In this document: positions 1-64,000 of the stretch, one piece after another
How positions within the stretch are numbered: position 1 is the first letter of the stretch
Layout of the letters: every line of letters starts with the position of its first letter
Source of the DNA: Halopiger xanaduensis SH-6
GTDB taxonomy: Archaea; Halobacteriota; Halobacteria; Halobacteriales; Natrialbaceae
Reading direction: 5' to 3'
Length of the DNA stretch: 64,000 nt
Assembly: GCF_000217715.1 (NCBI RefSeq)
Contig: NC_015666.1
Coordinates: forward strand, 3,298,270-3,362,269
Program-made: the position numbers and the translations under genes
Notes under the pieces: generated by a model
Database searches by the model: none
Told to the model about the DNA's origin: nothing
The model's input: the letters and a program-made list of their open reading frames with translations, nothing else

Positions 1-285
1 CGCGGCGAGTGGCGCGTCGAGGCGGAACCCGAGGCGCTCCCCGCCGACGCCGATACGGACGCGGAGACCGCGAGTCGGATCTACTTCGAGGCCGTCTACG
101 ATCCCTACTCCGCGAACGAGAACGCCATCTCGCTCCCGCGGTTCGTCTCGCTGGACTGGGTGATCGAGAAGGTCGAACCGCGACTGCTCGGCGAGGCCGA
201 GGCGGTCGTCGAACGACTGGTCGCGGACATCGAGCAGCGGTCGACCCCTCGAGACGTGGAGCTGACGGTTCACGAGGTTCCCTGA
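1..285 (+). CDS. C-terminal fragment of an unidentified protein
   Basis: The reading frame is open from base 1 and ends at TGA 283-285, giving 94 residues of the end of a protein whose start lies left of the window. The fragment is acidic, contains the segment SLDWVIEKVEPRLLGEAEAVV and has typical haloarchaeal codon use, so it is very likely coding. I do not recognise the family. It is followed by 128 bases before trkA on the same strand. Confidence 0.6.
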   Translation, partial: RGEWRVEAEPEALPADADTDAETASRIYFEAVYDPYSANENAISLPRFVSLDWVIEKVEPRLLGEAEAVVERLVADIEQRSTPRDVELTVHEVP

Positions 286-413
286 CCGCTGACTGCGCCC
301 GTCGAAGCGAGTTGCAGGGGGCGGCTCGCTGTCGCCGTCGACGGTGCCGGGCGAACCCACTTACACGTCGCCGGTGAACGCCCGGCCATGGCCGCCGTTT
401 GGGGTGAGCGTCC

Positions 414-1751
414 GTGCGCGTGATCGTCGTCGGCGCGGGCGAGGTCGGCTCGAGCATCGCCGAGAGCCTCGCAACCGAACACGGGGTCGTCGTCATCGAC
501 CGGGACGAGGACCGCGTCGAGTCGGTGACCTACGCCCACGACGTGCTGGCGATCGAGGGCGACGGGACCTCGATCGAGGTCCTCGAGGAGGCGGGCATCG
601 AGCGGGCGGATCTGGTGATCGCGAGCACCGACGGCGACGAGACGAACATCGTCGTCTGCGGCGCGGCGAAGGCCGTCACGGAATCGTTCACCATCGCCCG
701 CGTCAAGCGGACGAACCTGCTGCGGACGTGGGAACGCTCTCAGAGCGCGTTCGGCGTCGATTTCATGGTTTCGACCGACCTCTACACCGCGGAGGAGATC
801 GTCAACATCGCGGGCCTGCCGGGCGCGGCCGACGTCGACGCCTTCGCCGACGGCCTCGTTCAGATGGCCGAGTTCGAGGTCACGTCCGACAGCCCCGTCG
901 CGAACGAGACCGTCTCCGAGGCCGACCGCTTCGAGTCGCTGACCTTCGCGGCGATCATCCGCGGCGACGAGGTCATCATTCCGCAGGGTGACACGGTTAT
1001 CCGCCCCGAGGACGGCGTCGTCGTCATCGGGTCCTCGGAGAGCGTCCGCGAGTTCGCCGGCGCGGTGACGCCCGCTCCGACGCTCGAGGACGCGAACGAG
1101 ATCGTCGTCATCGGCGGCAGCGAGATCGGCTACCAGACGGCGCGGCTCTTCGAGGTGGAGGGGTTCGAGCCGCGACTGCTCGAGCGCGACCCGGAGCGGG
1201 CCCGCGAACTGGCCGAGCAGTTGCCCGATACCGTCGTACTGGAGAGCGACGCGACCGACGTCGAGTTCCTCGGCCGCGAGCACATCGGGGAGGCCGACAT
1301 CGTCGTCGCCGCACTCGAGAACGACGAAAAGAACTTACTCGTCTCCTTGCTCGCGAGGCACGCCGGTGCCCAACGTACGATCGCCGTCGTCGAGGAGCCC
1401 GAGTACGTCGACCTCTTCGAGACGGTCGGCATCGACGTCGCGATCAACCCCCGCGCGGTCACGGCCGAGGAGATCACGCGATTCACTCGCGAGTTCCGAA
1501 CGGAAAACGTCGCGATGCTCGAGTCGGACCGCGCGGAGGTGTTAGAGATCGAGATCGACGACGACAGCTTGCTACTCGAGAATCGGATCAGCGACGTCGT
1601 GCGGGAATTGCCCGACGGCGTCGTCATCGGCGCGATCACCCGCGACGGACGGTTGATCACGCCGCGCGGGGACACCGTCCTCGAGCGCGGCGATCACGTG
1701 GTCGTCTTCGCCGATACGCGGGTGCTCGACGAGGTTGCGGCGGCGCTGTAG
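414..1751 (+). CDS. trkA: Trk potassium uptake regulator TrkA (double RCK protein)
   Basis: This 445-residue cytosolic protein is the NAD-binding regulatory subunit that gates a Trk/Ktr-type potassium channel. Residues 1-125 form a TrkA-N Rossmann domain opening with the dinucleotide motif VVGAGEVGSSIAE and an Asp (VVIDRDEDR) at the end of the second strand. A TrkA-C domain follows at about 135-215, and the N/C pair is repeated (second Rossmann at about 228-345 with VIGGSEIGYQTA, last TrkA-C at about 360-445). That duplicated layout and length are those of E. coli-type TrkA. The GTG start at 414 is chosen because a GGTGA Shine-Dalgarno-like stretch lies just upstream and the Rossmann strand starts at once. 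No trkH channel gene is adjacent. Confidence 0.95.
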   Translation: MRVIVVGAGEVGSSIAESLATEHGVVVIDRDEDRVESVTYAHDVLAIEGDGTSIEVLEEAGIERADLVIASTDGDETNIVVCGAAKAVTESFTIARVKRTNLLRTWERSQSAFGVDFMVSTDLYTAEEIVNIAGLPGAADVDAFADGLVQMAEFEVTSDSPVANETVSEADRFESLTFAAIIRGDEVIIPQGDTVIRPEDGVVVIGSSESVREFAGAVTPAPTLEDANEIVVIGGSEIGYQTARLFEVEGFEPRLLERDPERARELAEQLPDTVVLESDATDVEFLGREHIGEADIVVAALENDEKNLLVSLLARHAGAQRTIAVVEEPEYVDLFETVGIDVAINPRAVTAEEITRFTREFRTENVAMLESDRAEVLEIEIDDDSLLLENRISDVVRELPDGVVIGAITRDGRLITPRGDTVLERGDHVVVFADTRVLDEVAAAL

Positions 1752-1784
1752 CGGTTTCGATAGTTCTCGACGCCTCGGCGACGA

Positions 1785-2867
1785 TTACAGCGTGTACTCG
1801 TGACCCCCGTCCTCGCTCGCGAGGAACGCCTCGAGCAGGTCGATCGTCGCCGCCACGTCGTCGACGTGGGCGGTTTCGGTGACGGTGTGGAGGTACCGCG
1901 TCGGGATCGAGATCGCGCCGACGGGTTTCGCGCCCGCGACGTTCTGGAAGCCGGCCGTGTCGGTGCCGCCGGCCGGCAGGATCTCGAGTTGGTAGTCGAT
2001 CTCCTCGTCCTCGGCGACGGCCTTCAGCCGGCGGTGAACCTTCGGACTCGTGATGACGCTGCCGTCCTTGAGCTTAATCGCCGCGCCGTCGCCCAGGTCG
2101 GTGACGTGCTCGCCGTCGTCGAACCCGGGCACGTCGTTGGCGACGGTGACATCCAGTGCGATCGCGAGGTTCGGATCGACGTCGACGCCCAGCGCCTTCG
2201 CGCCGCGCAGGCCGACTTCCTCCTGGACCGTCGCACAGAAGTGGATCGTGGCCTCGGGTCCGTCGCCGTCGGCCAGTCGGCGGGCCGCCTCGAGCATCGC
2301 GAACAGGCAGATCCGGTCGTCCAGCGCCTTGCCGGTGATCGTCTCGCCCATGCGCTCGGTCGTCTGCTCCATCGTCACGAGGTCGCCGGGCGAGACCCGC
2401 TCCTCGAGTTCTTCGTAGGGGAGGCCGACGTCGACGAAGGCGTCCTCGACCTCGGGCGTCTTCTCCCGTTCTTTCTCGTCTAACGTGTGGGGCGGCGGCG
2501 AGCCGATGACGCCCGGCAGATCGCCGTCCTCGGTGTGGATCGTTACGCGCTGGGCTTTGAGCACGCGGGCGTCCCAGCCGCCGAGCGCCTCGAGTTCGAC
2601 GAAGCCGGGGCCGTCCTCGCCGCCGCGGACGTGGCGGACCATGAAACCGATTTCGTCCATGTGTGCCGCAACCGCCACGGAGTAGTCCGAATCGCCGTCG
2701 CCCTCGAGCGTCCCGACGACGTTGCCCATCGCGTCGGTGCGGACGCGGTCGACGGTGTCCTCGAGTTCTTCGACCACGAGATCGCGGACGCGGTCCTCGT
2801 AGCCGGGGACGCCGCTCGTCTCGGTCAGTTCGGTCAGGAAATCGACGTCGAAGGGAACGGATTCCAT
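1785..2867 (-). CDS. M42 family metallopeptidase (TET/FrvX-type aminopeptidase)
   Basis: The 360-residue product matches the M42 family of dinuclear metal aminopeptidases, which form large tetrahedral complexes in archaea and trim peptides in the cytosol. Visible marks are the AAHMDEIGFMV metal-binding segment near residue 65, the DDRICLFAMLEA segment, the catalytic Glu pair in TVQEEVGLRGA and ILPAGGTDTAGFQ toward the end. The start at 2867 (MESVPFDVDF) is preferred over a 34-codon extension that would add a basic, non-family leader. It is convergent with trkA, 33 bases away. M42 enzymes were long annotated as cellulase M, so that name should be avoided. Confidence 0.92.
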   Translation of the reverse strand: MESVPFDVDFLTELTETSGVPGYEDRVRDLVVEELEDTVDRVRTDAMGNVVGTLEGDGDSDYSVAVAAHMDEIGFMVRHVRGGEDGPGFVELEALGGWDARVLKAQRVTIHTEDGDLPGVIGSPPPHTLDEKEREKTPEVEDAFVDVGLPYEELEERVSPGDLVTMEQTTERMGETITGKALDDRICLFAMLEAARRLADGDGPEATIHFCATVQEEVGLRGAKALGVDVDPNLAIALDVTVANDVPGFDDGEHVTDLGDGAAIKLKDGSVITSPKVHRRLKAVAEDEEIDYQLEILPAGGTDTAGFQNVAGAKPVGAISIPTRYLHTVTETAHVDDVAATIDLLEAFLASEDGGHEYTL

Positions 2868-3010
2868 AGTGGACCGTTCGGCACGGAGAAAATAAAGTCG
2901 CGGAAAGCGGTCGTCGCCTCCGGTCCGACGGGCGTCGATTCGACGGAACGCTGTGACACTCAGTGACACCGACCGCCGAGTATTAACGCGTCCGCGCGCT
3001 ACGAGTGTGT

Positions 3011-4177
3011 ATGGCTACCGTACGTGTCGCAGGGACCGGGATCACGCCGTTCGGCAACGCGCCCGAGCGGACGAGCCGCGACCTCTTCGCCGAAGCGAGC
3101 GCCGCGGCCTTCGCGGACAGCGACGTTCCGCCGACGGACGTCGAGGCCGTCTTCTACGGCAATTTCATGGGCGAACTGTCCGAGCACCAAGGCCACCAGG
3201 GACCCCTGATGGCCGAGGCTGCAGGCGTCACCGCGCCCGCGACCCGGTACGAATCGGCCTGCGCCTCGAGCGGCGCCGCGATCCGCGATGCCGTGATGCG
3301 AATTCGCAACGGCGAGCACGACGTCGTCCTCGTCGGCGGCGCCGAGCGGATGACCAACCTCGGCACCGCGGGCGCGACCGAGGCGCTGGCCATCGCCGCC
3401 GACGACCTCTGGGAGGTGCGGGCCGGGATGACCTTCCCCGGCGCCTACGCGCTGATGGCGCAGGCGTACTTCGACCGGTACGGCGGCGATCACGAGGACC
3501 TCGCGCACGTCGCGGTCAAGAACCACGAGAACGCCCTGAACAACGAGAAGGCCCAGTACCAGAAGCCGATCGACGTCACGGACGTCCTCGAGGCGCCACC
3601 GGTGTCGACGCCGCTCGGCCTCTACGACTCGTGTCCCATCTCCGACGGCGCGGCCGCGCTCGTGCTCACCAGCGAGGAGTACGCCGAAGAACGCGGGCTC
3701 GAGGCGCCGGTCGCGATCACCGGCACCGGTCAGGGCGGCGACCGGATGGCGCTGCACGACCGCGAGTACCTCGCGCGCTCGCCCGCGGCGCGCGAGGCCG
3801 GCGACGAAGCCTACGCCGACGCCGGCGTCGACGCGGGCGACGTCGACCTCGCGGAGGTCCACGACTGCTTCACGATCGCCGAGGTGCTCGCGCTCGAGGC
3901 GCTCAACCTCGCGAACGTCGGCGAGGGGATCTCCGCGGCCCGCGACGGGCGGACGACCGCCGACGGCGAGACGCCGGTCAACCTCTCGGGCGGCCTGAAA
4001 GCGAAGGGCCATCCGGTCGGCGCGACCGGCGCGTCTCAGGTCGCCGAGATCACGGCGCTGCTCGAGGGAACGCATCCGAACAGCGAGTACGTCGCGGACG
4101 CGACGACCGGCGTCGCGCACAACGCCGGCGGGACGGTTGCCAGTGCGGTCGTGCACGTCCTAGAGGTGAGAGAATGA
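3011..4177 (+). CDS. Thiolase domain protein (acetyl-CoA acetyltransferase-like)
   Basis: This 388-residue protein belongs to the archaeal thiolase family that condenses or cleaves acyl-CoAs. The nucleophile lies in ESACASSGAAIRDAV (Cys near residue 83), the second half carries the VHDCFTIAE segment, and the C-terminus has GGLKAKGHPVGATG, the usual catalytic His region. The ATG at 3011 is used; a GTG two codons upstream is possible. It overlaps the next gene by 4 bases (ATGA), which is a DUF35 protein. In other archaea thiolases form a stable complex with DUF35 zinc/OB-fold proteins, in some cases together with HMG-CoA synthase. Substrate cannot be told from sequence. Confidence 0.93.
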   Translation: MATVRVAGTGITPFGNAPERTSRDLFAEASAAAFADSDVPPTDVEAVFYGNFMGELSEHQGHQGPLMAEAAGVTAPATRYESACASSGAAIRDAVMRIRNGEHDVVLVGGAERMTNLGTAGATEALAIAADDLWEVRAGMTFPGAYALMAQAYFDRYGGDHEDLAHVAVKNHENALNNEKAQYQKPIDVTDVLEAPPVSTPLGLYDSCPISDGAAALVLTSEEYAEERGLEAPVAITGTGQGGDRMALHDREYLARSPAAREAGDEAYADAGVDAGDVDLAEVHDCFTIAEVLALEALNLANVGEGISAARDGRTTADGETPVNLSGGLKAKGHPVGATGASQVAEITALLEGTHPNSEYVADATTGVAHNAGGTVASAVVHVLEVRE

Positions 4178-4581
4178 GCGACGATTCCGAACTCGAGTCC
4201 GAGAATGTCCGCGACGCCGGCTTCGACGACTGGCTCGACGCCGCCGCGGACGGCGAGGCCTACTACCTCGAGTGTGCCGACGGTCACGGCTCCCTCCCGC
4301 CGCGGCGGGTCTGTCCGGAGTGCGGGGCGACGGAACTCGAGGAAACGCCGCTACCGGAGACCGGCGAGATCGAGACCTACACCGTCACGCACGTGGCGAC
4401 GCCTTCCTTCGAAGATGACGCGCCGTACGCGACGGCCATCGCCGACTTCGGACCCGTCCGGCTCACCGGGCAGGTCGCCGGGACCGATCCCGAGGCAGTC
4501 GAGCGCGACCTCGAGGTCGAACTCGCGGTGACGGTGTCGGAGACGACGGGCGAGCGCGTGGTGTCGTTCCGGTCGGTCTGA
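4174..4581 (+). CDS. DUF35 OB-fold/zinc-ribbon partner of the thiolase
   Basis: The 135-residue product starts inside the stop codon of the thiolase gene (ATGA), so the pair is translationally coupled. The N-terminus is a rubredoxin-like zinc ribbon around residues 29-50 (LEC...HG...VCPEC), with one CxxC pair and a first half made of Cys and probably His rather than the usual second CxxC. The rest is an acyl-CoA-binding OB fold (GEIETYTVTHV, PYATAIADFGPVRLTGQV). In known archaeal complexes this protein bridges thiolase to its partner enzyme and helps channel the acyl-CoA intermediate. Confidence 0.9.
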   Translation: MSDDSELESENVRDAGFDDWLDAAADGEAYYLECADGHGSLPPRRVCPECGATELEETPLPETGEIETYTVTHVATPSFEDDAPYATAIADFGPVRLTGQVAGTDPEAVERDLEVELAVTVSETTGERVVSFRSV

Positions 4582-4641
4582 CGGATAGAACGTTGAGACT
4601 ACACCGGAGCGAACGCACGCAGTTTGTCAGGCAGTCCTTGT

Positions 4642-5100
4642 TCAGTAGAACTCCTCGTGGACGCGCTTCCCTTCCGTCTCGAGAATCGGCCCCTCGACGT
4701 CCGTGGATCCGCCCTTGCGGTCGATCACTTCCTCGCAGGGAATTCCGCTTTTTGCCTTCCCCCGCACGTTCGCTACCGACTTCCCGTAGACGCTGTAGAC
4801 GACCCGGTCCAGCCCGGCGTAGTGGATCGCGGTCGCGCACATCTCGCACGGTTCGGTGCTGGTGTACATGGTGCAGTCATCGCGGTCGGCGGCGTCGAGT
4901 TCGCGGGCCGCCCAGCGCGCGAGTTTGAGCTCGGGGTGGGCGGTGATGTCGCTCTCGGTCACCGTGGTGTTCCTCGAGCGCTTGACGACGGTATCGCCGA
5001 CGACGAGCAGCGATCCGTACGGGGTGTTCCCGTCGGTAACCGCCTCGCGCGCCAGCTCGATCGCCTCCCTGATGTACTCCGTGTCCGTGCCCGTGCTCAT
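4642..5100 (-). CDS. Nucleoside deaminase (cytidine/deoxycytidylate deaminase fold)
   Basis: This 152-residue enzyme carries the zinc site of the CDA superfamily: TAHPELKLAR supplies the His and catalytic Glu, and TSTEPCEMCATA supplies the two Cys ligands. HPE instead of HAE and the Tyr-rich tail (CEEVIDRKGG...VHEEFY) are more like guanine deaminase-type and related purine/pyrimidine deaminases than TadA. It would remove an amino group from a free base or nucleoside in salvage; the substrate is not settled. It is convergent with the thiolase/DUF35 pair. Confidence 0.85.
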   Translation of the reverse strand: MSTGTDTEYIREAIELAREAVTDGNTPYGSLLVVGDTVVKRSRNTTVTESDITAHPELKLARWAARELDAADRDDCTMYTSTEPCEMCATAIHYAGLDRVVYSVYGKSVANVRGKAKSGIPCEEVIDRKGGSTDVEGPILETEGKRVHEEFY

Positions 5101-5198
5101 ACGAGCCCTTCCACCGCCAGCAGTTAGTAGTCGGCGCCACGCGGCGCGCTCGAACAGAAACCGGCCGCGCTCAAGGGCACTGTCGGCCGGCTCGACGG

Positions 5199-6281
5199 CT
5201 ACTCAGACGCGCCGCCGTCCAGTCCCGGTCGCCGTTGGCGGCGCCGACCCGCGAGCAACCGCTTGAGCCGTTTTCCGGGGCCGCCCTCGATCGGCCATCC
5301 CCGGGTCCGCCACGCGGGCGGCTCCGGCTGAAACTCGGAACACGAGCCGGCGCACTCGGCGGCTGTCTGACGGCCGTCCTTTGCGGTACAGTAGGGAACC
5401 AGCTGTGGGCCGTCCTGCGGGCCCTCGGCGCGCAGTTCGAAGTACCGGCAGTCGGGCCGCATCGTGTCGACGAACGAACGCCAGCCCCGCTCGTACGCTC
5501 GTTCAGCGATGCGTTGCCGCGTCGTCGCTTTCTCCGACGGATCGACGTACTCGAACCGCGCCGCCGAGCCGCCGCGGTCGCCGTCGTCCGGCCGTTCGAG
5601 GATGCGCGTCCCCGGTTCGTCCACCGAGAGCCCGCGCGGGTACCACGCGACCTCGGCCTCGAGAGCGTCGGGCTCGAGCGCCAGTACTCCCGCTTCGACG
5701 GGGAGCCCCTCGAGCAGTACCGGTTCGACGCGCTCGCCCGTCTGTCGGGTGGCGACCCAGACCTCGTCGGCGAGACTCATCGCGACGTCGTACTCGAGTT
5801 GCGGGCCCAGCGTCCGCGCGGCGCTGGCGTCCAGATCTGGTTTGTTCTCGATCGCGATGATCCGATCGACCCAGTCGGGGTAGGGCCACTTGCGTCGGAT
5901 CTGGATCCGGTTGCCGTTCTTTCGCGCCTCGAGAATGCTGCGGTCGTCCGCGCGGTGGATCGCCTCGCGGACGTAGCGCCAGGGGTAGCCGGGGTGCGGG
6001 AGGGCGTCGCGGTAGTAGGTCCACTCCGCGGGTGCGTTCCGGACGATATGGAGAAGGTCGCCGTCGAGGCGTTTCGGACCGAACTTCGCGCGTTGCTCGA
6101 GGGCGTCGGGGTCGCACTCGAGGACGATAGTGTCCCAGCGGCGGCGCTTCGTGCCGAGCTGGCGAGCGACGAGGACGGCGGGCTCGTCGGTCCCGCCGCC
6201 GGGCGGCCACTCGCGTTCGGCCCAGCGGCAGGTCCGGAGTTCGAATTCGAACTCGGAGTCGGCGTCGGCAGTGCGAGCCAC
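5199..6281 (-). CDS. Haloarchaeal unknown, DUF5787-like, with PD-(D/E)XK nuclease-like motifs
   Basis: I recognise this 360-residue protein only as a haloarchaeal unknown of the DUF5787 type. It has marks of a RecB/Cas4-like nuclease core: WDTIVLECD (Asp50), then IIAIENKPDL with Glu145-x-Lys147 at the end of a hydrophobic strand, then QLEYDVAMSLADEVWVAT (Gln161, Tyr164) as in the helix after the active site of RecB-family nucleases. Cysteines lie at 18, 278, 298, 310 and 314, an arrangement reminiscent of one N-terminal plus three or four C-terminal metal ligands. The GTG start at 6281 has a TATA-like GCTTTTGCG about 27 bases upstream. Activity is inferred from motifs only. Confidence 0.75.
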   Translation of the reverse strand: MARTADADSEFEFELRTCRWAEREWPPGGGTDEPAVLVARQLGTKRRRWDTIVLECDPDALEQRAKFGPKRLDGDLLHIVRNAPAEWTYYRDALPHPGYPWRYVREAIHRADDRSILEARKNGNRIQIRRKWPYPDWVDRIIAIENKPDLDASAARTLGPQLEYDVAMSLADEVWVATRQTGERVEPVLLEGLPVEAGVLALEPDALEAEVAWYPRGLSVDEPGTRILERPDDGDRGGSAARFEYVDPSEKATTRQRIAERAYERGWRSFVDTMRPDCRYFELRAEGPQDGPQLVPYCTAKDGRQTAAECAGSCSEFQPEPPAWRTRGWPIEGGPGKRLKRLLAGRRRQRRPGLDGGASE

Positions 6282-6514
6282 GCGCCGGCTTGGAACCGCG
6301 CACGCAAAAGCGCTACTCGATTTCGCGACCGGACCGACGGAGCGGAGACCGATTCGGATCGATCCCTTCCGCGGGCAGATATCGCCGCGTATCCTCCGGA
6401 GAAGGACATGCTGCCGATCGGAGATCCGTCTGCTACGGTTGGGTAATAGTCACATACCACACACGTCAGATCGAATATCAAATATTATCAGTAGGGGAAA
6501 AAGTCTCTCAACGT

Positions 6515-6943
6515 ATGAAGAAACATCCCGAACCGCGCCTCGGTACCAACGGCGACGTCATCGGACAGCGAATACTCGCGTTCCTCTTAGATAGCCTCAT
6601 CATGGGTGTCGTTTTCGGCCTCCTCTTCGGAATCGGAACCGCGCTCGGCGATGCCGCCATGCTCCTGTTGCTCCTGGTCGCTTTCGCGGTCTCGATCGTC
6701 TACGGCTTCCTCCTCGAGGGGATCTACGGGTACACCCCGGGGAAGTACCTCCTCGGATTGGTCGTCGTCAAATCCGACGGCTCGGAGTGTACGATCGGCG
6801 CGTCGGTCCTCCGGAACCTGCTGTGGGTCATCGACTCGCTACCGACGTTCAACCTGATCGCGATGGCGATGATTCTGCTGACCGACGACAACCAGCGCGT
6901 CGGCGACCTCGTCGCGGACACGATCGTCGTCGAGCAACGATAG
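6515..6943 (+). CDS. RDD family membrane protein
   Basis: The 142-residue product has the RDD signature spread over the chain: GQRILAFLLDSLIMGVVFG (first helix with Arg and Asp), a second helix MLLLLLVAFAVSIVYGFLLEG, the GYTPGKYLLGL loop and a final segment ending in QRVGDLVADTIVV. Three or four membrane helices are expected. RDD proteins are poorly understood; some act as ion/proton antiporters. The ATG at 6515 is preferred because a TATA-like AAATATTATC at about 6479-6488 sits at the leaderless distance; an upstream extension would be basic and non-membrane. Confidence 0.88.
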   Translation: MKKHPEPRLGTNGDVIGQRILAFLLDSLIMGVVFGLLFGIGTALGDAAMLLLLLVAFAVSIVYGFLLEGIYGYTPGKYLLGLVVVKSDGSECTIGASVLRNLLWVIDSLPTFNLIAMAMILLTDDNQRVGDLVADTIVVEQR

Positions 6944-6997
6944 CGGGCTCAGCAAGCGACGTCCCGTCGGCGCGAAGCGATGATTCCCGCCGTCCGG

Positions 6998-7429
6998 CTA
7001 CACCTCTTCCTCGCGCTCGTCGAGAAACTCGTGGGCCTGCTCGAGAATCTCGCGCGGACCGTCCTGCGTGACGGTGTTTACGGCCTGTTCGTAATCGCGC
7101 CACTGGAGGTCGCGATGTTCGTTTGAGAGTTCCGCGCTGGCCTCGAACGACTTCGCGATGAAGAGGTGAACGGTCTTGTGGATCGTCTTGCCGTTCGCCT
7201 CGAACACGTAGTCGTAGTCCTCGCGGAAGCCGTCGAGTAGTCGGAACTCTTCGATACCTGCCTCTTCCTTTACTTCGCGGATCGCCGTCTGTTGTAGCTC
7301 TTCATCTCCTTCGACACCGCCCTTCGGAAACTCCCAGTCGCCCGGGCGGCTCTTGAGTAGAAGATACTCGCGCCGGCCCCGCGTGTCGCGGAAGAGGATC
7401 GCGCCTGCGCTCGTAGCTTCGACTGCCAT
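6998..7429 (-). CDS. Nudix hydrolase, bis(5'-nucleosyl)-tetraphosphatase type
   Basis: The 143-residue protein shows a full Nudix box, GGVEGDEELQQTAIREVKEEAGI (about residues 38-60), which binds Mg and hydrolyses nucleoside diphosphates linked to another group. WEFPKGGVE before the box and HKTVHLFIAK after it resemble asymmetric Ap4A hydrolases of the MutT group. The start at 7429 (MAVEATSAGAILF) gives a canonical N-terminus and lies about 27 bases from an AT-rich TATA-like stretch near 7452-7460; a 17-codon upstream extension is less likely. Confidence 0.9.
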   Translation of the reverse strand: MAVEATSAGAILFRDTRGRREYLLLKSRPGDWEFPKGGVEGDEELQQTAIREVKEEAGIEEFRLLDGFREDYDYVFEANGKTIHKTVHLFIAKSFEASAELSNEHRDLQWRDYEQAVNTVTQDGPREILEQAHEFLDEREEEV

Positions 7430-7611
7430 TAACCGGACTAATACGTACGACGTTAAGAGAATATCGGACTGTTCGTCCAACGTACACTGTTCGGGGTCGC
7501 GATTTCTTCGGCTTCGTAAGTCACGTCACTGAATCGTGAATCGGTTCGGACAGACCCCCCCACCCGATCTCAGCAGGCTTTTACGCCCCGACCGTTGACG
7601 ATATCGTATCC

Positions 7612-7947
7612 ATGACCTTCGTCACCCGGCTTACGCTCCAGAGCGGCGATCGCGCCGCGCTCGACGGCATCGTCGATGACATCAAATCGACCGCCGAACG
7701 GAAGGGGGCGGCGCTGAAAGGCCCCCACTCCCACCCGCCGGAGAAGCTCTCCGTTCCGCAGCACAGCCGGCTCCACGCCGACGACGACCGCCAGTTCTCC
7801 TCGTGGACGTACACCGTCTTCACCCGCGAACTCGAGATCCACGGCCACGACAACCTCGCGCGGAATATCGCCGAGCAGAACTTCCCCGACTCCGTGCACA
7901 TCGAAGCCGAAGTCGAACAGATCCGCGGAACGGGTCGCGGAAACTGA
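7612..7947 (+). CDS. uS10/mL48-like ribosomal protein paralogue
   Basis: The 111-residue product resembles ribosomal protein S10 over its length: FVTRLTLQSGDRAALDGIVDDIKSTAERKGAALKGPHS matches the first strand-helix unit of S10 and LEIHGHDNLARNI the later one. Haloarchaea carry this stand-alone uS10-like protein in addition to the true rpsJ, which sits in a ribosomal operon elsewhere. Whether it enters the ribosome is unknown to me. A TATA-like CTTTTACG at 7578-7585 lies about 30 bases upstream of the ATG, suggesting a leaderless message. Confidence 0.85.
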   Translation: MTFVTRLTLQSGDRAALDGIVDDIKSTAERKGAALKGPHSHPPEKLSVPQHSRLHADDDRQFSSWTYTVFTRELEIHGHDNLARNIAEQNFPDSVHIEAEVEQIRGTGRGN

Positions 7948-8014
7948 GCGCTGCGACGCCCGCGTCTCACCGACCGTCGATAGCACTTTTCACCTCGCCC
8001 GACGAGTTCGAAGT

Positions 8015-9292
8015 ATGACCGCGGACGATCTCGTCTCGCTGCGTCGCGACCTGCACCGCAAACCGGAACCCGCGTGGCGCGAGTTCTACACCACCGCGCG
8101 CATCGTCGAGGAACTCGAGGCCCGCCTGGGCGACGATATCACGCTCCACGTCGGGCCGGACGCTCTCGCAACCGACCGGCGACTGGCCGTCCCCGACGAA
8201 CCGGAACTCACCCACGCCTACCAGCGGGCGCTCGAGACCGACGCCGACGAGGCCACGCTCGAGCGACTCGAAGGCGGCTACACGGGGGCCGTCGCCGTCT
8301 TAGAGCGCGGCGAAGGACCGACCGTCGGCCTGCGGGTCGACATCGACGGGCTGCCGCGCGCGGAGTCCGACAACACGGAGCACGTCCCCGCCGCCGAGGG
8401 CTTCCGCTCGGAGCACGACGGCGCGATGCACGCCTGCGGCCACGACGCCCACGCGACGATCGGCGTCGGGGTACTCGAGCGGATCGCGAACAGCGACGAC
8501 TTCTCGGGCACGCTGAAGGTGTTCTTCCAGCCCGCCGAGGAGGTCATCGGCGGCGCGAAGTCGATGGCCGAGAGCGACCACATCGAGGACGTCGACTCCC
8601 TCCTGGCTATGCACATCGGCCTCGACCACCCGACCGGCGAAATCGTCGCCGGCATCGACGGCTTCCTCGCGGTTCGGCACCTCGAGGCCGAGTTCACCGG
8701 CGAACCGGCCCACGCGGGCGGCCACCCCGAGCAGGGGCGCAACGCCGTCCAAGCGCTGGCGACGGCCGTCCAGAACCTCTACGCGATTCCCCGGCACAAC
8801 GACGGCGCGACCCGGGTCAACGCCGGCCTCGTCGAGGGCGGCAGCGCCTCGAACGTCATCCCCGAGTCGGCCCGGACGGTCGTCGAGGTTCGCGGCGAGA
8901 CAACCGAACTCATGGAGTACATGACCGAAAAGAGCCGCCGCGTGCTCAGATCCGCGGCGGAGATGCACGACTGCGAAGTCGAGATCGAGATCGGCGCCGA
9001 GGCGCCGAGCGCGACCAGCGATCAAGAACTCGTCTCGATCGTCGAAGACGTCGCCGGCGGCGTGGCGGGCGTCGACAGCGTCCTCGAGCGCGACGAACTC
9101 GGGGGCAGCGAGGACGCGACCTATCTGATGCAGGCGGTGCAGGAAAACGGCGGCAAAGCCTGCTACGTCGGCGTCGGCACCGACCACCCCGGCGGCCACC
9201 ACACCGCGACGTTCGACGTCGACGAGGCCAGCATCCAGCACGGCGTCGACACGCTCGCGGGTGCGATCGAGCGGATCGGGCGCGGTCGATAG
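8015..9292 (+). CDS. M20 family amidohydrolase/peptidase
   Basis: This 425-residue metalloenzyme belongs to the M20D group (hippurate/N-acyl-amino-acid and IAA-amino acid hydrolases, AbgB-like). The N-terminus LRRDLHRKPEPAWREFYTT is typical. HACGHDAHATIGVGVLERI (about 139-156) carries metal ligands, QPAEEVIGGAKSMAE carries the catalytic Glu pair, and the dimerisation insert is at about 220-330. The end has GTDHPGGHHTATFDVDE with the last His ligand. It would release free amino acids or related amines from N-acyl or amide conjugates in the cytosol. It stands alone on its strand between the S10-like gene and the protease gene. Confidence 0.9.
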   Translation: MTADDLVSLRRDLHRKPEPAWREFYTTARIVEELEARLGDDITLHVGPDALATDRRLAVPDEPELTHAYQRALETDADEATLERLEGGYTGAVAVLERGEGPTVGLRVDIDGLPRAESDNTEHVPAAEGFRSEHDGAMHACGHDAHATIGVGVLERIANSDDFSGTLKVFFQPAEEVIGGAKSMAESDHIEDVDSLLAMHIGLDHPTGEIVAGIDGFLAVRHLEAEFTGEPAHAGGHPEQGRNAVQALATAVQNLYAIPRHNDGATRVNAGLVEGGSASNVIPESARTVVEVRGETTELMEYMTEKSRRVLRSAAEMHDCEVEIEIGAEAPSATSDQELVSIVEDVAGGVAGVDSVLERDELGGSEDATYLMQAVQENGGKACYVGVGTDHPGGHHTATFDVDEASIQHGVDTLAGAIERIGRGR

Positions 9293-9405
9293 CCGCCCGT
9301 CCGACCCGAAATATTCTTGGGAATCCTACCAGTACGGATATCAGACAGTGCGTCTCCCCGTCTCAGTAGTCGACTGCTTCGTGTCACCGCACCCGCTCGC
9401 GCTTG

Positions 9406-9412
9406 AGGTGAC
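9406..9412 (+). promoter_or_regulatory. Shine-Dalgarno site deciding the GTG start of the M48 protease gene
   Basis: GAGGTGA lies seven bases before GTG 9419. A TATA-like AAATATTC near 9310 is over 100 bases upstream, so this message probably has a real 5' leader, unlike most genes here. Confidence 0.6.
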
Positions 9413-9418
9413 GTCGAC

Positions 9419-10675
9419 GTGAACCGATCGACGCGTCTCCGGATCGGTCTCTGGTTCCGAATGGCCGCCGCCACGGTGATCGCCGGACTTGGGCTCGCGA
9501 TCTTGCTCCCGCTCGAAATCCTTGGAGTAGGGGCGATGGTGATTATTTTTCTCACCATCGTACCGATGGTGGGTACCGCGTTCCTCCTGTTCTACGGCGT
9601 TTGGGTCGTCATCGCGGGAATCTACCGACGCGTAATGCCGGGTCCGCTGGTCGTCGGCCGAATCGCACACGACGGGATGGCCGACGCCGTCGAATCGGTT
9701 GCCAGCACCGTGGCCCGGCCCGCGGCCGATGTCTCCCTGTGTCAGTTCGCCGGTGCGGTCGCGGGACTGATCACTTGGTACGCGGGCCTCGTCGTCGTCA
9801 CGCACGGTGCGACCCCGCGACCGCTTCCGACCGTTCTCGTCATTGCCGTCCTCGTCGGCGTGGTCTTCGCGGTGTACCACACGGGACGGACCATCTACGA
9901 CGAACTGAGACGCGGCGGGACCGTCCAACGGCAACTCGAGGCGGACGTTGATACCGTCGGTTCGACCGACAGCTCGGAACAAGAACGGGAACAGGCTTCC
10001 GCCGACGAGCTGCAATCGCGGGTTGATCGACTCGCGAGACAGGTCGACGTCCCGGCGCCGACCGTCCGACTCGGTCGGGCGCAACGGCCGATCGCGGCGA
10101 CGACTGGGCTCCGCTCCGACGCCTCGACGATCGTCGTCTCGCGGGGACTCGTCGAGACGCTCGAGGATCTGGAACTCGAGGCCGTCCTCGCTCACGAGAT
10201 TTCTCACGTCGTCAACCGCGATGCGGCGGTCCTGACCCTGCTCTCGATGCCGGCCGTGAAAATCGACGCGATGCTCGAGGAAGTCGACGATCAGGGCAGC
10301 GAGGAGGCCGATCCCCAGTCCGCGCTTCGCCATCCCTCCGTCGTCTTCGCCGGACTGTTCGTCGCGGCCCTCAATCGGTGGGCTGTCGCCGTCGTCGCTC
10401 GGTACCGCGAGTACGTCGCCGACCGCGGCGCCGTCGCGATTACCGGCGATCCGGCAGCGCTGGCCGGCGCCCTCGAGAAACTCGACGCCGAACTCGAGAA
10501 TCGACCCTCGAGCGATCTTCGGAACCACAGTTCGACGGCGGCGTTCTCGATCGTTCCGCCGCCGTGGGAGGAACACCGCTTCTTCGACCGGACGCGCCGG
10601 TTTATCGACCGGACGATCTTCGGCACCCATCCGCCGACCGAGAAGCGGATCGAGCGACTCCGCGCTCGAGCGTAA
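9419..10675 (+). CDS. M48 family (HtpX-like) membrane metalloprotease
   Basis: This 418-residue protein has four hydrophobic segments in the first 160 residues (for example VIAGLGLAILLPLEILGVGAMVIIFLTIVPMV), followed by a cytosolic peptidase domain with the zinc motif HEISH (about residues 260-264, in LEAVLAHEISHVVNRDAAVL) and the downstream Glu in YREYVADRGAVAITG. The C-terminus HPPTEKRIERLRA is shared with HtpX proteases. The family degrades damaged membrane proteins. The middle carries a charged, Glu-rich insertion (about 175-200). GTG 9419 is supported by a Shine-Dalgarno site. Confidence 0.92.
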   Translation: MNRSTRLRIGLWFRMAAATVIAGLGLAILLPLEILGVGAMVIIFLTIVPMVGTAFLLFYGVWVVIAGIYRRVMPGPLVVGRIAHDGMADAVESVASTVARPAADVSLCQFAGAVAGLITWYAGLVVVTHGATPRPLPTVLVIAVLVGVVFAVYHTGRTIYDELRRGGTVQRQLEADVDTVGSTDSSEQEREQASADELQSRVDRLARQVDVPAPTVRLGRAQRPIAATTGLRSDASTIVVSRGLVETLEDLELEAVLAHEISHVVNRDAAVLTLLSMPAVKIDAMLEEVDDQGSEEADPQSALRHPSVVFAGLFVAALNRWAVAVVARYREYVADRGAVAITGDPAALAGALEKLDAELENRPSSDLRNHSSTAAFSIVPPPWEEHRFFDRTRRFIDRTIFGTHPPTEKRIERLRARA

Positions 10676-10707
10676 TTTTGCCGTTCCACAAACCGCGCTG
10701 GCCGGGA

Positions 10708-10736
10708 GCGGGCTTCGAGCACTGCGAGAAGCCCGC
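10708..10736. terminator. GC-rich hairpin after the M48 protease gene
   Basis: GCGGGCTTC (10708-10716) pairs perfectly with GAAGCCCGC (10728-10736) across an 11-base loop, 32 bases after the stop codon. It may end or protect the transcript. Archaeal termination usually relies on T-runs, which are absent, so the role is a guess. Confidence 0.4.
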
Positions 10737-10858
10737 AACTCGGGGAAGGGCAGGCGATCACACCGTTACTGACCGCGAGCGAACGAAATGAGCGAGCGGG
10801 CCGACGACCGATGTGGAGGACGCTATGCGTCCGGAACGGAGGGAGGAGTGCTTTTCAT

Positions 10859-10936
10859 CGAAGTTTTACCGAGGGACATCGCGCTGTGCGGCGGCAATGC
10901 CGCCGTCAGCGCAACAGACCGCAGTGTAAAAGTTCG
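10859..10936. repeat. 78-bp nested palindromic intergenic element
   Basis: The outer arms CGAAGTTTTAC (10859-10869) and GTAAAAGTTCG (10926-10936) are inverted with one mismatch. Inside, GCGCTG and GGCGGC (10881-10895) pair with GCCGCC and CAGCGC (10899-10912). The element begins just after a GCGAGCG-rich tract (about 10777-10803) and ends 3 bases from the stop of the geranylgeranyl reductase gene. It looks like a dispersed haloarchaeal intergenic element or a structured 3' end; no coding signal is seen between 10676 and 10939. Confidence 0.5.
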
Positions 10937-10939
10937 GCT

Positions 10940-12358
10940 CTAGTATTTAGGGTCGGCCCCGGTCGTCTCGTACACCTGCTCCATCAGGTCATCGCGCCGT
11001 TGCTGCCAGTGCTCGAGCGCGGCCGGATGGTCGGGATAGTGCTCGTAGAGCTCGAGCAGGTCGTCGGCGCGGCGCTTGGTCCGGAAGAGGTTCAGGATGG
11101 TTCCCCAGTGGCCGTAGCTCTTGTAGAGGCTCTCTGCGGCGAGCTTCGGGCCGATGCTCGTACTGCCGGAGTAGAGCGCCTCGGCCATCTTCTCGCCGGG
11201 CATCGCGGCGAGCAGCCCCATCAGGTCGTCGACGTCGACGGCCGTCGAGAGGATGTTGTAGACGTCAAGGGCGGCGTAGCGGGCCCCGAAGTGGTCCATC
11301 ACGCGCTCGTTGTACTCCCAGAAGGTCGACTCGCTGACGTCGCCGGTCTCGAGACCCTCGACGGCGGCCTCGGCGGCGTACTTGCCGGCGTAGGCGGCGC
11401 CGGCGATGCCGCCGCCGGTGGTGGGGTTGACGTGGCCCGCGGCGTCGCCGACGGCCATGTAGCCCGGGTGGACCGCGGAGTCGTAGGGGCGGCGCGTCGG
11501 CAGCGCGGCGCCGAGCTTGTCGTCGACCTCGGCGTTGCGGAACTCCCGGCGGTTCTCGAGGTCCCGCTTGAGGTCGTCGACGAGCTTCATCGGCTCCTCG
11601 GTCATCTGGAAGCCCAGCCCGACGTTGATCTCGGTGTCGGTGCGCGGGAAGTACCAGAGGTAGCCCGCGGCGCGCTCGGTCGGCTTGAACACTAAGGCGT
11701 CGTCCCACGGGACGGGCTCGTCGACGGTGACGATCTCGCGGTAGGCCGAACAGAAGTGCGAGTAGTCGACGTTCGTGTCGAAGGTGGAGTTCGAGAAGTC
11801 GACGTGGTCCTGCAGCACCGACAGCGATCCCGCGGCGTCGATGACGACGTCCGCCTCGTACGTTTTGGGCTCGCCCTTGCGGATCGCTTCGACGCCCGTG
11901 ACGGTCCCCTTCTCGTCGTCGGCCTGGACGACGTTCTTCACGACGGTGTCGTAGTGGAGCTCCGCGCCGGCCTCGTCGGCCCCCTCGATGATCCGCTTGC
12001 CGTACTCCCAGCGGTCGATGACCGCCAGTTCGCCCGGTACGGGGATCTCGAGGACGGTATCCTCCTGGGGAATCTCGAAGCGGCCGTGGTCAACGTCGGT
12101 GTTCGTGAACGCGGGCTCGATCTTCGATTTCGGGATCGACTCGGGGAATGCGCTGGCTCCCTTCAGCGCGTCCCCGCAGGCGATGTGGCCCGCCTCGTCC
12201 TCGGACTTGCGCTCGAGGATAACGACGTCGTACCCCTCGCGCGCGATGGTCGCTGCGGCGTAACACCCTGCCGTCCCGGCACCGACGACGACGACGTCCG
12301 CCTCGCGGGTTCCGGTCCCGGCCGTCGGAGCGTCCCCCGACTGGTCCTGCGTACTCAT
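10940..12358 (-). CDS. Geranylgeranyl reductase family flavoprotein
   Basis: The 472-residue product is an FAD-dependent reductase of the archaeal digeranylgeranylglycerophospholipid reductase family, which saturates isoprenoid chains of membrane lipids (or menaquinone side chains). Residues 22-50 hold the FAD motif VVVGAGTAGCYAAATIAREGYDVVILERK; CGDALKG is the conserved Cys-Gly segment near the active site; YMAVGDAAGHVNPTTGGGIAGAAYAG is the second FAD motif. The C-terminal part (about 330-472) matches the family. It is divergent from the ferredoxin gene, with 234 bases between, and a ferredoxin is the plausible electron donor for such enzymes. Confidence 0.92.
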   Translation of the reverse strand: MSTQDQSGDAPTAGTGTREADVVVVGAGTAGCYAAATIAREGYDVVILERKSEDEAGHIACGDALKGASAFPESIPKSKIEPAFTNTDVDHGRFEIPQEDTVLEIPVPGELAVIDRWEYGKRIIEGADEAGAELHYDTVVKNVVQADDEKGTVTGVEAIRKGEPKTYEADVVIDAAGSLSVLQDHVDFSNSTFDTNVDYSHFCSAYREIVTVDEPVPWDDALVFKPTERAAGYLWYFPRTDTEINVGLGFQMTEEPMKLVDDLKRDLENRREFRNAEVDDKLGAALPTRRPYDSAVHPGYMAVGDAAGHVNPTTGGGIAGAAYAGKYAAEAAVEGLETGDVSESTFWEYNERVMDHFGARYAALDVYNILSTAVDVDDLMGLLAAMPGEKMAEALYSGSTSIGPKLAAESLYKSYGHWGTILNLFRTKRRADDLLELYEHYPDHPAALEHWQQRRDDLMEQVYETTGADPKY

Positions 12359-12592
12359 ACCGATAGTGTGGACACTGCGGTAAGAAAACGTTTTATGGTC
12401 GATTCGACCGAGTTACGGGGCCACAATCGTGCAACCGGGGATTTCCGCCGGATTCGGAACGTCCCGACGCCCAGTACCGAGCGACTGCGAACCGGCGCGA
12501 GCCGAACGTGATCGGTGCGGAGAGATTCGTCGCCTCCTGACGGACGGATTCCGTAATAAAGAGTTTTAGTCGGGTCTTCCGTAGCGGAGGGT

Positions 12593-12937
12593 ATGACCGA
12601 GTACACTGTCGAGTTCGTCGGCACGGGTGAGACGATCACCTGTTCGGACACCGAGACAATTCTCAGCCGGTGTCTCGAGGAGGGGATCGCACAGGAGTAC
12701 TCCTGTCGCGTCGGGATGTGTCTGGCCTGTTCGGCCGAGATCGTCGAGGGTGATGTCACCCAGCCAGCAGCCCGCGCGCTCACCGAGGAGGAGGCCGAGA
12801 ACTACGCGCTGACCTGCATGGCGCGGCCGCAGTCGGATCTGAAACTGGACCGCGGGAAGTACCCGCCGAGCATCGAGGACGAGATCGACGCCGCGGGCGA
12901 GGGCGGTAGCGACGACCCTGCGGTCGCGGACGACTGA
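12593..12937 (+). CDS. 2Fe-2S ferredoxin (plant type)
   Basis: The 114-residue product has the cluster motif YSCRVGMCLACSA (Cys-x4-Cys-x2-Cys, about residues 38-47) and the fourth Cys in LTCMARP near 75. It lacks the long N-terminal halophilic insertion of the main haloarchaeal ferredoxin, so it is one of the smaller paralogues. The tail is Asp/Glu/Gly-rich. GGAGG sits right before the ATG. It may supply electrons to the divergent geranylgeranyl reductase, which is inference from position only. Confidence 0.92.
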   Translation: MTEYTVEFVGTGETITCSDTETILSRCLEEGIAQEYSCRVGMCLACSAEIVEGDVTQPAARALTEEEAENYALTCMARPQSDLKLDRGKYPPSIEDEIDAAGEGGSDDPAVADD

Positions 12938-13026
12938 GCGCCGTCGCGTCGCGGTGCTGCCGTCCTATCGCTTCGGTTTTCGTCTCCCTCGAGAGCCCAA
13001 ATTTTCGACCGTCGCCAGCCGGTTCG

Positions 13027-14217
13027 TCACCCGGTGACTGCACAGTTGTTCGGCCCGAGTTCCAGTTCGAACGCCGTCTCCGCGTCGACGTCTACCCGCC
13101 CGAGGTTCGCGGCCACGATGCGCTCGTGGTTGGCCGGTCGCGGCGGCCGGTCGTTCGTGACGTGCTCGACGAACTCGTCTTCGGCCATCGCAAACGCCTC
13201 GAGTCGGTCGCGCAGGTCGCCGAGCACGGCCGCGTACGTCCCGTCGCTGTCCCGCGGATCGGCGGCGTCGCTGTAGTGGCCCGGCGCGATCGTCGTCTCC
13301 GCCGGCAGTTCCGAAAGCGTGTCTTCGAGAGTCTCGTAGAACTGCCGAGCTGCCGCGGGCGCACCCTCGTCGCCGCGCTCGAGGTCCGGCCGGCCGACAC
13401 CCTCGAGGAACAGCGTATCGCCGCTGAACAGGACGTCGCCGAGCCGATACGAGAGCGACTCGGAGGTGTGGCCGGGCGTCGCGACGGCAGTTAGCGTCGC
13501 ATCGCCGACGTGGAGTTCGTCCCCGTCCTCGAAAGTCATAGCGTCGAACGCGAGCCCGCGGTCGCGAGCGCCTTCGGGGACGACGGCCGTCGCGTCGGTT
13601 CGGGATTCGAGCGCGCGGACGCCGCTGACGTGGTCGGCGTGAACGTGGGTGTCGACAGCGTATTTCAGCTCTGCGTTCCGATAGGCAACGTCCTCGGCGT
13701 AGCGGTCGGCGAACGCCCGAAGCGGATCGATCACCGCCGCCTCGTCGCCGCTGTAGATCGCGTAGGTCAGACAGCCGCTCGAGGGGCGGTCGTACTGGAC
13801 GACCGTCGCGGCCGAATCGCTCTCGTGATCGAGGCCGAGGTCGACCTCGAGTTCGCGGGCGACGTACAGGTCCGCCCAGGAGTCCATCCCGCCCGCCAGA
13901 TTCTGCGCGTCGATGCCCGCGTCACGGAGGAGATCGACGGCGTGGTCGCTGGCCTCGCCGCGGCCGCAGACCGCGACGATCGGTTCCTCGAGGTCGTCGA
14001 TGAGGTCGGTCACGCCGCCCGTCGCCTGGGCTTGGATAAACTTCATGTGCGGGATCTGTACGGCTTCGACGCTTTCGCCCTCGATGTGCCAGCGGTCGAA
14101 CTCGTCGCGGTCGCGGACGTCGAGGACGGTCAGCTCGTCGCCGGCGCGCAGCCGCTCGGCGAGCGTCTCGGGGGCGATCGTCGTCGGATCGTCGAGCGCC
14201 GCCTCGGTTTCGGACAT
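13027..14217 (-). CDS. Rhodanese-metallo-beta-lactamase fusion (persulfide dioxygenase-like)
   Basis: This 396-residue protein joins an N-terminal rhodanese domain (about 1-125, ETLAERLRAGDELTVLDVRDRDEFDRWH, catalytic Cys84 in VAVCGRGEAS) to an MBL-fold domain (about 140-370) with THVHADHVSG (His191, His193, Asp195, His196) and the later ATPGHTSES and GDTLFLEGVGRPDL segments. The MBL half resembles glyoxalase II and persulfide dioxygenases, so a role in oxidising glutathione-like persulfides or moving sulfane sulfur is likely. The rhodanese-first order is noteworthy because many known fusions have the reverse order. ATG 14217 is chosen since the upstream extension is basic. Confidence 0.9.
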   Translation of the reverse strand: MSETEAALDDPTTIAPETLAERLRAGDELTVLDVRDRDEFDRWHIEGESVEAVQIPHMKFIQAQATGGVTDLIDDLEEPIVAVCGRGEASDHAVDLLRDAGIDAQNLAGGMDSWADLYVARELEVDLGLDHESDSAATVVQYDRPSSGCLTYAIYSGDEAAVIDPLRAFADRYAEDVAYRNAELKYAVDTHVHADHVSGVRALESRTDATAVVPEGARDRGLAFDAMTFEDGDELHVGDATLTAVATPGHTSESLSYRLGDVLFSGDTLFLEGVGRPDLERGDEGAPAAARQFYETLEDTLSELPAETTIAPGHYSDAADPRDSDGTYAAVLGDLRDRLEAFAMAEDEFVEHVTNDRPPRPANHERIVAANLGRVDVDAETAFELELGPNNCAVTG

Positions 14218-14341
14218 ATCGCTGCATACGCCCTCGCGGCGGTTAAGCGCGCCCCCGCGGTCGCCGTCGCGGGTCCGGTCGCGATCGGGCGCGAACCGGA
14301 TCGAGACCAAAGTTCAACACGCACGCCGTGGTCGTGGGGGT

Positions 14342-14986
14342 ATGGACGCTGCCGATTTCCAGCGCGACCTCGAGGCGTCGAAGGACACCGAACTCGAGCG
14401 CCTCGCCTCCTCGAAGCTGCTCGTCGCGCTCACCGACGCGGATCTGACGGCGGAGACGGTACTCCGGATCGTGGCAGACGGCGAACGCGCCGCGGCGGAG
14501 ACGTTCGACGCGTGGACCGACGACGAGTCCCACGACGACGCGCAGGAACTGTTCGCCGAGTTTCGCGATCAGGAACGAGAGCACTGCGAGCGGGTCCTCG
14601 AGCTACTCGAGGGAGCGGACGGCGAGGCGTACGACCCCGACCCAGCAGGCGGTCCGATGCACGAACGGCTCCGGTCGCTCGAGGAGACCGTCCCGCGGCT
14701 GGGCGGGCTGGTCGGTCGCGCGCTGGTCACCGAGCGAACCCACCTGCAGGTCGTGAGCTTCTTCGTCAACGAGGGCGACGAGCGGCGGGCCGAGCAGTTC
14801 CGGGAACTACGCGGCGAGACGGCGACGCAGGGTGAGCGGGCGACCGCGCTGCTCGAGACGACGTGCGACGGGAGCGAGGACTGGGACCGTGCCGCCGCCG
14901 CTGCCGAGGACGTCGTCGACGCCGCGTACGACGCCTACGCGGGTTCGCTCGACGATCTCGGGCTCGATCCGAAGCCGATCTGCTGA
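14342..14986 (+). CDS. Rubrerythrin-like ferritin-fold protein
   Basis: The 214-residue helical protein fits the haloarchaeal rubrerythrin-family set beginning MDAADF and containing LASSKLLVALTDADLTAETVLRIVADGERAAAETF. Possible di-metal ligands are Glu residues in the first helix pair and DQEREHCERV (E-x-x-H near residue 78), followed by RTHLQVVSFFVNEGDERRAEQF. No rubredoxin domain is present, so it is not a complete rubrerythrin. Peroxide defence or iron handling is the family expectation. It is divergent from the rhodanese-MBL gene, with 124 bases between, and the two may share a role in redox stress. Confidence 0.75.
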   Translation: MDAADFQRDLEASKDTELERLASSKLLVALTDADLTAETVLRIVADGERAAAETFDAWTDDESHDDAQELFAEFRDQEREHCERVLELLEGADGEAYDPDPAGGPMHERLRSLEETVPRLGGLVGRALVTERTHLQVVSFFVNEGDERRAEQFRELRGETATQGERATALLETTCDGSEDWDRAAAAAEDVVDAAYDAYAGSLDDLGLDPKPIC

Positions 14987-15092
14987 TCGGCGCGGTAGCG
15001 TCGGCGAGAATTGAGAAATTGACTGTCGACGAATAGGAAAGAGAAAACGGGAAAAGGCTCGCCTCGAGGGGGAACCCCCTTTCGGAGCGGAA

Positions 15093-16271
15093 TCAGTCGA
15101 CGAAGTCGATGTCGTCGCCCTGTCCGGGTGCCTGCTGGCCGCTCATGTCGGGCTGGACGGACTCGCCCTCCGGACGCCCGTAGATCTGGGGCGATTCGAC
15201 GCCGGTGACGACGATCATCGTCCGCATGCTGCCCTCGAGGCTCTCGTCGATCGAGGTCCCCCAGATGATGCGGGCGTCGGGGTCGATGCGGTCGTAGATC
15301 TCCTCGACGACGCCCTCGGCCTCCTCGATGGCCATGTCGTTACCGCCGGTGACGTTGACCAGCGCGGAGTTGGCGCCGGAGATGTCGACGTCGAGCAGCG
15401 GCGAACGAAGTGCCGTTTTAACGGAGTCTTCGGCCTTGGCCTCGGAGTCGGCCTCGCCGAGGCCGATCATCGCGACGCCGCCGCGTTCCATGACCGTGCG
15501 GACGTCTGCGAAGTCGAGGTTGACGAGGCCGGGCTTGGTGATGAGTTCCGTGATGCCCTTCACCGAGCGCATCAGCACCTCGTCGCTGACCTTGAACGCC
15601 TGGCGGACCGGCAGTTTGCCGACCGAGTCGAGCAGGCGGTCGTTGGGGACGACGATGACGGTGTCCGAGACGTCGCGCAGGCGCTCGAGGCCGGCCTCCG
15701 CGTTGGTTCGGCGGACTTCGCCCTCAGCCGTGAAGGGCGTCGTGACGATCGCGATCGTCAGCGCGCCGGCCTCGCGGGCCGCCTTCGCGACGACGGGCGC
15801 GGAGCCGGTGCCGGTCCCCCCGCCGAGCCCGGCCGTGACGAAGACCATGTCGGAGCCGTCGATCGCGTCGTAGATGTCCTGCTGGCTCTCGAGGGCGGCC
15901 TCCTCACCGACTTGGGGAAGGGAGCCGGCGCCGCGGCCGCCGGTCTTCTCCTCGCCCATGAGGATCTTGGTGTCGGCGTCGATCTCCACGAGGTGCTGGA
16001 CGTCGGTGTTGGCGGCGACGAGTTTCGCGCCGTGGATGCCTTCCTCGTGCATTCGGTTGATCGTGTTGCCGCCGGCGCCCCCGCAGCCGACGACCGTGAT
16101 ATCGGTCTGGAGATCCTGGAGAACGTCTTCGAGTTCTTCGTCGGTCATCGTGCCGGACTGTCGGCCGGCGTCGTCGGCGGACTGGCCGCCCTGCGGGGCG
16201 TCGTCCGCGGGGGACTCGGCCGGGTCCCCGTCTTCGGCCTCGTCGATGGCGTCGTCGATGAGTGAGTCCAT
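15093..16271 (-). CDS. ftsZ1: Cell division GTPase FtsZ1
   Basis: The 392-residue tubulin-like GTPase has an acidic N-terminal extension ([16 protein letters not shown]) typical of haloarchaeal FtsZ1, [13 protein letters not shown] at about 62-74, the tubulin signature GGGTGTGS at 150-157 and the T7 loop [11 protein letters not shown] that completes the GTPase site of the next subunit. The C-terminus ends DDIDFVD. In haloarchaea FtsZ1 assembles first at midcell and helps recruit FtsZ2 and SepF. The leader before the ATG has a TATA-like GGTAATTATG near 16290-16300 on this strand. Confidence 0.95.
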
Positions 16272-16430
16272 TCTTGGCCCCTTCTAAACGATGGAGCATA
16301 ATTACCTTTCCCCTACACGTCAGCCGTCTGTCTGACACGTTACGAGCTGATTATCTGTTTCCCGCCTTACGACGGTTGTTCTGACCGGAGTCTACGGGTA
16401 TTTCGGTATTACTATCAGCTGTAGCATAGA

Positions 16431-17762
16431 TCAGATCTCGAATCGGCGGGTCCGTTCGGTCCGAACCCTCTCGGGTTTGATGGTTTCCCCGTCGACGGTC
16501 ACCGCCTCGCCGTTCGCGAGCGCGCCGAACTTCGGTCCCTCAGGAACGCCCGCCTCGTGGGCCAGTTCCGGATCGAAGCCCTCCTCCTCAGCGACGATCG
16601 CATCCTCCTCGAGCCGAACCGTCTCGTATTTCTCCTCGAGTACCGCGGCTACCTCCTCGATGATCGTCCGCCGCGCGTCGGGGTCCAAGTCAGGCACTGC
16701 GACCCGCTCTCCGACGCGAGTACCGCCGTTCTCGGTCTCGTACGCGACAGTGTGGGAGTCGACGATATTTCGGACGCGGTCGGGATCGATCCCCTCCGCG
16801 GTGTCGACGAGTGCTGGCGGTAGGTCGACGACGGTAAACGAGTCGGCTTCCCGATCGCCAAACCGGATTCCATTCTCGATATGGCCGAGTTCGGACTCGA
16901 TCGCATCGACGAGCCCCAAGGGCCGGTTGCCGACCTCGCGCAGCCAGGTCTCGCCGACGATCCGGTAGCCGAGGTCCTCGAGCGCCTCTTCGAGCACCGG
17001 CCACTCGCCATCCAGCAGGGCGATCTCGGCGTCGCTTTCCTCGAAGGCGGCCTCGAGGACGTCCCGGTGGGCAGTCGGGTGACCCAGTTCCTCGAGGGCC
17101 CAGTCGGAGGCGATGTGGCCGACGGCCCACGGCGTTTTGCGGACGACGCGCTCGAAGCGGGGCGCGTAGTGGTTGCCGCCGAAGCCGACGACCTGTCGTT
17201 CGCGGTGGGGCTTGGCGTCCCGAAGGTCGAGGATGCCGCGGGCGACGGCCTCGGCGCCCGCGGGGTCGTCCCACTGCTCGTCGCCGCTGCCCAGTTCCGC
17301 GAACAGCGACGGGCAGCCGACGTCGGTCGGGCCGTGGTGGGTACACTCCATCCCCACGTCGTACCCCTCGGGCGCGTACTCGTCGAAGGCCTCGAGCAGC
17401 CGGGCGAGCGCGTTCGGGGCAGCCTCGGCGACGGCGTGGTCCTCGCCGCCGTATTCGGCCGGGCCGAAGTTCCCCGTGAAGTGACCCGTCAGCAGCGGGC
17501 CCGTCTCGCCCGAGTGGCGCGAGGCGAAGACGAGCAGATCGGGATCGCAGTCGAAGGCGTCCGCGGGGCGCTCGAGTTCGATGTGAAGCTCCTCGAAGGT
17601 GCGGAGTTCGGCGCCCTCAGTGCTGTAGTAGGTGCCGCCGCCCGCCTCGTCCGGACGGCTGTCCTCCTCGCGTTCGGTCCAGTCGGCGAGGGCTCGGAGC
17701 TGATCACAGACGTGGACCGACGCGCGGTCGGCGCGGCTCTCGACGATCGCGAGCTCGCTCAT
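16431..17762 (-). CDS. dtdA: D-aminoacyl-tRNA deacylase, archaeal/plant type
   Basis: The 443-residue product matches archaeal DtdA (GEK1 family), a zinc enzyme that removes D-amino acids mis-loaded on tRNA. Conserved segments are LVFASRHSGETGPLLTGHFTGNFGPAEYGG, GMECTHHGPTDVGCPSLFAELGS and QVVGFGGNHYAPRFERV. Haloarchaeal members carry an extra C-terminal region (from about residue 270) with a substrate-like NAD/phosphate domain of unclear role, as here. ATG 17762 gives MSELAIVESRAD, the family start; an upstream extension of 77 codons is not conserved-looking. Confidence 0.93.
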   Translation of the reverse strand: MSELAIVESRADRASVHVCDQLRALADWTEREEDSRPDEAGGGTYYSTEGAELRTFEELHIELERPADAFDCDPDLLVFASRHSGETGPLLTGHFTGNFGPAEYGGEDHAVAEAAPNALARLLEAFDEYAPEGYDVGMECTHHGPTDVGCPSLFAELGSGDEQWDDPAGAEAVARGILDLRDAKPHRERQVVGFGGNHYAPRFERVVRKTPWAVGHIASDWALEELGHPTAHRDVLEAAFEESDAEIALLDGEWPVLEEALEDLGYRIVGETWLREVGNRPLGLVDAIESELGHIENGIRFGDREADSFTVVDLPPALVDTAEGIDPDRVRNIVDSHTVAYETENGGTRVGERVAVPDLDPDARRTIIEEVAAVLEEKYETVRLEEDAIVAEEEGFDPELAHEAGVPEGPKFGALANGEAVTVDGETIKPERVRTERTRRFEI

Positions 17763-17912
17763 ATCCGTGCTCCGGTTCCGGACGGCGTTAAGTCGCCCGT
17801 TTTCGCCAGCCGACGTGTCGTCGCGCCCAGCTGGCTCGAGGGGCCGACCTGTGGCCAGGGATACGAGCGTTGCGAGCGCTGCCGTTGCATTTTCCCGGCT
17901 GGAGGTAATCAT

Positions 17913-18029
17913 ATGAATAGTTACCAAGACACACGATGGCTGAACCACCCTCTTGCCAAAACGGCCGGTCAAACGACGGGGATGAAACCGCATCGCCGAC
18001 CGACGTTACGCTCGATGCCCGGGATCTGA
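17913..18029 (+). CDS. Possible 38-codon leader ORF overlapping the PAS/HTH-10 gene
   Basis: ATG 17913 is preceded by a strong GGAGG (17901-17905, spacing 7) and opens a 38-residue frame (MNSYQDTRWLNHPLAKTAG...) that ends at 18029 inside the next gene. The large gene starts at 17936 in another frame and has an in-frame TAG at 17918-17920, so the Shine-Dalgarno site cannot serve an extended version of it. This could be a regulatory leader peptide or chance. The residue mix is not acidic, which argues against a real halophilic protein. Confidence 0.25.
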   Translation: MNSYQDTRWLNHPLAKTAGQTTGMKPHRRPTLRSMPGI

Positions 18030-20407
18030 CGGCACTCGTGAGCGGTCACGCCGTCGCGATGCTCGACGCCGCCGGACGCGTCGCCGCGTGGAACGACGAC
18101 GCGAACGCCGTCCTTGGATACGACGAAGCGGAGATCGTGGGGACCAGCTACCGCGCGTTCTTTCCGGAGGAGGCTCGAGCCGCCGATCGTCCCGACGCGC
18201 TCCTCAAGCGGGCGCGCATCGAGGGACGAGCCGAGGACGAAGGGTGGCGCGTTTGCAGCGACGGCAATCGGTGTTGGGTCAGGGAGGTGATCGCGCCGAT
18301 CTGGACGGCCGGGGGCGACAGCGACGGCACCGATCACCGCATCGGCGACGCCGCCGACGCCGTGCCGGACGCCGACGTGCAGGGGTACGGCTGGTTTCTC
18401 CACGACCGAACCGAGGAACACGAGCGCGAACTCGAGCGCCGCGAGGAGGCGGCGTTCCTCGAGAGCGTCTTCGCGGCCCAACCCGACATTCTCTACGCGT
18501 TCGACGACGACGGGAACTACATCGACTGGAACGACCGCGTCCCGGAGGTGACGGGGTACGACGACTCCGAACTGACCGAACTCGACCCCCTCGAGTTCAT
18601 CGCGCCGGAGCATCGCGACCGGATCGCCGACTCGATCCAACGGATTCTCGAGGAGGACGAACAGGTCACCGTCGAGGCAGATCTGCTCACGAAGGATGGC
18701 GAGCGGATCCCCTACGAGTTCAACAGCGCGCAGATCACCGAAGACGAGGGCACCGTCGTCGGGTTTACCGGCGTCGGCCGCGACATCAGCGACCGCAACG
18801 CGCGCGAGCGGGAACTCCACGAGGAGAAGGCACTCACCGAGAGCATCTTCGAAGCCCAGCCGGACCTGCTCTACGCGTACGACACCGACCGAAACCTGAT
18901 CCAGTGGAACGACCAACTCCGTCGGATCACCGGCTACGACCCCGACGACCTCGAGGGGATGTCCCCCCTCGAGTTCATCGCACCCGAAGACCGCGAGGCG
19001 ATCGGCGACGCCGTCCGTCGAATTCTCACTGAGGGGGCGCGCATCACCGCCGAAGGGCGGCTCCTGACGAGCGAGGGCAAGCGGCTCCCCTACGAGTTCA
19101 ACAGCGCCCGGATAACCGACGACGAGGGCAACGTCCTGGGATTCACCGGCATCGGCCGCGACGTTAGCGACCGCAAGGCGCGCGAACGGGAACTCGAGCG
19201 CCTCGAGCGGCTCAACGTGGTCGTTCGAACGGTCGACGAGACGATGGTGGCGGCCGAGACGCGCGAGGAAATCGAGCGCGCGATCGTCGACGCGTTCGCG
19301 GACGCCGACACGTACCGGTTCGCCGTCGTCGGGCGGTTCGACGCGGCCGCGACGGCCGAGCGGCGACAGTGGGAACCGCGAACCTGGGCGGGGCGGGACG
19401 CGGACGAGATCGACGGCGTGATCGGCTCGTACGTCGACCCGCCGGCCGCGGCGGCCGACCGATCGGACGCCTCCTCCCTCGAGGCCGACGCCGTCCGGCG
19501 GTACCGATCCCTCCGCGAGAGCGAGTTCGAACCGTGGCGCCGCGACGCCCGCGAGCACGAGTACGGCGCGGTCGCGGTCGTCCCGATCGTCGCGGGCGGC
19601 CGCTCGTTCGGCGTGCTCGTCGTCGCCGCCGAAGAAGCGACCGCGTTCGCGGATCGCGAGCGCGAGGTGCTCCAGGAGTTCGGGGGAACGATCGGCCACG
19701 CCGTCAACGCGATGACCGTCCGTCGGCTCCTCTACCGCGACACCGCCGTCGAACTCGAGTTCGAGTCGACTGATCGCGGGGACGCCTGCATCGACCTCGG
19801 CGCGCGGGCTAACTGTCTGCTCGCCGTCGATCACGTGCTGCCGCTCACCGACGGCGCGTACGTCCAGTACGTCACGGTTGCCGGGATCGGGCCCGATCGA
19901 TTTCGCGACCTCGCCGCCGAGCAACCGGGGATCGAGGAACTTCGGAACATCGACGTGCAGGGCGACGAGAGCCGGTGGGAGCTCACGATCCGCGACTCGA
20001 CGTTCGTCGATCTGCTCGCGAGCTACGGCGCGCGGCTCCGGTCGAAAGTCGTCGATCGCGGCCGCGCGACCGTCACCGTCGAAGCCAGCCCGGACGCGGC
20101 GGTCCGCGAGCTCGTCGATACGATCCGGGCGGCGTATCCCGACACGACGCTGGTCTCGAAGCGGACCGTCGAGGGCTCGGTCGAGACGCCGGGCGACTTC
20201 CGAAACCGGGTCGAATCGGCGCTGACCGACAAGCAACGCACCGCGCTCGAGGCGGCCTACTACGGCGGCTACTTCGAGTGGCCGACGCGAAACAGCGACG
20301 CCACGGCGATCGCCGATCGGCTCGGTATCGCCCGCCAGACGTTCCACCAGCACCTCCGGGTTGCACAGGCGAAACTGCTCGAGTACTACTTCGAGACGTC
20401 GTTGTAA
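17936..20407 (+). CDS. PAS-PAS-PAS-GAF regulator with Bat-type HTH-10 DNA-binding domain
   Basis: This 823-residue cytosolic protein resembles the haloarchaeal bacterio-opsin activator family. It has a first PAS domain at about 27-160, two very similar PAS/PAC modules at about 175-295 and 301-421, a GAF domain at about 430-600 (two-component-like, without kinase), a Bat-type domain at about 640-755 and a C-terminal HTH-10 at about 765-820 (LTDKQRTALEAAYYGGYFEWP...IADRLGIARQTFHQHLRVAQAKLL). It should sense light, oxygen or redox through a bound cofactor or ligand and act directly on transcription. The next gene, another regulator, follows after 98 bases on the same strand with a palindrome between them. 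Confidence 0.9.
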   Translation: MAEPPSCQNGRSNDGDETASPTDVTLDARDLTALVSGHAVAMLDAAGRVAAWNDDANAVLGYDEAEIVGTSYRAFFPEEARAADRPDALLKRARIEGRAEDEGWRVCSDGNRCWVREVIAPIWTAGGDSDGTDHRIGDAADAVPDADVQGYGWFLHDRTEEHERELERREEAAFLESVFAAQPDILYAFDDDGNYIDWNDRVPEVTGYDDSELTELDPLEFIAPEHRDRIADSIQRILEEDEQVTVEADLLTKDGERIPYEFNSAQITEDEGTVVGFTGVGRDISDRNARERELHEEKALTESIFEAQPDLLYAYDTDRNLIQWNDQLRRITGYDPDDLEGMSPLEFIAPEDREAIGDAVRRILTEGARITAEGRLLTSEGKRLPYEFNSARITDDEGNVLGFTGIGRDVSDRKARERELERLERLNVVVRTVDETMVAAETREEIERAIVDAFADADTYRFAVVGRFDAAATAERRQWEPRTWAGRDADEIDGVIGSYVDPPAAAADRSDASSLEADAVRRYRSLRESEFEPWRRDAREHEYGAVAVVPIVAGGRSFGVLVVAAEEATAFADREREVLQEFGGTIGHAVNAMTVRRLLYRDTAVELEFESTDRGDACIDLGARANCLLAVDHVLPLTDGAYVQYVTVAGIGPDRFRDLAAEQPGIEELRNIDVQGDESRWELTIRDSTFVDLLASYGARLRSKVVDRGRATVTVEASPDAAVRELVDTIRAAYPDTTLVSKRTVEGSVETPGDFRNRVESALTDKQRTALEAAYYGGYFEWPTRNSDATAIADRLGIARQTFHQHLRVAQAKLLEYYFETSL

Positions 20408-20451
20408 CGCGTCGCCGGCGCGAACCTATTACTCCGTCGGAACACCGGGTA

Positions 20452-20471
20452 GTACCAGACAACGCTGGTAC
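20452..20471. promoter_or_regulatory. Palindrome upstream of the winged-helix regulator gene
   Basis: GTACCAG (20452-20458) and CTGGTAC (20465-20471) form a perfect inverted repeat with a six-base centre, ending 34 bases before ATG 20506 and just upstream of a weak TATA-like CCTTAC. That is where a haloarchaeal activator would bind. Confidence 0.4.
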
Positions 20472-20505
20472 ACCCCTTACCCGTCGTCGCGGCTTCTCTC
20501 GGGCA

Positions 20506-21981
20506 ATGAGTTCTCCCCCCGTCGACGAACCGACTCCGGCCGTCGCCTTCGACGCTCTCGCCACCGTTCGCCGACGCTGTTTGCTCGCCGTGCTCCTCGA
20601 GCGGCGCGACCGATCGGCCGCAGCCGGATCGTCGGCCGCGACCGAAACTGAGACCGACACCGGATCGGCGCCCTCGTCCCTGTCGCTCGCGACGCTCGCC
20701 ACCGAAATCGCCTCCCTCGAGGCCGGTCAGCCGATCGTCTCCGACGACCACTGTACGCACGTCCACGTCTCGTTGGTTCACGTTCACCTCCCGAAGCTCG
20801 CCGACGCCGGCCTCGTCGAGCGCGATGTCGCCACGGACGGCGCTGGCAACGGTGACGAGACCACAGTTTCGCTCGCGTCCCATCCGCTCCTCGAGGGCGA
20901 CTGGATTCGGACCCTGCTCGAGTCGCCAGTCGACGGTGGCACCGGCGACGACGACCTGCTGGATCGGACCTGCGAAGCGCTCCGGTCGGCCCGCTGCCGG
21001 ACGGTCTGTCGGGTGCTCGCCCGCCACCGCGGCGCCGTTCCGGTCGACGATCTCGCCGCGCTGGTCGCGGCGCGGGAGGGCGACGGGGACGACGACCGGC
21101 GTCTCGTCGACGTCACCGAATCGGAGGTGCGGGATGTTGGGACCGACCTCGCACACAATCGACTGCCCGCGCTGGCCGACGCGGGCCTCGTCACGTACGA
21201 CCGCGACGAAGCGGTCGCCGCGCTCGCGACCGACGCCCCACAGTGGCGCACCGACTGGCTGGCGGCGAGTCCGCTTGCGCCCGTCGCAGACCGGCTCGAG
21301 ACCGCGTCGGCGTCACCGTCGTCGGAGCACGCCGGCTCGAGGCGACCCGAGGACGCGTCGTCGGTGCCGGACGGGGTACGCGGGGAGTTCGACGTCGGAA
21401 CCGGCCGCGAGTCGGACGGCGACGACGAGCGGGACGGCTCGAGCGCCGACCGAACGCCCTCGTGCTGGGCGATCGACGGCGCCGAAAACATCGTCGCACG
21501 GGGCCACGATATCGCCGCCGGCGCCGAGGACGAACTGTTCGTGACGGTCCCCGACGACGGCATCCTGCAACGGCAGTGTCTCGAGCGCTGGCGCGCGGCC
21601 GCCGAACGCGGCGTCGACGTCTACGTCGGCTCGCGGTCGTCGCAGGTTCGGGACACCGTCCGCGCGGCGGTCCCCGACGCGACGGTCTGCGAACCGCGAC
21701 TCGACTGGCTCAACTTCCCCGTCGACCGGGTCCACCACGGCCGCGTCGTCTTCGCGGACCGCGAGCGGGTCATGCTCGTGACGATCGAGGACGGCGGAGC
21801 CGACGGGAGCGAGACTGACGACACGCCGCGCGTGACTGCGGTCACGGGCGAGGGTCCGGAGAACGCGCTGGCCGCGCTCGTGCGCGAACACCTCGGGCCG
21901 CGGCTGGATCGCCTCGAGTCGACGCGTGAGGGCCGCGAAAGCGAAGAAACGGACGGGACACCGTCGCCGCTGCCGATGTGA
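20506..21981 (+). CDS. Winged-helix protein with two DUF7344-like domains and a C-terminal sensor-like domain
   Basis: The 491-residue product begins with two DUF7344-like winged-helix units, at about 8-135 (AFDALATVRRRCLLAVLLERRD ... HVHLPKLADAGLVERD) and about 150-245 (EALRSARCRTVCRVLARHRGAVPVDDLAALV ... HNRLPALADAGLVTYD). A disordered acidic linker covers about 265-320. The last part (about 325-470: WAIDGAENIVARGHDIAAGAEDELFVTVPDDGILQRQCLERWRAAAERGVDVYVGSR) resembles the phospholipase-D-like effector domain of TrmB regulators. It is probably a transcription regulator working near the preceding HTH-10 protein. The domain names rest on pattern recognition. Confidence 0.7.
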   Translation: MSSPPVDEPTPAVAFDALATVRRRCLLAVLLERRDRSAAAGSSAATETETDTGSAPSSLSLATLATEIASLEAGQPIVSDDHCTHVHVSLVHVHLPKLADAGLVERDVATDGAGNGDETTVSLASHPLLEGDWIRTLLESPVDGGTGDDDLLDRTCEALRSARCRTVCRVLARHRGAVPVDDLAALVAAREGDGDDDRRLVDVTESEVRDVGTDLAHNRLPALADAGLVTYDRDEAVAALATDAPQWRTDWLAASPLAPVADRLETASASPSSEHAGSRRPEDASSVPDGVRGEFDVGTGRESDGDDERDGSSADRTPSCWAIDGAENIVARGHDIAAGAEDELFVTVPDDGILQRQCLERWRAAAERGVDVYVGSRSSQVRDTVRAAVPDATVCEPRLDWLNFPVDRVHHGRVVFADRERVMLVTIEDGGADGSETDDTPRVTAVTGEGPENALAALVREHLGPRLDRLESTREGRESEETDGTPSPLPM

Positions 21982-22024
21982 TGGCGGCCGAGTCATGCGT
22001 GACCGCCGTCGCGGTGGGCCGAGA

Positions 22025-22969
22025 TCAGGTCGCGAGTAGGTAGATGAAGACGACGTAGCCGGCGACCAGCGCCGCGCCGTCGAGGCGCGTGAGTTTCCTG
22101 CCGTAGCCCATCATCCCGACCAGGACGACGGTGAACGCGACCATGATCGGGAGTTCGAAACGGAGCGTACTCGCGGTGATCTCGATCGGCGTGATGAGCG
22201 CGACGATCCCCAGGACCGCGAGGATGTTGTAGATGTTCGAGCCGACGACGTTGCCGATGGCGAACTCGGTCTCGCCGCGGACGGCGCCGACGGCCGACGC
22301 CGCCAGCTCCGGCAGCGACGTGCCGAGCGCGAGCACCGTCAGCCCGATCACCAGTTCCGAGACGCCGAGCGCGGACAGCAGGCCGGTGCCGCCGGTGATG
22401 AGCCAGCGCGAGCCGACGACGAGCACGAGTAACCCGCCGAGCACGAGCGCGACGTCTCTGATCGAGACGCCCTCACCCGCGTCCGGATCGTCCATTATCG
22501 GCGCGGGATCGGCGTTGACGTAGTAGAGGAGATACGCGGTGAACCCGGCGAGTACGAGCAGGAAGATCGCACCCTCGAGCCGGCCGATCGTGCCGTTCGC
22601 GCCGAGCGCGACGAGCAGGATCGCCGCGAGGACCATGAAGGGGACGTGCCGGCGGACGACGATTTCGGTGACCGAGAGCGGTTTGATGAGCGCCGAGACG
22701 CCGAGTACGAGCCCGATGTTCGCGATGTTCGAGCCGACGATCGTGCCGAGGCCGATATCGCTCGAGACGTTCAGCGCGCCGATGGTCGAGACGAAGAGTT
22801 CGGGCGCGGTCGTGGCGAACGCGATGACGGTGACGCCGACGGTCGCCGCGCGGAGGCCGATCCCGAGCGCGAGCCGACCGGCGCCGGCGACGAGCAGTTC
22901 GGCGCCGCCGTACAGCGCGACGATGCCGGCGGCCAACAGCACGACGTCGAGCGAGGTCCCGGAGAGCAT
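22025..22969 (-). CDS. Sodium/calcium exchanger (CaCA family)
   Basis: This 314-residue integral membrane protein has two homologous halves with about ten helices. The alpha repeats are visible as [22 protein letters not shown]...[21 protein letters not shown] in the first half and [22 protein letters not shown]...[22 protein letters not shown] in the second, with the ion-coordinating Glu in each PEL motif. It exchanges Na or H for Ca across the membrane, as structurally studied archaeal NCX proteins do. Start 22969 ([15 protein letters not shown]) places the first helix at the N-terminus. It is divergent from aroE. Confidence 0.93.
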
Positions 22970-23117
22970 GGCCGCGAGTTGTACCGAACGCCGTATAAGC
23001 GACCCGAAACTGGAGACCCGAACCGCCGCGTCGGCGCGCTCGAGCCGCGACCGGCTGCGCCCGCAGCACGGCGCCGAAGTCCCACCCATTATATCCCCGC
23101 CGAACCGACCTGCACCC

Positions 23118-23933
23118 ATGGCGATGGACGTCTTCGGTCTGCTCGGCAACCCCGTCGGACACTCGCTGTCGCCGCCGATGCACGAGGCGGCTTACGACGA
23201 ACTGGACATCGACGCGCGCTACGTGACCTTCGAACCGGACCCCGACGACCTCGAGGACGCGATCGAGGGCGCCGCGGCGCTCGGCGTGACGGGCCTGAAC
23301 GTGACGATCCCGTTCAAACAGGACGCGCTCGCGGTCGTCGAACCCGACGATCTGGCCGCCCGAATCGGCGCGGTGAACACGATCGATTTCACCGGCGATC
23401 ACCCCACTGGCCACAACACCGACGCCGGCGGCGCCCTGCGCGCGCTGCGGGAGCAATCGGACGCGACGCTCTCGCTCGAGGACGCCCGCGCGGTCGTCGT
23501 CGGCGCCGGCGGCGCGGGACGGGCGATCGCGTTCGGACTCGCGGACGCCGGTGCGACCGTCGATATCGCGAACCGGACTGAATCGAAGGCACACGATCTC
23601 GCAGACGAGGTCCCCGATGCGACGGGCTACGGCCTCGAGAACCTCGAGGAACTCCTCTCAGACGCCGACGTGCTGGTCAACGCTACGAGCGTCGGCATGG
23701 AGGAGGACGCGACGCCGGTTCCCGCCAACGCGCTCCACGGCGAGCTGACCGTGATGGACGCGGTGTACCGGCCGCTCGAGACGCGGCTCCTGCGGGACGC
23801 GGCCGACGTCGGCGCGACGACGGTCGACGGCGCCTGGATGCTCCTCTATCAGGGTGTCGAGGCCTTCGAACGCTGGACGGGGTGGGACGCGCCGGTCGAC
23901 GCGATGAACGAGGCGCTGCGCTCGCGGCTCTAA
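23118..23933 (+). CDS. aroE: Shikimate dehydrogenase
   Basis: The 271-residue enzyme reduces 3-dehydroshikimate to shikimate with NADPH. The substrate-binding N-domain has [17 protein letters not shown] (about 10-26) and [13 protein letters not shown] with the catalytic Lys near 67. The Rossmann part has [33 protein letters not shown], and the end has [19 protein letters not shown] with the conserved Gln. Either ATG 23118 or 23124 could start it. AroB-II and AroD of the same pathway lie 34-37 kb away in this window. Confidence 0.95.
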
Positions 23934-23981
23934 GGCCGTTCGATCGGAGACGTTGGCAGTTCCTGCATCGTATCAGCCGAA

Positions 23982-23987
23982 TTTAAG
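23982..23987 (+). promoter_or_regulatory. TATA box of the HhH protein gene
   Basis: TTTAAG lies about 28 bases before ATG 24013, the spacing expected for a leaderless haloarchaeal transcript. Confidence 0.55.
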
Positions 23988-24012
23988 TGAAAGAGACGAC
24001 TATATTCGGATA

Positions 24013-24777
24013 ATGGCAATCCTCGAAAAGCTGAAGTCGTTGTTGGGACTCGACGAGTCCGACTCGGAGCCGCGACGCTCCCGCGAGGTCGGGGTCACGG
24101 TCGAACGCGAAGGATCGCGCGGGAGCGACCGGTCCGAATCGACGCCGGCGGACGAGGCCGCGGCGTCGACCGACTCCCCGACGGAGCCGGCCGAGGAGTC
24201 GGAGAAAGCGCCCGAACCGCCCGGATCGCCGGGTCCGAAGGAAACGGAGACGGACGCGGACGCGGACACGGCGCCGACCGAAGCGGAGACGGCCGACGCC
24301 GAGGCGGAGACCGACGAGGCCGACGCCGAACCCGAAACGACCGAGATCGACGAGGCCGAAGTCGCGATCGAAGACGCGGAACCGGACCGCGACGTGAGCG
24401 AGGGCGACGGTGCGGCCGCGGAACCGGACGCAGAGCCCGAACTCGAGGCCGAGGATGAGTCCGCACTCGAGGCGGAAGCCGAACCGGAAGCCGAGTCGAC
24501 CGACGAGTCGGCGGAGACCGAGAGCGAGGACGAGCCGGAACCGGAAGCCGAATCCGAACCTGAACCTGAACCTGAGCCGGAAGCCGACGAAACGACCGAA
24601 TCCGAATCCGTCGACGTCATCAAGGGCATCGGTCCCGCGTACGCCGACCGGCTCGCCGACGCCGGCGTCGAGACCGTCGACGAACTCGCGGCCGCCGACG
24701 CGGCCGACCTGGCCGAACAGACCGACATCTCCGAGAAGCGGATTCAGGGCTGGATCGACCGCGCCGAAGTCAGATAG
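24013..24777 (+). CDS. Glu-rich protein with C-terminal helix-hairpin-helix domain
   Basis: The 254-residue product has three parts: a short N-terminus ([17 protein letters not shown]), a low-complexity acidic tract at about 40-200 made of Glu, Asp, Ala, Pro and Thr (including an EPEPEPEPE run near 24555-24590), and a helix-hairpin-helix domain of the RPA-associated/topoisomerase type at about 200-254 ([52 protein letters not shown]). The last domain binds DNA or other HhH partners. The acidic tract would be a flexible, strongly charged linker. No function is assigned. Confidence 0.8.
24540..24590 (+). repeat. Low-complexity hexamer tract coding for Glu-Pro
   Basis: Repeats of GAACCT/GAGCCG/GAAGCC code for the Glu-Pro/Glu-Ala run of the acidic linker. 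Tandem hexamers of this kind can change copy number by slippage while keeping the frame. Confidence 0.6.
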
Positions 24778-24965
24778 GACACAGGCAGGCCGTTCGCGGG
24801 CGGTTTCGTTCTCTTTTGCTCCCTCTTGCGCGCGACTCGAGTCCCACGAGCGCGCCACTTTCGATCGCGACCAGACGGCTGATCGACCGAGGATTCCCGA
24901 CGCCGACGTGTCCCGTGCTCCGCGGGACCGAAAGAAGATTAGTCGCGCACCTGCTCTCGAGGGGT

Positions 24966-26621
24966 ATGAGCGATCCGCGCGTCGTCACGACGCTCGACTC
25001 GTTTCGGGCGGCCGCTCGCGAGGGGCTGGACCGAGCGCGGTCCGGCGACGACGAGCTCGAACCGACGACGCGCACCGGAACGCCCACTCAACTGCGAATT
25101 CCCGTCGAAGTTCGCGTCGACGTCGCCGATCCGTTTCTCGCCTACCGCCGGGCGCGCGACGGCCCCGACGGCGGCGCCTTCCTCGAGACGACCGGCGGAC
25201 AGCCCGGCTGGGGCTACTTCGGCGTCGATCCGGTCGACCGGCTCACCTGTTCCGCGGACGCGGTCTCCCGCTCTCGAGACGGCCAGTCGCCGACGCTGGC
25301 TGCGCTCGAGGGACTCCTCGCGGGGGACCGGCTCGTTCGCGGCGACTGCGACGTCCCCTATCCCTGCGGCGCCGTCGGCTGGCTCTCCTACGACGTCGCG
25401 CGGGAACTCGAGGAGTTGCCCGAGTCGGCGGTCGACGATCGCGGACTGCCGCGGCTCGAGGTCGGCGTCTACGACCGCTTGGCGGCGTGGGAGGCGCCGG
25501 TCGGCGGGAATAAAAACGACGGCGAGGACGAGCCGGTCACCCTCCGCATTACGGCCTGTCCCCGGTTCGATCTCCGTCCGGACGAAAACGAGAACCTCGA
25601 CGACGCGATCGAGGCTGCCCACGAGCGCGGTCGCGACCGCGCGCTCGAGCTCGCTCGAGCCGTCCGCGAGGGCGATCCGAGCGTCGGCGAGCCGCCGGTC
25701 GACCGGCCGGACGCGACCTTCGAGAGCGACTGCGGCCGCGAGACCTTCGCCGACCGCGTTCGGCGGGTCAAGGCGTACATCCGGGACGGCGACACCTTCC
25801 AGGCGAACATCTCCCAGCGGCTGGTCGCCCCCGCGGCGGTCCACCCGGTCGCGGCCTACGACGCCCTGCGGCGGGTGAATCCGGCGCCGTACTCGTGCCT
25901 GCTCGAGTTCCGAGCGGCGGATCTGGTGAGCGCGAGTCCCGAGTTACTGCTGGAACGCGATCGGGAGTTCGTCCGTACCGAACCGATCGCCGGCACCCGA
26001 CCCCGCGGCGAGACGCCCGCAGAAGACGACGGGCTCGAGGCCGACCTCCTCGCCGACGAGAAGGAGCGGGCCGAACACGCGATGTTGGTCGACCTCGAGC
26101 GCAACGATCTCGGAAAAGTCTGTGCGTACGGCTCCGTCGCGGTCGACGAATATCGGCGGATCGACCGCTACGCCGAGGTGATGCACCTCGTCTCGAACGT
26201 GACCGGCCAGCTACGGCCGGACGCGACGCTGTCCGACGCCGTCGCGGCCGTCTTCCCCGGCGGGACGATCACCGGCGCGCCCAAGCCGCGGACGATGGCG
26301 ATCATCGACGAACTCGAGGCGACGCGGCGCGGCCCGTACACGGGCAGCGTCGGGGTCTTCGGCTTCGACGGCCGCGCGACCCTGAACATCGTTATCCGGA
26401 CCTTGGTCCGCCACGCCGACGAGTACCACCTCCGCGTGGGCGCGGGGATCGTCCACGACTCCGAGCCCGAACGGGAGTACGACGAAACGCTGGCCAAGGC
26501 GCGGGCGCTCATCGCCGCCGTCGACGAGGCGCTCGGCGAGCGGGCCGGGATGGCGCTCGAGGCAGATTCCGACGGATCGGCCGACTCGAGCGACGCGTCC
26601 GGAGGTGCGTCCGATGACTGA
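24966..26621 (+). CDS. pabB: Aminodeoxychorismate/anthranilate synthase component I
   Basis: The 551-residue enzyme converts chorismate with ammonia from its partner. The chorismate-binding core has [94 protein letters not shown] and [10 protein letters not shown] near the front. PIAGTRPRG and the neighbourhood (PabA, then PabC) favour aminodeoxychorismate synthase over TrpE. Start 24966 (MSDPRVV) follows a purine-rich AGGGGT and is more likely than a 50-codon basic extension. It overlaps pabA by 8 bases. Confidence 0.9.
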
Positions 26622-27312
26622 CGGCACGCCGGCGACCGAGACGCGGATTCTGGTCGTCGACAACTACGATTCGTTCGCGTACAACCTCGTGCAGTACGTC
26701 GCCGAAGCGATTGCTTCGACGGGCCCCGCGGCGTCGCCGCGGGACGTCGGCGAAATCGCGGACGAGGTGGTGGTCCGTCGCAACGACGAAATCGACCTCG
26801 AGGGCGTCCGCGAGCTGGATCCGACGGGAATCGTCGTCTCGCCGGGTCCGGGAACGCCCGAGGAAGCTGGCATCTCGATTCCGCTGTTCGCCGAAACAGA
26901 GTATCCGATCCTCGGGGTCTGTCTCGGCCACCAGGCGCTGTGTGCGGCCAACGGCGCGCCGGTCGTCCACGCGCCGGAGGTGGTCCACGGCAAGCCCTCG
27001 ACCGTCACCCACGACGGGGACGGCATCTTCGACGGACTCCCCGCGGAGTTCCAGGTCGGGCGCTACCACTCGCTGGCGGTCGAGCGGGCGGACCTGCCGG
27101 ACGCGCTCGAGGAGACGGCACGAACGACCGACGAGCGCGGCGTGTCGATGGCGGTTCGCCACCGCGAGAAACCCCACGTCGGGGTCCAGTTCCACCCCGA
27201 GAGCATCCTCACGCGGCGCCACGAGGACGCCGCAAGCGGGGACGGCATCTCGCTCGCCACGGGGAAACGGATGATCGAGAATTTCTGTCGGCTCGCCGCT
27301 GAACGTCGCTAA
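26614..27312 (+). CDS. pabA: Glutamine amidotransferase component of aminodeoxychorismate synthase
   Basis: This 232-residue class I amidotransferase releases ammonia from glutamine for Pab[16 protein letters not shown] begins the fold, [11 protein letters not shown] forms the oxyanion region, [10 protein letters not shown] holds the nucleophilic Cys near residue 103 and VQFHPESIL holds the catalytic His-x-Glu. It begins within the end of pabB (8-base overlap) and is followed after two bases by pabC, so all three are one operon. The same subunit could also serve TrpE, as in some bacteria, but no trp gene is nearby. Confidence 0.92.
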
Positions 27313-27314
27313 GC

Positions 27315-28202
27315 ATGTCCGAGAAAACCGAACTCCTGTACCACGTCGACGGCGACCTCGTGCCCGCCAGCGAAGCGACCGTCAGCGTCGACGACCGCGG
27401 GTTCCGGTACGGCGACGCCGCCTTCGAGACGCTGCGGGCCTACGGCGGGACGATCTTCGCCTGGGGCCGCCACGTCGACCGCCTCGAGCGCACCTGCGAG
27501 GCGCTGTCGCTCGAGCACGGCCTCTCGACCGACGACCTCCGCGAGCGGATCGACGCGACGCTCGCAGCCAACGACCTCGCGGACGCCTACGTCCGCTTGT
27601 CGATCACCCGCGGCGTCCAGCCGGGGAAGCTGACGCCCCAACCCGAGGTCGATCCGACCGTCGTCGTCTACGTTAAGCCGCTTCCCCGCGGCGGTCTCGA
27701 GGGCGAGCGGGTCTGGGACGAGCCGGCGACGGTTCGCACGGTCGAGACGAGACGGATGCCCGACGAGGCGATTCCGGCCGGCGCGAAGACGCACAACTAT
27801 CTGAACGGGATTCTCGCCCGGGCGGAGCTTCGAAATCGCGACGAACCCGCCGATGAGGCGCTCATGCGCGACCTCGAGGGACACGTCGCCGAAGGAGCGA
27901 CGAGCAACCTGTTTTTCGTCCGCGACGGCACGCTCCATACGCCGACGGCCGACGGCCCGGTGTTGCCCGGCATCACGCGCGCGCTCGTCCTCGAGTTGGC
28001 CGCCGAAGGAGGAATTTCAGTTCGAGAGGACCGGTGCGACCTCGAGGACGTGCTCGCAGCCGACGAGGCGTTTCTGACGAACCGGACGTGGGAGCTGCGA
28101 CCGGTCGCGACGCTGGACGGCCGCGAAATCGGCGGCGGCCCGGTGACGGAGCGACTCTCGAGGTTGTACGACGAGCGCATCGAGGACGCCTGTTACCGGT
28201 AG
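27315..28202 (+). CDS. pabC: Aminodeoxychorismate lyase (class IV aminotransferase)
   Basis: The 295-residue PLP enzyme has the class IV layout: RGFRYGDAAFETLRAY near the front, RLSITRG, KTHNYLNGILARAEL with the PLP-binding Lys near 158, EGATSNLFFVRDG and a C-terminal LPGITRALVLELAAE. It would split aminodeoxychorismate to p-aminobenzoate and pyruvate for folate-type cofactors. Branched-chain or D-amino acid aminotransferases share these motifs, but the tight pabB-pabA-pabC order favours PabC. Confidence 0.88.
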   Translation: MSEKTELLYHVDGDLVPASEATVSVDDRGFRYGDAAFETLRAYGGTIFAWGRHVDRLERTCEALSLEHGLSTDDLRERIDATLAANDLADAYVRLSITRGVQPGKLTPQPEVDPTVVVYVKPLPRGGLEGERVWDEPATVRTVETRRMPDEAIPAGAKTHNYLNGILARAELRNRDEPADEALMRDLEGHVAEGATSNLFFVRDGTLHTPTADGPVLPGITRALVLELAAEGGISVREDRCDLEDVLAADEAFLTNRTWELRPVATLDGREIGGGPVTERLSRLYDERIEDACYR

Positions 28203-28335
28203 ATCGGTCGCGTCCTGACCGACGATTGTCGACGGCTGCCGATCGTGACACCGGAGCAACAATTATGTGCTGGATTGGCATATACTCAATCGGTTCGCAC
28301 CGCCGCACGTCCACCATCGATCAGACGATCGAACG

Positions 28336-29517
28336 ATGACCGACGATATCGATCTCGAGAGCACGTACGAACGCCGATTAGACGAACGCATTCGAACCAT
28401 CGCCGGGACGACGGCGGCGACGATCAGGGACGTCATACGAGGGTCGCAGGGGGCGTTTCCGACGGTCGTGTACGATCGGTTGGAGGCCCTCGGCCTCGCG
28501 GAGTCGCTTCGGGAGGGGCGTCGCAATCCGGTTGCTCGTCCTGGGTCGCTTTGCAATCGCGAGCCGGAACTCCACCCGCTGGACTTCGAGTGGTACTTTA
28601 CGGCGGAGACGACGACCGCCATCGCGACAACGGTCGCCGAGAGCGCCGCCGGCCCCGTTTTGTGTCTCGGTGCCCCGACGGTCGCGTTCACCCTCGCGGA
28701 GCGAGGGGTACCCGTCACGCTGGTCGACCGAAACGAACTGATCGAAACCCGCTTCGCTCCCCGGTACGACACCCTGACGTTCGCCAATCGAGACATCGGT
28801 GAGCGGCTCGCCCTCGAGGAGACCCACTCGGTCGCGTTCTTCGATCCGCCGTGGTATCCGGACGATACGGCGGCGTGGCTGCACCGCGCCGCAACCAACG
28901 TCGCCCAGGGCGGCCGGATCTACTTCGTCCTCTTTCCGCCGCTGGTCCGCCCGGCCGCCCGCGCGCAACGCGAGCGATTGCTCGCGACGGCCGAGCAACT
29001 CGGATCGGTCGCAGTCGACGACGGGGCGATCACGTACCGCACGCCCCCGTTCGAACGGGAAGTGCTCCGGGAGGAGGCAGTTCCCGTGGTCCGCGATTGG
29101 CGCCGCGGGGATCTCGTTCGCATCGACGGCGTTTCTCTTTCTCCCGATGCCCTTTCCGACCCGCCGTCGACGAGCAGCGGACCGGCGTGGGAGACGTTCG
29201 TCGCCGACGGGCGAGTGGTGAAGGTCCGACAGGAGACCGCCTCGGATGCCGGCGCCGTTCTGTCCCCCGTCGAGGGCTGTGACGGCTACCTACTGCCGAG
29301 CGTGAGCCGTCGCGACGCCCGGCGTCGGAACGTCGATCTGTGGACCTCTCGTAATCGCGTCGCCTCGGTCGGCGATCGCGAGGCCGTTGCGGAAGCGCTA
29401 CGCAGGCTCGAGACGGGGGCGGATCTGACGGCCCTGCGGTCGACGTCCTTCGAGGCCTCGATCTCCGACCGGGAGCGCGACCGACTGGTCGATCGACTCC
29501 GAACGATACTGGCGTAG
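28336..29517 (+). CDS. Class I methyltransferase with DPPW motif (N6AMT2/EEF1AKMT1-like)
   Basis: The 393-residue protein has a helical N-terminus (1-75), then LDFEWYFTAETTTAIATTVAE (about 82-102), the SAM-strand GPVLCLGAPTVAFTLAERGVPVTLVDRNE (about 106-134) and FFDPPWYPDD with DPPW at 170-173. The order of an aromatic WY..ET segment, a CLG(A/C)P loop and DPP(F/W) resembles the PF10237 family (first called N6-adenine methylases, now known in eukaryotes as eEF1A lysine methyltransferases). About 180 residues follow without a recognised domain. It stands alone, 133 bases after pabC and convergent with the next gene. Substrate is unknown: DNA adenine or a protein lysine. Confidence 0.65.
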   Translation: MTDDIDLESTYERRLDERIRTIAGTTAATIRDVIRGSQGAFPTVVYDRLEALGLAESLREGRRNPVARPGSLCNREPELHPLDFEWYFTAETTTAIATTVAESAAGPVLCLGAPTVAFTLAERGVPVTLVDRNELIETRFAPRYDTLTFANRDIGERLALEETHSVAFFDPPWYPDDTAAWLHRAATNVAQGGRIYFVLFPPLVRPAARAQRERLLATAEQLGSVAVDDGAITYRTPPFEREVLREEAVPVVRDWRRGDLVRIDGVSLSPDALSDPPSTSSGPAWETFVADGRVVKVRQETASDAGAVLSPVEGCDGYLLPSVSRRDARRRNVDLWTSRNRVASVGDREAVAEALRRLETGADLTALRSTSFEASISDRERDRLVDRLRTILA

Positions 29518-29582
29518 GCGGCGTAGACGCAGCGCCGCTTACGTACGCCGCCGGCGACCGTCATTTCCCGCGACAAACAGCG

Positions 29583-30722
29583 TTAGTCGTTCGACTCGAG
29601 GGCCGACCGCGCCGACCCGTCCGCGCGGTTCGCCCCGTCGGACGTCGCCGGCGCGTCGATCAACGCCCGGTCCGTCCCCGACAGTGCCAGCGCGAAGTCC
29701 GAACCGAACGCCGACGCCGGCGTCTGGAAGCCGTCCGGAACCGAACCGCCGCCCGCTCGCCCTCGATCCTCGAGCACGCGCTGGGCTGCGATCACCGCGG
29801 ACTCGGCGGTCAGCGCGTACGGGTCGGGCGTCCGCAGTCTGGCGCGGGCGCGCCGTCCAGCGTCGTCGGTGACTTCGCCCCAGACGACGGCGTGGCCGTC
29901 GGCTGCGTTCCGGTTTTCGAGGCCGTCGACGCGAGCGTCGACGAGCCGCTTCAGGCCGCGTTCGACGGCCCGGCGCTCGAGCAGCCAGCCGACCGAGTCG
30001 ACGGCCGACAGGAGCCGATCGGCCCACGGCGGCGCGGCGGCGTAGACCTCGATCGTCTCGATGCCCGTGGTGTGGGCCGCGGTGACGACGTCCCCCCACG
30101 GGATCGTGACGGCGTGTTCCGGACCCTCCCCAAAGTCGATCTCGCGGTTGCGAAACGCCGTCGGCACCTTCACGAGCCGCCCGTTTCGGCGGACGACGCC
30201 GCCACTACCGAGTTGCTCGACGATCGTCCGGGCAGTCCCTCGCGAGAGCGATCCGGTTCCCTTGATCCCGAGCGCGAGTTCGTCGGCCGACGGGAGTTGG
30301 GCGTGGAGAAAGGCGGCCAGACAGTCCGAGGGAACGACGTCGAAGCCGACGCCCGGAAGCATCGTGATTCCCGCCTCGCGCGCGGTCGCGTCGCGCTGGC
30401 GCAGGCGTTCGAAGACCGCGACCTCGCCGGTGATGTCGAGGTAGTCCGTCCCCGACTCGAGGCAGGCCTCGAGCAGCGGATCGACCGTCTCGACGAACGG
30501 CCCCGCGCAGTTGAGGACGGCGTCGAACCCCTCGAGGCGGGCGGCCAGCGACCCGTCTTCGAGGGCGAACGCGCGGCCGTCGACGCCGAGTCGGTCGGCC
30601 AGCCGCGCGACGGCGCGGCGGTCTCGTCCGGCGACGGTCGGTGACCCTCCTCGAGCGACGGCCTCGCGGGCGATCAGCCGTCCCGTGTCGCCGTACGCGC
30701 CGTAGATGAGAAGGGAATCCAT
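29583..30722 (-). CDS. Saccharopine dehydrogenase-like NAD(P)-binding oxidoreductase
   Basis: The 379-residue product opens with LLIYGAYGDTGRLIAREAVARGGSPTVAGRDRRAVARLADRLG, the NADP-binding fold of the saccharopine dehydrogenase-like family. FDAVLNCAGPF, GTDYLDITGEVAVFE and MLPGVGFDVVPSDCLA follow and are typical of trans-acting enoyl reductase-like members. The C-terminus is Gly/Ser/Asp-rich and disordered. Lysine biosynthesis is unlikely; related proteins reduce polyketide or lipid double bonds. Confidence 0.82.
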   Translation of the reverse strand: MDSLLIYGAYGDTGRLIAREAVARGGSPTVAGRDRRAVARLADRLGVDGRAFALEDGSLAARLEGFDAVLNCAGPFVETVDPLLEACLESGTDYLDITGEVAVFERLRQRDATAREAGITMLPGVGFDVVPSDCLAAFLHAQLPSADELALGIKGTGSLSRGTARTIVEQLGSGGVVRRNGRLVKVPTAFRNREIDFGEGPEHAVTIPWGDVVTAAHTTGIETIEVYAAAPPWADRLLSAVDSVGWLLERRAVERGLKRLVDARVDGLENRNAADGHAVVWGEVTDDAGRRARARLRTPDPYALTAESAVIAAQRVLEDRGRAGGGSVPDGFQTPASAFGSDFALALSGTDRALIDAPATSDGANRADGSARSALESND

Positions 30723-30813
30723 GGGCTCCGTTGACCGCTCGGGGTGTTAAAACTGCGTCAGACGTTCGCTGCAGTCGTAACGTTCACGACTCACGAACGG
30801 AAAGGCGCCAGCA

Positions 30814-31287
30814 ATGGACGCCGAATCGCGTATCGTAGCCCTCGCGGACGTGCCGACGGACTCGAGCTACCTGTTCCGAGTCGCCGACGAAGCGGGTGAC
30901 CGAAAGGAGGCAATTCTCGTCGCCGACGAGGTCGGCGAAATCGACGAGACTGGCGAGACGGACGACGGTGAAGCTGACGACGCCGGCGCCGCGAGCGTCT
31001 CCTGCTGGCTCAACTACTGCCAGCACTTCACCCACATCAAACTGGACAAGGGCTCGGGCGCGGCGATGCGAAACGGCGAGATCGTCTGCGAGAACCACGG
31101 CGCCTACTTCGAGGCCGACTCGGGCTACTGCACGTACGGCCCCTGCGAGGGCGCGACGCTGACCGAACTCGAGGTGACCGTCGCCGACGGAGCCGTCTAC
31201 CTGACGGACGAGGAATACGCGTTCGTCGGCCCGGGGCCGATCGAGGACGACGACGATCTGACCTCGACGTCGAACGTCGAGTTCTGA
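30814..31287 (+). CDS. Rieske 2Fe-2S protein
   Basis: The 157-residue soluble protein carries a Rieske motif: CQH in WLNYCQHFTHIKLDKG and CENH in GEIVCENHGAYFEADSGYCTYGPCEG. The gap between the pairs is 20 residues, slightly longer than the common 15-17. An acidic insertion of about 18 residues (near 40-60) comes before the cluster. There is no membrane helix or Tat signal, so it is a cytosolic ferredoxin-like electron carrier or oxygenase component rather than part of a bc1 complex. It is divergent from the dehydrogenase gene. Confidence 0.9.
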   Translation: MDAESRIVALADVPTDSSYLFRVADEAGDRKEAILVADEVGEIDETGETDDGEADDAGAASVSCWLNYCQHFTHIKLDKGSGAAMRNGEIVCENHGAYFEADSGYCTYGPCEGATLTELEVTVADGAVYLTDEEYAFVGPGPIEDDDDLTSTSNVEF

Positions 31288-31349
31288 GCGGCTGCGGGTT
31301 CGAGCGGGGCGATGTTTTCGAGAGACTGGAGAAAGCGGCGGGGAGGGGG

Positions 31350-31712
31350 CTACTGGAGCGGCGCCGGCGAGACCAGATCCCGCTCCTGATCGTACTCGAG
31401 GAGGCCGGCGTCGACCAGTCGCGGGAGGTGATCGTGGTACAGCGAGAGGTAGACGTTCGCTACCTGTTCGCCCGACAGCTCCGTGACTGCTCGCCCGGTC
31501 TCGCGGACGGCGACCTCCTCGGCGGCGTCAGGGAGCGTGATCGCCTCTCCGTAGCTCGTCATGACCGCGAGGAGTAGCCGCCGCCGCTCGTTGGCGAGTA
31601 ACGTGAAGGCATCGCTGATCACGTCCGCGGGAACCTCGCGACCGTCGAGCCACTCGAGCACCGCGAGCACGAACTCCGGCCGGTCGAGCGCTGAATTGGA
31701 TGTAGCTGTCAT
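31350..31712 (-). CDS. DUF7344 winged-helix regulator
   Basis: The 120-residue protein consists of one DUF7344-type winged helix: ISDAFTLLANERRRLLLAVMTSYGEAITLPDAAEEVA, then VYLSLYHDHLPRLVDAGLLEYDQERDLV. The LYHDHLPRL segment is the recognition-helix region in this abundant haloarchaeal family. It is thought to act as a small transcription regulator. A TATA-like CTATTTAGC near 31843-31851 on this strand would leave a leader of about 100 bases. Confidence 0.8.
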   Translation of the reverse strand: MTATSNSALDRPEFVLAVLEWLDGREVPADVISDAFTLLANERRRLLLAVMTSYGEAITLPDAAEEVAVRETGRAVTELSGEQVANVYLSLYHDHLPRLVDAGLLEYDQERDLVSPAPLQ

Positions 31713-31867
31713 ACGTATCCTGGTCCCTCGAGTCCAAGGCGTCGCGTATCGACGGCCGATGGCAAGCGGGGACGACGAACGGAGGGGACCGTCGATCGTC
31801 GTTCGCTCGAGGGTACGTGTCGGTTTCTCGCCTCGCGGCTAAATAGGCGTGTCGAAACGGGGCGTCG

Positions 31868-31887
31868 CTGTCAGGCGATCGTGACAG
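31868..31887. terminator. Small inverted repeat at the end of the zinc-ribbon regulator gene
   Basis: CTGTCA (31868-31873) and TGACAG (31882-31887) flank an eight-base loop immediately after the stop codon at 31888-31890. It may mark the 3' end of that transcript. Confidence 0.3.
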
Positions 31888-32184
31888 TCAGTCGTCGATG
31901 GTAAACGTCGGTTCTGCGATCGACTCGCTCTTACAGGAGGGACACCGAGAGGGGCGGTTAAGCAGGTCGTCGAAGTCGGCGAAGCCGCAGTCCCGGCACT
32001 CCGGCGGGGCGACGAGAAACTGCTCGTCGTCCCGGCCGTCGATCGTCCGGGAGACGTGTTCGACGTGTCGGAGCACCGCATTGGGCGTCAGATCGAACGC
32101 CGCCGCAAGTTCGCTCGGGGTCGCCGGCTCGGCCCGGAGGGCGTCGGCGAGGCGCCGTCGCGTCGTTTCGTCGGCTTCGCGCAT
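31888..32184 (-). CDS. Small HTH regulator with C-terminal zinc ribbon
   Basis: The 98-residue product has a winged helix at about 1-60 (ETTRRRLADALRAEPATPSELAAAFDLTPNAVLRHVEHVSRTI) and a zinc ribbon at about 70-90 (CRDCGF...RCPSCKSE). This architecture is common among predicted archaeal transcription regulators. ATG 32184 lies 27 bases from a TATA-like CGTAAAAGA near 32208, supporting the shorter form over a basic 24-codon extension. It is divergent from the nucleotidyltransferase gene, and a 12-base palindrome lies between them. Confidence 0.82.
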   Translation of the reverse strand: MREADETTRRRLADALRAEPATPSELAAAFDLTPNAVLRHVEHVSRTIDGRDDEQFLVAPPECRDCGFADFDDLLNRPSRCPSCKSESIAEPTFTIDD

Positions 32185-32233
32185 ACGTCGACTGACGGGC
32201 CGCGGTCTTTTACGGTTTCGCTCCCCCGGCCGC

Positions 32234-32245
32234 CCACATTTGTGG
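32234..32245. promoter_or_regulatory. Palindrome in the divergent region before the sugar nucleotidyltransferase
   Basis: CCACATTTGTGG has perfect five-base arms around TT. It lies between two divergent genes, one coding for a DNA-binding protein, so it is a candidate operator. Confidence 0.35.
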
Positions 32246-32309
32246 TACGTTCTCACCCCTCATTCAATAAAGGGCAAGTAACTTACCGTCACCCGACGAA
32301 CGGCCCAAC

Positions 32310-33284
32310 ATGAAGGCCGTCGTCCTTGCTGGCGGATACGCGACTCGGATGTGGCCGATCACCAAACATCGGCCCAAGATGTTCCTCCCGATCGGTGATT
32401 CGACGGTCATCGATCGCATCTTCACCGAACTCGAGGCGGACGAGCGGATCGACGAGGTCTACGTCAGCACCAACGAGCGGTTCGCCGCCGACTTCGAGGC
32501 CCACCTCGCCGACAGCGAGTTCGAGAAGCCCCGGCTCTCCGTCGAAGACACGACCGACGAGGACGAGAAGTTCGGCGTCGTCGGCGCGCTCGCACAGCTG
32601 ATCGACCGCGAGAACGTCGACGACGACCTGCTCGTCATCGCCGGCGACAATCTGATCAGTTTCGACGTCGCGGACTTCCTCGACTACTTTCAGGAGAACG
32701 ACGCCCCGACGCTGGCCGCCTACGACGTCGGCTCCCGCGAGAAGGCTAAATCCTACGGCCTCGTCGAACTCGAGGGAGACCGCGTCGTCGACTTTCAGGA
32801 GAAACCCGAGGATCCAAACAGCACGCTGGTCTCGATCGCCTGCTACGCGTTCCCGCAGGATTCGCTGTCGCTGCTGCCGACCTACCTCGAGGAGGGGAAC
32901 AACCCCGACGAGCCCGGCTGGTTCGTCCAGTGGCTCCAGAACCGCGAGCCCACCTACGCCTTCACCTTCGAGGGCGCGTGGTTCGACATCGGCACGCCCG
33001 AGAGCTACCTCGACGCCGTCGCCTGGCACTTGGACGGCAATTCGCTGGTCGCCGACTCGGCGACGCTCGAGAACGTGACGATCGGCGACAACGTCCACGT
33101 GATGGCCGACGTCACGCTCGAGGAGACGAACCTCGACCACGCGGTCATCTTCCCCGAGGCGACGGTCCGGAACGGGGACATCCGCCGGTCGATCATCGAC
33201 GAGGGGACCCACATCGAGGAGTTGGATCTGGCGGGGGCACTCATCGGCGCCCACACGACGATTACGAACGGGTCGTCGGAGTAA
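32310..33284 (+). CDS. Sugar-1-phosphate nucleotidyltransferase
   Basis: The 324-residue enzyme activates a sugar phosphate to an NDP-sugar for glycan or S-layer glycoprotein building. The N-terminal signature is MKAVVLAGGYATRMWPITKHRPKMFLPIGD; VIAGDNLISFD carries the metal-binding Asp, YGLVELEGDRVVDFQEKPEDP is the sugar-binding segment and WFDIGTPESYLDA the second one. From about residue 245 a left-handed beta-helix tail is seen (ATLENVTIGDNVHVMADVTLEETNLDHAVIFPEA). RmlA/GlmU-like; base and sugar are not decided. Confidence 0.92.
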   Translation: MKAVVLAGGYATRMWPITKHRPKMFLPIGDSTVIDRIFTELEADERIDEVYVSTNERFAADFEAHLADSEFEKPRLSVEDTTDEDEKFGVVGALAQLIDRENVDDDLLVIAGDNLISFDVADFLDYFQENDAPTLAAYDVGSREKAKSYGLVELEGDRVVDFQEKPEDPNSTLVSIACYAFPQDSLSLLPTYLEEGNNPDEPGWFVQWLQNREPTYAFTFEGAWFDIGTPESYLDAVAWHLDGNSLVADSATLENVTIGDNVHVMADVTLEETNLDHAVIFPEATVRNGDIRRSIIDEGTHIEELDLAGALIGAHTTITNGSSE

Positions 33285-33340
33285 CCACAACCAGTTTCAC
33301 CACCGCGTTCTCGCGCAGTCGTCGTCTCCGTCCGGCGAGC

Positions 33341-33368
33341 TGACAACCGACAACTGATAACTGACAAC
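33341..33368. repeat. Four tandem copies of a 7-bp repeat (TGACAAC)
   Basis: The copies are TGACAAC, CGACAAC, TGATAAC and TGACAAC in direct succession between the nucleotidyltransferase and kinase genes. They end 55 bases before the kinase start, so slippage or a repeated binding site is possible. Confidence 0.6.
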
Positions 33369-33423
33369 TGGCGGTAGTCGCAGCTTTCGAAAGAGCCACG
33401 GGTACGGACTCGTATATCGGAGT

Positions 33424-35808
33424 ATGCCGATCAGGGGTGGGGACGAACTATCGGTCTTATACGTCGACGACGATCCCGATCTCAGGTCGCTCGTCGCGAC
33501 GTTCCTCGAGCGGCGCGACGACCGGTTATCGGTCGCGACCGCGACCAGCGCCGGCGCAGCGCTGGATCGACTCACTGCCGACGTCGACTGCATCGTCAGC
33601 GACTACGAGCTGCCCGACACGGACGGGATCGAATTCCTCGAGGCCGTTCGCGGGGAGTATCCCGACCTGCCGTTTATCCTGTTTACGGCCGGCGGCTCCG
33701 AGGCGGTCGCCAGCGATGCCATCTCGGCGGGCGTGACGGATTACCTCCGGAAGGGGACGGGTACTGAGCAGTACGCCGCCTTGGCCGACCGAATCGTCGA
33801 CGCGGTCGAGGCGTCTCGAACCCGGCGACAGCGCCGACGGCACCACACTGCGATCGAAACCGCACAGGAGGGGATCAGCATCGTCGGCGCCGACGGCCGC
33901 TTCCAGTACGTCAACGACGCCTACGCCGGGCTGTACGGCTACGATCCCGAGGAGTTGCTCGGCGAGCACTGGGAACTGCTGTACCCCGACTCGGAGGTCG
34001 AGTTCGTACGGTCGGAGCTCGTCCCCGCCGTCGAGGCCGAGGGCTACTGGCACGGGCGCACGACCGGCCGCCGCGCCGACGGCACCACGTTTCTCGAGGA
34101 CCACGTCGTGTCGACGACCGAGAACAGCGAACTCATCTGTACGGTTCGGGACGTCAGCGATCGGGAGGCGCGCGAACGGAAACTCACGCGGCTGCACGCG
34201 GCGACGCGGGACCTGATCGAGGCGACGACCGTCGAGGAGATCGCGACGCTCGCCACCGACGCGGCGGACGATATCCTCGAGTTCCCGCTCAACGGCATCC
34301 ACCGCTACGACGAGGCCGTCGACGGCCTCGTGCCGATCAGCGTCTCGAACTCGAGTCGCGAGTTGCTCGGCGAGCCGCCCGTCCTCACCGACGGGCTCGC
34401 CTGGGAGACGTTCCAGCGCGGGGAGGCGAAGGTCTACGGCGACGTTCGCGAGGCCGAGGGCGTGCTCAACCCCGACACGCCGATCCGGAGCGAGATCCTC
34501 CTGCCGCTCGACGAGCACGGCGTCTTCATCGCGTCCTCGACCGAGTGCGACGCCTTCGACGACGCCGACGTTACCTTCGCGAAGCTCCTGGCGGCGAACG
34601 TCACGAGCGCGCTCGACCGGACGGCCCACGCCCGGAAACTCGAGCTCCTGCAGGAGCGGACGCAGACGCTGATGAACACCTCGAGCGTCGACGCGACGGC
34701 CGACGTCGCGGTTACCGCCGCCCGCGAGATTCTGGGGGCGGATCTCTCGACGTTTCACGGGTTCGTCGAGCGAGACGGACAGCAGCGCCTCGAGCCGGTC
34801 GCGACGACCGACACCGTCCACGAGGTCTTCGACTCGACGCCCGAGTACGTCCGGTCGGAGACGGCGGATCCGGTGACGGCGTCCGTCTGGGAGGTCTTCG
34901 ACGACGGCGAACCGGCCTACGTCCACGACACTAACGAGTACCCGGAATTCGTCGACGAAACCCCTGCGAGGAGCGCGATCCTACATCCGATCGCCGACTA
35001 CGGCGTCTTCGTCGTCACGTCGACGACGCCGAGGGCGTTCAGCCAGACGGACGCGAAACTCACCGACATTCTGGCCTCGACGCTGACGACCGCGCTCGAG
35101 CGCGTCGATCGGGAATCGCTGCTTCGGGACCGGACGGCCGAACTCGAGGCCCAAAACGAGCGACTCGAGCGGTTCGCGAGCATCGTCTCGCACGATCTCC
35201 GGAATCCGTTGCAGGTCGCCGAGGGCAGTCTGGAACTGGCGCGTGAGATCGCCAACGACGACGACGGATACGACGGCGACAATACTGCCGACGACCACCT
35301 CGACGACGCGCGCTGGGCGCTCGAGCGGATGAACGGTCTGATCGAAGAACTCCTGACCCTCGCACGCGACGGCGAGCGGATCGACGACCCCGAACCGGTC
35401 GACCTCGCGGCGCTCAGCGAGACCTGCTGGCGAAGCGTCGCGACGGCCGAGGCGACGCTCGTGACGCGCGTCGACCGTCGGATTCGCGCGGATCGCTCGC
35501 GACTCGAGCAACTCCTCGAGAACCTCTTTCGCAACGCGGTCGAACACGGCGGCGACGGCGTGACGGTAACGGTCGGCGATCTCGAGGACGAAGCCGGCTT
35601 TTACGTCGAGGACGACGGCCCCGGAATTCCCGACGACGACCGAGCGCGGATCTTCGAGAGCGGCTACTCGACGTCGGCGGACGGAACCGGGTTCGGCCTG
35701 TCGATCGTCCACGAGATCGTCGCGGCCCACGATTGGGAAATCGCGGTGACCGAAGGAACTGGCGGGGGGACCCGGTTCGAGATCACCGGTCTCACCGCGG
35801 CCGAGTGA
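33424..35808 (+). CDS. Hybrid sensor histidine kinase (receiver-PAS-GAF-GAF-HisKA-HATPase)
   Basis: The 794-residue cytosolic protein starts with a receiver domain (about 8-125; phospho-acceptor Asp60 in DCIVSDYELPDTDG). A PAS domain follows at about 140-245, two GAF domains at about 255-400 and 410-560, then the dimerisation domain with His590 in FASIVSHDLRNPLQ and the ATPase with NLFRNAVEHGG (N box), DDGPGIPDDD (G1) and GTGFGLSIVHEIV (G2). Having the receiver in front is a common haloarchaeal design, where the protein receives phosphate from another kinase or from itself. No output regulator is next to it. Confidence 0.93.
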   Translation: MPIRGGDELSVLYVDDDPDLRSLVATFLERRDDRLSVATATSAGAALDRLTADVDCIVSDYELPDTDGIEFLEAVRGEYPDLPFILFTAGGSEAVASDAISAGVTDYLRKGTGTEQYAALADRIVDAVEASRTRRQRRRHHTAIETAQEGISIVGADGRFQYVNDAYAGLYGYDPEELLGEHWELLYPDSEVEFVRSELVPAVEAEGYWHGRTTGRRADGTTFLEDHVVSTTENSELICTVRDVSDREARERKLTRLHAATRDLIEATTVEEIATLATDAADDILEFPLNGIHRYDEAVDGLVPISVSNSSRELLGEPPVLTDGLAWETFQRGEAKVYGDVREAEGVLNPDTPIRSEILLPLDEHGVFIASSTECDAFDDADVTFAKLLAANVTSALDRTAHARKLELLQERTQTLMNTSSVDATADVAVTAAREILGADLSTFHGFVERDGQQRLEPVATTDTVHEVFDSTPEYVRSETADPVTASVWEVFDDGEPAYVHDTNEYPEFVDETPARSAILHPIADYGVFVVTSTTPRAFSQTDAKLTDILASTLTTALERVDRESLLRDRTAELEAQNERLERFASIVSHDLRNPLQVAEGSLELAREIANDDDGYDGDNTADDHLDDARWALERMNGLIEELLTLARDGERIDDPEPVDLAALSETCWRSVATAEATLVTRVDRRIRADRSRLEQLLENLFRNAVEHGGDGVTVTVGDLEDEAGFYVEDDGPGIPDDDRARIFESGYSTSADGTGFGLSIVHEIVAAHDWEIAVTEGTGGGTRFEITGLTAAE

Positions 35809-36436
35809 CTGGTAGCACGCTCGCCTCGAGCGACGACGTAACGGCTGGACTCGTTTTCGCGTCGCAGCGACTCACGTTCGCGACGGGAACGGTACGGGGG
35901 CTACCGGGCTCGAGTGTCCACTAGTCGAATTCAGCAGTCTCTACGCTGAACAACTATCTAAATATTATATTACTACGAGATAAGATATGATCGTAGGCAG
36001 AACTATTCCGAACCGCTGTCTGGGAACGGAAGGGAATCGCAGCGGTCGCCGCTCACAGACAGTTGAAACGCAGGGATTCGTTCCGAAAAGAGCGGGATCT
36101 CTCTCGGTTCGAGAGTCGATCGCCAGTTCGCGGGATCGAACAGTGACCCGGCGAGCGGAATCGGGAAGCAACATCTGTATCTGGTTCTTGATGCGGTTTA
36201 GTCCCCCTCCAACCGCTAATTCGGGTACGGTTCTACAGCGTTGCAGTTCCGACTCGGATAGCGGCGATATCACTTTTCGAGTAACAATACATCTAATTGA
36301 AATATTTGGAAACTGAGTTGAAGGGGGAACCATATCTATTCAGACACTACTGAAACACTAACGGGGTCAATTGAAGCGGTGGAAGCTGCAGGTCGCTCGC
36401 GGATCACGACGCGTCGGACCGAAGGAAGAAGCGGCG
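35809..36436. other. AT-rich gap without a convincing gene
   Basis: This 628-base gap is clearly less GC-rich than its surroundings, above all at about 35925-35990 and 36280-36380 (for example CTAAATATTATATTACTACG). Two overlapping frames of 109 and 122 codons on opposite strands span 35965-36333, but neither looks like a halophilic protein: both are basic and Ser/Arg-rich. It may hold decayed foreign DNA or the edge of a past insertion. No terminal inverted repeats or target duplication were seen. Confidence 0.5.
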
Positions 36437-36715
36437 TCAGCCGCCTTCAACTGCCGGCGCTGCGCTCAACACGTCGCCGTCCGCGACCGGCGTTTCGGCC
36501 CCGCACTGGTGGGCCACGTTCCGGTCGTTTCGCAGAACGATGACCGAATCGGCGAACGTACCGTCGTCGAAGAGGTCGTCCCCGAGCGCAGGATAGTCGT
36601 CCGCGAGGGCGGCGAATACGTCGCGGACGGTCGCGTCGGCCGCGACCTCTCGCTCGAGCGACTTCGTCCCGACGGGGTCGCGAAAGGGGCCGTAGAGTTC
36701 GCACGTGACGCGCAT
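36437..36715 (-). CDS. MoaD/ThiS-type ubiquitin-like protein (SAMP candidate)
   Basis: The 92-residue product has the beta-grasp pattern (MRVTCELYGPFRDPVGTKSLEREVAADATVRDVFAALADDYPAL ... DSVIVLRNDRNVAHQ ... VADGDVLSAAPAVEGG) and ends in Gly-Gly, as needed for adenylation by an E1-like enzyme. Such proteins donate sulfur for molybdopterin or tRNA thiolation, or are joined to lysines as small archaeal modifier proteins (SAMPs). Start 36715 leaves a TATA-like CTTTCAAG about 28-35 bases upstream. No molybdopterin gene is adjacent, so its role among the paralogues is open. Confidence 0.85.
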   Translation of the reverse strand: MRVTCELYGPFRDPVGTKSLEREVAADATVRDVFAALADDYPALGDDLFDDGTFADSVIVLRNDRNVAHQCGAETPVADGDVLSAAPAVEGG

Positions 36716-37110
36716 CGGTGACCGGTGGTACGGTGACGAAACGCTTGAAAGCAGTTGCTGGGGACAGGTTATCGCGCTCGAGTCGCGAGACGGGAGTGAA
36801 TCGCGACCCGACGCCGTGCTGCTGCCAGCAGACGGTGGGCGTCGCGGTTCGCGATCGAGTCCCGGTGACGCACGTCCGCGCGCGACGGCTCGACGGGGTG
36901 CAGGATCGCCGAACCGATCGCGGTACGTCGCGCCAGGCATCCGAATCGGATCGGTGGGTGCAGGTCTGTGGAATGCGCTGGCGACTGGACCCACGACGGC
37001 ATCGGTAAAAGCTGTTGCGTCTGGTAACACCGCTCACGGTCGACGCACGTTTGTTTCTCCGAACGAATCGGTCGCCCCCGAAAGCCCCACGCGCCGTCGT
37101 CGGCTCGAGG
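36716..37110. other. Intergenic region without supported gene
   Basis: These 395 bases lie upstream of the SAMP-like gene and downstream of the lutB gene, both on the minus strand. Frames found here are basic and Arg/Ser-rich on both strands and read as shadows of GC-rich non-coding DNA. Only the likely promoter of the SAMP-like gene (about 36743-36750) is seen. Confidence 0.5.
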
Positions 37111-39375
37111 TCAGTCCGGCTGCCCCGTCGACCGTCCCGGATCGACGAGCGAGATCGGATGCCGCGGGCGACGGGTCAACAGCGAATCCAGTTGCTCGAG
37201 ACACGAGGTGCCGCTGGCGACGACCGTCCGGTCCGCGGCGTCGGGGGCCTCGAACTGCTCGCGGAGCCGGTCGCCGACGTCCATGCTCAGGTCGTAGTAT
37301 TCCCGTTTGTAGCCGAAGCTGCCGGCCATCCCGCAGCACTCGACGTCGGAGGTGACGACGTCGTAGCCGAGCCGCTCGAGGACGGCCGTCGTGTACGGCT
37401 CGAGCTCGAGGGTGCGCTGCTGGCAGTGGGAGTGGTAGGCGACGTCGGCGGTTGCGGCCCCACCGTCGGCCGTCACCTCGCCGGCTCCGCCGTCCGCGCT
37501 GCCCAGCGGCGCCGGATCGGCGCCGTTCTCGAGCAGGCCGTAGACGTACTCGAAGACCTCGTAGCTGCGGTCCGCGAGCGATTCGTACTGCGCCGGGTCG
37601 AGCAGTTTCTCGTACTCGCGCTGGAACATCGCGAGGTCGCTGGGTTCGACGACGACGACGTCGTAGCCCGCCTCGAGGTAGGGCTCGAGGTCGGCGGCCA
37701 CGTCGCGGGCGTGGTCCTCAGCGGTGGCGACCATCCCCTGCGAGAGCGGGGCGCGACCCGACGCGGCCACCTCGGGAACCTCGACCGCGACGCCCAGCGC
37801 CTCGAGCGTGCGGACGGCGGCCTTCCCGCGCTCCGTTCGCACGTGGTTGGTGTAGAGATCGGGGTAGACGACGACGTGATGGTCCGCGTTGGTGGGCCGC
37901 GGCTCGTCGCGGTTGCGGAACCACTCGACGAAGGTTTCGCGCTCGAACGCGGGCAGTTCGCGGCGCCGATCGATGCCGAGGGTCCGCTCCATGAGCAGCC
38001 TCGAGGGCGGGGTATCTGCCAGCCAGTTCGAGACGGGTGCGGTCGCAGAGCCGAGCTTCGCGAGCGTCGAGAAATTGCCGAAGAACCGCTTCTGGAGGTC
38101 GAGTCCGGCCGGTTCCTCGTCGGGGGTGAGCCCTTCGACGAGGAAGTCGAACTGGCCGTCGTCGTCTTCGCGGTTGATGCGGTCGCGGACGACGGTGTTG
38201 ATCCACGGAATGTCGATCTTTACCGGACACTGGTTGACGCACCGCGAGCAGCCGGTACAGAGGTCGTTGAACTCGGCCGCGGAGTCCTGCCCGTGGACGC
38301 CGGCCTCCCAGCCGGTCGCGATGCCGCCCGAGTAGGTCTCGCCGCCGAAGGCGTGGCCGCCGACCGACTGGAAGTTCGCACACGAGTTTGCACAGGCCGA
38401 ACACCGGATGCAGTACAGCGTCTCCCGAAGCTGGTCGTCCTCGCGCATGTCCATCCGGCCGTTATCGAGGAGGACGAGGTGGAACTCCCGGTCCTCGGCA
38501 CCGGCGTCGACGATCGGCTCGTCCGAGTCGAAATCGATCGTCGGCGTCCCCACCGGCGGCGAGAACAGCGAGACGTAGGAGGTGATATCCTGGCCCGTCC
38601 CCGACCGCCCGATGAGTTCGACGAACGGCTGGAGGTCCTCGAACGTCGGGATAATTTTCTCGACGCCGGCGACGGCGACGTGGGTGTCCGGCACGGCGAC
38701 GCTCTTGCGGGCGTTGCCCTCGCTGGTGACCAGCGCCATCGTCCCCGTGTCCGCGGTGACGAAGTTCGCACCGGTGATCCCGACGTCCGCTTCGTCGATG
38801 CGCTCGCCCAGATACTCCCGGGCGAACTCGGTCAGTTCCTGTGCCGTCTCGAGGTCCTCGTCCAGGTCGAAGTGTTCGTTGAAGAGGCGGGCGATGTCCT
38901 CGCGCGAGCGGTGGATCGCCGGCGCGACGATGTGGCTGGGCGCCTCGTCGGCGACCTGCAGGACGAACTCGCCGAGGTCGGTCTCCCAGACCTCGCTGCC
39001 CTCGGCCTCGAGGTGCTCGTTGAGGTCGATCTCCTCGGTCGTCATCGACTTGGACTTGACGACCGTCTCGGCGTCGTTATCGCGGACGACCTCCCGGACG
39101 TAGCGGTTCGCGTCGGCCGCGTCGTCGGCGACGTAGACGGTGCCGCCGTTTTCCTCGACGGTCTCGCGGACCTGCTCGATCAGCTCGGGTAGGCGCTCGA
39201 TCGCGTCCTCCTTGATCGCCCGCGCTCGGTCTTTGTAGGCCTCGTAGTCCTCGAGCCGTTCGACCGATTCGTAGCGGCCGGCGTTGAAGCCTCGGGCGTT
39301 CTCCCCGACGCTGTCGCCCTCGGTGGCCAGCAGGTGGCGGATTCGGTCGGCCTTCGCCGCTCGGTCACTGGACAT
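37111..39375 (-). CDS. lutB: LutB-type iron-sulfur protein fused to a CCG (HdrD/GlpC-like) domain
   Basis: This 754-residue protein has an N-terminal LUD domain (about 45-300; TVVKSKSMTTEEIDLNEHLEAEGSEVWETDLGEF and GITGANFVTADTGT), a pair of 4Fe-4S motifs (CIRCSACANSCANFQSVGG near 345 and CTGCSRCVNQCPVKIDIPW near 390) and a C-terminal Cys-rich CCG-type region (YHSHCQQRTLELEP and SDVECCGMAGSFG). Bacterial LutA, with the CCG domains, and LutB are separate proteins; here they are one chain. With LutC it should oxidise lactate (or a similar hydroxy acid) and pass electrons to the membrane. lutC ends 11 bases inside its start. Confidence 0.9.
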   Translation of the reverse strand: MSSDRAAKADRIRHLLATEGDSVGENARGFNAGRYESVERLEDYEAYKDRARAIKEDAIERLPELIEQVRETVEENGGTVYVADDAADANRYVREVVRDNDAETVVKSKSMTTEEIDLNEHLEAEGSEVWETDLGEFVLQVADEAPSHIVAPAIHRSREDIARLFNEHFDLDEDLETAQELTEFAREYLGERIDEADVGITGANFVTADTGTMALVTSEGNARKSVAVPDTHVAVAGVEKIIPTFEDLQPFVELIGRSGTGQDITSYVSLFSPPVGTPTIDFDSDEPIVDAGAEDREFHLVLLDNGRMDMREDDQLRETLYCIRCSACANSCANFQSVGGHAFGGETYSGGIATGWEAGVHGQDSAAEFNDLCTGCSRCVNQCPVKIDIPWINTVVRDRINREDDDGQFDFLVEGLTPDEEPAGLDLQKRFFGNFSTLAKLGSATAPVSNWLADTPPSRLLMERTLGIDRRRELPAFERETFVEWFRNRDEPRPTNADHHVVVYPDLYTNHVRTERGKAAVRTLEALGVAVEVPEVAASGRAPLSQGMVATAEDHARDVAADLEPYLEAGYDVVVVEPSDLAMFQREYEKLLDPAQYESLADRSYEVFEYVYGLLENGADPAPLGSADGGAGEVTADGGAATADVAYHSHCQQRTLELEPYTTAVLERLGYDVVTSDVECCGMAGSFGYKREYYDLSMDVGDRLREQFEAPDAADRTVVASGTSCLEQLDSLLTRRPRHPISLVDPGRSTGQPD

Positions 39376-39925
39376 TGTTCTCGCCTCGGGTCTCGCTGTC
39401 GCGTTCGCGCTGTTCTTCGCCCTCGCTCTCGAGGATGATCGCGTGCGTTTCGCGCGGCCCGTGGACGCCGTGGACGAGTTCGCCCATGTCGGCCGTCGCG
39501 CTCGGACCGGTCGCGATCACGGCGTCGTCGCGTCCGTCGCGGAACCGGTCGCCGAGGCGCTCGAACGCCGCCGCCATGTCGGAGACGATATCCCGCTCGC
39601 GGAGCACGACGACGTGGCGATCCGGGAACAAGCTCGCGAACTCGGCGCCGTCGGGCGTCGCCTCGAGGACGACCGAGCCGTAGTCGGCGACGCCGATCGC
39701 CGCGGCGGTGACGCCGCAGGCCGCGTCGCGCAGTTGGGCCGGCGTCGGATCGCGGACGACGTCCGTACTCGCGAGCGAGACTTCCTCGAAGGGGAGCGGG
39801 GTGCCGACGGCCGGTTCGACGATCGCGTCGGCGATCGCCGCCTCGAACGTCGAGGGGGTGGCTCGGGTCACGTCCGTCCGAACGGTCCCGAGATTCGTTT
39901 CGAACGTCTCGAGTTGCGTTACCAT
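39365..39925 (-). CDS. lutC: LutC-type LUD domain protein
   Basis: The 186-residue protein is a stand-alone LUD domain, as in bacterial LutC (YkgG): VGTPLPFEEVSLASTDVVRDPTPAQLRDAACGVTAAAIGVADYGSVVLEA, then FPDRHVVVLRERDIVSDM, ATGPSATADMGELVHGVHGPRETHAIIL. It is the first gene of the lutC-lutB operon, overlapping lutB by 11 bases. It is divergent from an IclR-family regulator, with 217 bases between. Confidence 0.88.
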   Translation of the reverse strand: MVTQLETFETNLGTVRTDVTRATPSTFEAAIADAIVEPAVGTPLPFEEVSLASTDVVRDPTPAQLRDAACGVTAAAIGVADYGSVVLEATPDGAEFASLFPDRHVVVLRERDIVSDMAAAFERLGDRFRDGRDDAVIATGPSATADMGELVHGVHGPRETHAIILESEGEEQRERDSETRGENNVQ

Positions 39926-40111
39926 CTTGAGGATAGGTAACGAAGGCCGGTGATTTGGGTCTTATCATTACTTGCGGGGGACGGACACGTCTCGGTTGCC
40001 CCGCACCGGATCCGGTACGCCTAACAGCCAGCAACCGAAACCGGAGTGCTACCGCTCGGATCGAGGCGATCCGCAACTGATCGCATTCGGTCCGGTCACA
40101 CCGGATAACTC

Positions 40112-40118
40112 TTAAATA
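40112..40118 (+). promoter_or_regulatory. TATA box of the IclR regulator gene
   Basis: TTAAATA is about 28 bases upstream of ATG 40143, the distance of a leaderless message. Confidence 0.65.
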
Positions 40119-40126
40119 GATCGGTG

Positions 40127-40136
40127 CGTAACTACG
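40127..40136. promoter_or_regulatory. Short palindrome between TATA box and start codon of the IclR gene
   Basis: CGTAACTACG has perfect four-base arms around AC and lies where binding would block initiation. IclR proteins often repress their own gene. Confidence 0.35.
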
Positions 40137-40142
40137 TCACAA

Positions 40143-40907
40143 ATGTCACAACGACCCAAATACCCGGTGCAGGCCGCCGCGACGACCTTCCAGATCGTCG
40201 AGACCCTTCACGAACTCGAAGGGGCGGGCGTCGCCGAACTCGCCGCCGAACTCGAGATGCCCAAGAGTACCGTTCACGACCACCTCCGGACGTTGACCGA
40301 AGCCGAGTACCTGGTCAACGAGGGCGGGACCTACCACGTCGGCGCGCGGTTTCTGGAGCTCGGCGGGTTCGCCCGGAGCCGGATGAAGCTGTATCAGGTC
40401 GCGTCACCGGAGATCAAAAAGCTCGCCGAGGAGACCGGCGAGCACGCGAATCTGATGATCGAGGAACACGGGAAGGGGATCTTCCTCAACAAGTTCAAGG
40501 GCGACGACGCGGTCACGCTCGACACCCACATCGGAAAGCGGGTCCACCTCCACACGACGGCGCTCGGCAAGGCGATCCTCGCGCACCGATCGGAATCGAC
40601 GGTCGACGAGATCATCGACCGCCACGGGCTGCCGGCCGTGACCGAACGGACGATTACCGACGAGGCCGAACTGAAGGCCCAACTCGAGGCGATCCGCGAG
40701 CGCGGCTACGCGATCGACGACGAGGAACGCGTGCTCGGCATGCGCTGTATCGCGGCGCCGATCTGCGACGAGAACGACGAGCCGCTCGGCGCGATCAGCG
40801 TCTCCGGCCCGACGAACCGCTTTACCGACGACCGGTTCGACGAGGAGATTCCGAAGCACGTCCTGAGCACCGCGAACGTGATCGAGGTCAATATGACGTA
40901 TTCGTAA
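40143..40907 (+). CDS. IclR family transcription regulator
   Basis: The 254-residue protein has the N-terminal winged helix (about 10-70: AATTFQIVETLHELEGAGVAELAAELEMPKSTVHDHLRTLTEAEYLV) and the C-terminal effector domain (about 80-250) with THIGKRVHLHTTALGKAILAH, RGYAIDDEERVLGMRCIAAPI and LGAISVSGPTNR. IclR proteins bind small organic acids. Its divergent place beside lutC-lutB suggests that it controls lactate use, which is an inference. Confidence 0.92.
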   Translation: MSQRPKYPVQAAATTFQIVETLHELEGAGVAELAAELEMPKSTVHDHLRTLTEAEYLVNEGGTYHVGARFLELGGFARSRMKLYQVASPEIKKLAEETGEHANLMIEEHGKGIFLNKFKGDDAVTLDTHIGKRVHLHTTALGKAILAHRSESTVDEIIDRHGLPAVTERTITDEAELKAQLEAIRERGYAIDDEERVLGMRCIAAPICDENDEPLGAISVSGPTNRFTDDRFDEEIPKHVLSTANVIEVNMTYS

Positions 40908-41205
40908 TTCGTCCGGTCCCAGCGGATTTCGAAACGAACCCCGGGGGCTCGCTCTCCTCGCACGAACGGCGTCGTATCCGGACCGATTCGCTCGTTTTAT
41001 ACACCCGTATGATTGTAACGTTACACGTCGAACCGGCCGGATTGGCCGTCGCGAATCGACGCCCGGTGTCCGCCCCTATCGGACGCAGCGACCGATCGTT
41101 TCGGCCGCACCGACGGACGCTGCGCCGGTCGCGGGTTGCGCCGACCGACTGCTGCGGACGAGGTTCGAGGGAATCTATTTACGTTTCGTTGTGGGAATGT
41201 GCCGC
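40908..41205 (+). other. Intergenic region with an orphan promoter-like signal
   Basis: No gene is supported here. TTTTATA (40995-41001) is followed at the expected start region by the perfect palindrome GTAACGTTAC (41015-41024). The universal stress gene has its own nearer TATA box at 41175-41181. A short RNA or a long alternative leader may start near 41025. Confidence 0.45.
41175..41181 (+). promoter_or_regulatory. TATA box of the universal stress gene
   Basis: CTATTTA sits about 28 bases before ATG 41206 and supports that start against a GTG 15 bases upstream. Confidence 0.6.
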
Positions 41206-41640
41206 ATGGTCGTCGTAACAGCGATCGACGGCGAAGACGGCTCGAGTCGGGTCCTCAGCGAAGGCTGGGCGCTGGCGAACCGGTTCGACGAACCGCTGCA
41301 CGCCATCCTGGTCTACGAGGGACCGTCCCACCGCGAGCTCATCAACAAGTCGCTGAACGTCGAGGACTCGGTGACGCCGGAGCGGGCGCAGGAGATCGCC
41401 GAGAGGGTCCTCGCCGACGTCGCCGAGGGCGTAACCGACGAGTACGAGGCGGTCGGCCGGACCGGCGAGGCGCCCGCGGAGATCCTCGAGTACGCCGAGG
41501 AGGTCGACGCGCGCTACATCGTCGTCGGGGGTCGCTCGCGGTCGCCGGTCGGGAAGGCGCTGTTCGGCAGCGTCACGCAGTCCGTGCTGCTGGACGCGTC
41601 GTGTCCGGTGCTGGCCGTCATGGACGAGCGGGAGGCATAG
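41206..41640 (+). CDS. Universal stress protein (UspA family)
   Basis: The 144-residue product has the UspA fold: VVVTAIDGEDGSSRVLSEGWALANRFDEPLHAILVYEG at the front and ARYIVVGGRSRSPVGKALFGSVTQSVLLDASCPVLAVMD at the end, with the ATP-binding pattern G-x2-x-S-x9-GS-T/V-S. ATP-binding Usp proteins act as stress-linked signalling or regulatory partners. It is convergent with the GH2 glycosidase gene, with 21 bases between. Confidence 0.9.
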   Translation: MVVVTAIDGEDGSSRVLSEGWALANRFDEPLHAILVYEGPSHRELINKSLNVEDSVTPERAQEIAERVLADVAEGVTDEYEAVGRTGEAPAEILEYAEEVDARYIVVGGRSRSPVGKALFGSVTQSVLLDASCPVLAVMDEREA

Positions 41641-41661
41641 GGCTCGAGTCCGGCGCCGAGG

Positions 41662-44445
41662 TCACCGGGCGGCCGACTCGAGGCGCCTCGAGAGCAGGTC
41701 GTCGACGAGAACGGTCGCGGTCGGGTGGTCGCCGTATGCGTCGGCGACCCGGAAGGTACACGTTTGGACCGTTCCGTCGCCGTAGTCGCGGGTCGTGATC
41801 GCGGCCGAGGGGTTCGCCAGCCAGCCCTCGACGTAGCCGACGGCCGCGTCGTCGGCCGAGTCGACGTCCGCGACCGCGTAGGGGTACAGGCCGTCGAGTT
41901 CCCAGCCGGGAACCGTTCCGAACAGCCGCTCGAGGCGTTCGTCAACGGTGTACAGCAGCGACGCCACGAGGTTCCAGCTCTCGTCTTCGGGAAGGTTGCG
42001 GTAGTCGAACGCCGTTTCCGTCCCATCGCCGGCTGCGAGCGAGCCGTCGCTGTCCGCGACCGCCAGTACGTCGCCCCCGTCGCGGGCGTACGCGAGCACG
42101 TCGTCGGTCGTTTCGGTGACGAGCGCGACGTCGACGTCCTCGTCGAGCCGGTCGACGACCGTCGGGTCGCGGTCGGAGTCGCGGTCCCCGAGTGCGGTCC
42201 GAAGCGCGTCGTCGACGTAGACCGTGGCGTCGGCTGGTCGAGCGTCTTGCCCGTCGTGCAACCGCGGCCGGGACCGCGGGCAGACGGTGACGGGTTCCTC
42301 GGTTCGCGCGTCGCCGAACTCGAGGGCGATCGTTTCGGTGGTCACCGCGTCGGCGTCAGCTATCACGTCCGACGCGGCGACGTCGACGAGATCCGCCACG
42401 CGAACCGTCGACGCGGGATCGACGGCGACCGTGCGCCGGCCCGATTCCCCCGCGATCGTCCAGGAGAGGTCCGCTTCGAGCTCCTCGGCGGTGTCGTTGA
42501 CGACGACCGCGTCCGCCGCGATCCGTCCGTCGTCCCAGACGGCCCGCGACTCGAGGTCCAGTTGGACGGCGACCGGGGCGTTGACCCGCGCGAACGCCTC
42601 GAGGGTCCCCTTCGGCTCGCGGCGGTAGTCGAGCAGGCCGTTGAACTCCCACTCGATGTCGGAGAACTCGGTCAGGACGTAGCCCGCAATCTCGTCGCGG
42701 GCGCGCATCTGCTCGATGACGTCCTTGTTCGAACGGAGTTGGCGGCGTTGCCAGGCTTCCGCCAGCGCCTCGAGATCGTCGAAGGCCTCGGCGAGCGCCG
42801 AGTCGGCGAACCGCTCGCGGTAGCCGGCGGGGCGTTTCAGCCCCTCGGGGAGGAACTCGTAGTCGAACCAGGGCGGCTCGCCGTCGTACGCGTCCTCGAC
42901 GGCCGCTATGTCGCCCAGTCCCCACGTCCCGAACTCCGAGACGACGATCGGCGCGTCGTCGGGATCGGTTTCGGTCGCCGCGTAGTTCGCTTCGGGGTTC
43001 TCGACCATCCCGTCCAGATCGGCCGCCCACGCGTCGGCGCGGTCGGGACTGACGAAGTAGCGATGGTAGTCGTTGATGTCGGTCGCGACGTGGGCCCACC
43101 CCGAGTTGTCGCAGACGAGCCGCGTCGGATCGGCCGCCTTCGTCTCCTCGTACAGTTCCGCGAGGGAGGCTTGCTTCGCCCCGTCGTCCCACAGCGACGT
43201 CTCGACGTCCAGTCCCTGCGGGTTGCCGATCCCCCACTCCTCGTTGTAGATGCTCCAGACGACGACGCTCGGCCGGTTGTAATCGCGCTCGAGCATCCCC
43301 CGCAACTGATCGGCCAGTTCCTCCTTGGAGCGTTCCGTACACACTGACGGATTAGCCGGCTCCGCCCAGACGAACAAACCGAGCCGGTCGGCCGCCTCGA
43401 GGAAGTCCGGATGGGCCGGCTTGATGTGCTTGCGCAGGAGGTTGAAGCCGAGGTCCTTCGCGATCCGCACCTCCCGCTCGAACCAGTCGTCCTCGGACGG
43501 CCGGTATAGCGTCCGCGGGTAGTAGCCCTGCTCGAGCGCGCCGCGGATCGGATACGGCTCGCCGTTCAGGTAGATCCGCCCGTCCCGCGCCTCGACGCTG
43601 CGCATCCCGAAGTAGTCCTCGTCGCGATCGACGACGGTTCCGTCGCGCTCGAGGGCGACCCGCACGTCGTAGAGCGCGGGCGTCTCGGGCGTCCAGTAAT
43701 CGGGGTCCTCGATCGAGATCGTTACGTCGCCCGTGCCGTCTGGCTCGAGCGCGGTCGTCGCGGATGCGACCGCTGTACCCTCGCGTTCGACGGTGATCGT
43801 CGCGTCGACCGCCGACGGGTCCTCGACGGTCGCAACAGCAGCGGCCGTCGTCTCGAGTTCGATCCGAACGGTGTCGTCCTCGACATTCGGCGCCGCGCGA
43901 AGCTGCTCGACGCGACAGGCGGGGACGTCCTCGAGGGTCACTTTCTGCCAGATCCCGCTGACGCGCTGGTACCACGGTTCGCCCTGCTTTCCGTGTGGAA
44001 TCTCGGAGATGTCGTCCGGATCGGTGACTTCGACGGCGATCGTATTCTCGCCCTCGACGAGTGCGTCGGTGACGTCGACCGAAAACGGGAGATAGCCGCC
44101 CCGGTTCGAGCCGGCGCGTTCCCCGTTCACTCGGACGACGGCCTCGTAGTCGACGGCGCCGAACCGGAGCAGGGCGCGGCGATCGTCGCCGTCCGGCGGC
44201 GCCTCGAGGTCGATCGTTCGCCGGTACCACGCGGTGCCCGTGTACTCGCGGCACTCGTCGTGTTCCTGCCAGACGTGGGGGACCTCGACCGTGCGCGCCC
44301 GGTCCGGCCACGGTTCGTCCGGCGCCGCCCAGTTGCGCTCGCGGCCGCGCTCGTCGGGGTCGGTGACGAACCGCCACGGGCCGGACAGGTCGATCCGCCG
44401 CCGCTCGCCGCTCGCGTTCGCGCTCGAGTGTGTCTCCGTCCTCAT
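41662..44445 (-). CDS. Glycoside hydrolase family 2 enzyme
   Basis: The 927-residue cytosolic enzyme has the GH2 order: jelly-roll sugar-binding domain (about 20-175: LSGPWRFVTDPDE, WYRRTIDL, GYLPFSVDVTDAL), Ig-like domain (about 185-285) and TIM barrel (about 290-590). The acid/base is Glu402 in WSIYNEEWG and the nucleophile Glu504 in VVSEFGTWG. A long C-terminal part (about 610-927) of beta-rich type follows. No signal peptide is present, so it acts on imported oligosaccharides. Beta-galactosidase, glucuronidase or galacturonidase-type activity cannot be separated from the sequence. It is the last gene of the ABC transporter operon, 30 bases after the ATPase gene. Confidence 0.9.
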   Translation of the reverse strand: MRTETHSSANASGERRRIDLSGPWRFVTDPDERGRERNWAAPDEPWPDRARTVEVPHVWQEHDECREYTGTAWYRRTIDLEAPPDGDDRRALLRFGAVDYEAVVRVNGERAGSNRGGYLPFSVDVTDALVEGENTIAVEVTDPDDISEIPHGKQGEPWYQRVSGIWQKVTLEDVPACRVEQLRAAPNVEDDTVRIELETTAAAVATVEDPSAVDATITVEREGTAVASATTALEPDGTGDVTISIEDPDYWTPETPALYDVRVALERDGTVVDRDEDYFGMRSVEARDGRIYLNGEPYPIRGALEQGYYPRTLYRPSEDDWFEREVRIAKDLGFNLLRKHIKPAHPDFLEAADRLGLFVWAEPANPSVCTERSKEELADQLRGMLERDYNRPSVVVWSIYNEEWGIGNPQGLDVETSLWDDGAKQASLAELYEETKAADPTRLVCDNSGWAHVATDINDYHRYFVSPDRADAWAADLDGMVENPEANYAATETDPDDAPIVVSEFGTWGLGDIAAVEDAYDGEPPWFDYEFLPEGLKRPAGYRERFADSALAEAFDDLEALAEAWQRRQLRSNKDVIEQMRARDEIAGYVLTEFSDIEWEFNGLLDYRREPKGTLEAFARVNAPVAVQLDLESRAVWDDGRIAADAVVVNDTAEELEADLSWTIAGESGRRTVAVDPASTVRVADLVDVAASDVIADADAVTTETIALEFGDARTEEPVTVCPRSRPRLHDGQDARPADATVYVDDALRTALGDRDSDRDPTVVDRLDEDVDVALVTETTDDVLAYARDGGDVLAVADSDGSLAAGDGTETAFDYRNLPEDESWNLVASLLYTVDERLERLFGTVPGWELDGLYPYAVADVDSADDAAVGYVEGWLANPSAAITTRDYGDGTVQTCTFRVADAYGDHPTATVLVDDLLSRRLESAAR

Positions 44446-44475
44446 GAATGCAATCAAAAACCGCTCGAAGCGGCC

Positions 44476-45705
44476 TTAGGCGGCCTCTTCCGTTTCGGTC
44501 TCAGCCTCGGTCTCGGCGCGCGATTCTCGTCGCATGTCGGCCAGCAGGTTGTCGCCGGTCCGCTCGTCGAAGAGGTGGATGTCCGCGGGATCGAAGGCGA
44601 TCTCGACGCGATCGCCGACGTCCGGCTTCACGTCGCCGGGGACGCGGACCCGACACTCCGAGCCCTCGATGTCGAGGTAGACGAAGTTGTCGCTGCCCGC
44701 GACCTCCACGACCTCGACGGTGGCGGCGATCGAGTCGCCGTCGCCGCCGTACTCGATGTCCTCCGGGCGGATGCCCAACTCGAGGTCGTCGCCGGCGCCC
44801 GATTCCCGGATTTCGTCGACGATCGACGCGGGGATCTCGTAGGTGAACCCGTCGCCGACGAGCGTCGAGCCGGAAAGCGAGACGTCGAAGAAGTTCATCG
44901 CCGGGCTGCCGATGAAGTCCGCGACGAACCGGTTGGCCGGGTTGTTGTATACTTCTTCCGGCGTCGCGAACTGCTGGAGTTCGCCGCCGTCGAGGACGAT
45001 GATCCGGTCGCTCATCGTCAGCGCCTCGTGCTGGTCGTGGGTGACGTAGATCGTCGTCGTCCCGAGCTCCTCCTGGAGCCGCTGGAGTTCGGTCCGCATG
45101 TGGACCTTGAGCTTCGCGTCTAAGTTGCTCAGCGGCTCGTCCATCAGGAAGATCTTCGGGTCGCGGACGATGGCGCGGCCGGTCGCGACGCGCTGTTGCT
45201 GGCCGCCCGAGAGTTCGCTCGGCTTGCTGTCGAGCTGGTCGCCGATGCCCATCATCTCGGCGGTTTCCTCGACCCGCTGCTCGATCTCCTCGTCGGACAT
45301 GTCCGTCGTCAGCTTCAGCCCGTAGGACATGTTCTTCCGGACGGACATGTGCGGGTACAGCGCGTAGTTCTGGAACACCATCGCGATCCCCCGGTCCTGG
45401 GGCTCGACGCCCTTGATGCTCTCGCCGCCGATCTTGATGTCGCCGGCGGTGATCTCCTCCAAGCCGGCGATCATCCGCAACAGCGTCGACTTGCCCGACC
45501 CCGAGGGGCCGACGATAGTGATGAACTCGCCGTCCTCGATGCGGGCGTTGAAGTTCTCGATGGCGACGAAGTCGTCGAGGTAGACCTTTCGGACGTCCTC
45601 GAAGGTGACCGGAGCCGATTCCGAGTCCGAGGCCGTCGCCGGCACCGATGCTGCTTCCAGGTTCGATTCCGCGTTCGCGTCGCCGAGGTCGTTTGCGTTG
45701 CTCAT
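44476..45705 (-). CDS. Sugar ABC transporter ATPase (UgpC/MsmK type)
   Basis: This 409-residue protein has Walker A GPSGSGKST, Q-loop FQNYALYPHMSV, signature LSGGQQQR, Walker B IFLMDEPLSNLDAKL and the H-loop THDQHEA. A C-terminal TOBE/OB region (about 290-390) is typical of sugar importer ATPases that are shared or regulated. An acidic leader of about 30 residues comes before the fold. It lies downstream of the permease genes and the YesL-like gene, 136 bases from the latter, so it may also have its own promoter. Confidence 0.94.
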   Translation of the reverse strand: MSNANDLGDANAESNLEAASVPATASDSESAPVTFEDVRKVYLDDFVAIENFNARIEDGEFITIVGPSGSGKSTLLRMIAGLEEITAGDIKIGGESIKGVEPQDRGIAMVFQNYALYPHMSVRKNMSYGLKLTTDMSDEEIEQRVEETAEMMGIGDQLDSKPSELSGGQQQRVATGRAIVRDPKIFLMDEPLSNLDAKLKVHMRTELQRLQEELGTTTIYVTHDQHEALTMSDRIIVLDGGELQQFATPEEVYNNPANRFVADFIGSPAMNFFDVSLSGSTLVGDGFTYEIPASIVDEIRESGAGDDLELGIRPEDIEYGGDGDSIAATVEVVEVAGSDNFVYLDIEGSECRVRVPGDVKPDVGDRVEIAFDPADIHLFDERTGDNLLADMRRESRAETEAETETEEAA

Positions 45706-45841
45706 TGTCGTAGCACCGTTCGCGCGTCGTGCGCGTCGTTGTCGATTTCGATCGTTGCCGTCGGCGCGACCGCGCTCGCCGCAGTCGCACCTGCTTCGCC
45801 CGTCTCCGGGGTGCCGATCCGCGTTCGGTCACCGATCCCGC

Positions 45842-46513
45842 TCACGCGTCGGTCACCTCCGTCGCGACCGGGGTCGCCTCGGCCGGGGCCGAGACGTTCG
45901 CCACGAACTCGACGTGCAGTGCGAACGCGACGCCGGCGAACAGCACCGCGACGGCGACGGTCAGCAGCGAGCTGACGACGAACAGGACGACCGTCACGAC
46001 GCCGAGCGCGACCGCGCCGACCGCGTGGCGGGCCGTCCAGCGGTAGCCGTCCGCGAACGCCTCGAGGACGGGTTTCCCCGCCGCCAGCCCCAGCAGGGTC
46101 GGCATCGAGACGAGCGCGGCGTACAGCCCCGCGTACAGGCAGCCGAGGCCCAACAGGCCGGCCGTCACCGCCCCGCTCGCGAGGTACGCCAGTACGTAGT
46201 TGGCCGCGCTCACCAGCAACACGAGCGGGACGAACGACAGCAGCGTCGCGTGGACGAACCCCTCGCGGACGGTCTCGAGGACCGCCGACCGATCGATGCC
46301 GTCCGCCTCGCCCTCGCGAAGCGAGAGCACGGCCCGGTAGGCCCCGACCGTCGCCGGGCCGATCGTGACGAGCGGCAGCGCCGCGAGGAACCACGCGAGG
46401 CTGATCCAGACCACCTCGACGAGGTTGTCCCAGACGAACCGCGCCGTGTGCTGGAGCGAGGCGTACATCGGATCGAGGTCGTTCGATTGGGGTTTGATTT
46501 TGGCTTGGCGCAT
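45842..46513 (-). CDS. YesL/DUF624 family membrane protein
   Basis: The 223-residue protein has about five membrane helices (VVWISLAWFLAALPLVTIGPATVGAY, LLSFVPLVLLVSAANYVLAY, GLLGLGCLYAGLYAAL and two near the end) and the DUF624 pattern of a short N-terminus, PLVTIGPATVGAYRAV and a charged loop. YesL is found in Bacillus in the rhamnogalacturonan locus next to sugar ABC permeases, with unknown role. Here it sits between MalG-type permease and ATPase genes, six bases from the permease stop, so it probably supports the transporter. Confidence 0.8.
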   Translation of the reverse strand: MRQAKIKPQSNDLDPMYASLQHTARFVWDNLVEVVWISLAWFLAALPLVTIGPATVGAYRAVLSLREGEADGIDRSAVLETVREGFVHATLLSFVPLVLLVSAANYVLAYLASGAVTAGLLGLGCLYAGLYAALVSMPTLLGLAAGKPVLEAFADGYRWTARHAVGAVALGVVTVVLFVVSSLLTVAVAVLFAGVAFALHVEFVANVSAPAEATPVATEVTDA

Positions 46514-46519
46514 CGTGGA

Positions 46520-47386
46520 TCACTTCGTGGTCCCCTGCATTTCGACCGCGCGGACGAGGTGGCGCTGCATCACCAGGAAGACGAGCAGGAGCGGCACCGA
46601 GGCGACGACCGCCGAGGTCATGATGACGCCGGGTTCGGTGACGCCGAGGTTGTCCTGCAGCGTCACCAGCCCGATCGGCAGCGTGTACATCGCGTCGCTC
46701 TGGAAGATCAACAGCGGCCAGACGAAGGCGTTCCACGTCCAGATGAAGATGAACAGCCCGAGCGCCGCGAGCGCCGACCGCATCAGCGGCAACACGATGT
46801 GGGTGAAGATCCGCAGGCGCGAGAACCCGTCGAGCCGGGCCGCCTCCTCGAGTTCCTCGGGGATGTCCTTGAAGAACTGGACGAGCATGAACACGCCCAG
46901 CGGGTTCGCGGCGCTGGGGAGGACGACGCCCCAGAGGGAGTTGACGAGCCCGAGTTCGCTGGCGATGATGTAGACGGGGACGAGGTTGATGATCCCCGGC
47001 ACCATGAAGCTCGCCACGATGACCGCGAAGACGACGCGTCGGCCGGGCCAGTCCAGCCGGGTCAGCGAGTAGGCGATCATCGCGTCGACCGCGATCACGA
47101 CGGCGGTCGTGATCCCGGCCAGGATGACCGTGTTGACGGTCCACTGGACGATCAGCGAGTTCGTCAGCAGGTACTCGTACCAGTACAGCGTCACGTCCCA
47201 CGGGATCAGGTACGGCACCTCGGCGTAGACCAGATCGCGCGTCATGAACGACGTCGCGAACATGTACCAGTACGGGATCAGGAACAGCGCCGCCGTCCCG
47301 TAGAGTCCCGCGTACAGGGCGATCGTCCGAAGGCGGGTGTTCGACAGCGAGACGTTCTCGAGGACCGATTTCGATTCGACGCTCAT
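46520..47386 (-). CDS. Sugar ABC transporter permease (MalG type)
   Basis: The 288-residue protein has six membrane helices and the EAA loop DIPEELEEAARLDGFSRLRIFTHIVLPLMRSALA near residues 180-215, which contacts the ATPase. The sequence is of the carbohydrate uptake CUT1 group. It starts four bases inside the end of the upstream permease gene and ends six bases before the YesL-like gene. Confidence 0.93.
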   Translation of the reverse strand: MSVESKSVLENVSLSNTRLRTIALYAGLYGTAALFLIPYWYMFATSFMTRDLVYAEVPYLIPWDVTLYWYEYLLTNSLIVQWTVNTVILAGITTAVVIAVDAMIAYSLTRLDWPGRRVVFAVIVASFMVPGIINLVPVYIIASELGLVNSLWGVVLPSAANPLGVFMLVQFFKDIPEELEEAARLDGFSRLRIFTHIVLPLMRSALAALGLFIFIWTWNAFVWPLLIFQSDAMYTLPIGLVTLQDNLGVTEPGVIMTSAVVASVPLLLVFLVMQRHLVRAVEMQGTTK

Positions 47387-48306
47387 TGGTCATCACCCGT
47401 GAGGAAGTAGTAGTTGGTCGCCGAGATGGCGATCAGGATCATAAAGAGGACGTAGCCGACCGCGGCGGCGTAGCCGAACTCCCGGCCGGTGAACGCGGTT
47501 TCGTAGAGGTAGAGGACGACCGTCGTCGTCGAGAACGACGGGCCGCCGTCGGTCATGATGTACGGCTGTCCGAACACCTGGAACGAGTTGACGAAGGTGA
47601 CGATAACGATGAAGATCAGCGGGTTCCGCATCTGCGGGATCGTGATGTCGCGCATCATCCGCCACGGACTCGCGCCGTCTAACTTCGCCGCCTCGTAGAG
47701 GCGGTCCGGAACGTTCTGGCGCGCGGCCAGCAGGATGATGAAGTTGAACGCCAACTGCCACCAGATCGTCGCGATGGCGATCGCCGGCATCGCGAGCTGG
47801 TGGTCGGTCAGCCAGTTGCCGCCGCCGATGTAGTACGGGACCAGCCCCGAGGCGCTGAAGACCTCCGTCCACAGCAGCCCGACGACCGCGACGGTCAGGA
47901 CGTACGGGCTGAAGAAGATCGTCCGCAGCAGCCACTTGCCCCGCACGTCGCGGTTGACGCCGAGCGCGAGCAGCAGGGAGCCGACGATGATCGGCGGCAC
48001 CGTCAGGACGACGAAGTAGACGGTGTTTCGCAGCGCGTCCCAGAAGTCCGGATCCGACAGCAGGATCCGGTAGTTCTCGAGGCCGATGAACTGCGACTGG
48101 GCCGGATCGAGCGCGTTCCAGTCGTGGAAGCTCATGTACAGCGCCAGGAGCAACGGCCCGAAGAGGAAGGTGCCGGCGATCAGGACGTAGGGAAGCGCGA
48201 AGGTGACGCCGGCGAGCAACTCGCGGAGCGACGACGCCGTCAGGCCGCCTGACTCGTCGGCGCTCGCGTTCGTCGCGTCCGTCTCGGTTTGTTGTGCTTG
48301 TGCCAT
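47383..48306 (-). CDS. Sugar ABC transporter permease (MalF type)
   Basis: The 307-residue protein has an acidic cytosolic leader (1-30), six membrane helices and the EAA loop NVPDRLYEAAKLDGASPWRMMRDITIPQMRNPL near 205-240. It pairs with the MalG-type permease, whose gene overlaps by four bases. It follows the binding-protein gene by eight bases, in the usual binding protein-permease-permease order. Confidence 0.93.
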   Translation of the reverse strand: MAQAQQTETDATNASADESGGLTASSLRELLAGVTFALPYVLIAGTFLFGPLLLALYMSFHDWNALDPAQSQFIGLENYRILLSDPDFWDALRNTVYFVVLTVPPIIVGSLLLALGVNRDVRGKWLLRTIFFSPYVLTVAVVGLLWTEVFSASGLVPYYIGGGNWLTDHQLAMPAIAIATIWWQLAFNFIILLAARQNVPDRLYEAAKLDGASPWRMMRDITIPQMRNPLIFIVIVTFVNSFQVFGQPYIMTDGGPSFSTTTVVLYLYETAFTGREFGYAAAVGYVLFMILIAISATNYYFLTGDDQ

Positions 48307-48314
48307 GGTTAGGG

Positions 48315-49598
48315 TTAGCCTCTGTTGAACGTCTGCCGAACGCCTCGCTCGGCCGTCTCGATGACTTCCGGCGGCTCCACGTTTCCGGCCCGCATGTCGT
48401 CGAGCGGCTGGTAGATCTCCTCGATGTACTGCTCGACGTTCGGCGTCGCCGGCGGCCGGATGAACTGGTCGTTCTGGACCATCCCGTAGAACGTCTCGAG
48501 AGTCTTATCCCACGTGTCCGACTCCCGCAGGGCGTCGCTCTCGAGCGCCGTCCGGCTGGCGGGGAGGTGGCCGGCGTCGGATCCCCACCGGTCGTTGAAC
48601 TCCTGGGTGAGCAGACGGACGGTTTCGATCGCGTCCTCGAGCCGTTCTCGATCGCGGTCCTGGCTCTCGGGAATGATCAGCATGTGGCTGTCGCCGACCG
48701 TCACGGGACTGGTCGACTCCGGCATGATGAACGGCTCCGTCAGGCCGAACTCGAAGCCCGCCTCGCGGACGACGCTGATGTGCCACGTTCCCTCGAGTTT
48801 CATGCCGACCTCGCCGCGGTTCCAGGCGTCCCAGCCGGCGGTGGGATCGACCGGCGCCCACTCGTGTTCGTACACCCAGTCGTGCATCTCCTGGACGACG
48901 TCGTGCCCGTCGTCCGTGTCGAAGGCGGGTTCGTAGTCCTCGGTGATGAGTTGGCCGCCGCGGCTGTGCAGCAGCATCCGCATCGTCTCGGCGTGGAACT
49001 CGCCCTCGAAGTAGTCGAAGGCGTAGTAGTCGGTGTTTTCGACGATCGCGTTGGCGCACTCGTAGAACCGTTCGGCCGTATTCGGCGGCTCCTCGGGATC
49101 GAGCCCCGCCTCTTCGAAGATTTCCTTGTTGTAGTAGAGCCCGAACGGGTGCGTATCCATCGGGACGGCGAGCTGTTCGCCGTCGACGACGCCGCCCTGA
49201 GCGACCTCCTCGAGGTACGGGTCGGTGCCGATCTCGTCGGTGACCGGGACGATGCTGTCCTCGTAATCGCGCATCATCCGCGAGTGCATCACCGCGACGT
49301 CCGGCGGGTTCCCGCCGACCATCGAGGTGTAGAGCCGGCCGTAGTGTTCGTCCCACGGGACTCGCTGGCGGTTGATCCGGAAATCGTACTCGTCGCTCGC
49401 GTTGATTTCGTCGACCATCGTCTCCATGACGGCCCCGTCGCCGCCGCCGAAGAGGGTCCAGTACTCGACGCCGTCCCGCGAACTGCCGACGTATCCGGTA
49501 CAGCCGGCGATACCGGTCAATCCGGCAGCGCCCGTCGCCTGCAGTACGCGGCGACGGCTCACCGTCCGCGACGAGCCGCCATCGGGTGGGCGTGACAT
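48315..49598 (-). CDS. Sugar-binding lipoprotein of the ABC transporter
   Basis: The 427-residue protein carries a Tat signal with lipobox: SRRRVLQATGAAGLTGIAGC, cleaved before the Cys near residue 33 and anchored to the outer face of the membrane. The mature part is a two-lobed family 1 solute-binding protein (YWTLFGGGDGAVMETMVDEINA, MHSRMMRDYEDSI, GLYYNKEIFEEAGLDPEEPPNTAERFYECANAI). Start 49598 is chosen because GGTGA lies eight bases upstream. It is the first gene of the sugar operon. Confidence 0.93.
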   Translation of the reverse strand: MSRPPDGGSSRTVSRRRVLQATGAAGLTGIAGCTGYVGSSRDGVEYWTLFGGGDGAVMETMVDEINASDEYDFRINRQRVPWDEHYGRLYTSMVGGNPPDVAVMHSRMMRDYEDSIVPVTDEIGTDPYLEEVAQGGVVDGEQLAVPMDTHPFGLYYNKEIFEEAGLDPEEPPNTAERFYECANAIVENTDYYAFDYFEGEFHAETMRMLLHSRGGQLITEDYEPAFDTDDGHDVVQEMHDWVYEHEWAPVDPTAGWDAWNRGEVGMKLEGTWHISVVREAGFEFGLTEPFIMPESTSPVTVGDSHMLIIPESQDRDRERLEDAIETVRLLTQEFNDRWGSDAGHLPASRTALESDALRESDTWDKTLETFYGMVQNDQFIRPPATPNVEQYIEEIYQPLDDMRAGNVEPPEVIETAERGVRQTFNRG

Positions 49599-49640
49599 AG
49601 TCTCACCCTTGTTGGTGTTGCGCATTGGCACACAAGTGTA

Positions 49641-49649
49641 TGAATTAAA
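49641..49649 (-). promoter_or_regulatory. TATA box of the sugar transporter operon
   Basis: On the minus strand GTTTAATTC is followed about 25 bases on by a short leader with a GGTGA ribosome site before ATG 49598. It lies in an AT-rich patch containing ACATATGT. Confidence 0.5.
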
Positions 49650-49820
49650 CATAACATATGTATCTTCCGGTCAGTATGCCTAGAATAATCGGCGTCAATG
49701 ATGCAAAAATCGGAGTAGAGGGTGGTTCCGCCGGTGCAACCGTCGGCGATTCGCAGCGGCCAAGACGTAAAGATTCTCTGGCCTGCCGGACACTGAGAAG
49801 ATCGTTCCGGCCCGTCAGAG

Positions 49821-50594
49821 TCAGAACGCGCTGTCGGCGAACCCGCCGTCGACGGTCAGCACTTCGCCGGTGACGAACGAGGACGCGTCGCTCGCGAGGT
49901 AGATCGTCGCGCCGATGAGTTCCTCGCGCTCGCCGACCCGTCCGAGCGGCGTCCGCTCGTCGATGCGCTCGCGCTTTTCGGTTCCCTCGGCGTAGGTGTC
50001 CTCGTTCTGCGGCGTGATGAAGAAGCCGGGCGCGATCGCGTTGACTCGGATTTCGGGTGCGAGTTCCTTCGCCGAAGCCCGCGTGAACGCCTCGACGCCG
50101 CCCTTCGCCGCCGAGTACGCCGGCAGATTCGCCATCGAGAGCCGCGCGGCGAGCGAGGAGATGTTGATGATGCTCCCGCCCTCGTCCATCGCGGGCGCGA
50201 ACGTTTGCGTAATGCGTCGGACGCCGTCGAGTTGGACGTCGGTGACGAAATCCCACTCGTCGTCGCTGATGCCGACGACCGTGTCACGGGAGATCGCCCC
50301 CGCCGACGAGACGACGACGTCGATCCCGCCCAGGGACTCCTCGGCGACCTCGCGGAGGTTCTCGAGCGACTCGGGTTCGGTGACGTCGCAGGTAACGCGG
50401 GCCGTGGTCGCACCCTGCTCCTCGAGGAGGTCGGCCGTCTCATTAACTGCGTCCTCGGAGCGACTCGTCGCGATGACGTCCGCGCCGTCGGCGGCGAGTC
50501 CGACGGCGATCGCCTGTCCGAGCCCGCTCGTCCCGCCGACGACGACGGCGCGCTTGTCGGCGACGGTGACCGGGGTATGCGTATACTCGTCCAT
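49821..50594 (-). CDS. Short-chain dehydrogenase/reductase
   Basis: The 257-residue enzyme has the SDR cofactor motif [32 protein letters not shown]-region VVSSAGAIS, and the catalytic Ser-Tyr-Lys in NISSLAARLSMANLPAYSAAKGGVEAF. The end VTGEVLTVDGGFADSAF is typical. It likely oxidises a sugar or sugar acid with NAD(P). It lies 222 bases upstream of the binding-protein gene on the same strand and opposite a sugar dehydrogenase gene, so it probably belongs to the same catabolic locus. Confidence 0.9.
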   Translation of the reverse strand: MDEYTHTPVTVADKRAVVVGGTSGLGQAIAVGLAADGADVIATSRSEDAVNETADLLEEQGATTARVTCDVTEPESLENLREVAEESLGGIDVVVSSAGAISRDTVVGISDDEWDFVTDVQLDGVRRITQTFAPAMDEGGSIINISSLAARLSMANLPAYSAAKGGVEAFTRASAKELAPEIRVNAIAPGFFITPQNEDTYAEGTEKRERIDERTPLGRVGEREELIGATIYLASDASSFVTGEVLTVDGGFADSAF

Positions 50595-50913
50595 ATGTCA
50601 CGCGAGCACAGCGACCGTCATGAACGTTTTCATGAACGACCTGCACGCCGTTTCTCATTGGGGAACGAGTCGATTCGCCGGATACATCCGCCGTTCCCCA
50701 TGTTATCAATTCACACTGAGTATTCGGGTTACAAAAATACGATTGTAAACTTCGAGTTATCGGCAGCTTTGTTTCTGATCAAGAAATACGACGTAGCAAC
50801 TCGTGGACCCGCTCTCGACCCGTTCGGGATCGCGGGACCGGATCGGTCGACCCGACCGCGCCGCCATCGCGCAGCACCGAACGGTTTTATTCACCCCGTC
50901 CGAAACGTCGTCC
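50595..50913. promoter_or_regulatory. Divergent control region between SDR and Gfo/Idh dehydrogenase genes
   Basis: This 319-base gap holds direct repeats TCATGAACG (50618-50626 and 50630-50638, 12 bases apart) and a long inverted repeat TGGGGAACG (50659-50667) / CGTTCCCCA (50692-50700), which encloses a second palindrome CGGAT-AC-ATCCG (50679-50690). TTTTAT at 50885-50890 is the TATA box of the plus-strand gene, about 27 bases before ATG 50914. Confidence 0.5.
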
Positions 50914-51987
50914 ATGAACGCTACGATGGTCACGGAGTTCGCAAAGCGGGACTGGGAAACGGCGGCCGACGGGACGGTTCGGTTCGCGCTGATCGGGCTC
51001 GGCTGGTGGACCGTCGACATCGTCATCCCGGCGATCGAGCAGGCGGACTACTGCGAGACGGCGGTGCTGGTCAGCTCGTCTACGGAGAAGGCCCAGCGGC
51101 TGGCCGACCGCCACGACGTCGACCGCGGAATCACGTACGACGAATACCACGACGGCGCCGCGAGCGACGCCTACGACGCCGTCTACATCGGCACGCCCAA
51201 CGCCTACCACCTCGAGTACGTCGAAACCGCGGCCGAACTCGACAAGGCGGTGCTCTGCGAGAAGCCCCTCGAGGCGACCGCCGAACGCGCCGAGCAGTTG
51301 GTCGACGCGGCAGCGGACGGCGACATCCCGCTGATGACGGCCTACCGCATGCACACTGAGCCCGCCGTCCGCCGCGCCAAGGAACTCATCGAGGACGGGT
51401 TCATCGGCGAGCCGACGCAGGTCTACGGCAACAACACCCAGCCGCTGCTCGAGATGATCCCCGATCCCGACCAGTGGCGCCTCGATTCGGACGTCACGGG
51501 CTACGGGACGTCCGTGATGGACCTCGGTATCTACCCGATCAACACCGCGCGCTTCCTCCTCGAGCGGGATCCGGTGCAAGCCGAGGCCCGGATGTCCTCC
51601 ACCCACGAGGCGTTCGACGACGTTCCGGACCAGTTCGCCACGATTACGCTCACTCTCGAGGACGACGTTCCCCTGGTCTGTACGACGAGCCAACACGCCC
51701 AGGAAGACACCGAACTCAAGATCATCGGCACCGACGGGCTCATCGAACTCTCGCCGGCGTTCCACGGCGAGGCCACGCTCCACCTCTCGTCGGGCAGCGT
51801 GGAAGCGACCATCGAGGATACCGACTTCACCGAAGTCGAGGAGATGCGCGAGGAGTTCGATTACTTCGCCGACCGCGTCCTCGGCGACGAACCGATCCTG
51901 CCGGACGGCCGCCACGGACTCGACGATCTGCGAACGATCGAGGCGATCCACGAGGCCGCCGAGCGGGACGAACCCGTCGACATCTAA
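50914..51987 (+). CDS. Gfo/Idh/MocA sugar dehydrogenase (D-xylose dehydrogenase-like)
   Basis: This 357-residue enzyme has an NADP-binding fold with VRFALIGLGWWTVDIVIPAIEQ, VLCEKPLEATAERAEQLV with the catalytic Lys near 110, and MTAYRMHTEPAVRRAKELI. From memory it closely follows Haloferax D-xylose 1-dehydrogenase in the segments GLGWWT, YRMHTEPAVRRA, QPLLEMIPDPDQWRLD and MASTHEAF-like SSTHEAFDDVPD. Oxidation of an aldose to its lactone is likely; which sugar is open. TATA and ATG spacing support the start. Confidence 0.88.
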   Translation: MNATMVTEFAKRDWETAADGTVRFALIGLGWWTVDIVIPAIEQADYCETAVLVSSSTEKAQRLADRHDVDRGITYDEYHDGAASDAYDAVYIGTPNAYHLEYVETAAELDKAVLCEKPLEATAERAEQLVDAAADGDIPLMTAYRMHTEPAVRRAKELIEDGFIGEPTQVYGNNTQPLLEMIPDPDQWRLDSDVTGYGTSVMDLGIYPINTARFLLERDPVQAEARMSSTHEAFDDVPDQFATITLTLEDDVPLVCTTSQHAQEDTELKIIGTDGLIELSPAFHGEATLHLSSGSVEATIEDTDFTEVEEMREEFDYFADRVLGDEPILPDGRHGLDDLRTIEAIHEAAERDEPVDI

Positions 51988-52310
51988 TCGCGCGGCGGCG
52001 ACGCCGCGGAATTACACGCGATTACTCGCCGTCCCGGTGCGATACCGACCCCGCGCGATACCGGCCCCGCTCGAGACTCGAGGACACGCCCTCCTCGAGA
52101 AACGGTCTCCGATCGGCCGCTACCTGCTTGGAAGTAGCCGGCAATGGTCGCAACCAGCGCCGAACGCGGTCTCGGGATCGAGCGTCGAACGGTTACGCGA
52201 GAAATAGAATGACTTTTCGATAGGTCGAAGGAACAGTCAGGAACCATATATACATCTCACGATGGTCGATGGTCGGATTGCCAGGAAGCCGATGCGAATC
52301 AGACGGCGGT
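51988..52310. other. Convergent intergenic region with a tandem repeat and an orphan TATA box
   Basis: These 323 bases lie between two genes that end here and hold no supported gene. They include a tandem 16-bp repeat (52039-52070) and a strong TATATA at 52247-52252, which is unexpected between two 3' ends. Only a 31-codon basic frame follows it. Confidence 0.45.
52039..52070. repeat. Tandem 16-bp repeat
   Basis: GCGATACCGACCCCGC (52039-52054) is followed directly by GCGATACCGGCCCCGC (52055-52070), with one difference. Confidence 0.7.
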
Positions 52311-52811
52311 CTATAACGCTCGTTCCATCTCGTACTCGCCGCGGTCCCGTTCGGTGATCTCGAAGCCCGCCGACCGATAGAGGTTCATCGCGATCCGGTT
52401 CGTCCGGGCGACGGTGAGCCACACGCGCGTCAGCCCGTTTGCCTGCCCGTGGCCGAGCAAGCAGCCGATGAGGTGCGTCCCGATACCGGCGGACTGGTAC
52501 GCCGGCCGAACGAAAATCGCGAGCTCGGACGTCGAATCGTACGGGATCAGGACGGCGTGGCCGACGACGTCGCCCTCGTGGCGGGCCACGACGTTCAGTC
52601 CCTCCTCGAGCAGGTCGGAGAGCCACTCGACAGTTCGGTTCTCGCTTCTGGGCGGTAACCCCTGCGTGCGCGAGTCGTCGTCGAAATGGGCGTACATCTC
52701 CTGCAGCGGCTCTAACTGGCCGTCATACTCGCGAATCGAGATCGTCCGCTCCTCGCGGTCGGTGAACGTTTTCGGCGGGCGGGGAAGCGACGTCCGTTGG
52801 GCGGCGGCCAT
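52311..52811 (-). CDS. GNAT family acetyltransferase
   Basis: The 166-residue protein has the acetyl-CoA motif VRPAYQSAGIGTHLIGCLLGHGQANGLTRVWLTV (motif A) and NLYRSAGFEITERDRGEYEME (motif B). The N-terminal TISIREYDGQLEPLQEMYAHFD matches the first strand and helix. The substrate cannot be told. Start 52811 (MAAAQRTS) is used in place of a basic 29-codon extension. Confidence 0.87.
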   Translation of the reverse strand: MAAAQRTSLPRPPKTFTDREERTISIREYDGQLEPLQEMYAHFDDDSRTQGLPPRSENRTVEWLSDLLEEGLNVVARHEGDVVGHAVLIPYDSTSELAIFVRPAYQSAGIGTHLIGCLLGHGQANGLTRVWLTVARTNRIAMNLYRSAGFEITERDRGEYEMERAL

Positions 52812-53059
52812 ACGCGAGGGTAGTTTCTGCACGCTCCTAAGGGCTCCCCGCATTCCCGGTTTCTGGGAGCGACCGGGGACTCGAGCTGGAGCTGTCACGA
52901 CTGAGGCGACCGACTGTACTGATGCCAGTCTAGATTGACTATGTATCTAATCTAGTAACTACTATGCATTCAGATACTAACAGTGAAACGGAGGTGATAG
53001 AGGGCAGTCTCGTCGTTCGACATCGTGCGGAACTGACTCGCGGAGAGATCGATCGTCGA

Positions 53060-54061
53060 TCAGTGGCAGTGAGCGTTGAGGTGGACGTCGCGAGCGGCGT
53101 ACGACGGACACAGTTCGACGGTCGCGTGATCGACGCCGCGTGCCTCGAGTGTCGCGTGGACGCGTCGCGTCACCGCCTCGGCGTCCGCCATCGTCTCGGC
53201 GTCCGTCTCGAGGTGGACGGTCGCGACCGTGATCCGGCTGCAGACCTGCCAGGCGTGGATGTCGTCGACCGCGGTCACGCCCTCGAGGTCCTCGAGCGCG
53301 GCGCGAACGGCCGCTCGGTCGAACGGCGTCCGGTGGAGGAAGATCGCGCTGCTGCCGCGGAGCACGTTCACGGCGGACCACGTCACGACGACCGCGATGA
53401 GGCCGGCGGTGAGCGGGTCGACGAGGTGAAACCCGGTCAGTTCGATGACGACCGTCGAGACGATGACGGCGACCGAACCGCCGGCGTCGCCCAGCAGGTG
53501 GTAGAACGCGCCGCGCTCGTTGAGGCTCATCTCGCCGCCGTGTAACACGTAGATCGAGCCGACGTTGACCGCGAGCCCGCCGGTCGCGATGAGGAGCGTC
53601 GGGCCGGTTCCGATCGCGACGGGCTCGAGGAATCGGTGGTAGGACTCCCAGAGGATGAATCCGACCATCGGGAGCAGGAGGACGCCGTTGAGGAAGGCGG
53701 CGAACGGCTCGAGGCGGTGGAGGCCGTAGGACCAGCGCCCCTCGTCGCCGTAGGATTCGGCGACGTAGGCGGCGGCGAAGGCCATCACGTACGCGAGCGC
53801 GTCGAACAGCATGTGGAACGCGTCGCTGATGAGCGCGACCGAGCCGAACAGGAGTCCGCCCGCGAGTTCGGCGACGAATCCGACGAGGTTGATCGCGGAG
53901 ACGACGGCGAGTTTCCGGCTGCTCGTCGACGACGCGCCGTGGTCGTGGTCGTGCCCGTGACCGTGGCCGTGGTCGTGACCGGTGTGCTCGCCGCCGTGTT
54001 CGTGTCCGGGCCCGTGAGCGCGGTCCTCGTGGCGGGCTCGAGCCGACTCGTGATCGGTCAT
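53060..54061 (-). CDS. Cation diffusion facilitator (Zn/Cd/Co exporter)
   Basis: The 333-residue transporter starts with a His-rich tract (about 8-45: HEDRAHGPGHEHGGEHTGHDHGHGHGHDHDHG) that binds metal. Six membrane helices follow, with the HxxxD-type site SVALISDAFHMLFDALAYVMAF in helix 2 and FYHLLGDAGGSVAVIVS in helix 5. A C-terminal cytosolic domain (about 245-333) ends AAR-DVHLNAHCH. It exports divalent metal ions against protons. The CAACATCGCTGTTG palindrome lies at its promoter. Confidence 0.93.
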   Translation of the reverse strand: MTDHESARARHEDRAHGPGHEHGGEHTGHDHGHGHGHDHDHGASSTSSRKLAVVSAINLVGFVAELAGGLLFGSVALISDAFHMLFDALAYVMAFAAAYVAESYGDEGRWSYGLHRLEPFAAFLNGVLLLPMVGFILWESYHRFLEPVAIGTGPTLLIATGGLAVNVGSIYVLHGGEMSLNERGAFYHLLGDAGGSVAVIVSTVVIELTGFHLVDPLTAGLIAVVVTWSAVNVLRGSSAIFLHRTPFDRAAVRAALEDLEGVTAVDDIHAWQVCSRITVATVHLETDAETMADAEAVTRRVHATLEARGVDHATVELCPSYAARDVHLNAHCH

Positions 54062-54086
54062 CGTTGGCGTCGCTTCGAACCCGAAT

Positions 54087-54105
54087 CTTATCAACATCGC
54101 TGTTG
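54087..54105 (-). promoter_or_regulatory. TATA box and operator-like palindrome of the metal exporter gene
   Basis: On the minus strand TGATAAG (54087-54093) lies about 28 bases before ATG 54061. CAACATCGCTGTTG (54092-54105), with perfect five-base arms, abuts its upstream side where TFB binds. A metal sensor binding here would block transcription. Confidence 0.45.
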
Positions 54106-54317
54106 TAAACGCGCCGTATTTCGCTATAGATTAGCAATAGAGGTCCAGATTGTTATTAACTAGATCGAGAACGGAGAGCCTAGCGACGACTCTCGAGACG
54201 GGAAGGCGCATACGAAAGAGCCGAATTAGAGCGCGAAACGCACGTGGCCGCCGGCGGGACACCGACGATGGCGATATTCGGACGAAAGCGGGTGCGTCGA
54301 GGTACTCGAGAGTGCGA

Positions 54318-54608
54318 TCAGTCGTCCTCGAAGAGGTCGGCGACGTACTGCTGTTCCCAGTCGCGTCGCGCTTCCAGTTCGCGCCGGCCGCGCCGGGTGA
54401 GGGTGTAGAAGTTCGTTCGGCGGTCCGCCTGCCCCTTCTCGACGAGCCCCTTGTCGACGATCGTATCGAGATTCGGATACAGGCGCCCGTGGTGGATCTC
54501 CGTCTCGTAGTAGTCCTCGAGTTCCTCCTTGATTGCGAGGCCGTGTGGCTCGTCTTGGCCGGCGATGACGTACAGGAGGTCGCGCTGGAAGCCCGTTAAA
54601 TCGTACAT
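54318..54608 (-). CDS. PadR family transcription regulator
   Basis: The 96-residue protein is a single PadR winged helix: LTGFQRDLLYVIAGQDEPHGLAIKEELEDYYETEIHHGRLYPNLDTIVDKGLVEKGQADRRTNFYTLTRRGRRELEARRDWE. It lacks the long C-terminal dimerisation helix, as is common in haloarchaea. A TATA element TTTATTTAT (54634-54642, minus strand) lies about 28 bases upstream of ATG 54608. It is divergent from the SprT-like gene. Confidence 0.92.
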   Translation of the reverse strand: MYDLTGFQRDLLYVIAGQDEPHGLAIKEELEDYYETEIHHGRLYPNLDTIVDKGLVEKGQADRRTNFYTLTRRGRRELEARRDWEQQYVADLFEDD

Positions 54609-54633
54609 ATTTGAACGTTGTTGTGTCAGGAAC

Positions 54634-54642
54634 ATAAATAAA
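54634..54642 (-). promoter_or_regulatory. TATA box of the PadR regulator gene
   Basis: On the minus strand TTTATTTAT follows CCGG and lies at leaderless distance from ATG 54608. Confidence 0.6.
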
Positions 54643-54701
54643 CCGGTCGATACGAGGTTGCGATCGGAAGAAATTCGGTGCGGCCGACCTATCGTCGGGC
54701 C

Positions 54702-55298
54702 GTGTCCGACGCGTCCGACGGAGAACGGCTCACCGTTGACGACGAGATCGTCGCTCGCGCGCGGATTCACGCCCGCGAGGTGGCCGGCGACGGTGGTGAT
54801 GGCGAGTACGAGCTGCCCGTCGATCTCGAGGCCCTCGAGTGGAACGTCTCGGCTCGGGCCCGCCGGCGCGCCGGGGCGTGTCGCTGGGACCGTAATCGAG
54901 AGGTCGCGACGATCGTCCTCGCGCGGCGGGCCTACGAGCGGTACGAGTGGCCGGAGTTCGCCGCGGTCGTTCGCCACGAGCTCGTCCACGCCTGGGAGTT
55001 CCAGCAGTTCGGCGAGTCGGGGCACGGCCCGCGGTTTCGCGAGCGAGCGGCCGACCTCGAGGCGCCGCGCCACTGTCGGGCGTTCGCGGAGCCGCGGTAC
55101 GTCCTTCGCTGTCGCGCCGAGGGCTGCGACTGGCGGGCGACGCGCCACCGCGCCTCGCAGCCGGTGAAGGCGCCGGATCAGTACCGCTGCGGGAGTTGCG
55201 GCGGCGCCTACGAGGTCGAACACGTCGCGAGCGGGCGGACGTGGGCGACCGCCAGCGAGTACGGCGGCGCGAAGGCAGCGCTCGGCGACGACTGGTAG
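54702..55298 (+). CDS. SprT-like zinc metalloprotease-fold protein
   Basis: The 198-residue product has the SprT motif FAAVVRHELVHAWEFQQFGESGHGPRFRERA with HExxH at about residues 100-104 and a third ligand His in GHGPRF. A C-terminal zinc ribbon is seen (CRAEGCDW ... YRCGSCGGAYEVEHVAS). Eukaryotic and bacterial relatives (Spartan, SprT) degrade DNA-bound proteins. GTG 54702 (VSDASDGERL) is the likely start; an upstream ATA/other start would add eight basic residues. Confidence 0.85.
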   Translation: MSDASDGERLTVDDEIVARARIHAREVAGDGGDGEYELPVDLEALEWNVSARARRRAGACRWDRNREVATIVLARRAYERYEWPEFAAVVRHELVHAWEFQQFGESGHGPRFRERAADLEAPRHCRAFAEPRYVLRCRAEGCDWRATRHRASQPVKAPDQYRCGSCGGAYEVEHVASGRTWATASEYGGAKAALGDDW

Positions 55299-55416
55299 GC
55301 GATCGGCGGCCGTCCGGGTCCACGTCCGCGAGGACGGTAGCGGATCGGCAGCCGACGGCGCGTATCGACGCCCTGACCGCGGAACACTTATTCGCCTCAC
55401 AGAACCTGTACTAGCT

Positions 55417-55962
55417 ATGGGAATCCTCGAGTTGATGCTCGGCCAGTCGGGTCCCGGCGAACAGGGCGTCGAGGGCAAGTCCTACAAGCTGCCGAAGGCG
55501 AACCACGACTTCGTCTATCCCGTTGCAGCCCGATCGGCGGAACTCGACGCCTTCCAGCGGCTGATCCGGGCCGAGGCCGACGCACCCTACATCGAAGAGA
55601 ACACGGAGGAACTGCAGGCCGTCTTCGACGACGTGCTCGGCGAGGCGGAGATCGACGCGGCGGAACTCGCCGAGCGAAATCGACGGCCGCGACTCGAGGC
55701 CGAACCGGTGATCGACTACTGGCGCGAACAGGTGGCCGACGGCGACGGCGTCGGCGTCGTCTACGCCCGGCCGGGCACGTACTCGACGCTGGCGTCGTTC
55801 GTCAACGTGTGTCGACAACGCGACGAGGACGCCGACGATCCCTTCGAACTGCCCGAGGACTTTTCGAAGGCGGCGGCGCTGCTGACCCGCCTCGAGGAGG
55901 CGACGGACGACCAGTACCGCGCGGTCGTCCACAGCGATCTGCTGCCGGACGACTCGGACTAA
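55417..55962 (+). CDS. Conserved haloarchaeal protein of unknown function
   Basis: The 181-residue acidic protein starts MGILELMLGQSGPGEQGVEGKSYKLPKANHDFVYPVAARSAELDAFQRLI and has no membrane helix or known catalytic motif. Segments YWREQVADGDGVGVVYARPGTYSTLASFVNVCRQR and KAAALLTRLEEATDDQYRAVVHSDLL look conserved. A TATA-like CTTATT near 55388 supports the ATG as a leaderless start. Its stop overlaps the stop of the small membrane gene on the other strand by four bases. Confidence 0.8.
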   Translation: MGILELMLGQSGPGEQGVEGKSYKLPKANHDFVYPVAARSAELDAFQRLIRAEADAPYIEENTEELQAVFDDVLGEAEIDAAELAERNRRPRLEAEPVIDYWREQVADGDGVGVVYARPGTYSTLASFVNVCRQRDEDADDPFELPEDFSKAAALLTRLEEATDDQYRAVVHSDLLPDDSD

Positions 55963-56147
55963 CTCTCGGCGCGGTCGGCACTACGAGTTCCGCCGTCAGC
56001 TCGACGGAGTTCGATTACGAGGCCGACAGCGCCGAGCAGCGCCGCGATAAGCATGAACCCGACGCCGCTGCCCGGCGAACTGACCTCGAGAAACCCCCCG
56101 AGTACCATCACGAGCAGCGCAAACCGCTGGAGCGCAGCACCGATCAT
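55959..56147 (-). CDS. Small membrane protein (62 residues)
   Basis: The short product has two hydrophobic segments (LQRFALLVMVLGGFLEV and VGFMLIAALLGAVGLVIEL) joined by SSPGSG, with a charged tail. A hairpin in the membrane is predicted. A TATA-like GATAGTATT lies at about 27 bases from ATG 56147 within the palindrome ATACT-ATCA-AGTAT (56166-56179). No function is assigned. Confidence 0.65.
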   Translation of the reverse strand: MIGAALQRFALLVMVLGGFLEVSSPGSGVGFMLIAALLGAVGLVIELRRADGGTRSADRAES

Positions 56148-56165
56148 TACCGTACCGATGTTAGA

Positions 56166-56179
56166 ATACTATCAAGTAT
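56166..56179. promoter_or_regulatory. Palindrome at the promoter of the small membrane gene
   Basis: ATACT and AGTAT form five-base arms around ATCA and overlap the TATA region of the minus-strand gene that starts at 56147. Confidence 0.35.
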
Positions 56180-56255
56180 CTTCTGATCGGGTTGTAGCGA
56201 CTAGCGGTGTCCGTCGCCTCGCAGCGGAGATAGCGGGTCGAGCGCGAGAATAGAC

Positions 56256-56936
56256 TCAGACGATCGTTTCGAAGGCCTCGAGCGACGCGAGTTCGTACGT
56301 CGGTCGGTGCTCCGCGGTCTCGACCCCGCCGTCGGTCGCGATCCACGCCGAATCGAGGCCCATCGCGTTCGCGCCGGCGACGTCGGCGTGCAGCGAGTCG
56401 CCGATGTGAATCGCGCCGTCGGGCGTCGCCTCGAGCGTCGAGAGCGCGTGCTCGAACGGCGCCGCGTCGGGCTTCGGGTGAATCCCCGCGCTCGGCTCGG
56501 TGAAGACGCGCACGTCGAAGGCGTCCTCGATGCCGAGCGCCTGCAACTTCTGCGTCTGCGTCTCGCGTCCGCCGTTAGTGATCAGCGCGACCTGCCCGTG
56601 GTCGCGGGCGCGTTCGAGCGCCCGCTCGGCGCCCGGCCGAAACTGAACGGCGGTCGGGTCCGTCTCCTCGCGGTAGGCGCGGGCGAGTCGGGACGGCACA
56701 TTCGGGTCGATATCGCGCTCGGCGCGGCGCGAGACCTCGGTAAACAGGTGCTCGTAGAACTCCAGATCCGTCTCCGCCGTCGGCAGATCGGGGATCGCGG
56801 CGCGCAGGTCGGCCGGCGTACAGAACCGCTCGCAGCCGGCGCGGTCGAACGCCGCCTCGAGCAGCGCCGCGGGAGCGCGGGTCGGCTCGCAGAGGGTGTG
56901 GTCGAGATCGAAACAGATCGCGTCGTAACCGGACAT
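56256..56936 (-). CDS. HAD family hydrolase
   Basis: The 226-residue phosphatase-type protein shows all four HAD motifs: FDLDHTLCEP (nucleophile Asp10), ALITNGG, HPKPDAAPF with the Lys, and AIHIGDSLHADVAGANAMGLDSAWI. A helical cap at about 20-90 makes it a C1 type. Substrate may be a sugar phosphate or phosphoglycolate. A TATA-like GTTAAG lies about 28 bases before ATG 56936. Confidence 0.9.
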   Translation of the reverse strand: MSGYDAICFDLDHTLCEPTRAPAALLEAAFDRAGCERFCTPADLRAAIPDLPTAETDLEFYEHLFTEVSRRAERDIDPNVPSRLARAYREETDPTAVQFRPGAERALERARDHGQVALITNGGRETQTQKLQALGIEDAFDVRVFTEPSAGIHPKPDAAPFEHALSTLEATPDGAIHIGDSLHADVAGANAMGLDSAWIATDGGVETAEHRPTYELASLEAFETIV

Positions 56937-57073
56937 CTACCCTATATTGGAGCGAGCGCGTTCTTAACGTTTCGACGGCCGCAATTCCGGACCCGACACG
57001 GTCAGCGGTCGGTCCCCGGGACCGGCCTGCGCGATTCGCCACGTTCAAGCCGGTTCCCTTCGACCGTCGATGC

Positions 57074-58315
57074 ATGACACGGACACGATCCGTCTGGATC
57101 AAAGCCGACGACACCGTCGGCGACTGGGACGAGCGCCGCGAGCGGATCACCGCCGCGCTCGAGGCGGGCGCCGACTGGGTACTGGTCGACGAAGCCGACG
57201 TCGAGCGCGTGCGCGAACTCGGCGACATCAACGTCGCGGCGTTCCGAACGAACGGCGACGTGACCCTCGTCGACGACGCGGAAAGCGACGACGCCGAGGA
57301 CGTCATCGAGGACGTCGGCGACACCGGTGACGCCGGGGGCGCGTCGAGCGCGAAACCCGACGCCGTCATCGTCGGCAAGGACGGCGAGGGCGACGCGACG
57401 ATCGACATGCCCGAGGACCTCTCCGGCTCGGCCGACCTCTCGACGCTGCGCCGCGACGAGGACGCCGACCTCGAGCGGGGCGCGTACGTCCGTATCCTCG
57501 ACACTGAATACGAGCGCTTCGCCGAGACCGCGGCTCAGGAGGCCGACCACACGATCATCATCGGCGAGGACTGGACGATCATCCCGCTCGAGAACCTGAT
57601 CGCCCGGATCGGCGACGAGACCGATCTGGTCGCCGGCGTCACCACCGCCGAGGAGGCGCGGACCGCGTTCGAGACGCTGGAGATCGGCGCCGACTCCGTC
57701 CTGCTGGACTCGAGCGATCCCGACGAGATCCGCAAGACCGTCGAGGTCCGCGACGACGCCGAGCGCGAGACCCTCGATCTGGAGTACGCCGAGGTGCTCG
57801 ACGTCGAGCGCGTCGGCAGCGCCGACCGCGTCTGCATCGACACGGGCAGCCTGCTCGAGCACGACGAGGGGATGCTCGTCGGCTCGATGGCCCGCGGGCT
57901 GGTCTTCGTCCACGCCGAGACGGCCGAATCGCCCTACGTCGCCTCGCGGCCGTTTAGAGTCAACGCGGGCGCCGTCCACGCCTACGTCCGGACGCCCGAC
58001 GGCGGCACGAAGTACCTCTCGGAACTCCAGAGCGGCGACGAGGTCCAGGTCGTCGACACGAACGGCAACACCCGCGAGGCCATCGTCGGCCGCGTCAAGA
58101 TCGAACAGCGCCCGATGTTCCGCGTCGCCCTCGAGACGCAGGCCGGCGACCGGGTCGAGACGCTGCTGCAGAACGCCGAGACGATCAAGGTCGCCACCGG
58201 CGAGGGCCGCAAGGCGGTAACCGACCTCGAGGCCGGCGACGAACTCCTGCTGTACTACGAGGACACGGCGCGACACTTCGGCGAGGCCGTCGAGGAGAGC
58301 ATCATCGAGAAGTAG
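57074..58315 (+). CDS. aroB': 3-dehydroquinate synthase II
   Basis: The 413-residue enzyme belongs to the archaeal alternative shikimate route, in which 2-amino-3,7-dideoxy-D-threo-hept-6-ulosonate is oxidised with NAD and cyclised to 3-dehydroquinate. Typical segments are RSVWIKADDTVGDWDERRERITAALEAGADWVLVDEADVE, ENLIARIGDETDLVAGVTTAEEARTAFETLEIGADSVLLDS and GMLVGSMARGLVFVHAETAESPYVASRPFRVNAGAVHAYV. An acidic insertion (about 65-95) is a halophilic feature. AroD lies 1.5 kb away, but the upstream ADH synthase gene is not in the window. Confidence 0.95.
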   Translation: MTRTRSVWIKADDTVGDWDERRERITAALEAGADWVLVDEADVERVRELGDINVAAFRTNGDVTLVDDAESDDAEDVIEDVGDTGDAGGASSAKPDAVIVGKDGEGDATIDMPEDLSGSADLSTLRRDEDADLERGAYVRILDTEYERFAETAAQEADHTIIIGEDWTIIPLENLIARIGDETDLVAGVTTAEEARTAFETLEIGADSVLLDSSDPDEIRKTVEVRDDAERETLDLEYAEVLDVERVGSADRVCIDTGSLLEHDEGMLVGSMARGLVFVHAETAESPYVASRPFRVNAGAVHAYVRTPDGGTKYLSELQSGDEVQVVDTNGNTREAIVGRVKIEQRPMFRVALETQAGDRVETLLQNAETIKVATGEGRKAVTDLEAGDELLLYYEDTARHFGEAVEESIIEK

Positions 58316-58403
58316 CGAGGAGCGTCGCAGTAATCGCGATTGCAGACGGCTCACCGTCGGTCGAACCTCCTCGTCCAACGCAACGCTGTTTCTCGCGGCT
58401 CGC

Positions 58404-58838
58404 TCAGACTTCGCTCGGGTCTGCGTCTTCGGGTTCGGCCGGCTCGAGGCGCGTCGTACACCAGTGACAGAACTCGAGGTCTTCGTCGAGTTCCTTGCCG
58501 CACTCGGGACAGGTCGGCCCGTCGCTCGAGCCCGACCCCGATCCCGACGCGGTCGGCGGGAAGCCGAGCGAACGGAACGTCGCGTCGATCGCCGCGAACA
58601 GGCCGATAAACGAGAGGGCGAACTGTCCCATCGAGTCCATATCTTCGCTGACGATCGTCACGGCATCGGCCATCGTTTCGGCCGCGGCGAGCTGGTCCAT
58701 CGGGAGGAAGATCGCGATCGCGGAGAGATACAGCCCCGCGAAGACGACCGCGCGGAGCCAGTCCCGCAGGAGCGCGTGTCCCGCGCCGGGAAAGAGGATC
58801 GAGAGGGCCCCGGCGAGGAGCGCACGAAACCATGTCAT
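58404..58838 (-). CDS. Membrane protein with C-terminal zinc ribbon
   Basis: The 144-residue protein has an N-terminal helix pair (ALLAGALSILFPGAGHALL and AVVFAGLYLSAIAIFLPM), a third hydrophobic segment (FALSFIGLFAAIDATFRSL), a flexible Gly-Ser linker and a zinc ribbon TCPECGKELDEDLEFCHWCTTRLEP. Such small zinc-ribbon membrane proteins are frequent in haloarchaea and are poorly studied. It stands alone on the minus strand. Confidence 0.78.
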   Translation of the reverse strand: MTWFRALLAGALSILFPGAGHALLRDWLRAVVFAGLYLSAIAIFLPMDQLAAAETMADAVTIVSEDMDSMGQFALSFIGLFAAIDATFRSLGFPPTASGSGSGSSDGPTCPECGKELDEDLEFCHWCTTRLEPAEPEDADPSEV

Positions 58839-58942
58839 GGTCGGACACTAGGCGAGCCGACTGGTTAACATTCCGATTCCGAGACGTCCGACCCCGTCCG
58901 CTCGCCGCTCGGCCGCAATCCGGGCCAAGGTAGCTACGGCCG

Positions 58943-59641
58943 TCACTCGTACGGCGCCCGGATCACCATCACGCCGCAGTACGCACACTCGAGAGAAACG
59001 CCCCGATCCGCGCCCGTTCGAGCGGTCCCCGTCGCAGACGGTCGCTCGAGTTCGTCCGTCGTTGCCGTCCCCGTTCCCGCGTCGGTCCCGACGAGCGCCC
59101 CGTCACAGTTCGGACAGCGATCGAGAAACAGCCGGAGCGCGGTCAGCACGATTCCCTGCTCGTCCGGCTCGAGGCCCCGCCAGTCGGGTCGGCGCTCGTC
59201 CAGCGTCTCCGCGGCTGCAAGGTCCGCGAGAAAGGCCGCGTTCGACGGCCAGCAGCCGATCCGCTCGTCGTCGCGGGTCGCGACGAACCCGTCGCCGGTG
59301 ACCGCGAGCGTCACCCGTCCGGGAGCGGTCCCGAGCCGCGCCGCGAGCACCTCCCGCTGTGCGTCCTGCGTTCGGATCTCGTGCAGTCGCTCCCGCCGGG
59401 CCGATTCGAACGCCGACTCGAGGCGGAGCGGCGTCGATCCCGGCGGCGTCGCGACGAGATCAATCGAGCGAAGCAGCGTTTCGGCACGCGACGACGCTTC
59501 GGAATCGAACGCGCCGTCGGTGACGCTACCACCGTCCCCCTTTCGCCCGCCGCCGACGAACGCGAACGCCGCATCGCCGTCTCCGGCCGCGGACGACCCT
59601 CGATGGAGCAACTCGAGGCGACTCGTTCCCGTCGAGTTCAT
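58943..59641 (-). CDS. Unknown protein with C-terminal zinc-ribbon-like cysteines
   Basis: The 232-residue product has a Gly/Asp-rich N-terminus, a compact middle part (about 45-165: RAETLLRSIDLVATPPGSTPLRLESAFESARRERLHEIRTQDAQREVLAARLGTAPGRVTL) and two CxxC pairs far apart (CPNCDGALV near 177 and CAYCGVMVI near 220) with a low-complexity insert between them. I do not recognise the family. Zinc binding by the four Cys is likely. Confidence 0.65.
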   Translation of the reverse strand: MNSTGTSRLELLHRGSSAAGDGDAAFAFVGGGRKGDGGSVTDGAFDSEASSRAETLLRSIDLVATPPGSTPLRLESAFESARRERLHEIRTQDAQREVLAARLGTAPGRVTLAVTGDGFVATRDDERIGCWPSNAAFLADLAAAETLDERRPDWRGLEPDEQGIVLTALRLFLDRCPNCDGALVGTDAGTGTATTDELERPSATGTARTGADRGVSLECAYCGVMVIRAPYE

Positions 59642-59742
59642 ACGCCCCCTGGGTCGTAGCGGCCTATTGGTATGCGGCTGTTACCGTCACGAACGCTGGC
59701 AGCTAACTACCGGTTGACCGCAGTCAGTCGATCGTATTGCGG

Positions 59743-59793
59743 CCCGGAGCGGTATCGCATCCCGGAGCGGTATCGCGGCCGCGGCCCGGAGCG
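59743..59793. repeat. Imperfect 16-bp repeats between two genes
   Basis: CCCGGAGCGGTATCGC occurs at 59743-59758 and 59761-59776, and its first nine bases again at 59785-59793. The array lies 13 bases beyond the 3' end of the aroD gene. Confidence 0.65.
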
Positions 59794-59805
59794 TGATTCA
59801 AACGC

Positions 59806-60492
59806 TTACTCGAGGTCCGACACCAACCGCGAGAGGGTCGCGAGATCGTACTGGCCCGGCGCCGTGGCCTCGGCGGGGTCGACGGGCGCGTAGCCGATCC
59901 GCGAGCCGTACAGCGGCGCGACGGCCCGAGTGTGGCTGCCGGCCTCGCCCATCGCCATCGTCGCGACCGTCTCGCCGTCCTGCGTGAGTCGGTGGGTTGC
60001 CGACAGCACCGCGAGCGAGTCCGACCGATCGTGGGCCGTCACCGCGAGCTTGCCGACGTCGGCGTACTCGCAGGCCTCGGCGAGTCGCTCGATCATCGCG
60101 TCCTCGCTCGGCGTCCCCTCGAAGTCGTGGGTCGACGCGACCACCGAAACGTCCTGCTCGCGCGCGGTCTCGAGCACGTCGTCGGCCGCGCCCGATCGAA
60201 GCGACTCGAGTTCGACGTCGATCGCCTCGACGCCGTCGATACGGGCGGCTTCGGCCAGCACCTCGAGCCGTTCCGCGTCGTCGCCGGCCCACTCGCCGCC
60301 CTCCCACGCGGCCCGGTTGGTCGCCAGGACCGGGAGTTGGCCGTCGTAGGCCTCGAGGGCGGCCAGCGCGTCGTCCGCGTTCGACAGGCCCATCCGAAAC
60401 TCGACGGCGTCCGCGTGATTGCGGGCTCGAGCTTCGTCCGTCAGGTCGGCGGTTGCGGCGGTGAGAACGAACGAATCGAATGCGATAGCCAT
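59806..60492 (-). CDS. aroD: Type I 3-dehydroquinate dehydratase
   Basis: The 228-residue Schiff-base enzyme converts 3-dehydroquinate to 3-dehydroshikimate. Visible are ADAVEFRMGLSNADDAL with the substrate Glu/Arg, GVEAIDVELESL, VVASTHDFEGTP with the catalytic His near 117, and DVGKLAVTAHDRSD with the Schiff-base Lys near 142. AMGEAGSHTRAVAPLYGSRIGYAPV completes the barrel. A TATA-like GTTTTTCT is about 26 bases before ATG 60492. Confidence 0.93.
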   Translation of the reverse strand: MAIAFDSFVLTAATADLTDEARARNHADAVEFRMGLSNADDALAALEAYDGQLPVLATNRAAWEGGEWAGDDAERLEVLAEAARIDGVEAIDVELESLRSGAADDVLETAREQDVSVVASTHDFEGTPSEDAMIERLAEACEYADVGKLAVTAHDRSDSLAVLSATHRLTQDGETVATMAMGEAGSHTRAVAPLYGSRIGYAPVDPAEATAPGQYDLATLSRLVSDLE

Positions 60493-60590
60493 TGTACTCC
60501 GGTGAGAACGGGCGGTAGAAAAACGGTACGGGTCCGCGCGATTCGTGCGGGGTCGTCCGTCGTCAGTTCGAAGGCTCGACGCGGCGCCGA

Positions 60591-61580
60591 TCAGGCCAGG
60601 CCGATCGTCTCCTCGGCCTCGAGGAGCTCGTGGTAGCGGTTGCGGATGGTGACTTCGGAGATGTCGGCGACGTCGCTCACGGCGGCCTGGGTGGTCTTCT
60701 CGTTGGTCAGCAAGGCGGCGGCGTAGACCGCGGCGGCCGCGAGGCCGACCGGCGACTTGCCGGAGTGGACGCCCTTCTCCTTGGCGTTCTGGAGCAGCGA
60801 GCGGGCGCGGTGTTCGGCTTCGTCGGAGAGTTCGAGACCGGAGGCGAAGCGAGGCACGTAGCTCTCGGGGTCGGCCGGCTGGACCTCGAGCCCGAGTTCG
60901 CGGACGACGTAGCGGTACGTGCGGGCGATCTCGTTTTTCTCGACGCGGGAGACGTCCGCGATCTCGTCGAGCGAGCGCGGGACGCCGGCCTGGCGCGCGG
61001 CGGCGTAGACGCAGGCCGTCGAGACGCCTTCGATCGATCGACCGGGCAGGAGGTCCTCCTCGAGGGCGCGGCGGTAGATGACGGAGGCGGTCTCGCGGAC
61101 GTTGTTCGGCAGACCGAGCGCGGAGGCCATCCGGTCGATTTCACCGAGGGCCTGCTTTAAGTTGCGCTCCTTGGAGTCGCGGGTGCGGAAGCGCTCGTTC
61201 CACTTGCGCAGGCGCTGCATCTTCTCGCGCTGGCGCGAGCCAAGGGAGTTGCCGTAGGCGTCCTTGTTGCGCCAGTCGATGTTCGTCGAGAGCCCCTTGT
61301 CGTGCATCGTGTTCGTCGTGGGGGCGCCCACGCGGGACTTTTCGTTCTTCTCGGCCGCGTCGAACGCGCGCCACTCGGGGCCGCGGTCGACGGAGTCCTC
61401 CTCGACGACGAGGCCGCAGTCCTCACAGACGGTCTCGCCGTGTTCGTCGTCGACGACCAGGTTGCCCGCACACTCCGGACAGACGAGGTCGTTCGATTCG
61501 GTTTCGGTCTCGGTTTCGGTCGTCGCGTCGGTTTCTCGTTCGGTACGCCGTACTCTCGTGTTCGATTGTGCGTCGGTCAT
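60591..61580 (-). CDS. tfb: Transcription initiation factor IIB (TFB)
   Basis: The 329-residue general transcription factor has a Thr/Glu-rich leader, a zinc ribbon (about 33-56: VCPECAGNLVVDDEHGETVCEDCGLVV), the B-finger/linker (VDRGPEWRAFDAAEKNEKSRVGAPTTNTMHDKGLSTNIDWRNKDAYGNSL) and two cyclin-like repeats (about 130-215 and 225-325). The second ends in the BRE-reading helix AAVSDVADISEVTIRNRYHELL. It recruits RNA polymerase to TATA/BRE promoters; haloarchaea have several TFBs with partly different targets. Start 61580 is the family start. Confidence 0.95.
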   Translation of the reverse strand: MTDAQSNTRVRRTERETDATTETETETESNDLVCPECAGNLVVDDEHGETVCEDCGLVVEEDSVDRGPEWRAFDAAEKNEKSRVGAPTTNTMHDKGLSTNIDWRNKDAYGNSLGSRQREKMQRLRKWNERFRTRDSKERNLKQALGEIDRMASALGLPNNVRETASVIYRRALEEDLLPGRSIEGVSTACVYAAARQAGVPRSLDEIADVSRVEKNEIARTYRYVVRELGLEVQPADPESYVPRFASGLELSDEAEHRARSLLQNAKEKGVHSGKSPVGLAAAAVYAAALLTNEKTTQAAVSDVADISEVTIRNRYHELLEAEETIGLA

Positions 61581-61799
61581 GCGATGGCGAGTGCTGCCCG
61601 GACGAACGAATCGCAAAAGTCCGGACGGAGTCGTTACCTACTCCGTTCTGAGACTCGAGGTATAATGGTTTCGAAATCGAGATCCGATACGCCACGAAAC
61701 CCGGTAATTCGCCGGAACCGGTATGAGGAATCATAACATTGAAGTAGTGAATGCGTCCCAAAGCGGAGGGTCCAATTGGTCGTCGTTCGAACCCCGCGT

Positions 61800-62321
61800 A
61801 TGGACGTTGCAGTCGGCAGCACCAACCCGGTCAAGATCGACGCGGTCGAACGAACGCTCGAGCGATTCGACCCGAGGGTCACCGCTTTCGACGTCGAGTC
61901 GGGGATTCCCGAGCAGCCGTGGTCCGTCGAGGAAACCGTCACGGGCGCCGAGAACCGCGCCCGGCGCGCGTTGGCCCGAGCGGACGGCAACTACGAGTTC
62001 GGCGTCGGCCTCGAGGGCGGCGTCGCGCGGTTCGACGGCGCGCCGGGAGTGACGCTGATCATGTGGGCGGCGGTGACCGACGGCGAACGAATCGAACGCG
62101 GCGGCGGCCCCGCGCTTCGGCTCCCCGACCGCGTCGCGGATCGACTCGAGGCGGGGGAGGAACTCGGCCCGGTAATGGACGACGAACTCGATACGACGGG
62201 CATCGCCGAGTCGGAGGGCGCGATCGGCGTCTGTACGGAGGGGTTAACCGATCGGACGACGGCGCTCGGTCAGGCTATCGCCTGCGCGTTCGGTCCCTTC
62301 CTGACCTCCCAGTACGAGTAG
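61800..62321 (+). CDS. Inosine/xanthosine triphosphatase (DUF84 family)
   Basis: The 173-residue protein starts MDVAVGSTNPVKIDAVERTLERFDP and contains QPWSVEETVTGAENRARRAL and GVGLEGGVARF, the marks of the YjjX/DUF84 family, which hydrolyses deaminated purine triphosphates (ITP, XTP) and so keeps them out of DNA and RNA. It lies 219 bases from the divergent tfb gene. A GTG or ATG eight codons upstream is less likely because the conserved GSTNP strand must come at the front. Confidence 0.9.
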   Translation: MDVAVGSTNPVKIDAVERTLERFDPRVTAFDVESGIPEQPWSVEETVTGAENRARRALARADGNYEFGVGLEGGVARFDGAPGVTLIMWAAVTDGERIERGGGPALRLPDRVADRLEAGEELGPVMDDELDTTGIAESEGAIGVCTEGLTDRTTALGQAIACAFGPFLTSQYE

Positions 62322-62392
62322 CCGGCCGCCGGTAATACGCTCTTTCCCGCCAGAAACGATCACAGGCCCGGATAGTCGTCAAATCGAATGAA

Positions 62393-62489
62393 TTAACCGC
62401 TCGTACCAAGCTACCCTTTCCGGTCGAGTATCGGGCTATTACTTCAGGAAGAAATCGCACGACGGCGGCGGGTTAACCGCGCGTACCAA
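62393..62489 (+). promoter_or_regulatory. 17-bp direct repeats upstream of the DUF7123-type gene
   Basis: TTAACCGCTCGTACCAA (62393-62409) and TTAACCGCGCGTACCAA (62473-62489) differ at one base and are 80 bases apart. The second copy ends 34 bases before ATG 62524. They look like paired regulator sites. Confidence 0.5.
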
Positions 62490-62523
62490 ACCCCCTAAGG
62501 GCATTCCTCGCATCGAAATCGGT

Positions 62524-62757
62524 ATGAGCAGCGCAATGGCCTCCGACCTCACGAGCAAACAAGAGCGGATTCTCCAGTACCTCCGGGAGAACGCGGCTAC
62601 CAAGACCTACTTCAAATCCCGAATCATCGGGAAGGAGCTCGGGATGACCGCGAAGGAGGTGGGGTCGAACATCACCGCCATTCAGGACGGCGACTACGAC
62701 GTCGAGATCGAGAAGTGGGGCTACTCCTCGAGTACGACCTGGAAGGTTAGCGTCTAA
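62524..62757 (+). CDS. Small HTH-like protein (DUF7123 type)
   Basis: The 77-residue product reads as one winged helix: SDLTSKQERILQYLRENAATKTYFKSRIIGKELGMTAKEVGSNITAIQDGDYDVEIEKWGYSSSTTWKVSV. The family is found across haloarchaea, and I assign it to DUF7123 from memory. A role as a small DNA-binding protein is an inference. ATG 62536 (MASDLTSK) is an alternative start. The 17-bp repeats upstream suggest regulated expression. Confidence 0.8.
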   Translation: MSSAMASDLTSKQERILQYLRENAATKTYFKSRIIGKELGMTAKEVGSNITAIQDGDYDVEIEKWGYSSSTTWKVSV

Positions 62758-62815
62758 CCGCAGGCTCGCTGCGATCCGCTCCCGAACCGCAGGCTCGCTG
62801 CGATCCGCTCCCGAA
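62758..62815. repeat. Perfect tandem 29-bp repeat after the DUF7123-type gene
   Basis: Two identical 29-bp copies (62758-62786 and 62787-62815) follow the stop codon directly. Each contains CGCAG-GCTCG-CTGCG, a small hairpin. The pair could be a duplicated transcript end. Confidence 0.8.
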
Positions 62816-62942
62816 TCGATCCTCCCCGCGTCGCCGGCACTCGCCGTCCGGCGATCGATTTTCTCTGTTTCTTTCATCGCGAGTCACCCGGCCGCGACCA
62901 CCGTCTATTTCAGCCGCGCCGGCGATTCACGAGCCACCACGA

Positions 62943-63683
62943 ATGACGGTGCCGATTTGCTTCGACATGGACGGGGTCATTCTCGAGGGCCCTCGCACCG
63001 CTCCGCAGGTGTACGACGATGCAGCCGACGCCGCACTCGAGGAACTGGGCGCCGAGCCGACGCCGGCCCAGCGACGCGCACTCAGGAGTCAGGACACCGA
63101 AGCGATCCGCGGGCACTGTGTCGAACTCGGTCTCGACCCGGATCGGTTCTGGACGCTGAAGGAGCGGTACGCTTCCGCAGGCACCCACGAGCGGCTCCGG
63201 TCGGGTGCGCGCGGGCTGTACGACGACATCGACGCCGTGCGGACGCTCGCCGACCGAGCGGAGACGCCGGTCGGACTCGTCACCAACAATCGCCACGAAA
63301 CCGCCGCGTTCGTCGCCGACTTCGTCGACGTCCCGTTCGACGTCGTCCGCGGTCGCGATCCTACCATCGACGGATTTCGGCGGCGCAAGCCCGACCCGTA
63401 CTACCTCGAGGACGCGCTCGTACAACTCGACGGGACGACGACTATCGATCGCGTTCGCGCAGGTGGGACCGGCACCGGTACTGGCGACGGAAGGGGAGAA
63501 CCGCGAGGACTCTACGTCGGCGATTCGCCGAAGGACGTCGTCGCCGGGACGAAGATCGGGTTCGAGACGGCCTTCATCCGCCGACCGCACAACCGCGACC
63601 TCGAGTGTCCGGCGGACGCGACGTACGATCTCGAGTCGCTAACCGAACTGCTCGACCTCGAAATCGTCGAGGAACGGGTGTGA
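62943..63683 (+). CDS. HAD family phosphatase
   Basis: The 246-residue protein has FDMDGVILEGP (Asp9 nucleophile), VGLVTNNRHETAAF, a Lys in RRRKPDPYYLEDAL and GLYVGDSPKDVVAGTKIGFETAFI, the four HAD motifs. A helical cap fills about 20-80. A Gly/Thr/Arg insertion (about 175-190: GGTGTGTGDGRGEPRG) interrupts the region before motif IV and looks like a disordered loop. Phosphoglycolate phosphatase-like activity is possible. The gene starts 128 bases after the 29-bp repeats. Confidence 0.88.
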   Translation: MTVPICFDMDGVILEGPRTAPQVYDDAADAALEELGAEPTPAQRRALRSQDTEAIRGHCVELGLDPDRFWTLKERYASAGTHERLRSGARGLYDDIDAVRTLADRAETPVGLVTNNRHETAAFVADFVDVPFDVVRGRDPTIDGFRRRKPDPYYLEDALVQLDGTTTIDRVRAGGTGTGTGDGRGEPRGLYVGDSPKDVVAGTKIGFETAFIRRPHNRDLECPADATYDLESLTELLDLEIVEERV

Positions 63684-63764
63684 TGGCCCTGCGGCTCGGC
63701 GACGACCGCTGAAAACCGAGCGAGAAGAGGGTCACTGCAGGTCGACGGGATCGACCCGTCCGAT

Positions 63765-64000
63765 TCAGCCCTCGTACTCGAGCAACTGATCCGCGTTCCG
63801 CGCAAGTCGCCGCGCCCGGTCGCCGAAGGAGTCGGCGTGGCGCACGACGAGCATCATGACGGTTTCGGGCCGTTCGACCGCGTAGCCGTCGTCTCGCGAC
63901 AGTAATCCTGCCTCCTCGAGTTTGCCGGCGTACTTGCTGACCGTCGGCGCGGAGACCTCGAGCGCGTCGGCCAGATCGCCCGCGGTCGCGTCCGCGTTCA
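63765..64000 (-). CDS. C-terminal part of a winged-helix regulator, cut by the window edge
   Basis: The frame ends at TGA 63765-63767 and is open to base 64000, giving 78 residues: ADATAGDLADALEVSAPTVSKYAGKLEEAGLLSRDDG is a helix-turn-helix with a wing of the MarR/ArsR type, followed by an acidic helical tail (ETVMMLVVRHADSFGDRARRLARNADQLLEYEG). The start lies right of the window. It is convergent with the HAD gene. Confidence 0.75.
   Translation of the reverse strand, partial: NADATAGDLADALEVSAPTVSKYAGKLEEAGLLSRDDGYAVERPETVMMLVVRHADSFGDRARRLARNADQLLEYEG

Follow-up and report, generated by a model that had tools for sequence, protein, structure and literature searches.

The DUF5787 gene and its locus

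The window (the whole stretch of 64,000 nucleotides of Halopiger xanaduensis SH-6 DNA that was analysed) carries on its minus strand, at positions 5199-6281, a genuine open reading frame with a GTG start and a product of 360 amino acids. The product is a member of the family DUF5787 (PF19100): it matches the whole 278-position profile (model positions 1-278) with an E-value of 1.7e-121 and 405.6 bits, for a curated cut-off of 25 bits, and this is its sole match in Pfam, NCBIfam and PADLOC. In the cysteine region of one paralogue A sequence checked in detail, a sub-threshold Pfam match to DUF7140 was seen as well. The Pfam entry for DUF5787 assigns no function; the family was not found by name in the literature searched, which yielded no activity data for it either. 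The analysis described here makes it very probable that the product cuts DNA and belongs to the restriction-enzyme superfamily. A first-pass annotation of the same DNA had proposed a RecB/Cas4-like nuclease with a cysteine cluster; the residues that it named (C18, D50, E145, K147, Q161, Y164, C278, C298, C310 and C314) are all correctly positioned, and a sixth cysteine, C56, had been omitted.

The features of the gene and its upstream neighbour, in window positions, are:

5199-6281, minus strand: DUF5787 paralogue A, predicted PD-(D/E)XK nuclease, 360 amino acids
5202-5318, minus strand: A-specific C-terminal tail, a conserved WPIEGGPG followed by a basic tail, without a PIP box
5340-5450, minus strand: four-cysteine C-terminal domain, residues 278-314 (C278, C298, C310 and C314 invariant)
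5778-5828, minus strand: helix 2, residues 152-168, with invariant Q161 and D165 (AF2, conservation)
5835-5870, minus strand: beta3 and the E145-N-K147-P-D-L motif, residues 138-149 (conservation)
5883-6086, minus strand: winged-helix domain (residues 66-133) inserted between Asp50 and the E145-x-K147 strand (AF2, VIA-align)
6114-6179, minus strand: beta1-beta2 hairpin, residues 35-56, with invariant R40-Q41-L-G43 and R47, and the catalytic Asp50 on beta2
6210-6254, minus strand: helix 1, residues 10-24, with invariant E14 and E22, and also C18 (AF2, conservation)
6998-7480, minus strand: Nudix hydrolase, upstream of paralogue A on the same strand

Among 69 long loci, paralogue A lies downstream of a same-strand Nudix hydrolase gene in 58 and has a convergent DUF5797 gene downstream of it in 61 (for example L124 and L128). 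The gap between the Nudix gene and A has a median of ~150 bp over 88 loci and is tightest as a 4-bp overlap, so the two genes are probably co-transcribed in some lineages. At the window locus A and the Nudix gene have an RDD gene between them, and on A's other side a deaminase gene stands in place of DUF5797. The Nudix hydrolase of 6998-7480 (minus strand) is ~80-97% identical across haloarchaea; NCBIfam assigns it no substrate, as all its matches there fall far below cut-off. In 54/69 loci the Nudix gene is flanked by a gene for an S10-like protein; the window copy, at 7612-7947 on the plus strand, contains a ribosomal S10-like domain (PF00338, E 8.5e-15), scores under the uS10 equivalog cut-off, and perhaps encodes a uS10 paralogue.

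Distribution and the two paralogues

DUF5787 was found in 289 of 292 sampled haloarchaeal genomes, almost always in exactly two copies, and no credible member was found outside the haloarchaeal class in the phylum sample. The sole weak match from a non-haloarchaeal genome (G481, E 2.9e-4) falls in the zinc-knuckle part of a methionyl-tRNA synthetase and was set aside as a chance match. Mobile carriage is confined, among 72,556 plasmid records, to one copy on a Natronorubrum megaplasmid, and no relatives were found in viral contigs.

A tree of 152 DUF5787 sequences divides them into paralogues A (97 sequences) and B (55 sequences) with a support of 1.0; mean identity is 68% within A, 59% within B and 33% between the two. 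The window gene is an A, and its genome also encodes a B (G000:C3:2821038-2822054; L002:1432-2463) that is ~33% identical to it. This pattern suggests an ancient duplication whose two products almost all haloarchaea have retained; the DUF5787 ancestor would have duplicated ahead of the divergence of the sampled families.

The near-universal presence of two copies is the profile of a core gene and not that of a defence system: PADLOC gave no match to a known defence family, and the patchy, mobile or island distribution typical of such systems was not seen. The defence role that had been offered as one option for the gene is not supported, given its occurrence in 289/292 genomes, the lack of a PADLOC match, and the viral contigs, in which no relative was found.

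Conserved residues and the predicted active site

Conservation was assessed over the same 152 homologues, with identities down to ~30%. Sixteen positions are identical in all of them: E14, E22, R40, Q41, G43, R47, D50, E145, N146 and P148, together with Q161, D165, C278, C298, C310 and C314. K147 is kept in 151/152, the exception being one B sequence with Asn; this protein (L155:5583-6551, plus strand), the only B with the catalytic Lys altered (ENN for ENK), could be an inactive copy or reflect a sequencing error. The conserved set thus includes an Asp and a (D/E)xK motif on neighbouring strands, with helper Glu and Gln residues on the helices, as in PD-(D/E)XK nucleases. The 'PD' of YPDW was considered as another source of the catalytic Asp; position 136 keeps its Asp in just 79/97 A and 48/55 B (~16% replaced) and position 50 in 152/152, so D50 is the better candidate.

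The tyrosine of a RecB-type QxxxY motif, previously assigned to Y164, did not hold up: Y164 is Tyr in only about half of A and mostly Thr in B, and the position four residues after Q161, where QxxxY has its Tyr, is occupied by the invariant D165. DUF5787 accordingly has no QxxxY motif.

The predicted fold

AF2 models were computed from an input alignment built solely from the window and the fetched loci, and reached a pLDDT of 88.5 and pTM of 0.88 for A, and 91.2 and 0.89 for B. In the model of A, a helix (10-24), strands 35-43 and 48-56, the winged helix, a strand (138-146), a helix (152-168) and a strand (173-179) follow each other in the order alpha1 - beta1 - beta2(D50) - [winged helix] - beta3(E145) - alpha2(Q161) - beta4; the order in B is the same. 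This modelled order is that of the PD-(D/E)XK core (alpha-beta-beta-beta-alpha-beta), and E22, D50, E145-x-K147 and Q161 are placed by the model at its active-site positions.

Searching solved structures by sequence, with A, with B or with the profile as the query, brought up no meaningful match, and Foldseek against the PDB returned nothing at E <= 0.001 for either model; VIA-align was then run over Foldseek's candidates. For A, the first match is SPO1766 (3dnx; Z 11.6, rmsd 4.1, 141 aligned of 146), followed by PaqCI (Z 10.1) and the FdxN element excision controlling factor (2okf, Z 9.2); for B, SPO1766 is again first (Z 10.5, rmsd 3.5, 132 aligned), with PaqCI at 8.7. Lower matches are AF2093 (8.1), Card1 (7.4) and SfsA (7.2) for A, and Card1 (7.3), VC1899 (7.1) and EndoMS/NucS (6.9 and 6.8) for B, with Can2 and Bax1 further down; Z scores of 7-8 alone may reflect a common arrangement, a range that SPO1766 and PaqCI alone clearly exceed. 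All of these we take to be PD-(D/E)XK proteins, SPO1766 being MmcB-like. The fold is assigned from the VIA-align matches, the strand order and the invariant residues together, Foldseek not being significant.

Most of the remaining VIA-align matches are winged helices aligned to residues ~66-133, which resemble those of the MarR, MecI, ArsR and RPC34 type over ~60 residues (Z 7-8.4). The long gap between D50 and E145 is indeed an insertion, as had been supposed, and AF2 and VIA-align both identify it as a winged helix; the assignment of D50, E145-x-K147 and Q161 to a PD-(D/E)XK active site is likewise supported by AF2 and conservation.

SPO1766, with which no sequence match was detected, has 146 residues in all and so is without a winged-helix insertion of the size found in DUF5787 and without the added C-terminal cysteine domain. 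PaqCI, the second-best structural match of A, is a type IIS restriction enzyme; DUF5787, by contrast, is a core gene of almost universal occurrence, and none of its conserved neighbours is a methyltransferase.

The cysteines and the Cas4-type nucleases

Nucleases of the Cas4/AddB/Dna2 type carry one N-terminal cysteine and a C-terminal C-x2-C-x5-C. DUF5787 shares with them the superfamily core and the presence of C-terminal cysteines, and an alternative accordingly weighed was a 4Fe-4S exonuclease of this type, whose N-terminal ligand would be C18 and whose role would be repair or CRISPR-style defence. C18 is present in 96/97 A and 49/55 B, and the Foldseek list for B has a Cas4 (4ic1, SSO0001) at rank 12 (E 0.79); Cas4 is not among the 50 VIA-align matches listed, which says nothing against it. 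The number, spacing and conservation of the cysteines differ, however: four C-terminal cysteines are invariant, spaced C-x19-C-x11-C-x3-C in A and with x17, x12 and x3 in B, so that C18, missing in six B and one A, is not needed, and the Fe-S nuclease pattern (C-x2-C-x5-C plus an N-terminal Cys) is absent. The invariant Asp at the QxxxY tyrosine position, the lack of Pfam matches to Cas4 or AddB and of any PADLOC match, the viral contigs in which no relative was found, and the universal core distribution also argue against it, and we consider a Cas4-type enzyme unlikely. The arrangement of one N-terminal and three C-terminal cysteines in the first-pass annotation must therefore be given up, together with the Cas4/AddB assignment; the alignment of homologues that it called for found E145, K147, Q161 and the four C-terminal cysteines conserved and C18 not invariant. 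The four-cysteine domain would bind either Zn or an Fe-S cluster.

A PIP box in paralogue B

The motif QxxhxxF/W/Y is found within the last 25 residues of all 55 B proteins and of none of the 97 A proteins (a typical B tail is RRQSGLDRFG); shuffled tails carry it in 0.4%. In the last 15 residues it occurs in 53/55 B, and in 9/830 other open reading frames of the fetched loci (1.1%), two of these nine being B genes. FEN1 and RNase HII, both known PCNA clients, end in the window genome with ESVTQTGLDRWT (QTGLDRWT) and AEAQQTGLEQF, respectively. The PIP consensus of Haloferax volcanii is QxxLxxFx (PMC7776575). By sequence the C-terminal motif of B is a PIP box, through which it would bind PCNA. 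A repair role, also proposed for the window gene at the outset, is plausible, and that reading is strengthened because the sister paralogue has a PIP box.

The RecB-like nuclease NucS, which has its PIP box at the C-terminus, is a precedent (PMC4929162). NucS/EndoMS resembles DUF5787 in its PD-(D/E)XK core, and in its PIP box as proposed for B only; it differs in having an N-terminal DNA-binding domain, no inserted winged helix and no Cys4 domain. No NucS match appeared in the Pfam results for DUF5787, and comparing the profiles of the two families, both with the insertion and without it, brought no similarity to light (hhalign probability 0.1%). Several NucS proteins from other euryarchaea have a C-terminal PIP box (KKQASLDIF); the haloarchaeal NucS of L168, L173 and L179 are without one. 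Another PIP-like terminus (QTGLGEF) was observed in a protein starting MAKPVLKWAGGKRQL (L121:6948-7871, plus strand), which is Dam-methylase-like by eye and possibly a PCNA-linked methyltransferase.

The predicted DNA substrate has to be weighed against RNA: a nuclease of the same fold directed at RNA or tRNA might be suspected from the position of B, which in about half of loci is divergent from the aIF2-gamma / PIN / RpoE' genes, and from the presence of Card1 and Can2, which also cut RNA, among the structural matches. Gene neighbours are weak evidence, B's PIP box points to a DNA clamp, and a restriction enzyme and an MmcB-like protein head the structural matches, all of which leaves an RNA-directed enzyme with a small probability, below that of the Cas4 type. 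Least probable of all is a catalytically dead PD-(D/E)XK protein with a DNA-binding or scaffold role, to which the winged helix and the K147N of L155 might point, since an active site with dispensable catalysis would be expected to drift and here D50, E145 and Q161 are invariant, and K147 nearly so, down to ~30% identity.

A proposed role in replication or repair

We hypothesize, with a probability of about 0.72, that DUF5787 is a haloarchaea-specific pair of PD-(D/E)XK DNA nucleases serving core replication or repair, of which B is tethered to the clamp and A is clamp-free. In the proposed mechanism, D50 (on beta2) and E145-x-K147 (beta3), with E22 (helix 1) and Q161 (helix 2), would bind a divalent metal and cut the phosphodiester; the winged helix inserted in the catalytic hairpin would keep duplex DNA in place at the active site; and the four-cysteine domain, with its Zn or Fe-S, would brace the C-terminus. 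Paralogue A lacks a clamp motif, and B, through its PIP box, would rely on the PCNA sliding clamp for delivery; the role of the two together would most probably lie in core DNA replication or repair and not in defence.

A more specific version can be offered only tentatively: that this new winged-helix nuclease pair, its A member often beside a Nudix gene, carries out an essential or near-essential step in replication or repair, such as the processing of ends or flaps, and there replaces HerA-NurA, which is absent from H. volcanii (PMC7776575).

New for DUF5787 are the fold, the active site, the two-paralogue structure and the PIP box proposed in B. H. volcanii carries DUF5787 and is genetically tractable, so that the roles of the family are directly testable there. 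If the proposal is true, the archaeal replication and repair set would contain one more PCNA-linked nuclease, and for B the PIP box would be the likely route to the replication fork.

Follow-up and report, generated by a model that had tools for sequence, protein, structure and literature searches.

Gene, reading frame and surroundings

The window, by which we mean the whole 64,000-nucleotide stretch of Halopiger xanaduensis SH-6 DNA that was analysed, contains a methyltransferase-like gene set between a pabC-like gene and a convergent saccharopine-dehydrogenase-like gene. The features on which the analysis rests are as follows (window coordinates).

27315–28202, + strand: pabC-like gene (putative name) upstream of the methyltransferase gene, bounding the insertion on the left; all 12 genomes searched have it
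28336–29517, + strand: methyltransferase-like gene, 393 amino acids, from the open reading frame and its translation, with aligned orthologues
28354–28488, + strand: predicted N-terminal helical part (residues 7–51), possibly winged-helix-like
28573–29130, + strand: class I AdoMet-dependent methyltransferase core (residues 80–265), from the PF10237 stretch (86–200), the model and its structural matches
28663–28677, + strand: motif I, CLGAP, where BpsA has GDDD (alignment A1; hhalign pairs the two)
28843–28854, + strand: motif IV (Post II), DPPW (residues 170–173), in 15 of 15 rows of A1
29296–29361, + strand: C-terminal family motif PSVSRRD..R...DLWTS.NRV (residues 321–342; alignments A1 and A2)
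29583–30722, − strand: convergent saccharopine-dehydrogenase-like gene (putative), right edge of the insertion; adjoins pabC without a methyltransferase gene in loci L101 and L105

The reading frame opens with ATG at 28336 and its stop codon ends at 29517. An earlier note had singled out the segments WYFTAET, CLGAP and DPPW, and all three occur in that order in the 393-residue protein, at residues 86–92 (28591–28611), 110–114 and 170–173. Its description of the gene as standing alone after pabC is also accurate: pabC ends at 28202, and the next gene is convergent. The frame is intact in six distinct orthologues (L001, L004–L007 and L009), which are 54–57% identical to the window protein across 392–393 residues. 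Third codon positions vary more than the other positions among the seven haloarchaeal genes, and each of their 21 pairs has a dN/dS below 1 (about 0.19–0.49). Because the frames are open in orthologues of this identity and dN/dS is below 1, this is a real gene rather than a chance frame. About 50 bases upstream of the start codon, at 28280–28285, stands ATATAC, which could presumably be the TATA box of the gene's own promoter. Elsewhere in the window, an open reading frame at 23953–24777 putatively encodes an extended acidic stretch of low complexity that leads into a short helix-hairpin-helix-like end.

PF10237 and other profile matches

In Pfam the window protein has a single match, to PF10237, the family of EEF1AKMT1/N6AMT2 and yeast Efm5 to which the earlier note had likened it. 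Residues 86–200, which include motif I and DPP(W/Y), align to positions 8–119 of 166 (E = 1.7e-4), and the score of 21.8 bits lies under the gathering cut-off of 23.2 bits. On score and coverage we rule out PF10237 as the family of the window protein and keep it as a distant relative; the proposed likeness thus stands for the core but not as membership. Unlike PF10237 proteins, the window family has extra N-terminal helices, a conserved C-terminal half and a patchy, mobile distribution, and positions 120–166 of the profile find no counterpart in it. Of the 15 family members, nine reach E ≤ 0.1 with PF10237 (the best 9e-6), and a homologue from a gut phage scores 25.9 bits, over the cut-off. 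Searched genome-wide, the profile scores above the cut-off in five of nine genomes, namely five of the seven haloarchaeal genomes that bear the gene, and has no match at E ≤ 1 in the other two gene-bearing genomes, the window's own included. Half of the control genomes (7 of 14) also match at E ≤ 1, never above the cut-off; because that limit is lax, the control says little about matches at 1e-4.

Other libraries add little. Among PADLOC DNA-methylase models, mad2 of the MADS system shows a weak likeness confined to the core (residues 120–221, E = 1e-3), and no other such model matches at E ≤ 10. NCBIfam yields no match, and with mad2 at E = 1e-3 as the sole DNA-methylase hit, the profiles do not place the protein among the type I–III or orphan DNA methylases of restriction–modification. 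PF01861, the BpsA family, has no Pfam match to the window protein and matches one of 15 family members (E = 0.0064). The best match in a profile search of PDB sequences is HI0767, a putative methylase (E = 2.3e-4) that we take to be RsmD-like.

Predicted fold and comparison with BpsA

The predicted model of the window protein has a mean pLDDT of 69.9, with a good core (67–93 for residues 91–240) and a poor C-terminal half. Its Rossmann-like fold, together with motif IV and a degenerate motif I, CLGAP, marks it, at the level of a predicted structure, as a member of the class I AdoMet-dependent methyltransferase superfamily; AdoMet is presumably its methyl donor. Three helices (residues 7–23, 30–36 and 42–51; pLDDT blocks of 62–82 for residues 11–60) form the N-terminal part, which aligns to the N-terminal part of BpsA and, according to the alignment, is missing from the short homologues of about 310 residues.

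Structural comparison points to BpsA, the branched-chain polyamine synthase. In Foldseek against the PDB, the Pyrococcus 'predicted methyltransferase' 2qm3 and six BpsA chains take the first seven places (E = 3e-12 to 3.5e-10). VIA-align gave Z ≥ 5 for 1000 of 1000 compared chains; its first six entries are five of BpsA (6j28, 6j27, 5xnc, 5xnf and 5xnh) and 2qm3, with Z of 17.5–20 across 236–247 residues. The BpsA entries start at model residues 5–12 and reach 328, and 2qm3 reaches 277. The top alignment (Z 20.0, 247 residues, rmsd 4.0, model residues 8–328) thus takes in both the N-terminal helical domain and the Rossmann domain of BpsA. Next comes METTL5, the 18S rRNA m6A methylase, with Z 16.1 over the core. 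For a model of a short homologue (L018), the first eight matches are seven BpsA chains and 2qm3; this model is not independent of the first because it was built from the same ten sequences. In a viral structure library, the best 50 matches listed are for the most part generic methyltransferases or portions of large proteins. The structural matches listed for the two models include no PF10237 protein, which excludes nothing. The earlier note had named two findings that would tell against its proposal, best structural matches in another methyltransferase class and an absence of PF10237 similarity: the first was obtained, in that the best and longest matches are to BpsA and then METTL5, whereas the distant PF10237 similarity persists.

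Sequence profiles are less specific. Aligned with hhalign to 25 BpsA open reading frames, A1 is collinear across 247 columns with a probability of 16.5% and a score of 33.8, compared with at most 23.4 in 200 column shuffles, 19.8 for the reversed profile and 17.6 for a second control. A METTL5-like control of 11 sequences scores 25.5 with A1 and 31.5 with A2 (14.4 and 19.5 when a stray 270-residue row, L089, is included), and BpsA scores 33.0 with A2. Given the low probability and these control scores, the profiles do not single out BpsA; with the short-form alignment A3 the BpsA score falls to 20.0, within the shuffle range, so the likeness rests mainly on structure.

The resemblance does not extend to the catalytic features of BpsA. 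GDDD, described in the excerpted text of PMC12979288 as indispensable for catalysis, occurs in all 25 BpsA frames, whereas the window protein has GAPT at that position. Most rows of A1 (11 of 15) have G[AT]P[ST] there, the others having GVPT (L016), GTPG (L011), GSPR (L017) and ASPL (L002). The acidic C-terminal carrier cluster of BpsA is also missing: the last 15 residues hold one to four acidic residues in the 15 family rows, three of them in the window protein, compared with 5, 5, 5, 5, 5 and 3 in the BpsA rows printed. Moreover, DPPW stands where the aligned BpsA row has DPVE, identity is 14–19%, and the window family has an additional conserved SRRD...LWTS segment. The missing GDDD and acidic tail lead us to reject BpsA itself as the function.

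A broader version of this idea is that the protein is a BpsA-like small-molecule transferase, whose acceptor would be a polyamine or similar amine and whose transferred group would be either methyl or, with decarboxylated AdoMet as donor, aminopropyl; the substrate of BpsA is a small polyamine and its donor decarboxylated AdoMet (PMC12979288, in part). The lead of BpsA and 2qm3 in the Foldseek lists for both models, the long structural alignments from residue 5–12 to 328 in five of the six leading entries and an hhalign score above every shuffle speak for it. Set against these are the replaced GDDD, the absent acidic cluster, the low hhalign probability with a METTL5-like control close behind, and the PUA/ASCH partners of the bacterial homologues described below, which would be unexpected for a polyamine enzyme. 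We therefore consider a small-molecule acceptor of this kind quite improbable.

Conservation of the C-terminal half

Bacterial homologues are 22–29% identical to the window protein and share its C-terminal half with the SRRD...LWTS motif. Invariant in the 15 rows of A1 are W86, P114, DPPWY, R205, Y234, P237, F239, E240, L260, W285, S324, R326 and S338, with V323, R325 and R330 nearly so; L335 and W336 are invariant in the ten rows of A2. L019, which lies outside A1, has DSPW instead of DPPW. The earlier note had described the C-terminal half as lacking a known domain: it indeed has no Pfam match, but it is a conserved feature of the whole methyltransferase family rather than an oddity of this one protein. 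It was modelled only within full proteins, at low confidence in both predicted models, and for this reason we claim no new fold for it. In a tree of 19 rows, the six haloarchaeal proteins included form one group (support 91/97), with weak deep branches.

Haloarchaeal distribution and insertion site

A protein search of 125 genomes from the same family found the gene in seven, which belong to three of 29 genera; the listed genome of the same genus (G001) lacks it. Among 392 genomes sampled across the phylum, a profile search found three: the window's genome, G036 and a third by a match of just 59 positions (1.7e-4). A scan of named genomes located the gene in Natrinema salsiterrestre and in a Paceibacterota MAG. 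At the corresponding site in G001 (L101), pabC and the convergent saccharopine-dehydrogenase-like gene lie about 150 bases apart with no methyltransferase gene between them, an empty site; the same two genes are at most about 90 bases apart in L105. Third-position GC is 0.79 in the methyltransferase gene versus 0.85–0.91 in six neighbouring genes. Relatives carry the gene at other sites: when 16 window genes were sought at seven loci, the methyltransferase was the sole one recovered, with the exception of two partial histidine-kinase-like matches in L027. Loci L001 and L028 look like one region, and five loci of one genus (L023 and L025–L028) have flanks in common. We read the haloarchaeal gene as a horizontally transferred single gene, in a direction that the tree leaves unsettled.

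Neighbouring regions provide a separate observation. At L023, from a Natrinema-group genome, type II DNA-methylase genes flank the gene on either side at a distance of about 5 kb (1164–2216 and 12506–15118; MTase_II, E = 1.7e-177 and 4e-46), and DNA matching the first of these also occurs in L025 and L028. This proximity may be chance in a variable region.

The distribution bears directly on the lysine target in elongation factor 1A that the earlier note had suggested. As an archaeal EF1A lysine methyltransferase, the protein would be the counterpart of EEF1AKMT1/N6AMT2, in keeping with the PF10237 similarity of residues 86–200, the scores above the cut-off in the genomes of five orthologues and the DPPY motif of eEF1A-KMT1 (PMC10238732, in part). 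The window protein itself, however, falls under the PF10237 cut-off, its family has an additional C-terminal half that is conserved, and presence in 7 of 125 genomes is too patchy for the modification of a translation factor. All of these organisms, as is well established, make EF1A. Because so few of them have the gene and because bacterial members of the family sit in mobile gene sets, the EF1A target is unsupported and we regard it as very unlikely.

Two partner sets in bacteria, plasmids and phages

Homologues outside the haloarchaea occur on plasmids, on phage-type contigs and, in one case, on a MAG contig. By tblastn, 11 of 72,556 plasmid records and one of 50,697 phage records, an unverified one from human faeces, have a methyltransferase homologue, as do two viral contigs. 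Further searches of viral contigs returned nothing with two single proteins and, with A3, only the two contigs already known; the methyltransferase–phosphoesterase pair of L018 has no high-identity match in E. coli genomes. Among 379 Patescibacteria genomes, nine matched at E ≤ 0.001, at full length only in the MAG of L002 and over 56–112 positions in the others. The bacterial census is thus a small one, comprising the plasmid, phage and viral collections, one narrow genome scan and the Patescibacteria sample. Eight of the 11 plasmids are typed as conjugative. One contig has Psu and primase genes alongside the methyltransferase gene, and we take it as a P4-like satellite; another has tail and endolysin genes.

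All 15 non-haloarchaeal homologues that span the core and the C-terminal half (11 plasmid records, the phage record, two viral contigs and the MAG) are accompanied by one of two partner sets. In type A (L010, L011, L013, L016, L045 and L002), a radical SAM gene precedes the methyltransferase gene, and genes for an ASCH protein and a kinase follow. The radical SAM proteins were grouped by tblastn and alignment; ASCH was identified from annotation or a Pfam match in L011, L013, L045 and L002, and in L010 and L016 it is assigned by position alone. HTH-type and DUF4186 genes are annotated upstream in L011, L013, L016 and L045; L010 there shows similarly sized and ordered genes labelled hypothetical, and L002 has instead genes for an IrrE-like peptidase and two MazG-family proteins. 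Pfam assigns the Tolypothrix set to DUF6932, HTH/IrrE, DUF4186, radical SAM (22.3 bits, under the cut-off of 29.5), ASCH and AAA_18. The Tolypothrix kinase matches the deoxynucleoside monophosphate kinase phrog_139 (E = 3.4e-9), and there are weak matches to viperin (pVip, 3e-5) and viperin kinase (VakA, 5e-6), the former limited to residues 91–165 of the radical SAM protein.

In type B (L012, L014, L015, L017, L018, L019 and L044), a gene for a PUA-like/calcineurin phosphoesterase overlaps the methyltransferase gene at all seven loci read. The phosphoesterase was assigned by Pfam in L012, L017, L018 and L044 and by alignment in L014, L015 and L019. Its motifs DxH, GD, GNHD and HGHxH, presumably those of the metal site, are invariant in eight rows. 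PADLOC gives it a weak match to 'Effector Endonuclease' (E = 1e-9). Because the PADLOC matches of both methyltransferase and phosphoesterase are weak, we reject a known defence system as the identity of the pair.

For the radical SAM protein and the close phosphoesterases, the linkage also holds from the partners' side. Homologues of the radical SAM protein occur in seven plasmid records, all within the 11 with a methyltransferase; in AP018239.1 and NZ_CP045394.1, judged by search positions only, the two matches lie less than 300 bases apart. Phosphoesterase homologues occur in 16 plasmid records, of which the nearest four (49–100% identity, the query's own included) are the remaining four of the 11, and the other 12 (24–25%) have no methyltransferase match. 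The phage record, both viral contigs and the MAG each carry a partner too.

Several neighbouring genes deserve mention in their own right. In L012, a gene for a GajB-type helicase lies directly upstream (E = 8e-181). On the rhizobial plasmids of L012, L015 and L044, genes for a 533-residue adenylosuccinate-synthetase-like protein, a DUF7002 protein and a YfbR-like protein stand beside the methyltransferase–phosphoesterase pair; the first has a weak N-terminal P-loop match, the YfbR-like match is slightly below the cut-off, and the assignments come from Pfam in L044, from annotation, length and order in L012 and from open reading frames in L015. One of the 12 records without a methyltransferase, an E. 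coli IncHI1B plasmid (L046, 4992–7474), carries overlapping genes for a PUA-like metallophosphoesterase and a HAD hydrolase (PADLOC 'Hydrolase', E = 4e-56). Behind them lie genes with Hachiman HamA and helicase annotations; the overlapping pair is possibly another two-gene module.

Neither the phosphoesterase nor the radical SAM protein was found in the haloarchaeal genomes with the gene. Alignment searches with these two partners gave no match in the seven genomes, with all positive controls recovered (3 of 3 and 2 of 2, respectively). PF24405 was found in none of nine genomes, but its control was not found anywhere either. Because these two partners are absent from the seven genomes, the function of the bacterial module is not simply transferable to haloarchaea.

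These gene sets bear on two further alternatives. A stand-alone methylase of the METTL5/RsmD type, acting on bases of rRNA or tRNA, would explain the METTL5 structural match (Z 16.1), HI0767 as the best PDB sequence match and the METTL5-like profile score of 31.5 with A2. We think it a rather slim prospect, as the patchy spread, the mobile settings in bacteria and the linked phosphoesterase are unlike housekeeping rRNA methylases. In another possibility, the methyltransferase would act with the radical SAM and dNMP-kinase-like proteins to make a modified deoxynucleotide, whose triphosphate would enter DNA or stop foreign polymerases in the manner of viperin products. The dNMP-kinase-like partner, the two MazG-family genes in L002, the module's neighbours in L044 (and, from annotation or frame reading, in L012 and L015) that resemble adenylosuccinate synthetase and YfbR, and the weak pVip and VakA matches are consistent with a role of this kind. 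However, the viperin match covers a short stretch of the radical SAM protein, the two-gene form lacks its own kinase gene, and searches of the seven haloarchaeal genomes found no radical SAM partner; we consider a free deoxynucleotide product unlikely.

A model for a mobile methyltransferase

We favor, with evenly balanced confidence, an explanation in which the protein is an AdoMet-dependent N-methyltransferase of an uncharacterised family that belongs to mobile base- or nucleotide-modification modules in bacteria and is solitary in haloarchaea. A winged-helix-like N-terminus, a Rossmann core with DPPW and a conserved C-terminal half with SRRD...LWTS would make up the enzyme. In bacteria, it would serve as the modifying enzyme of compact mobile modules, acting with a partner of the base-reading type, either a PUA-like/calcineurin phosphoesterase fusion from an overlapping gene or an ASCH protein in company with a dNMP-kinase-like protein and a radical SAM enzyme. 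The reaction would most likely be methylation of an exocyclic amine of a base, in DNA, RNA or a free (deoxy)nucleotide, and the partner could then distinguish marked from unmarked targets, as in restriction–modification or toxin–antidote pairs. In haloarchaea, the gene would have arrived horizontally without either partner, and purifying selection would have preserved it as a lone methylase.

Its methylation target is probably a base or nucleotide and not a translation factor, as suggested by the METTL5 likeness and by the PUA/ASCH, dNMP-kinase-like and phosphoesterase partners. PUA, ASCH and EVE domains are described as readers of modified bases (PMC7641849, in part), and ASCH and AAA_17 genes occur in operons of a modifying enzyme in the same excerpted source. 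By contrast, DPP(Y/F/W) cannot decide for an adenine target, because eEF1A-KMT1 carries DPPY and methylates lysine (PMC10238732, in part). Mobility and the neighbouring genes suggest a possible role in defence or addiction.

Two known arrangements invite comparison. The (PIN)-GNAT-EVE operons (PMC7641849, in part) likewise encode an ASCH protein beside a modifying enzyme, frequently accompanied by an AAA_17 family ATPase, whereas the modifiers here are a methyltransferase and a radical SAM enzyme, Tolypothrix adds DUF6932, HTH/IrrE and DUF4186 proteins, and the module proteins scanned have no EVE, PIN or GNAT match. Orphan DNA methylases of Halobacteria (PMC6471742, in part) similarly lack a restriction partner; some of them are described as highly conserved, whereas the window gene is patchy and has mad2 as its sole DNA-methylase profile match. 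The Tolypothrix insertion, DUF4186 and ASCH genes included, has been catalogued with no function given for those genes in the excerpt available (PMC9679502). As far as the libraries and the accessible parts of the open-licence literature searched extend, this mobile methyltransferase family and its two gene sets are undescribed.

More tentatively, the methyltransferase and its overlapping PUA-like metallophosphoesterase may constitute a new two-gene system for immunity or addiction, carried by satellites, phages and plasmids, of which a second form would consist of radical SAM, ASCH and dNMP-kinase proteins with the methyltransferase. A BpsA-like layout could then have been turned from polyamine synthase to base or nucleotide methylase, or the reverse, and the solitary haloarchaeal copy might be protective or anti-restriction. 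If right, these proposals would tie a family with no strong match in any library searched to two recurrent mobile gene sets, one of them a two-gene unit small enough for direct tests of phage defence or addiction. A methyltransferase whose nearest solved folds are polyamine synthases would likewise bear on the kinship of aminopropyl- and methyltransferases. For the haloarchaea, the analysis counsels caution in assigning EF1A methylation from a PF10237-like match.
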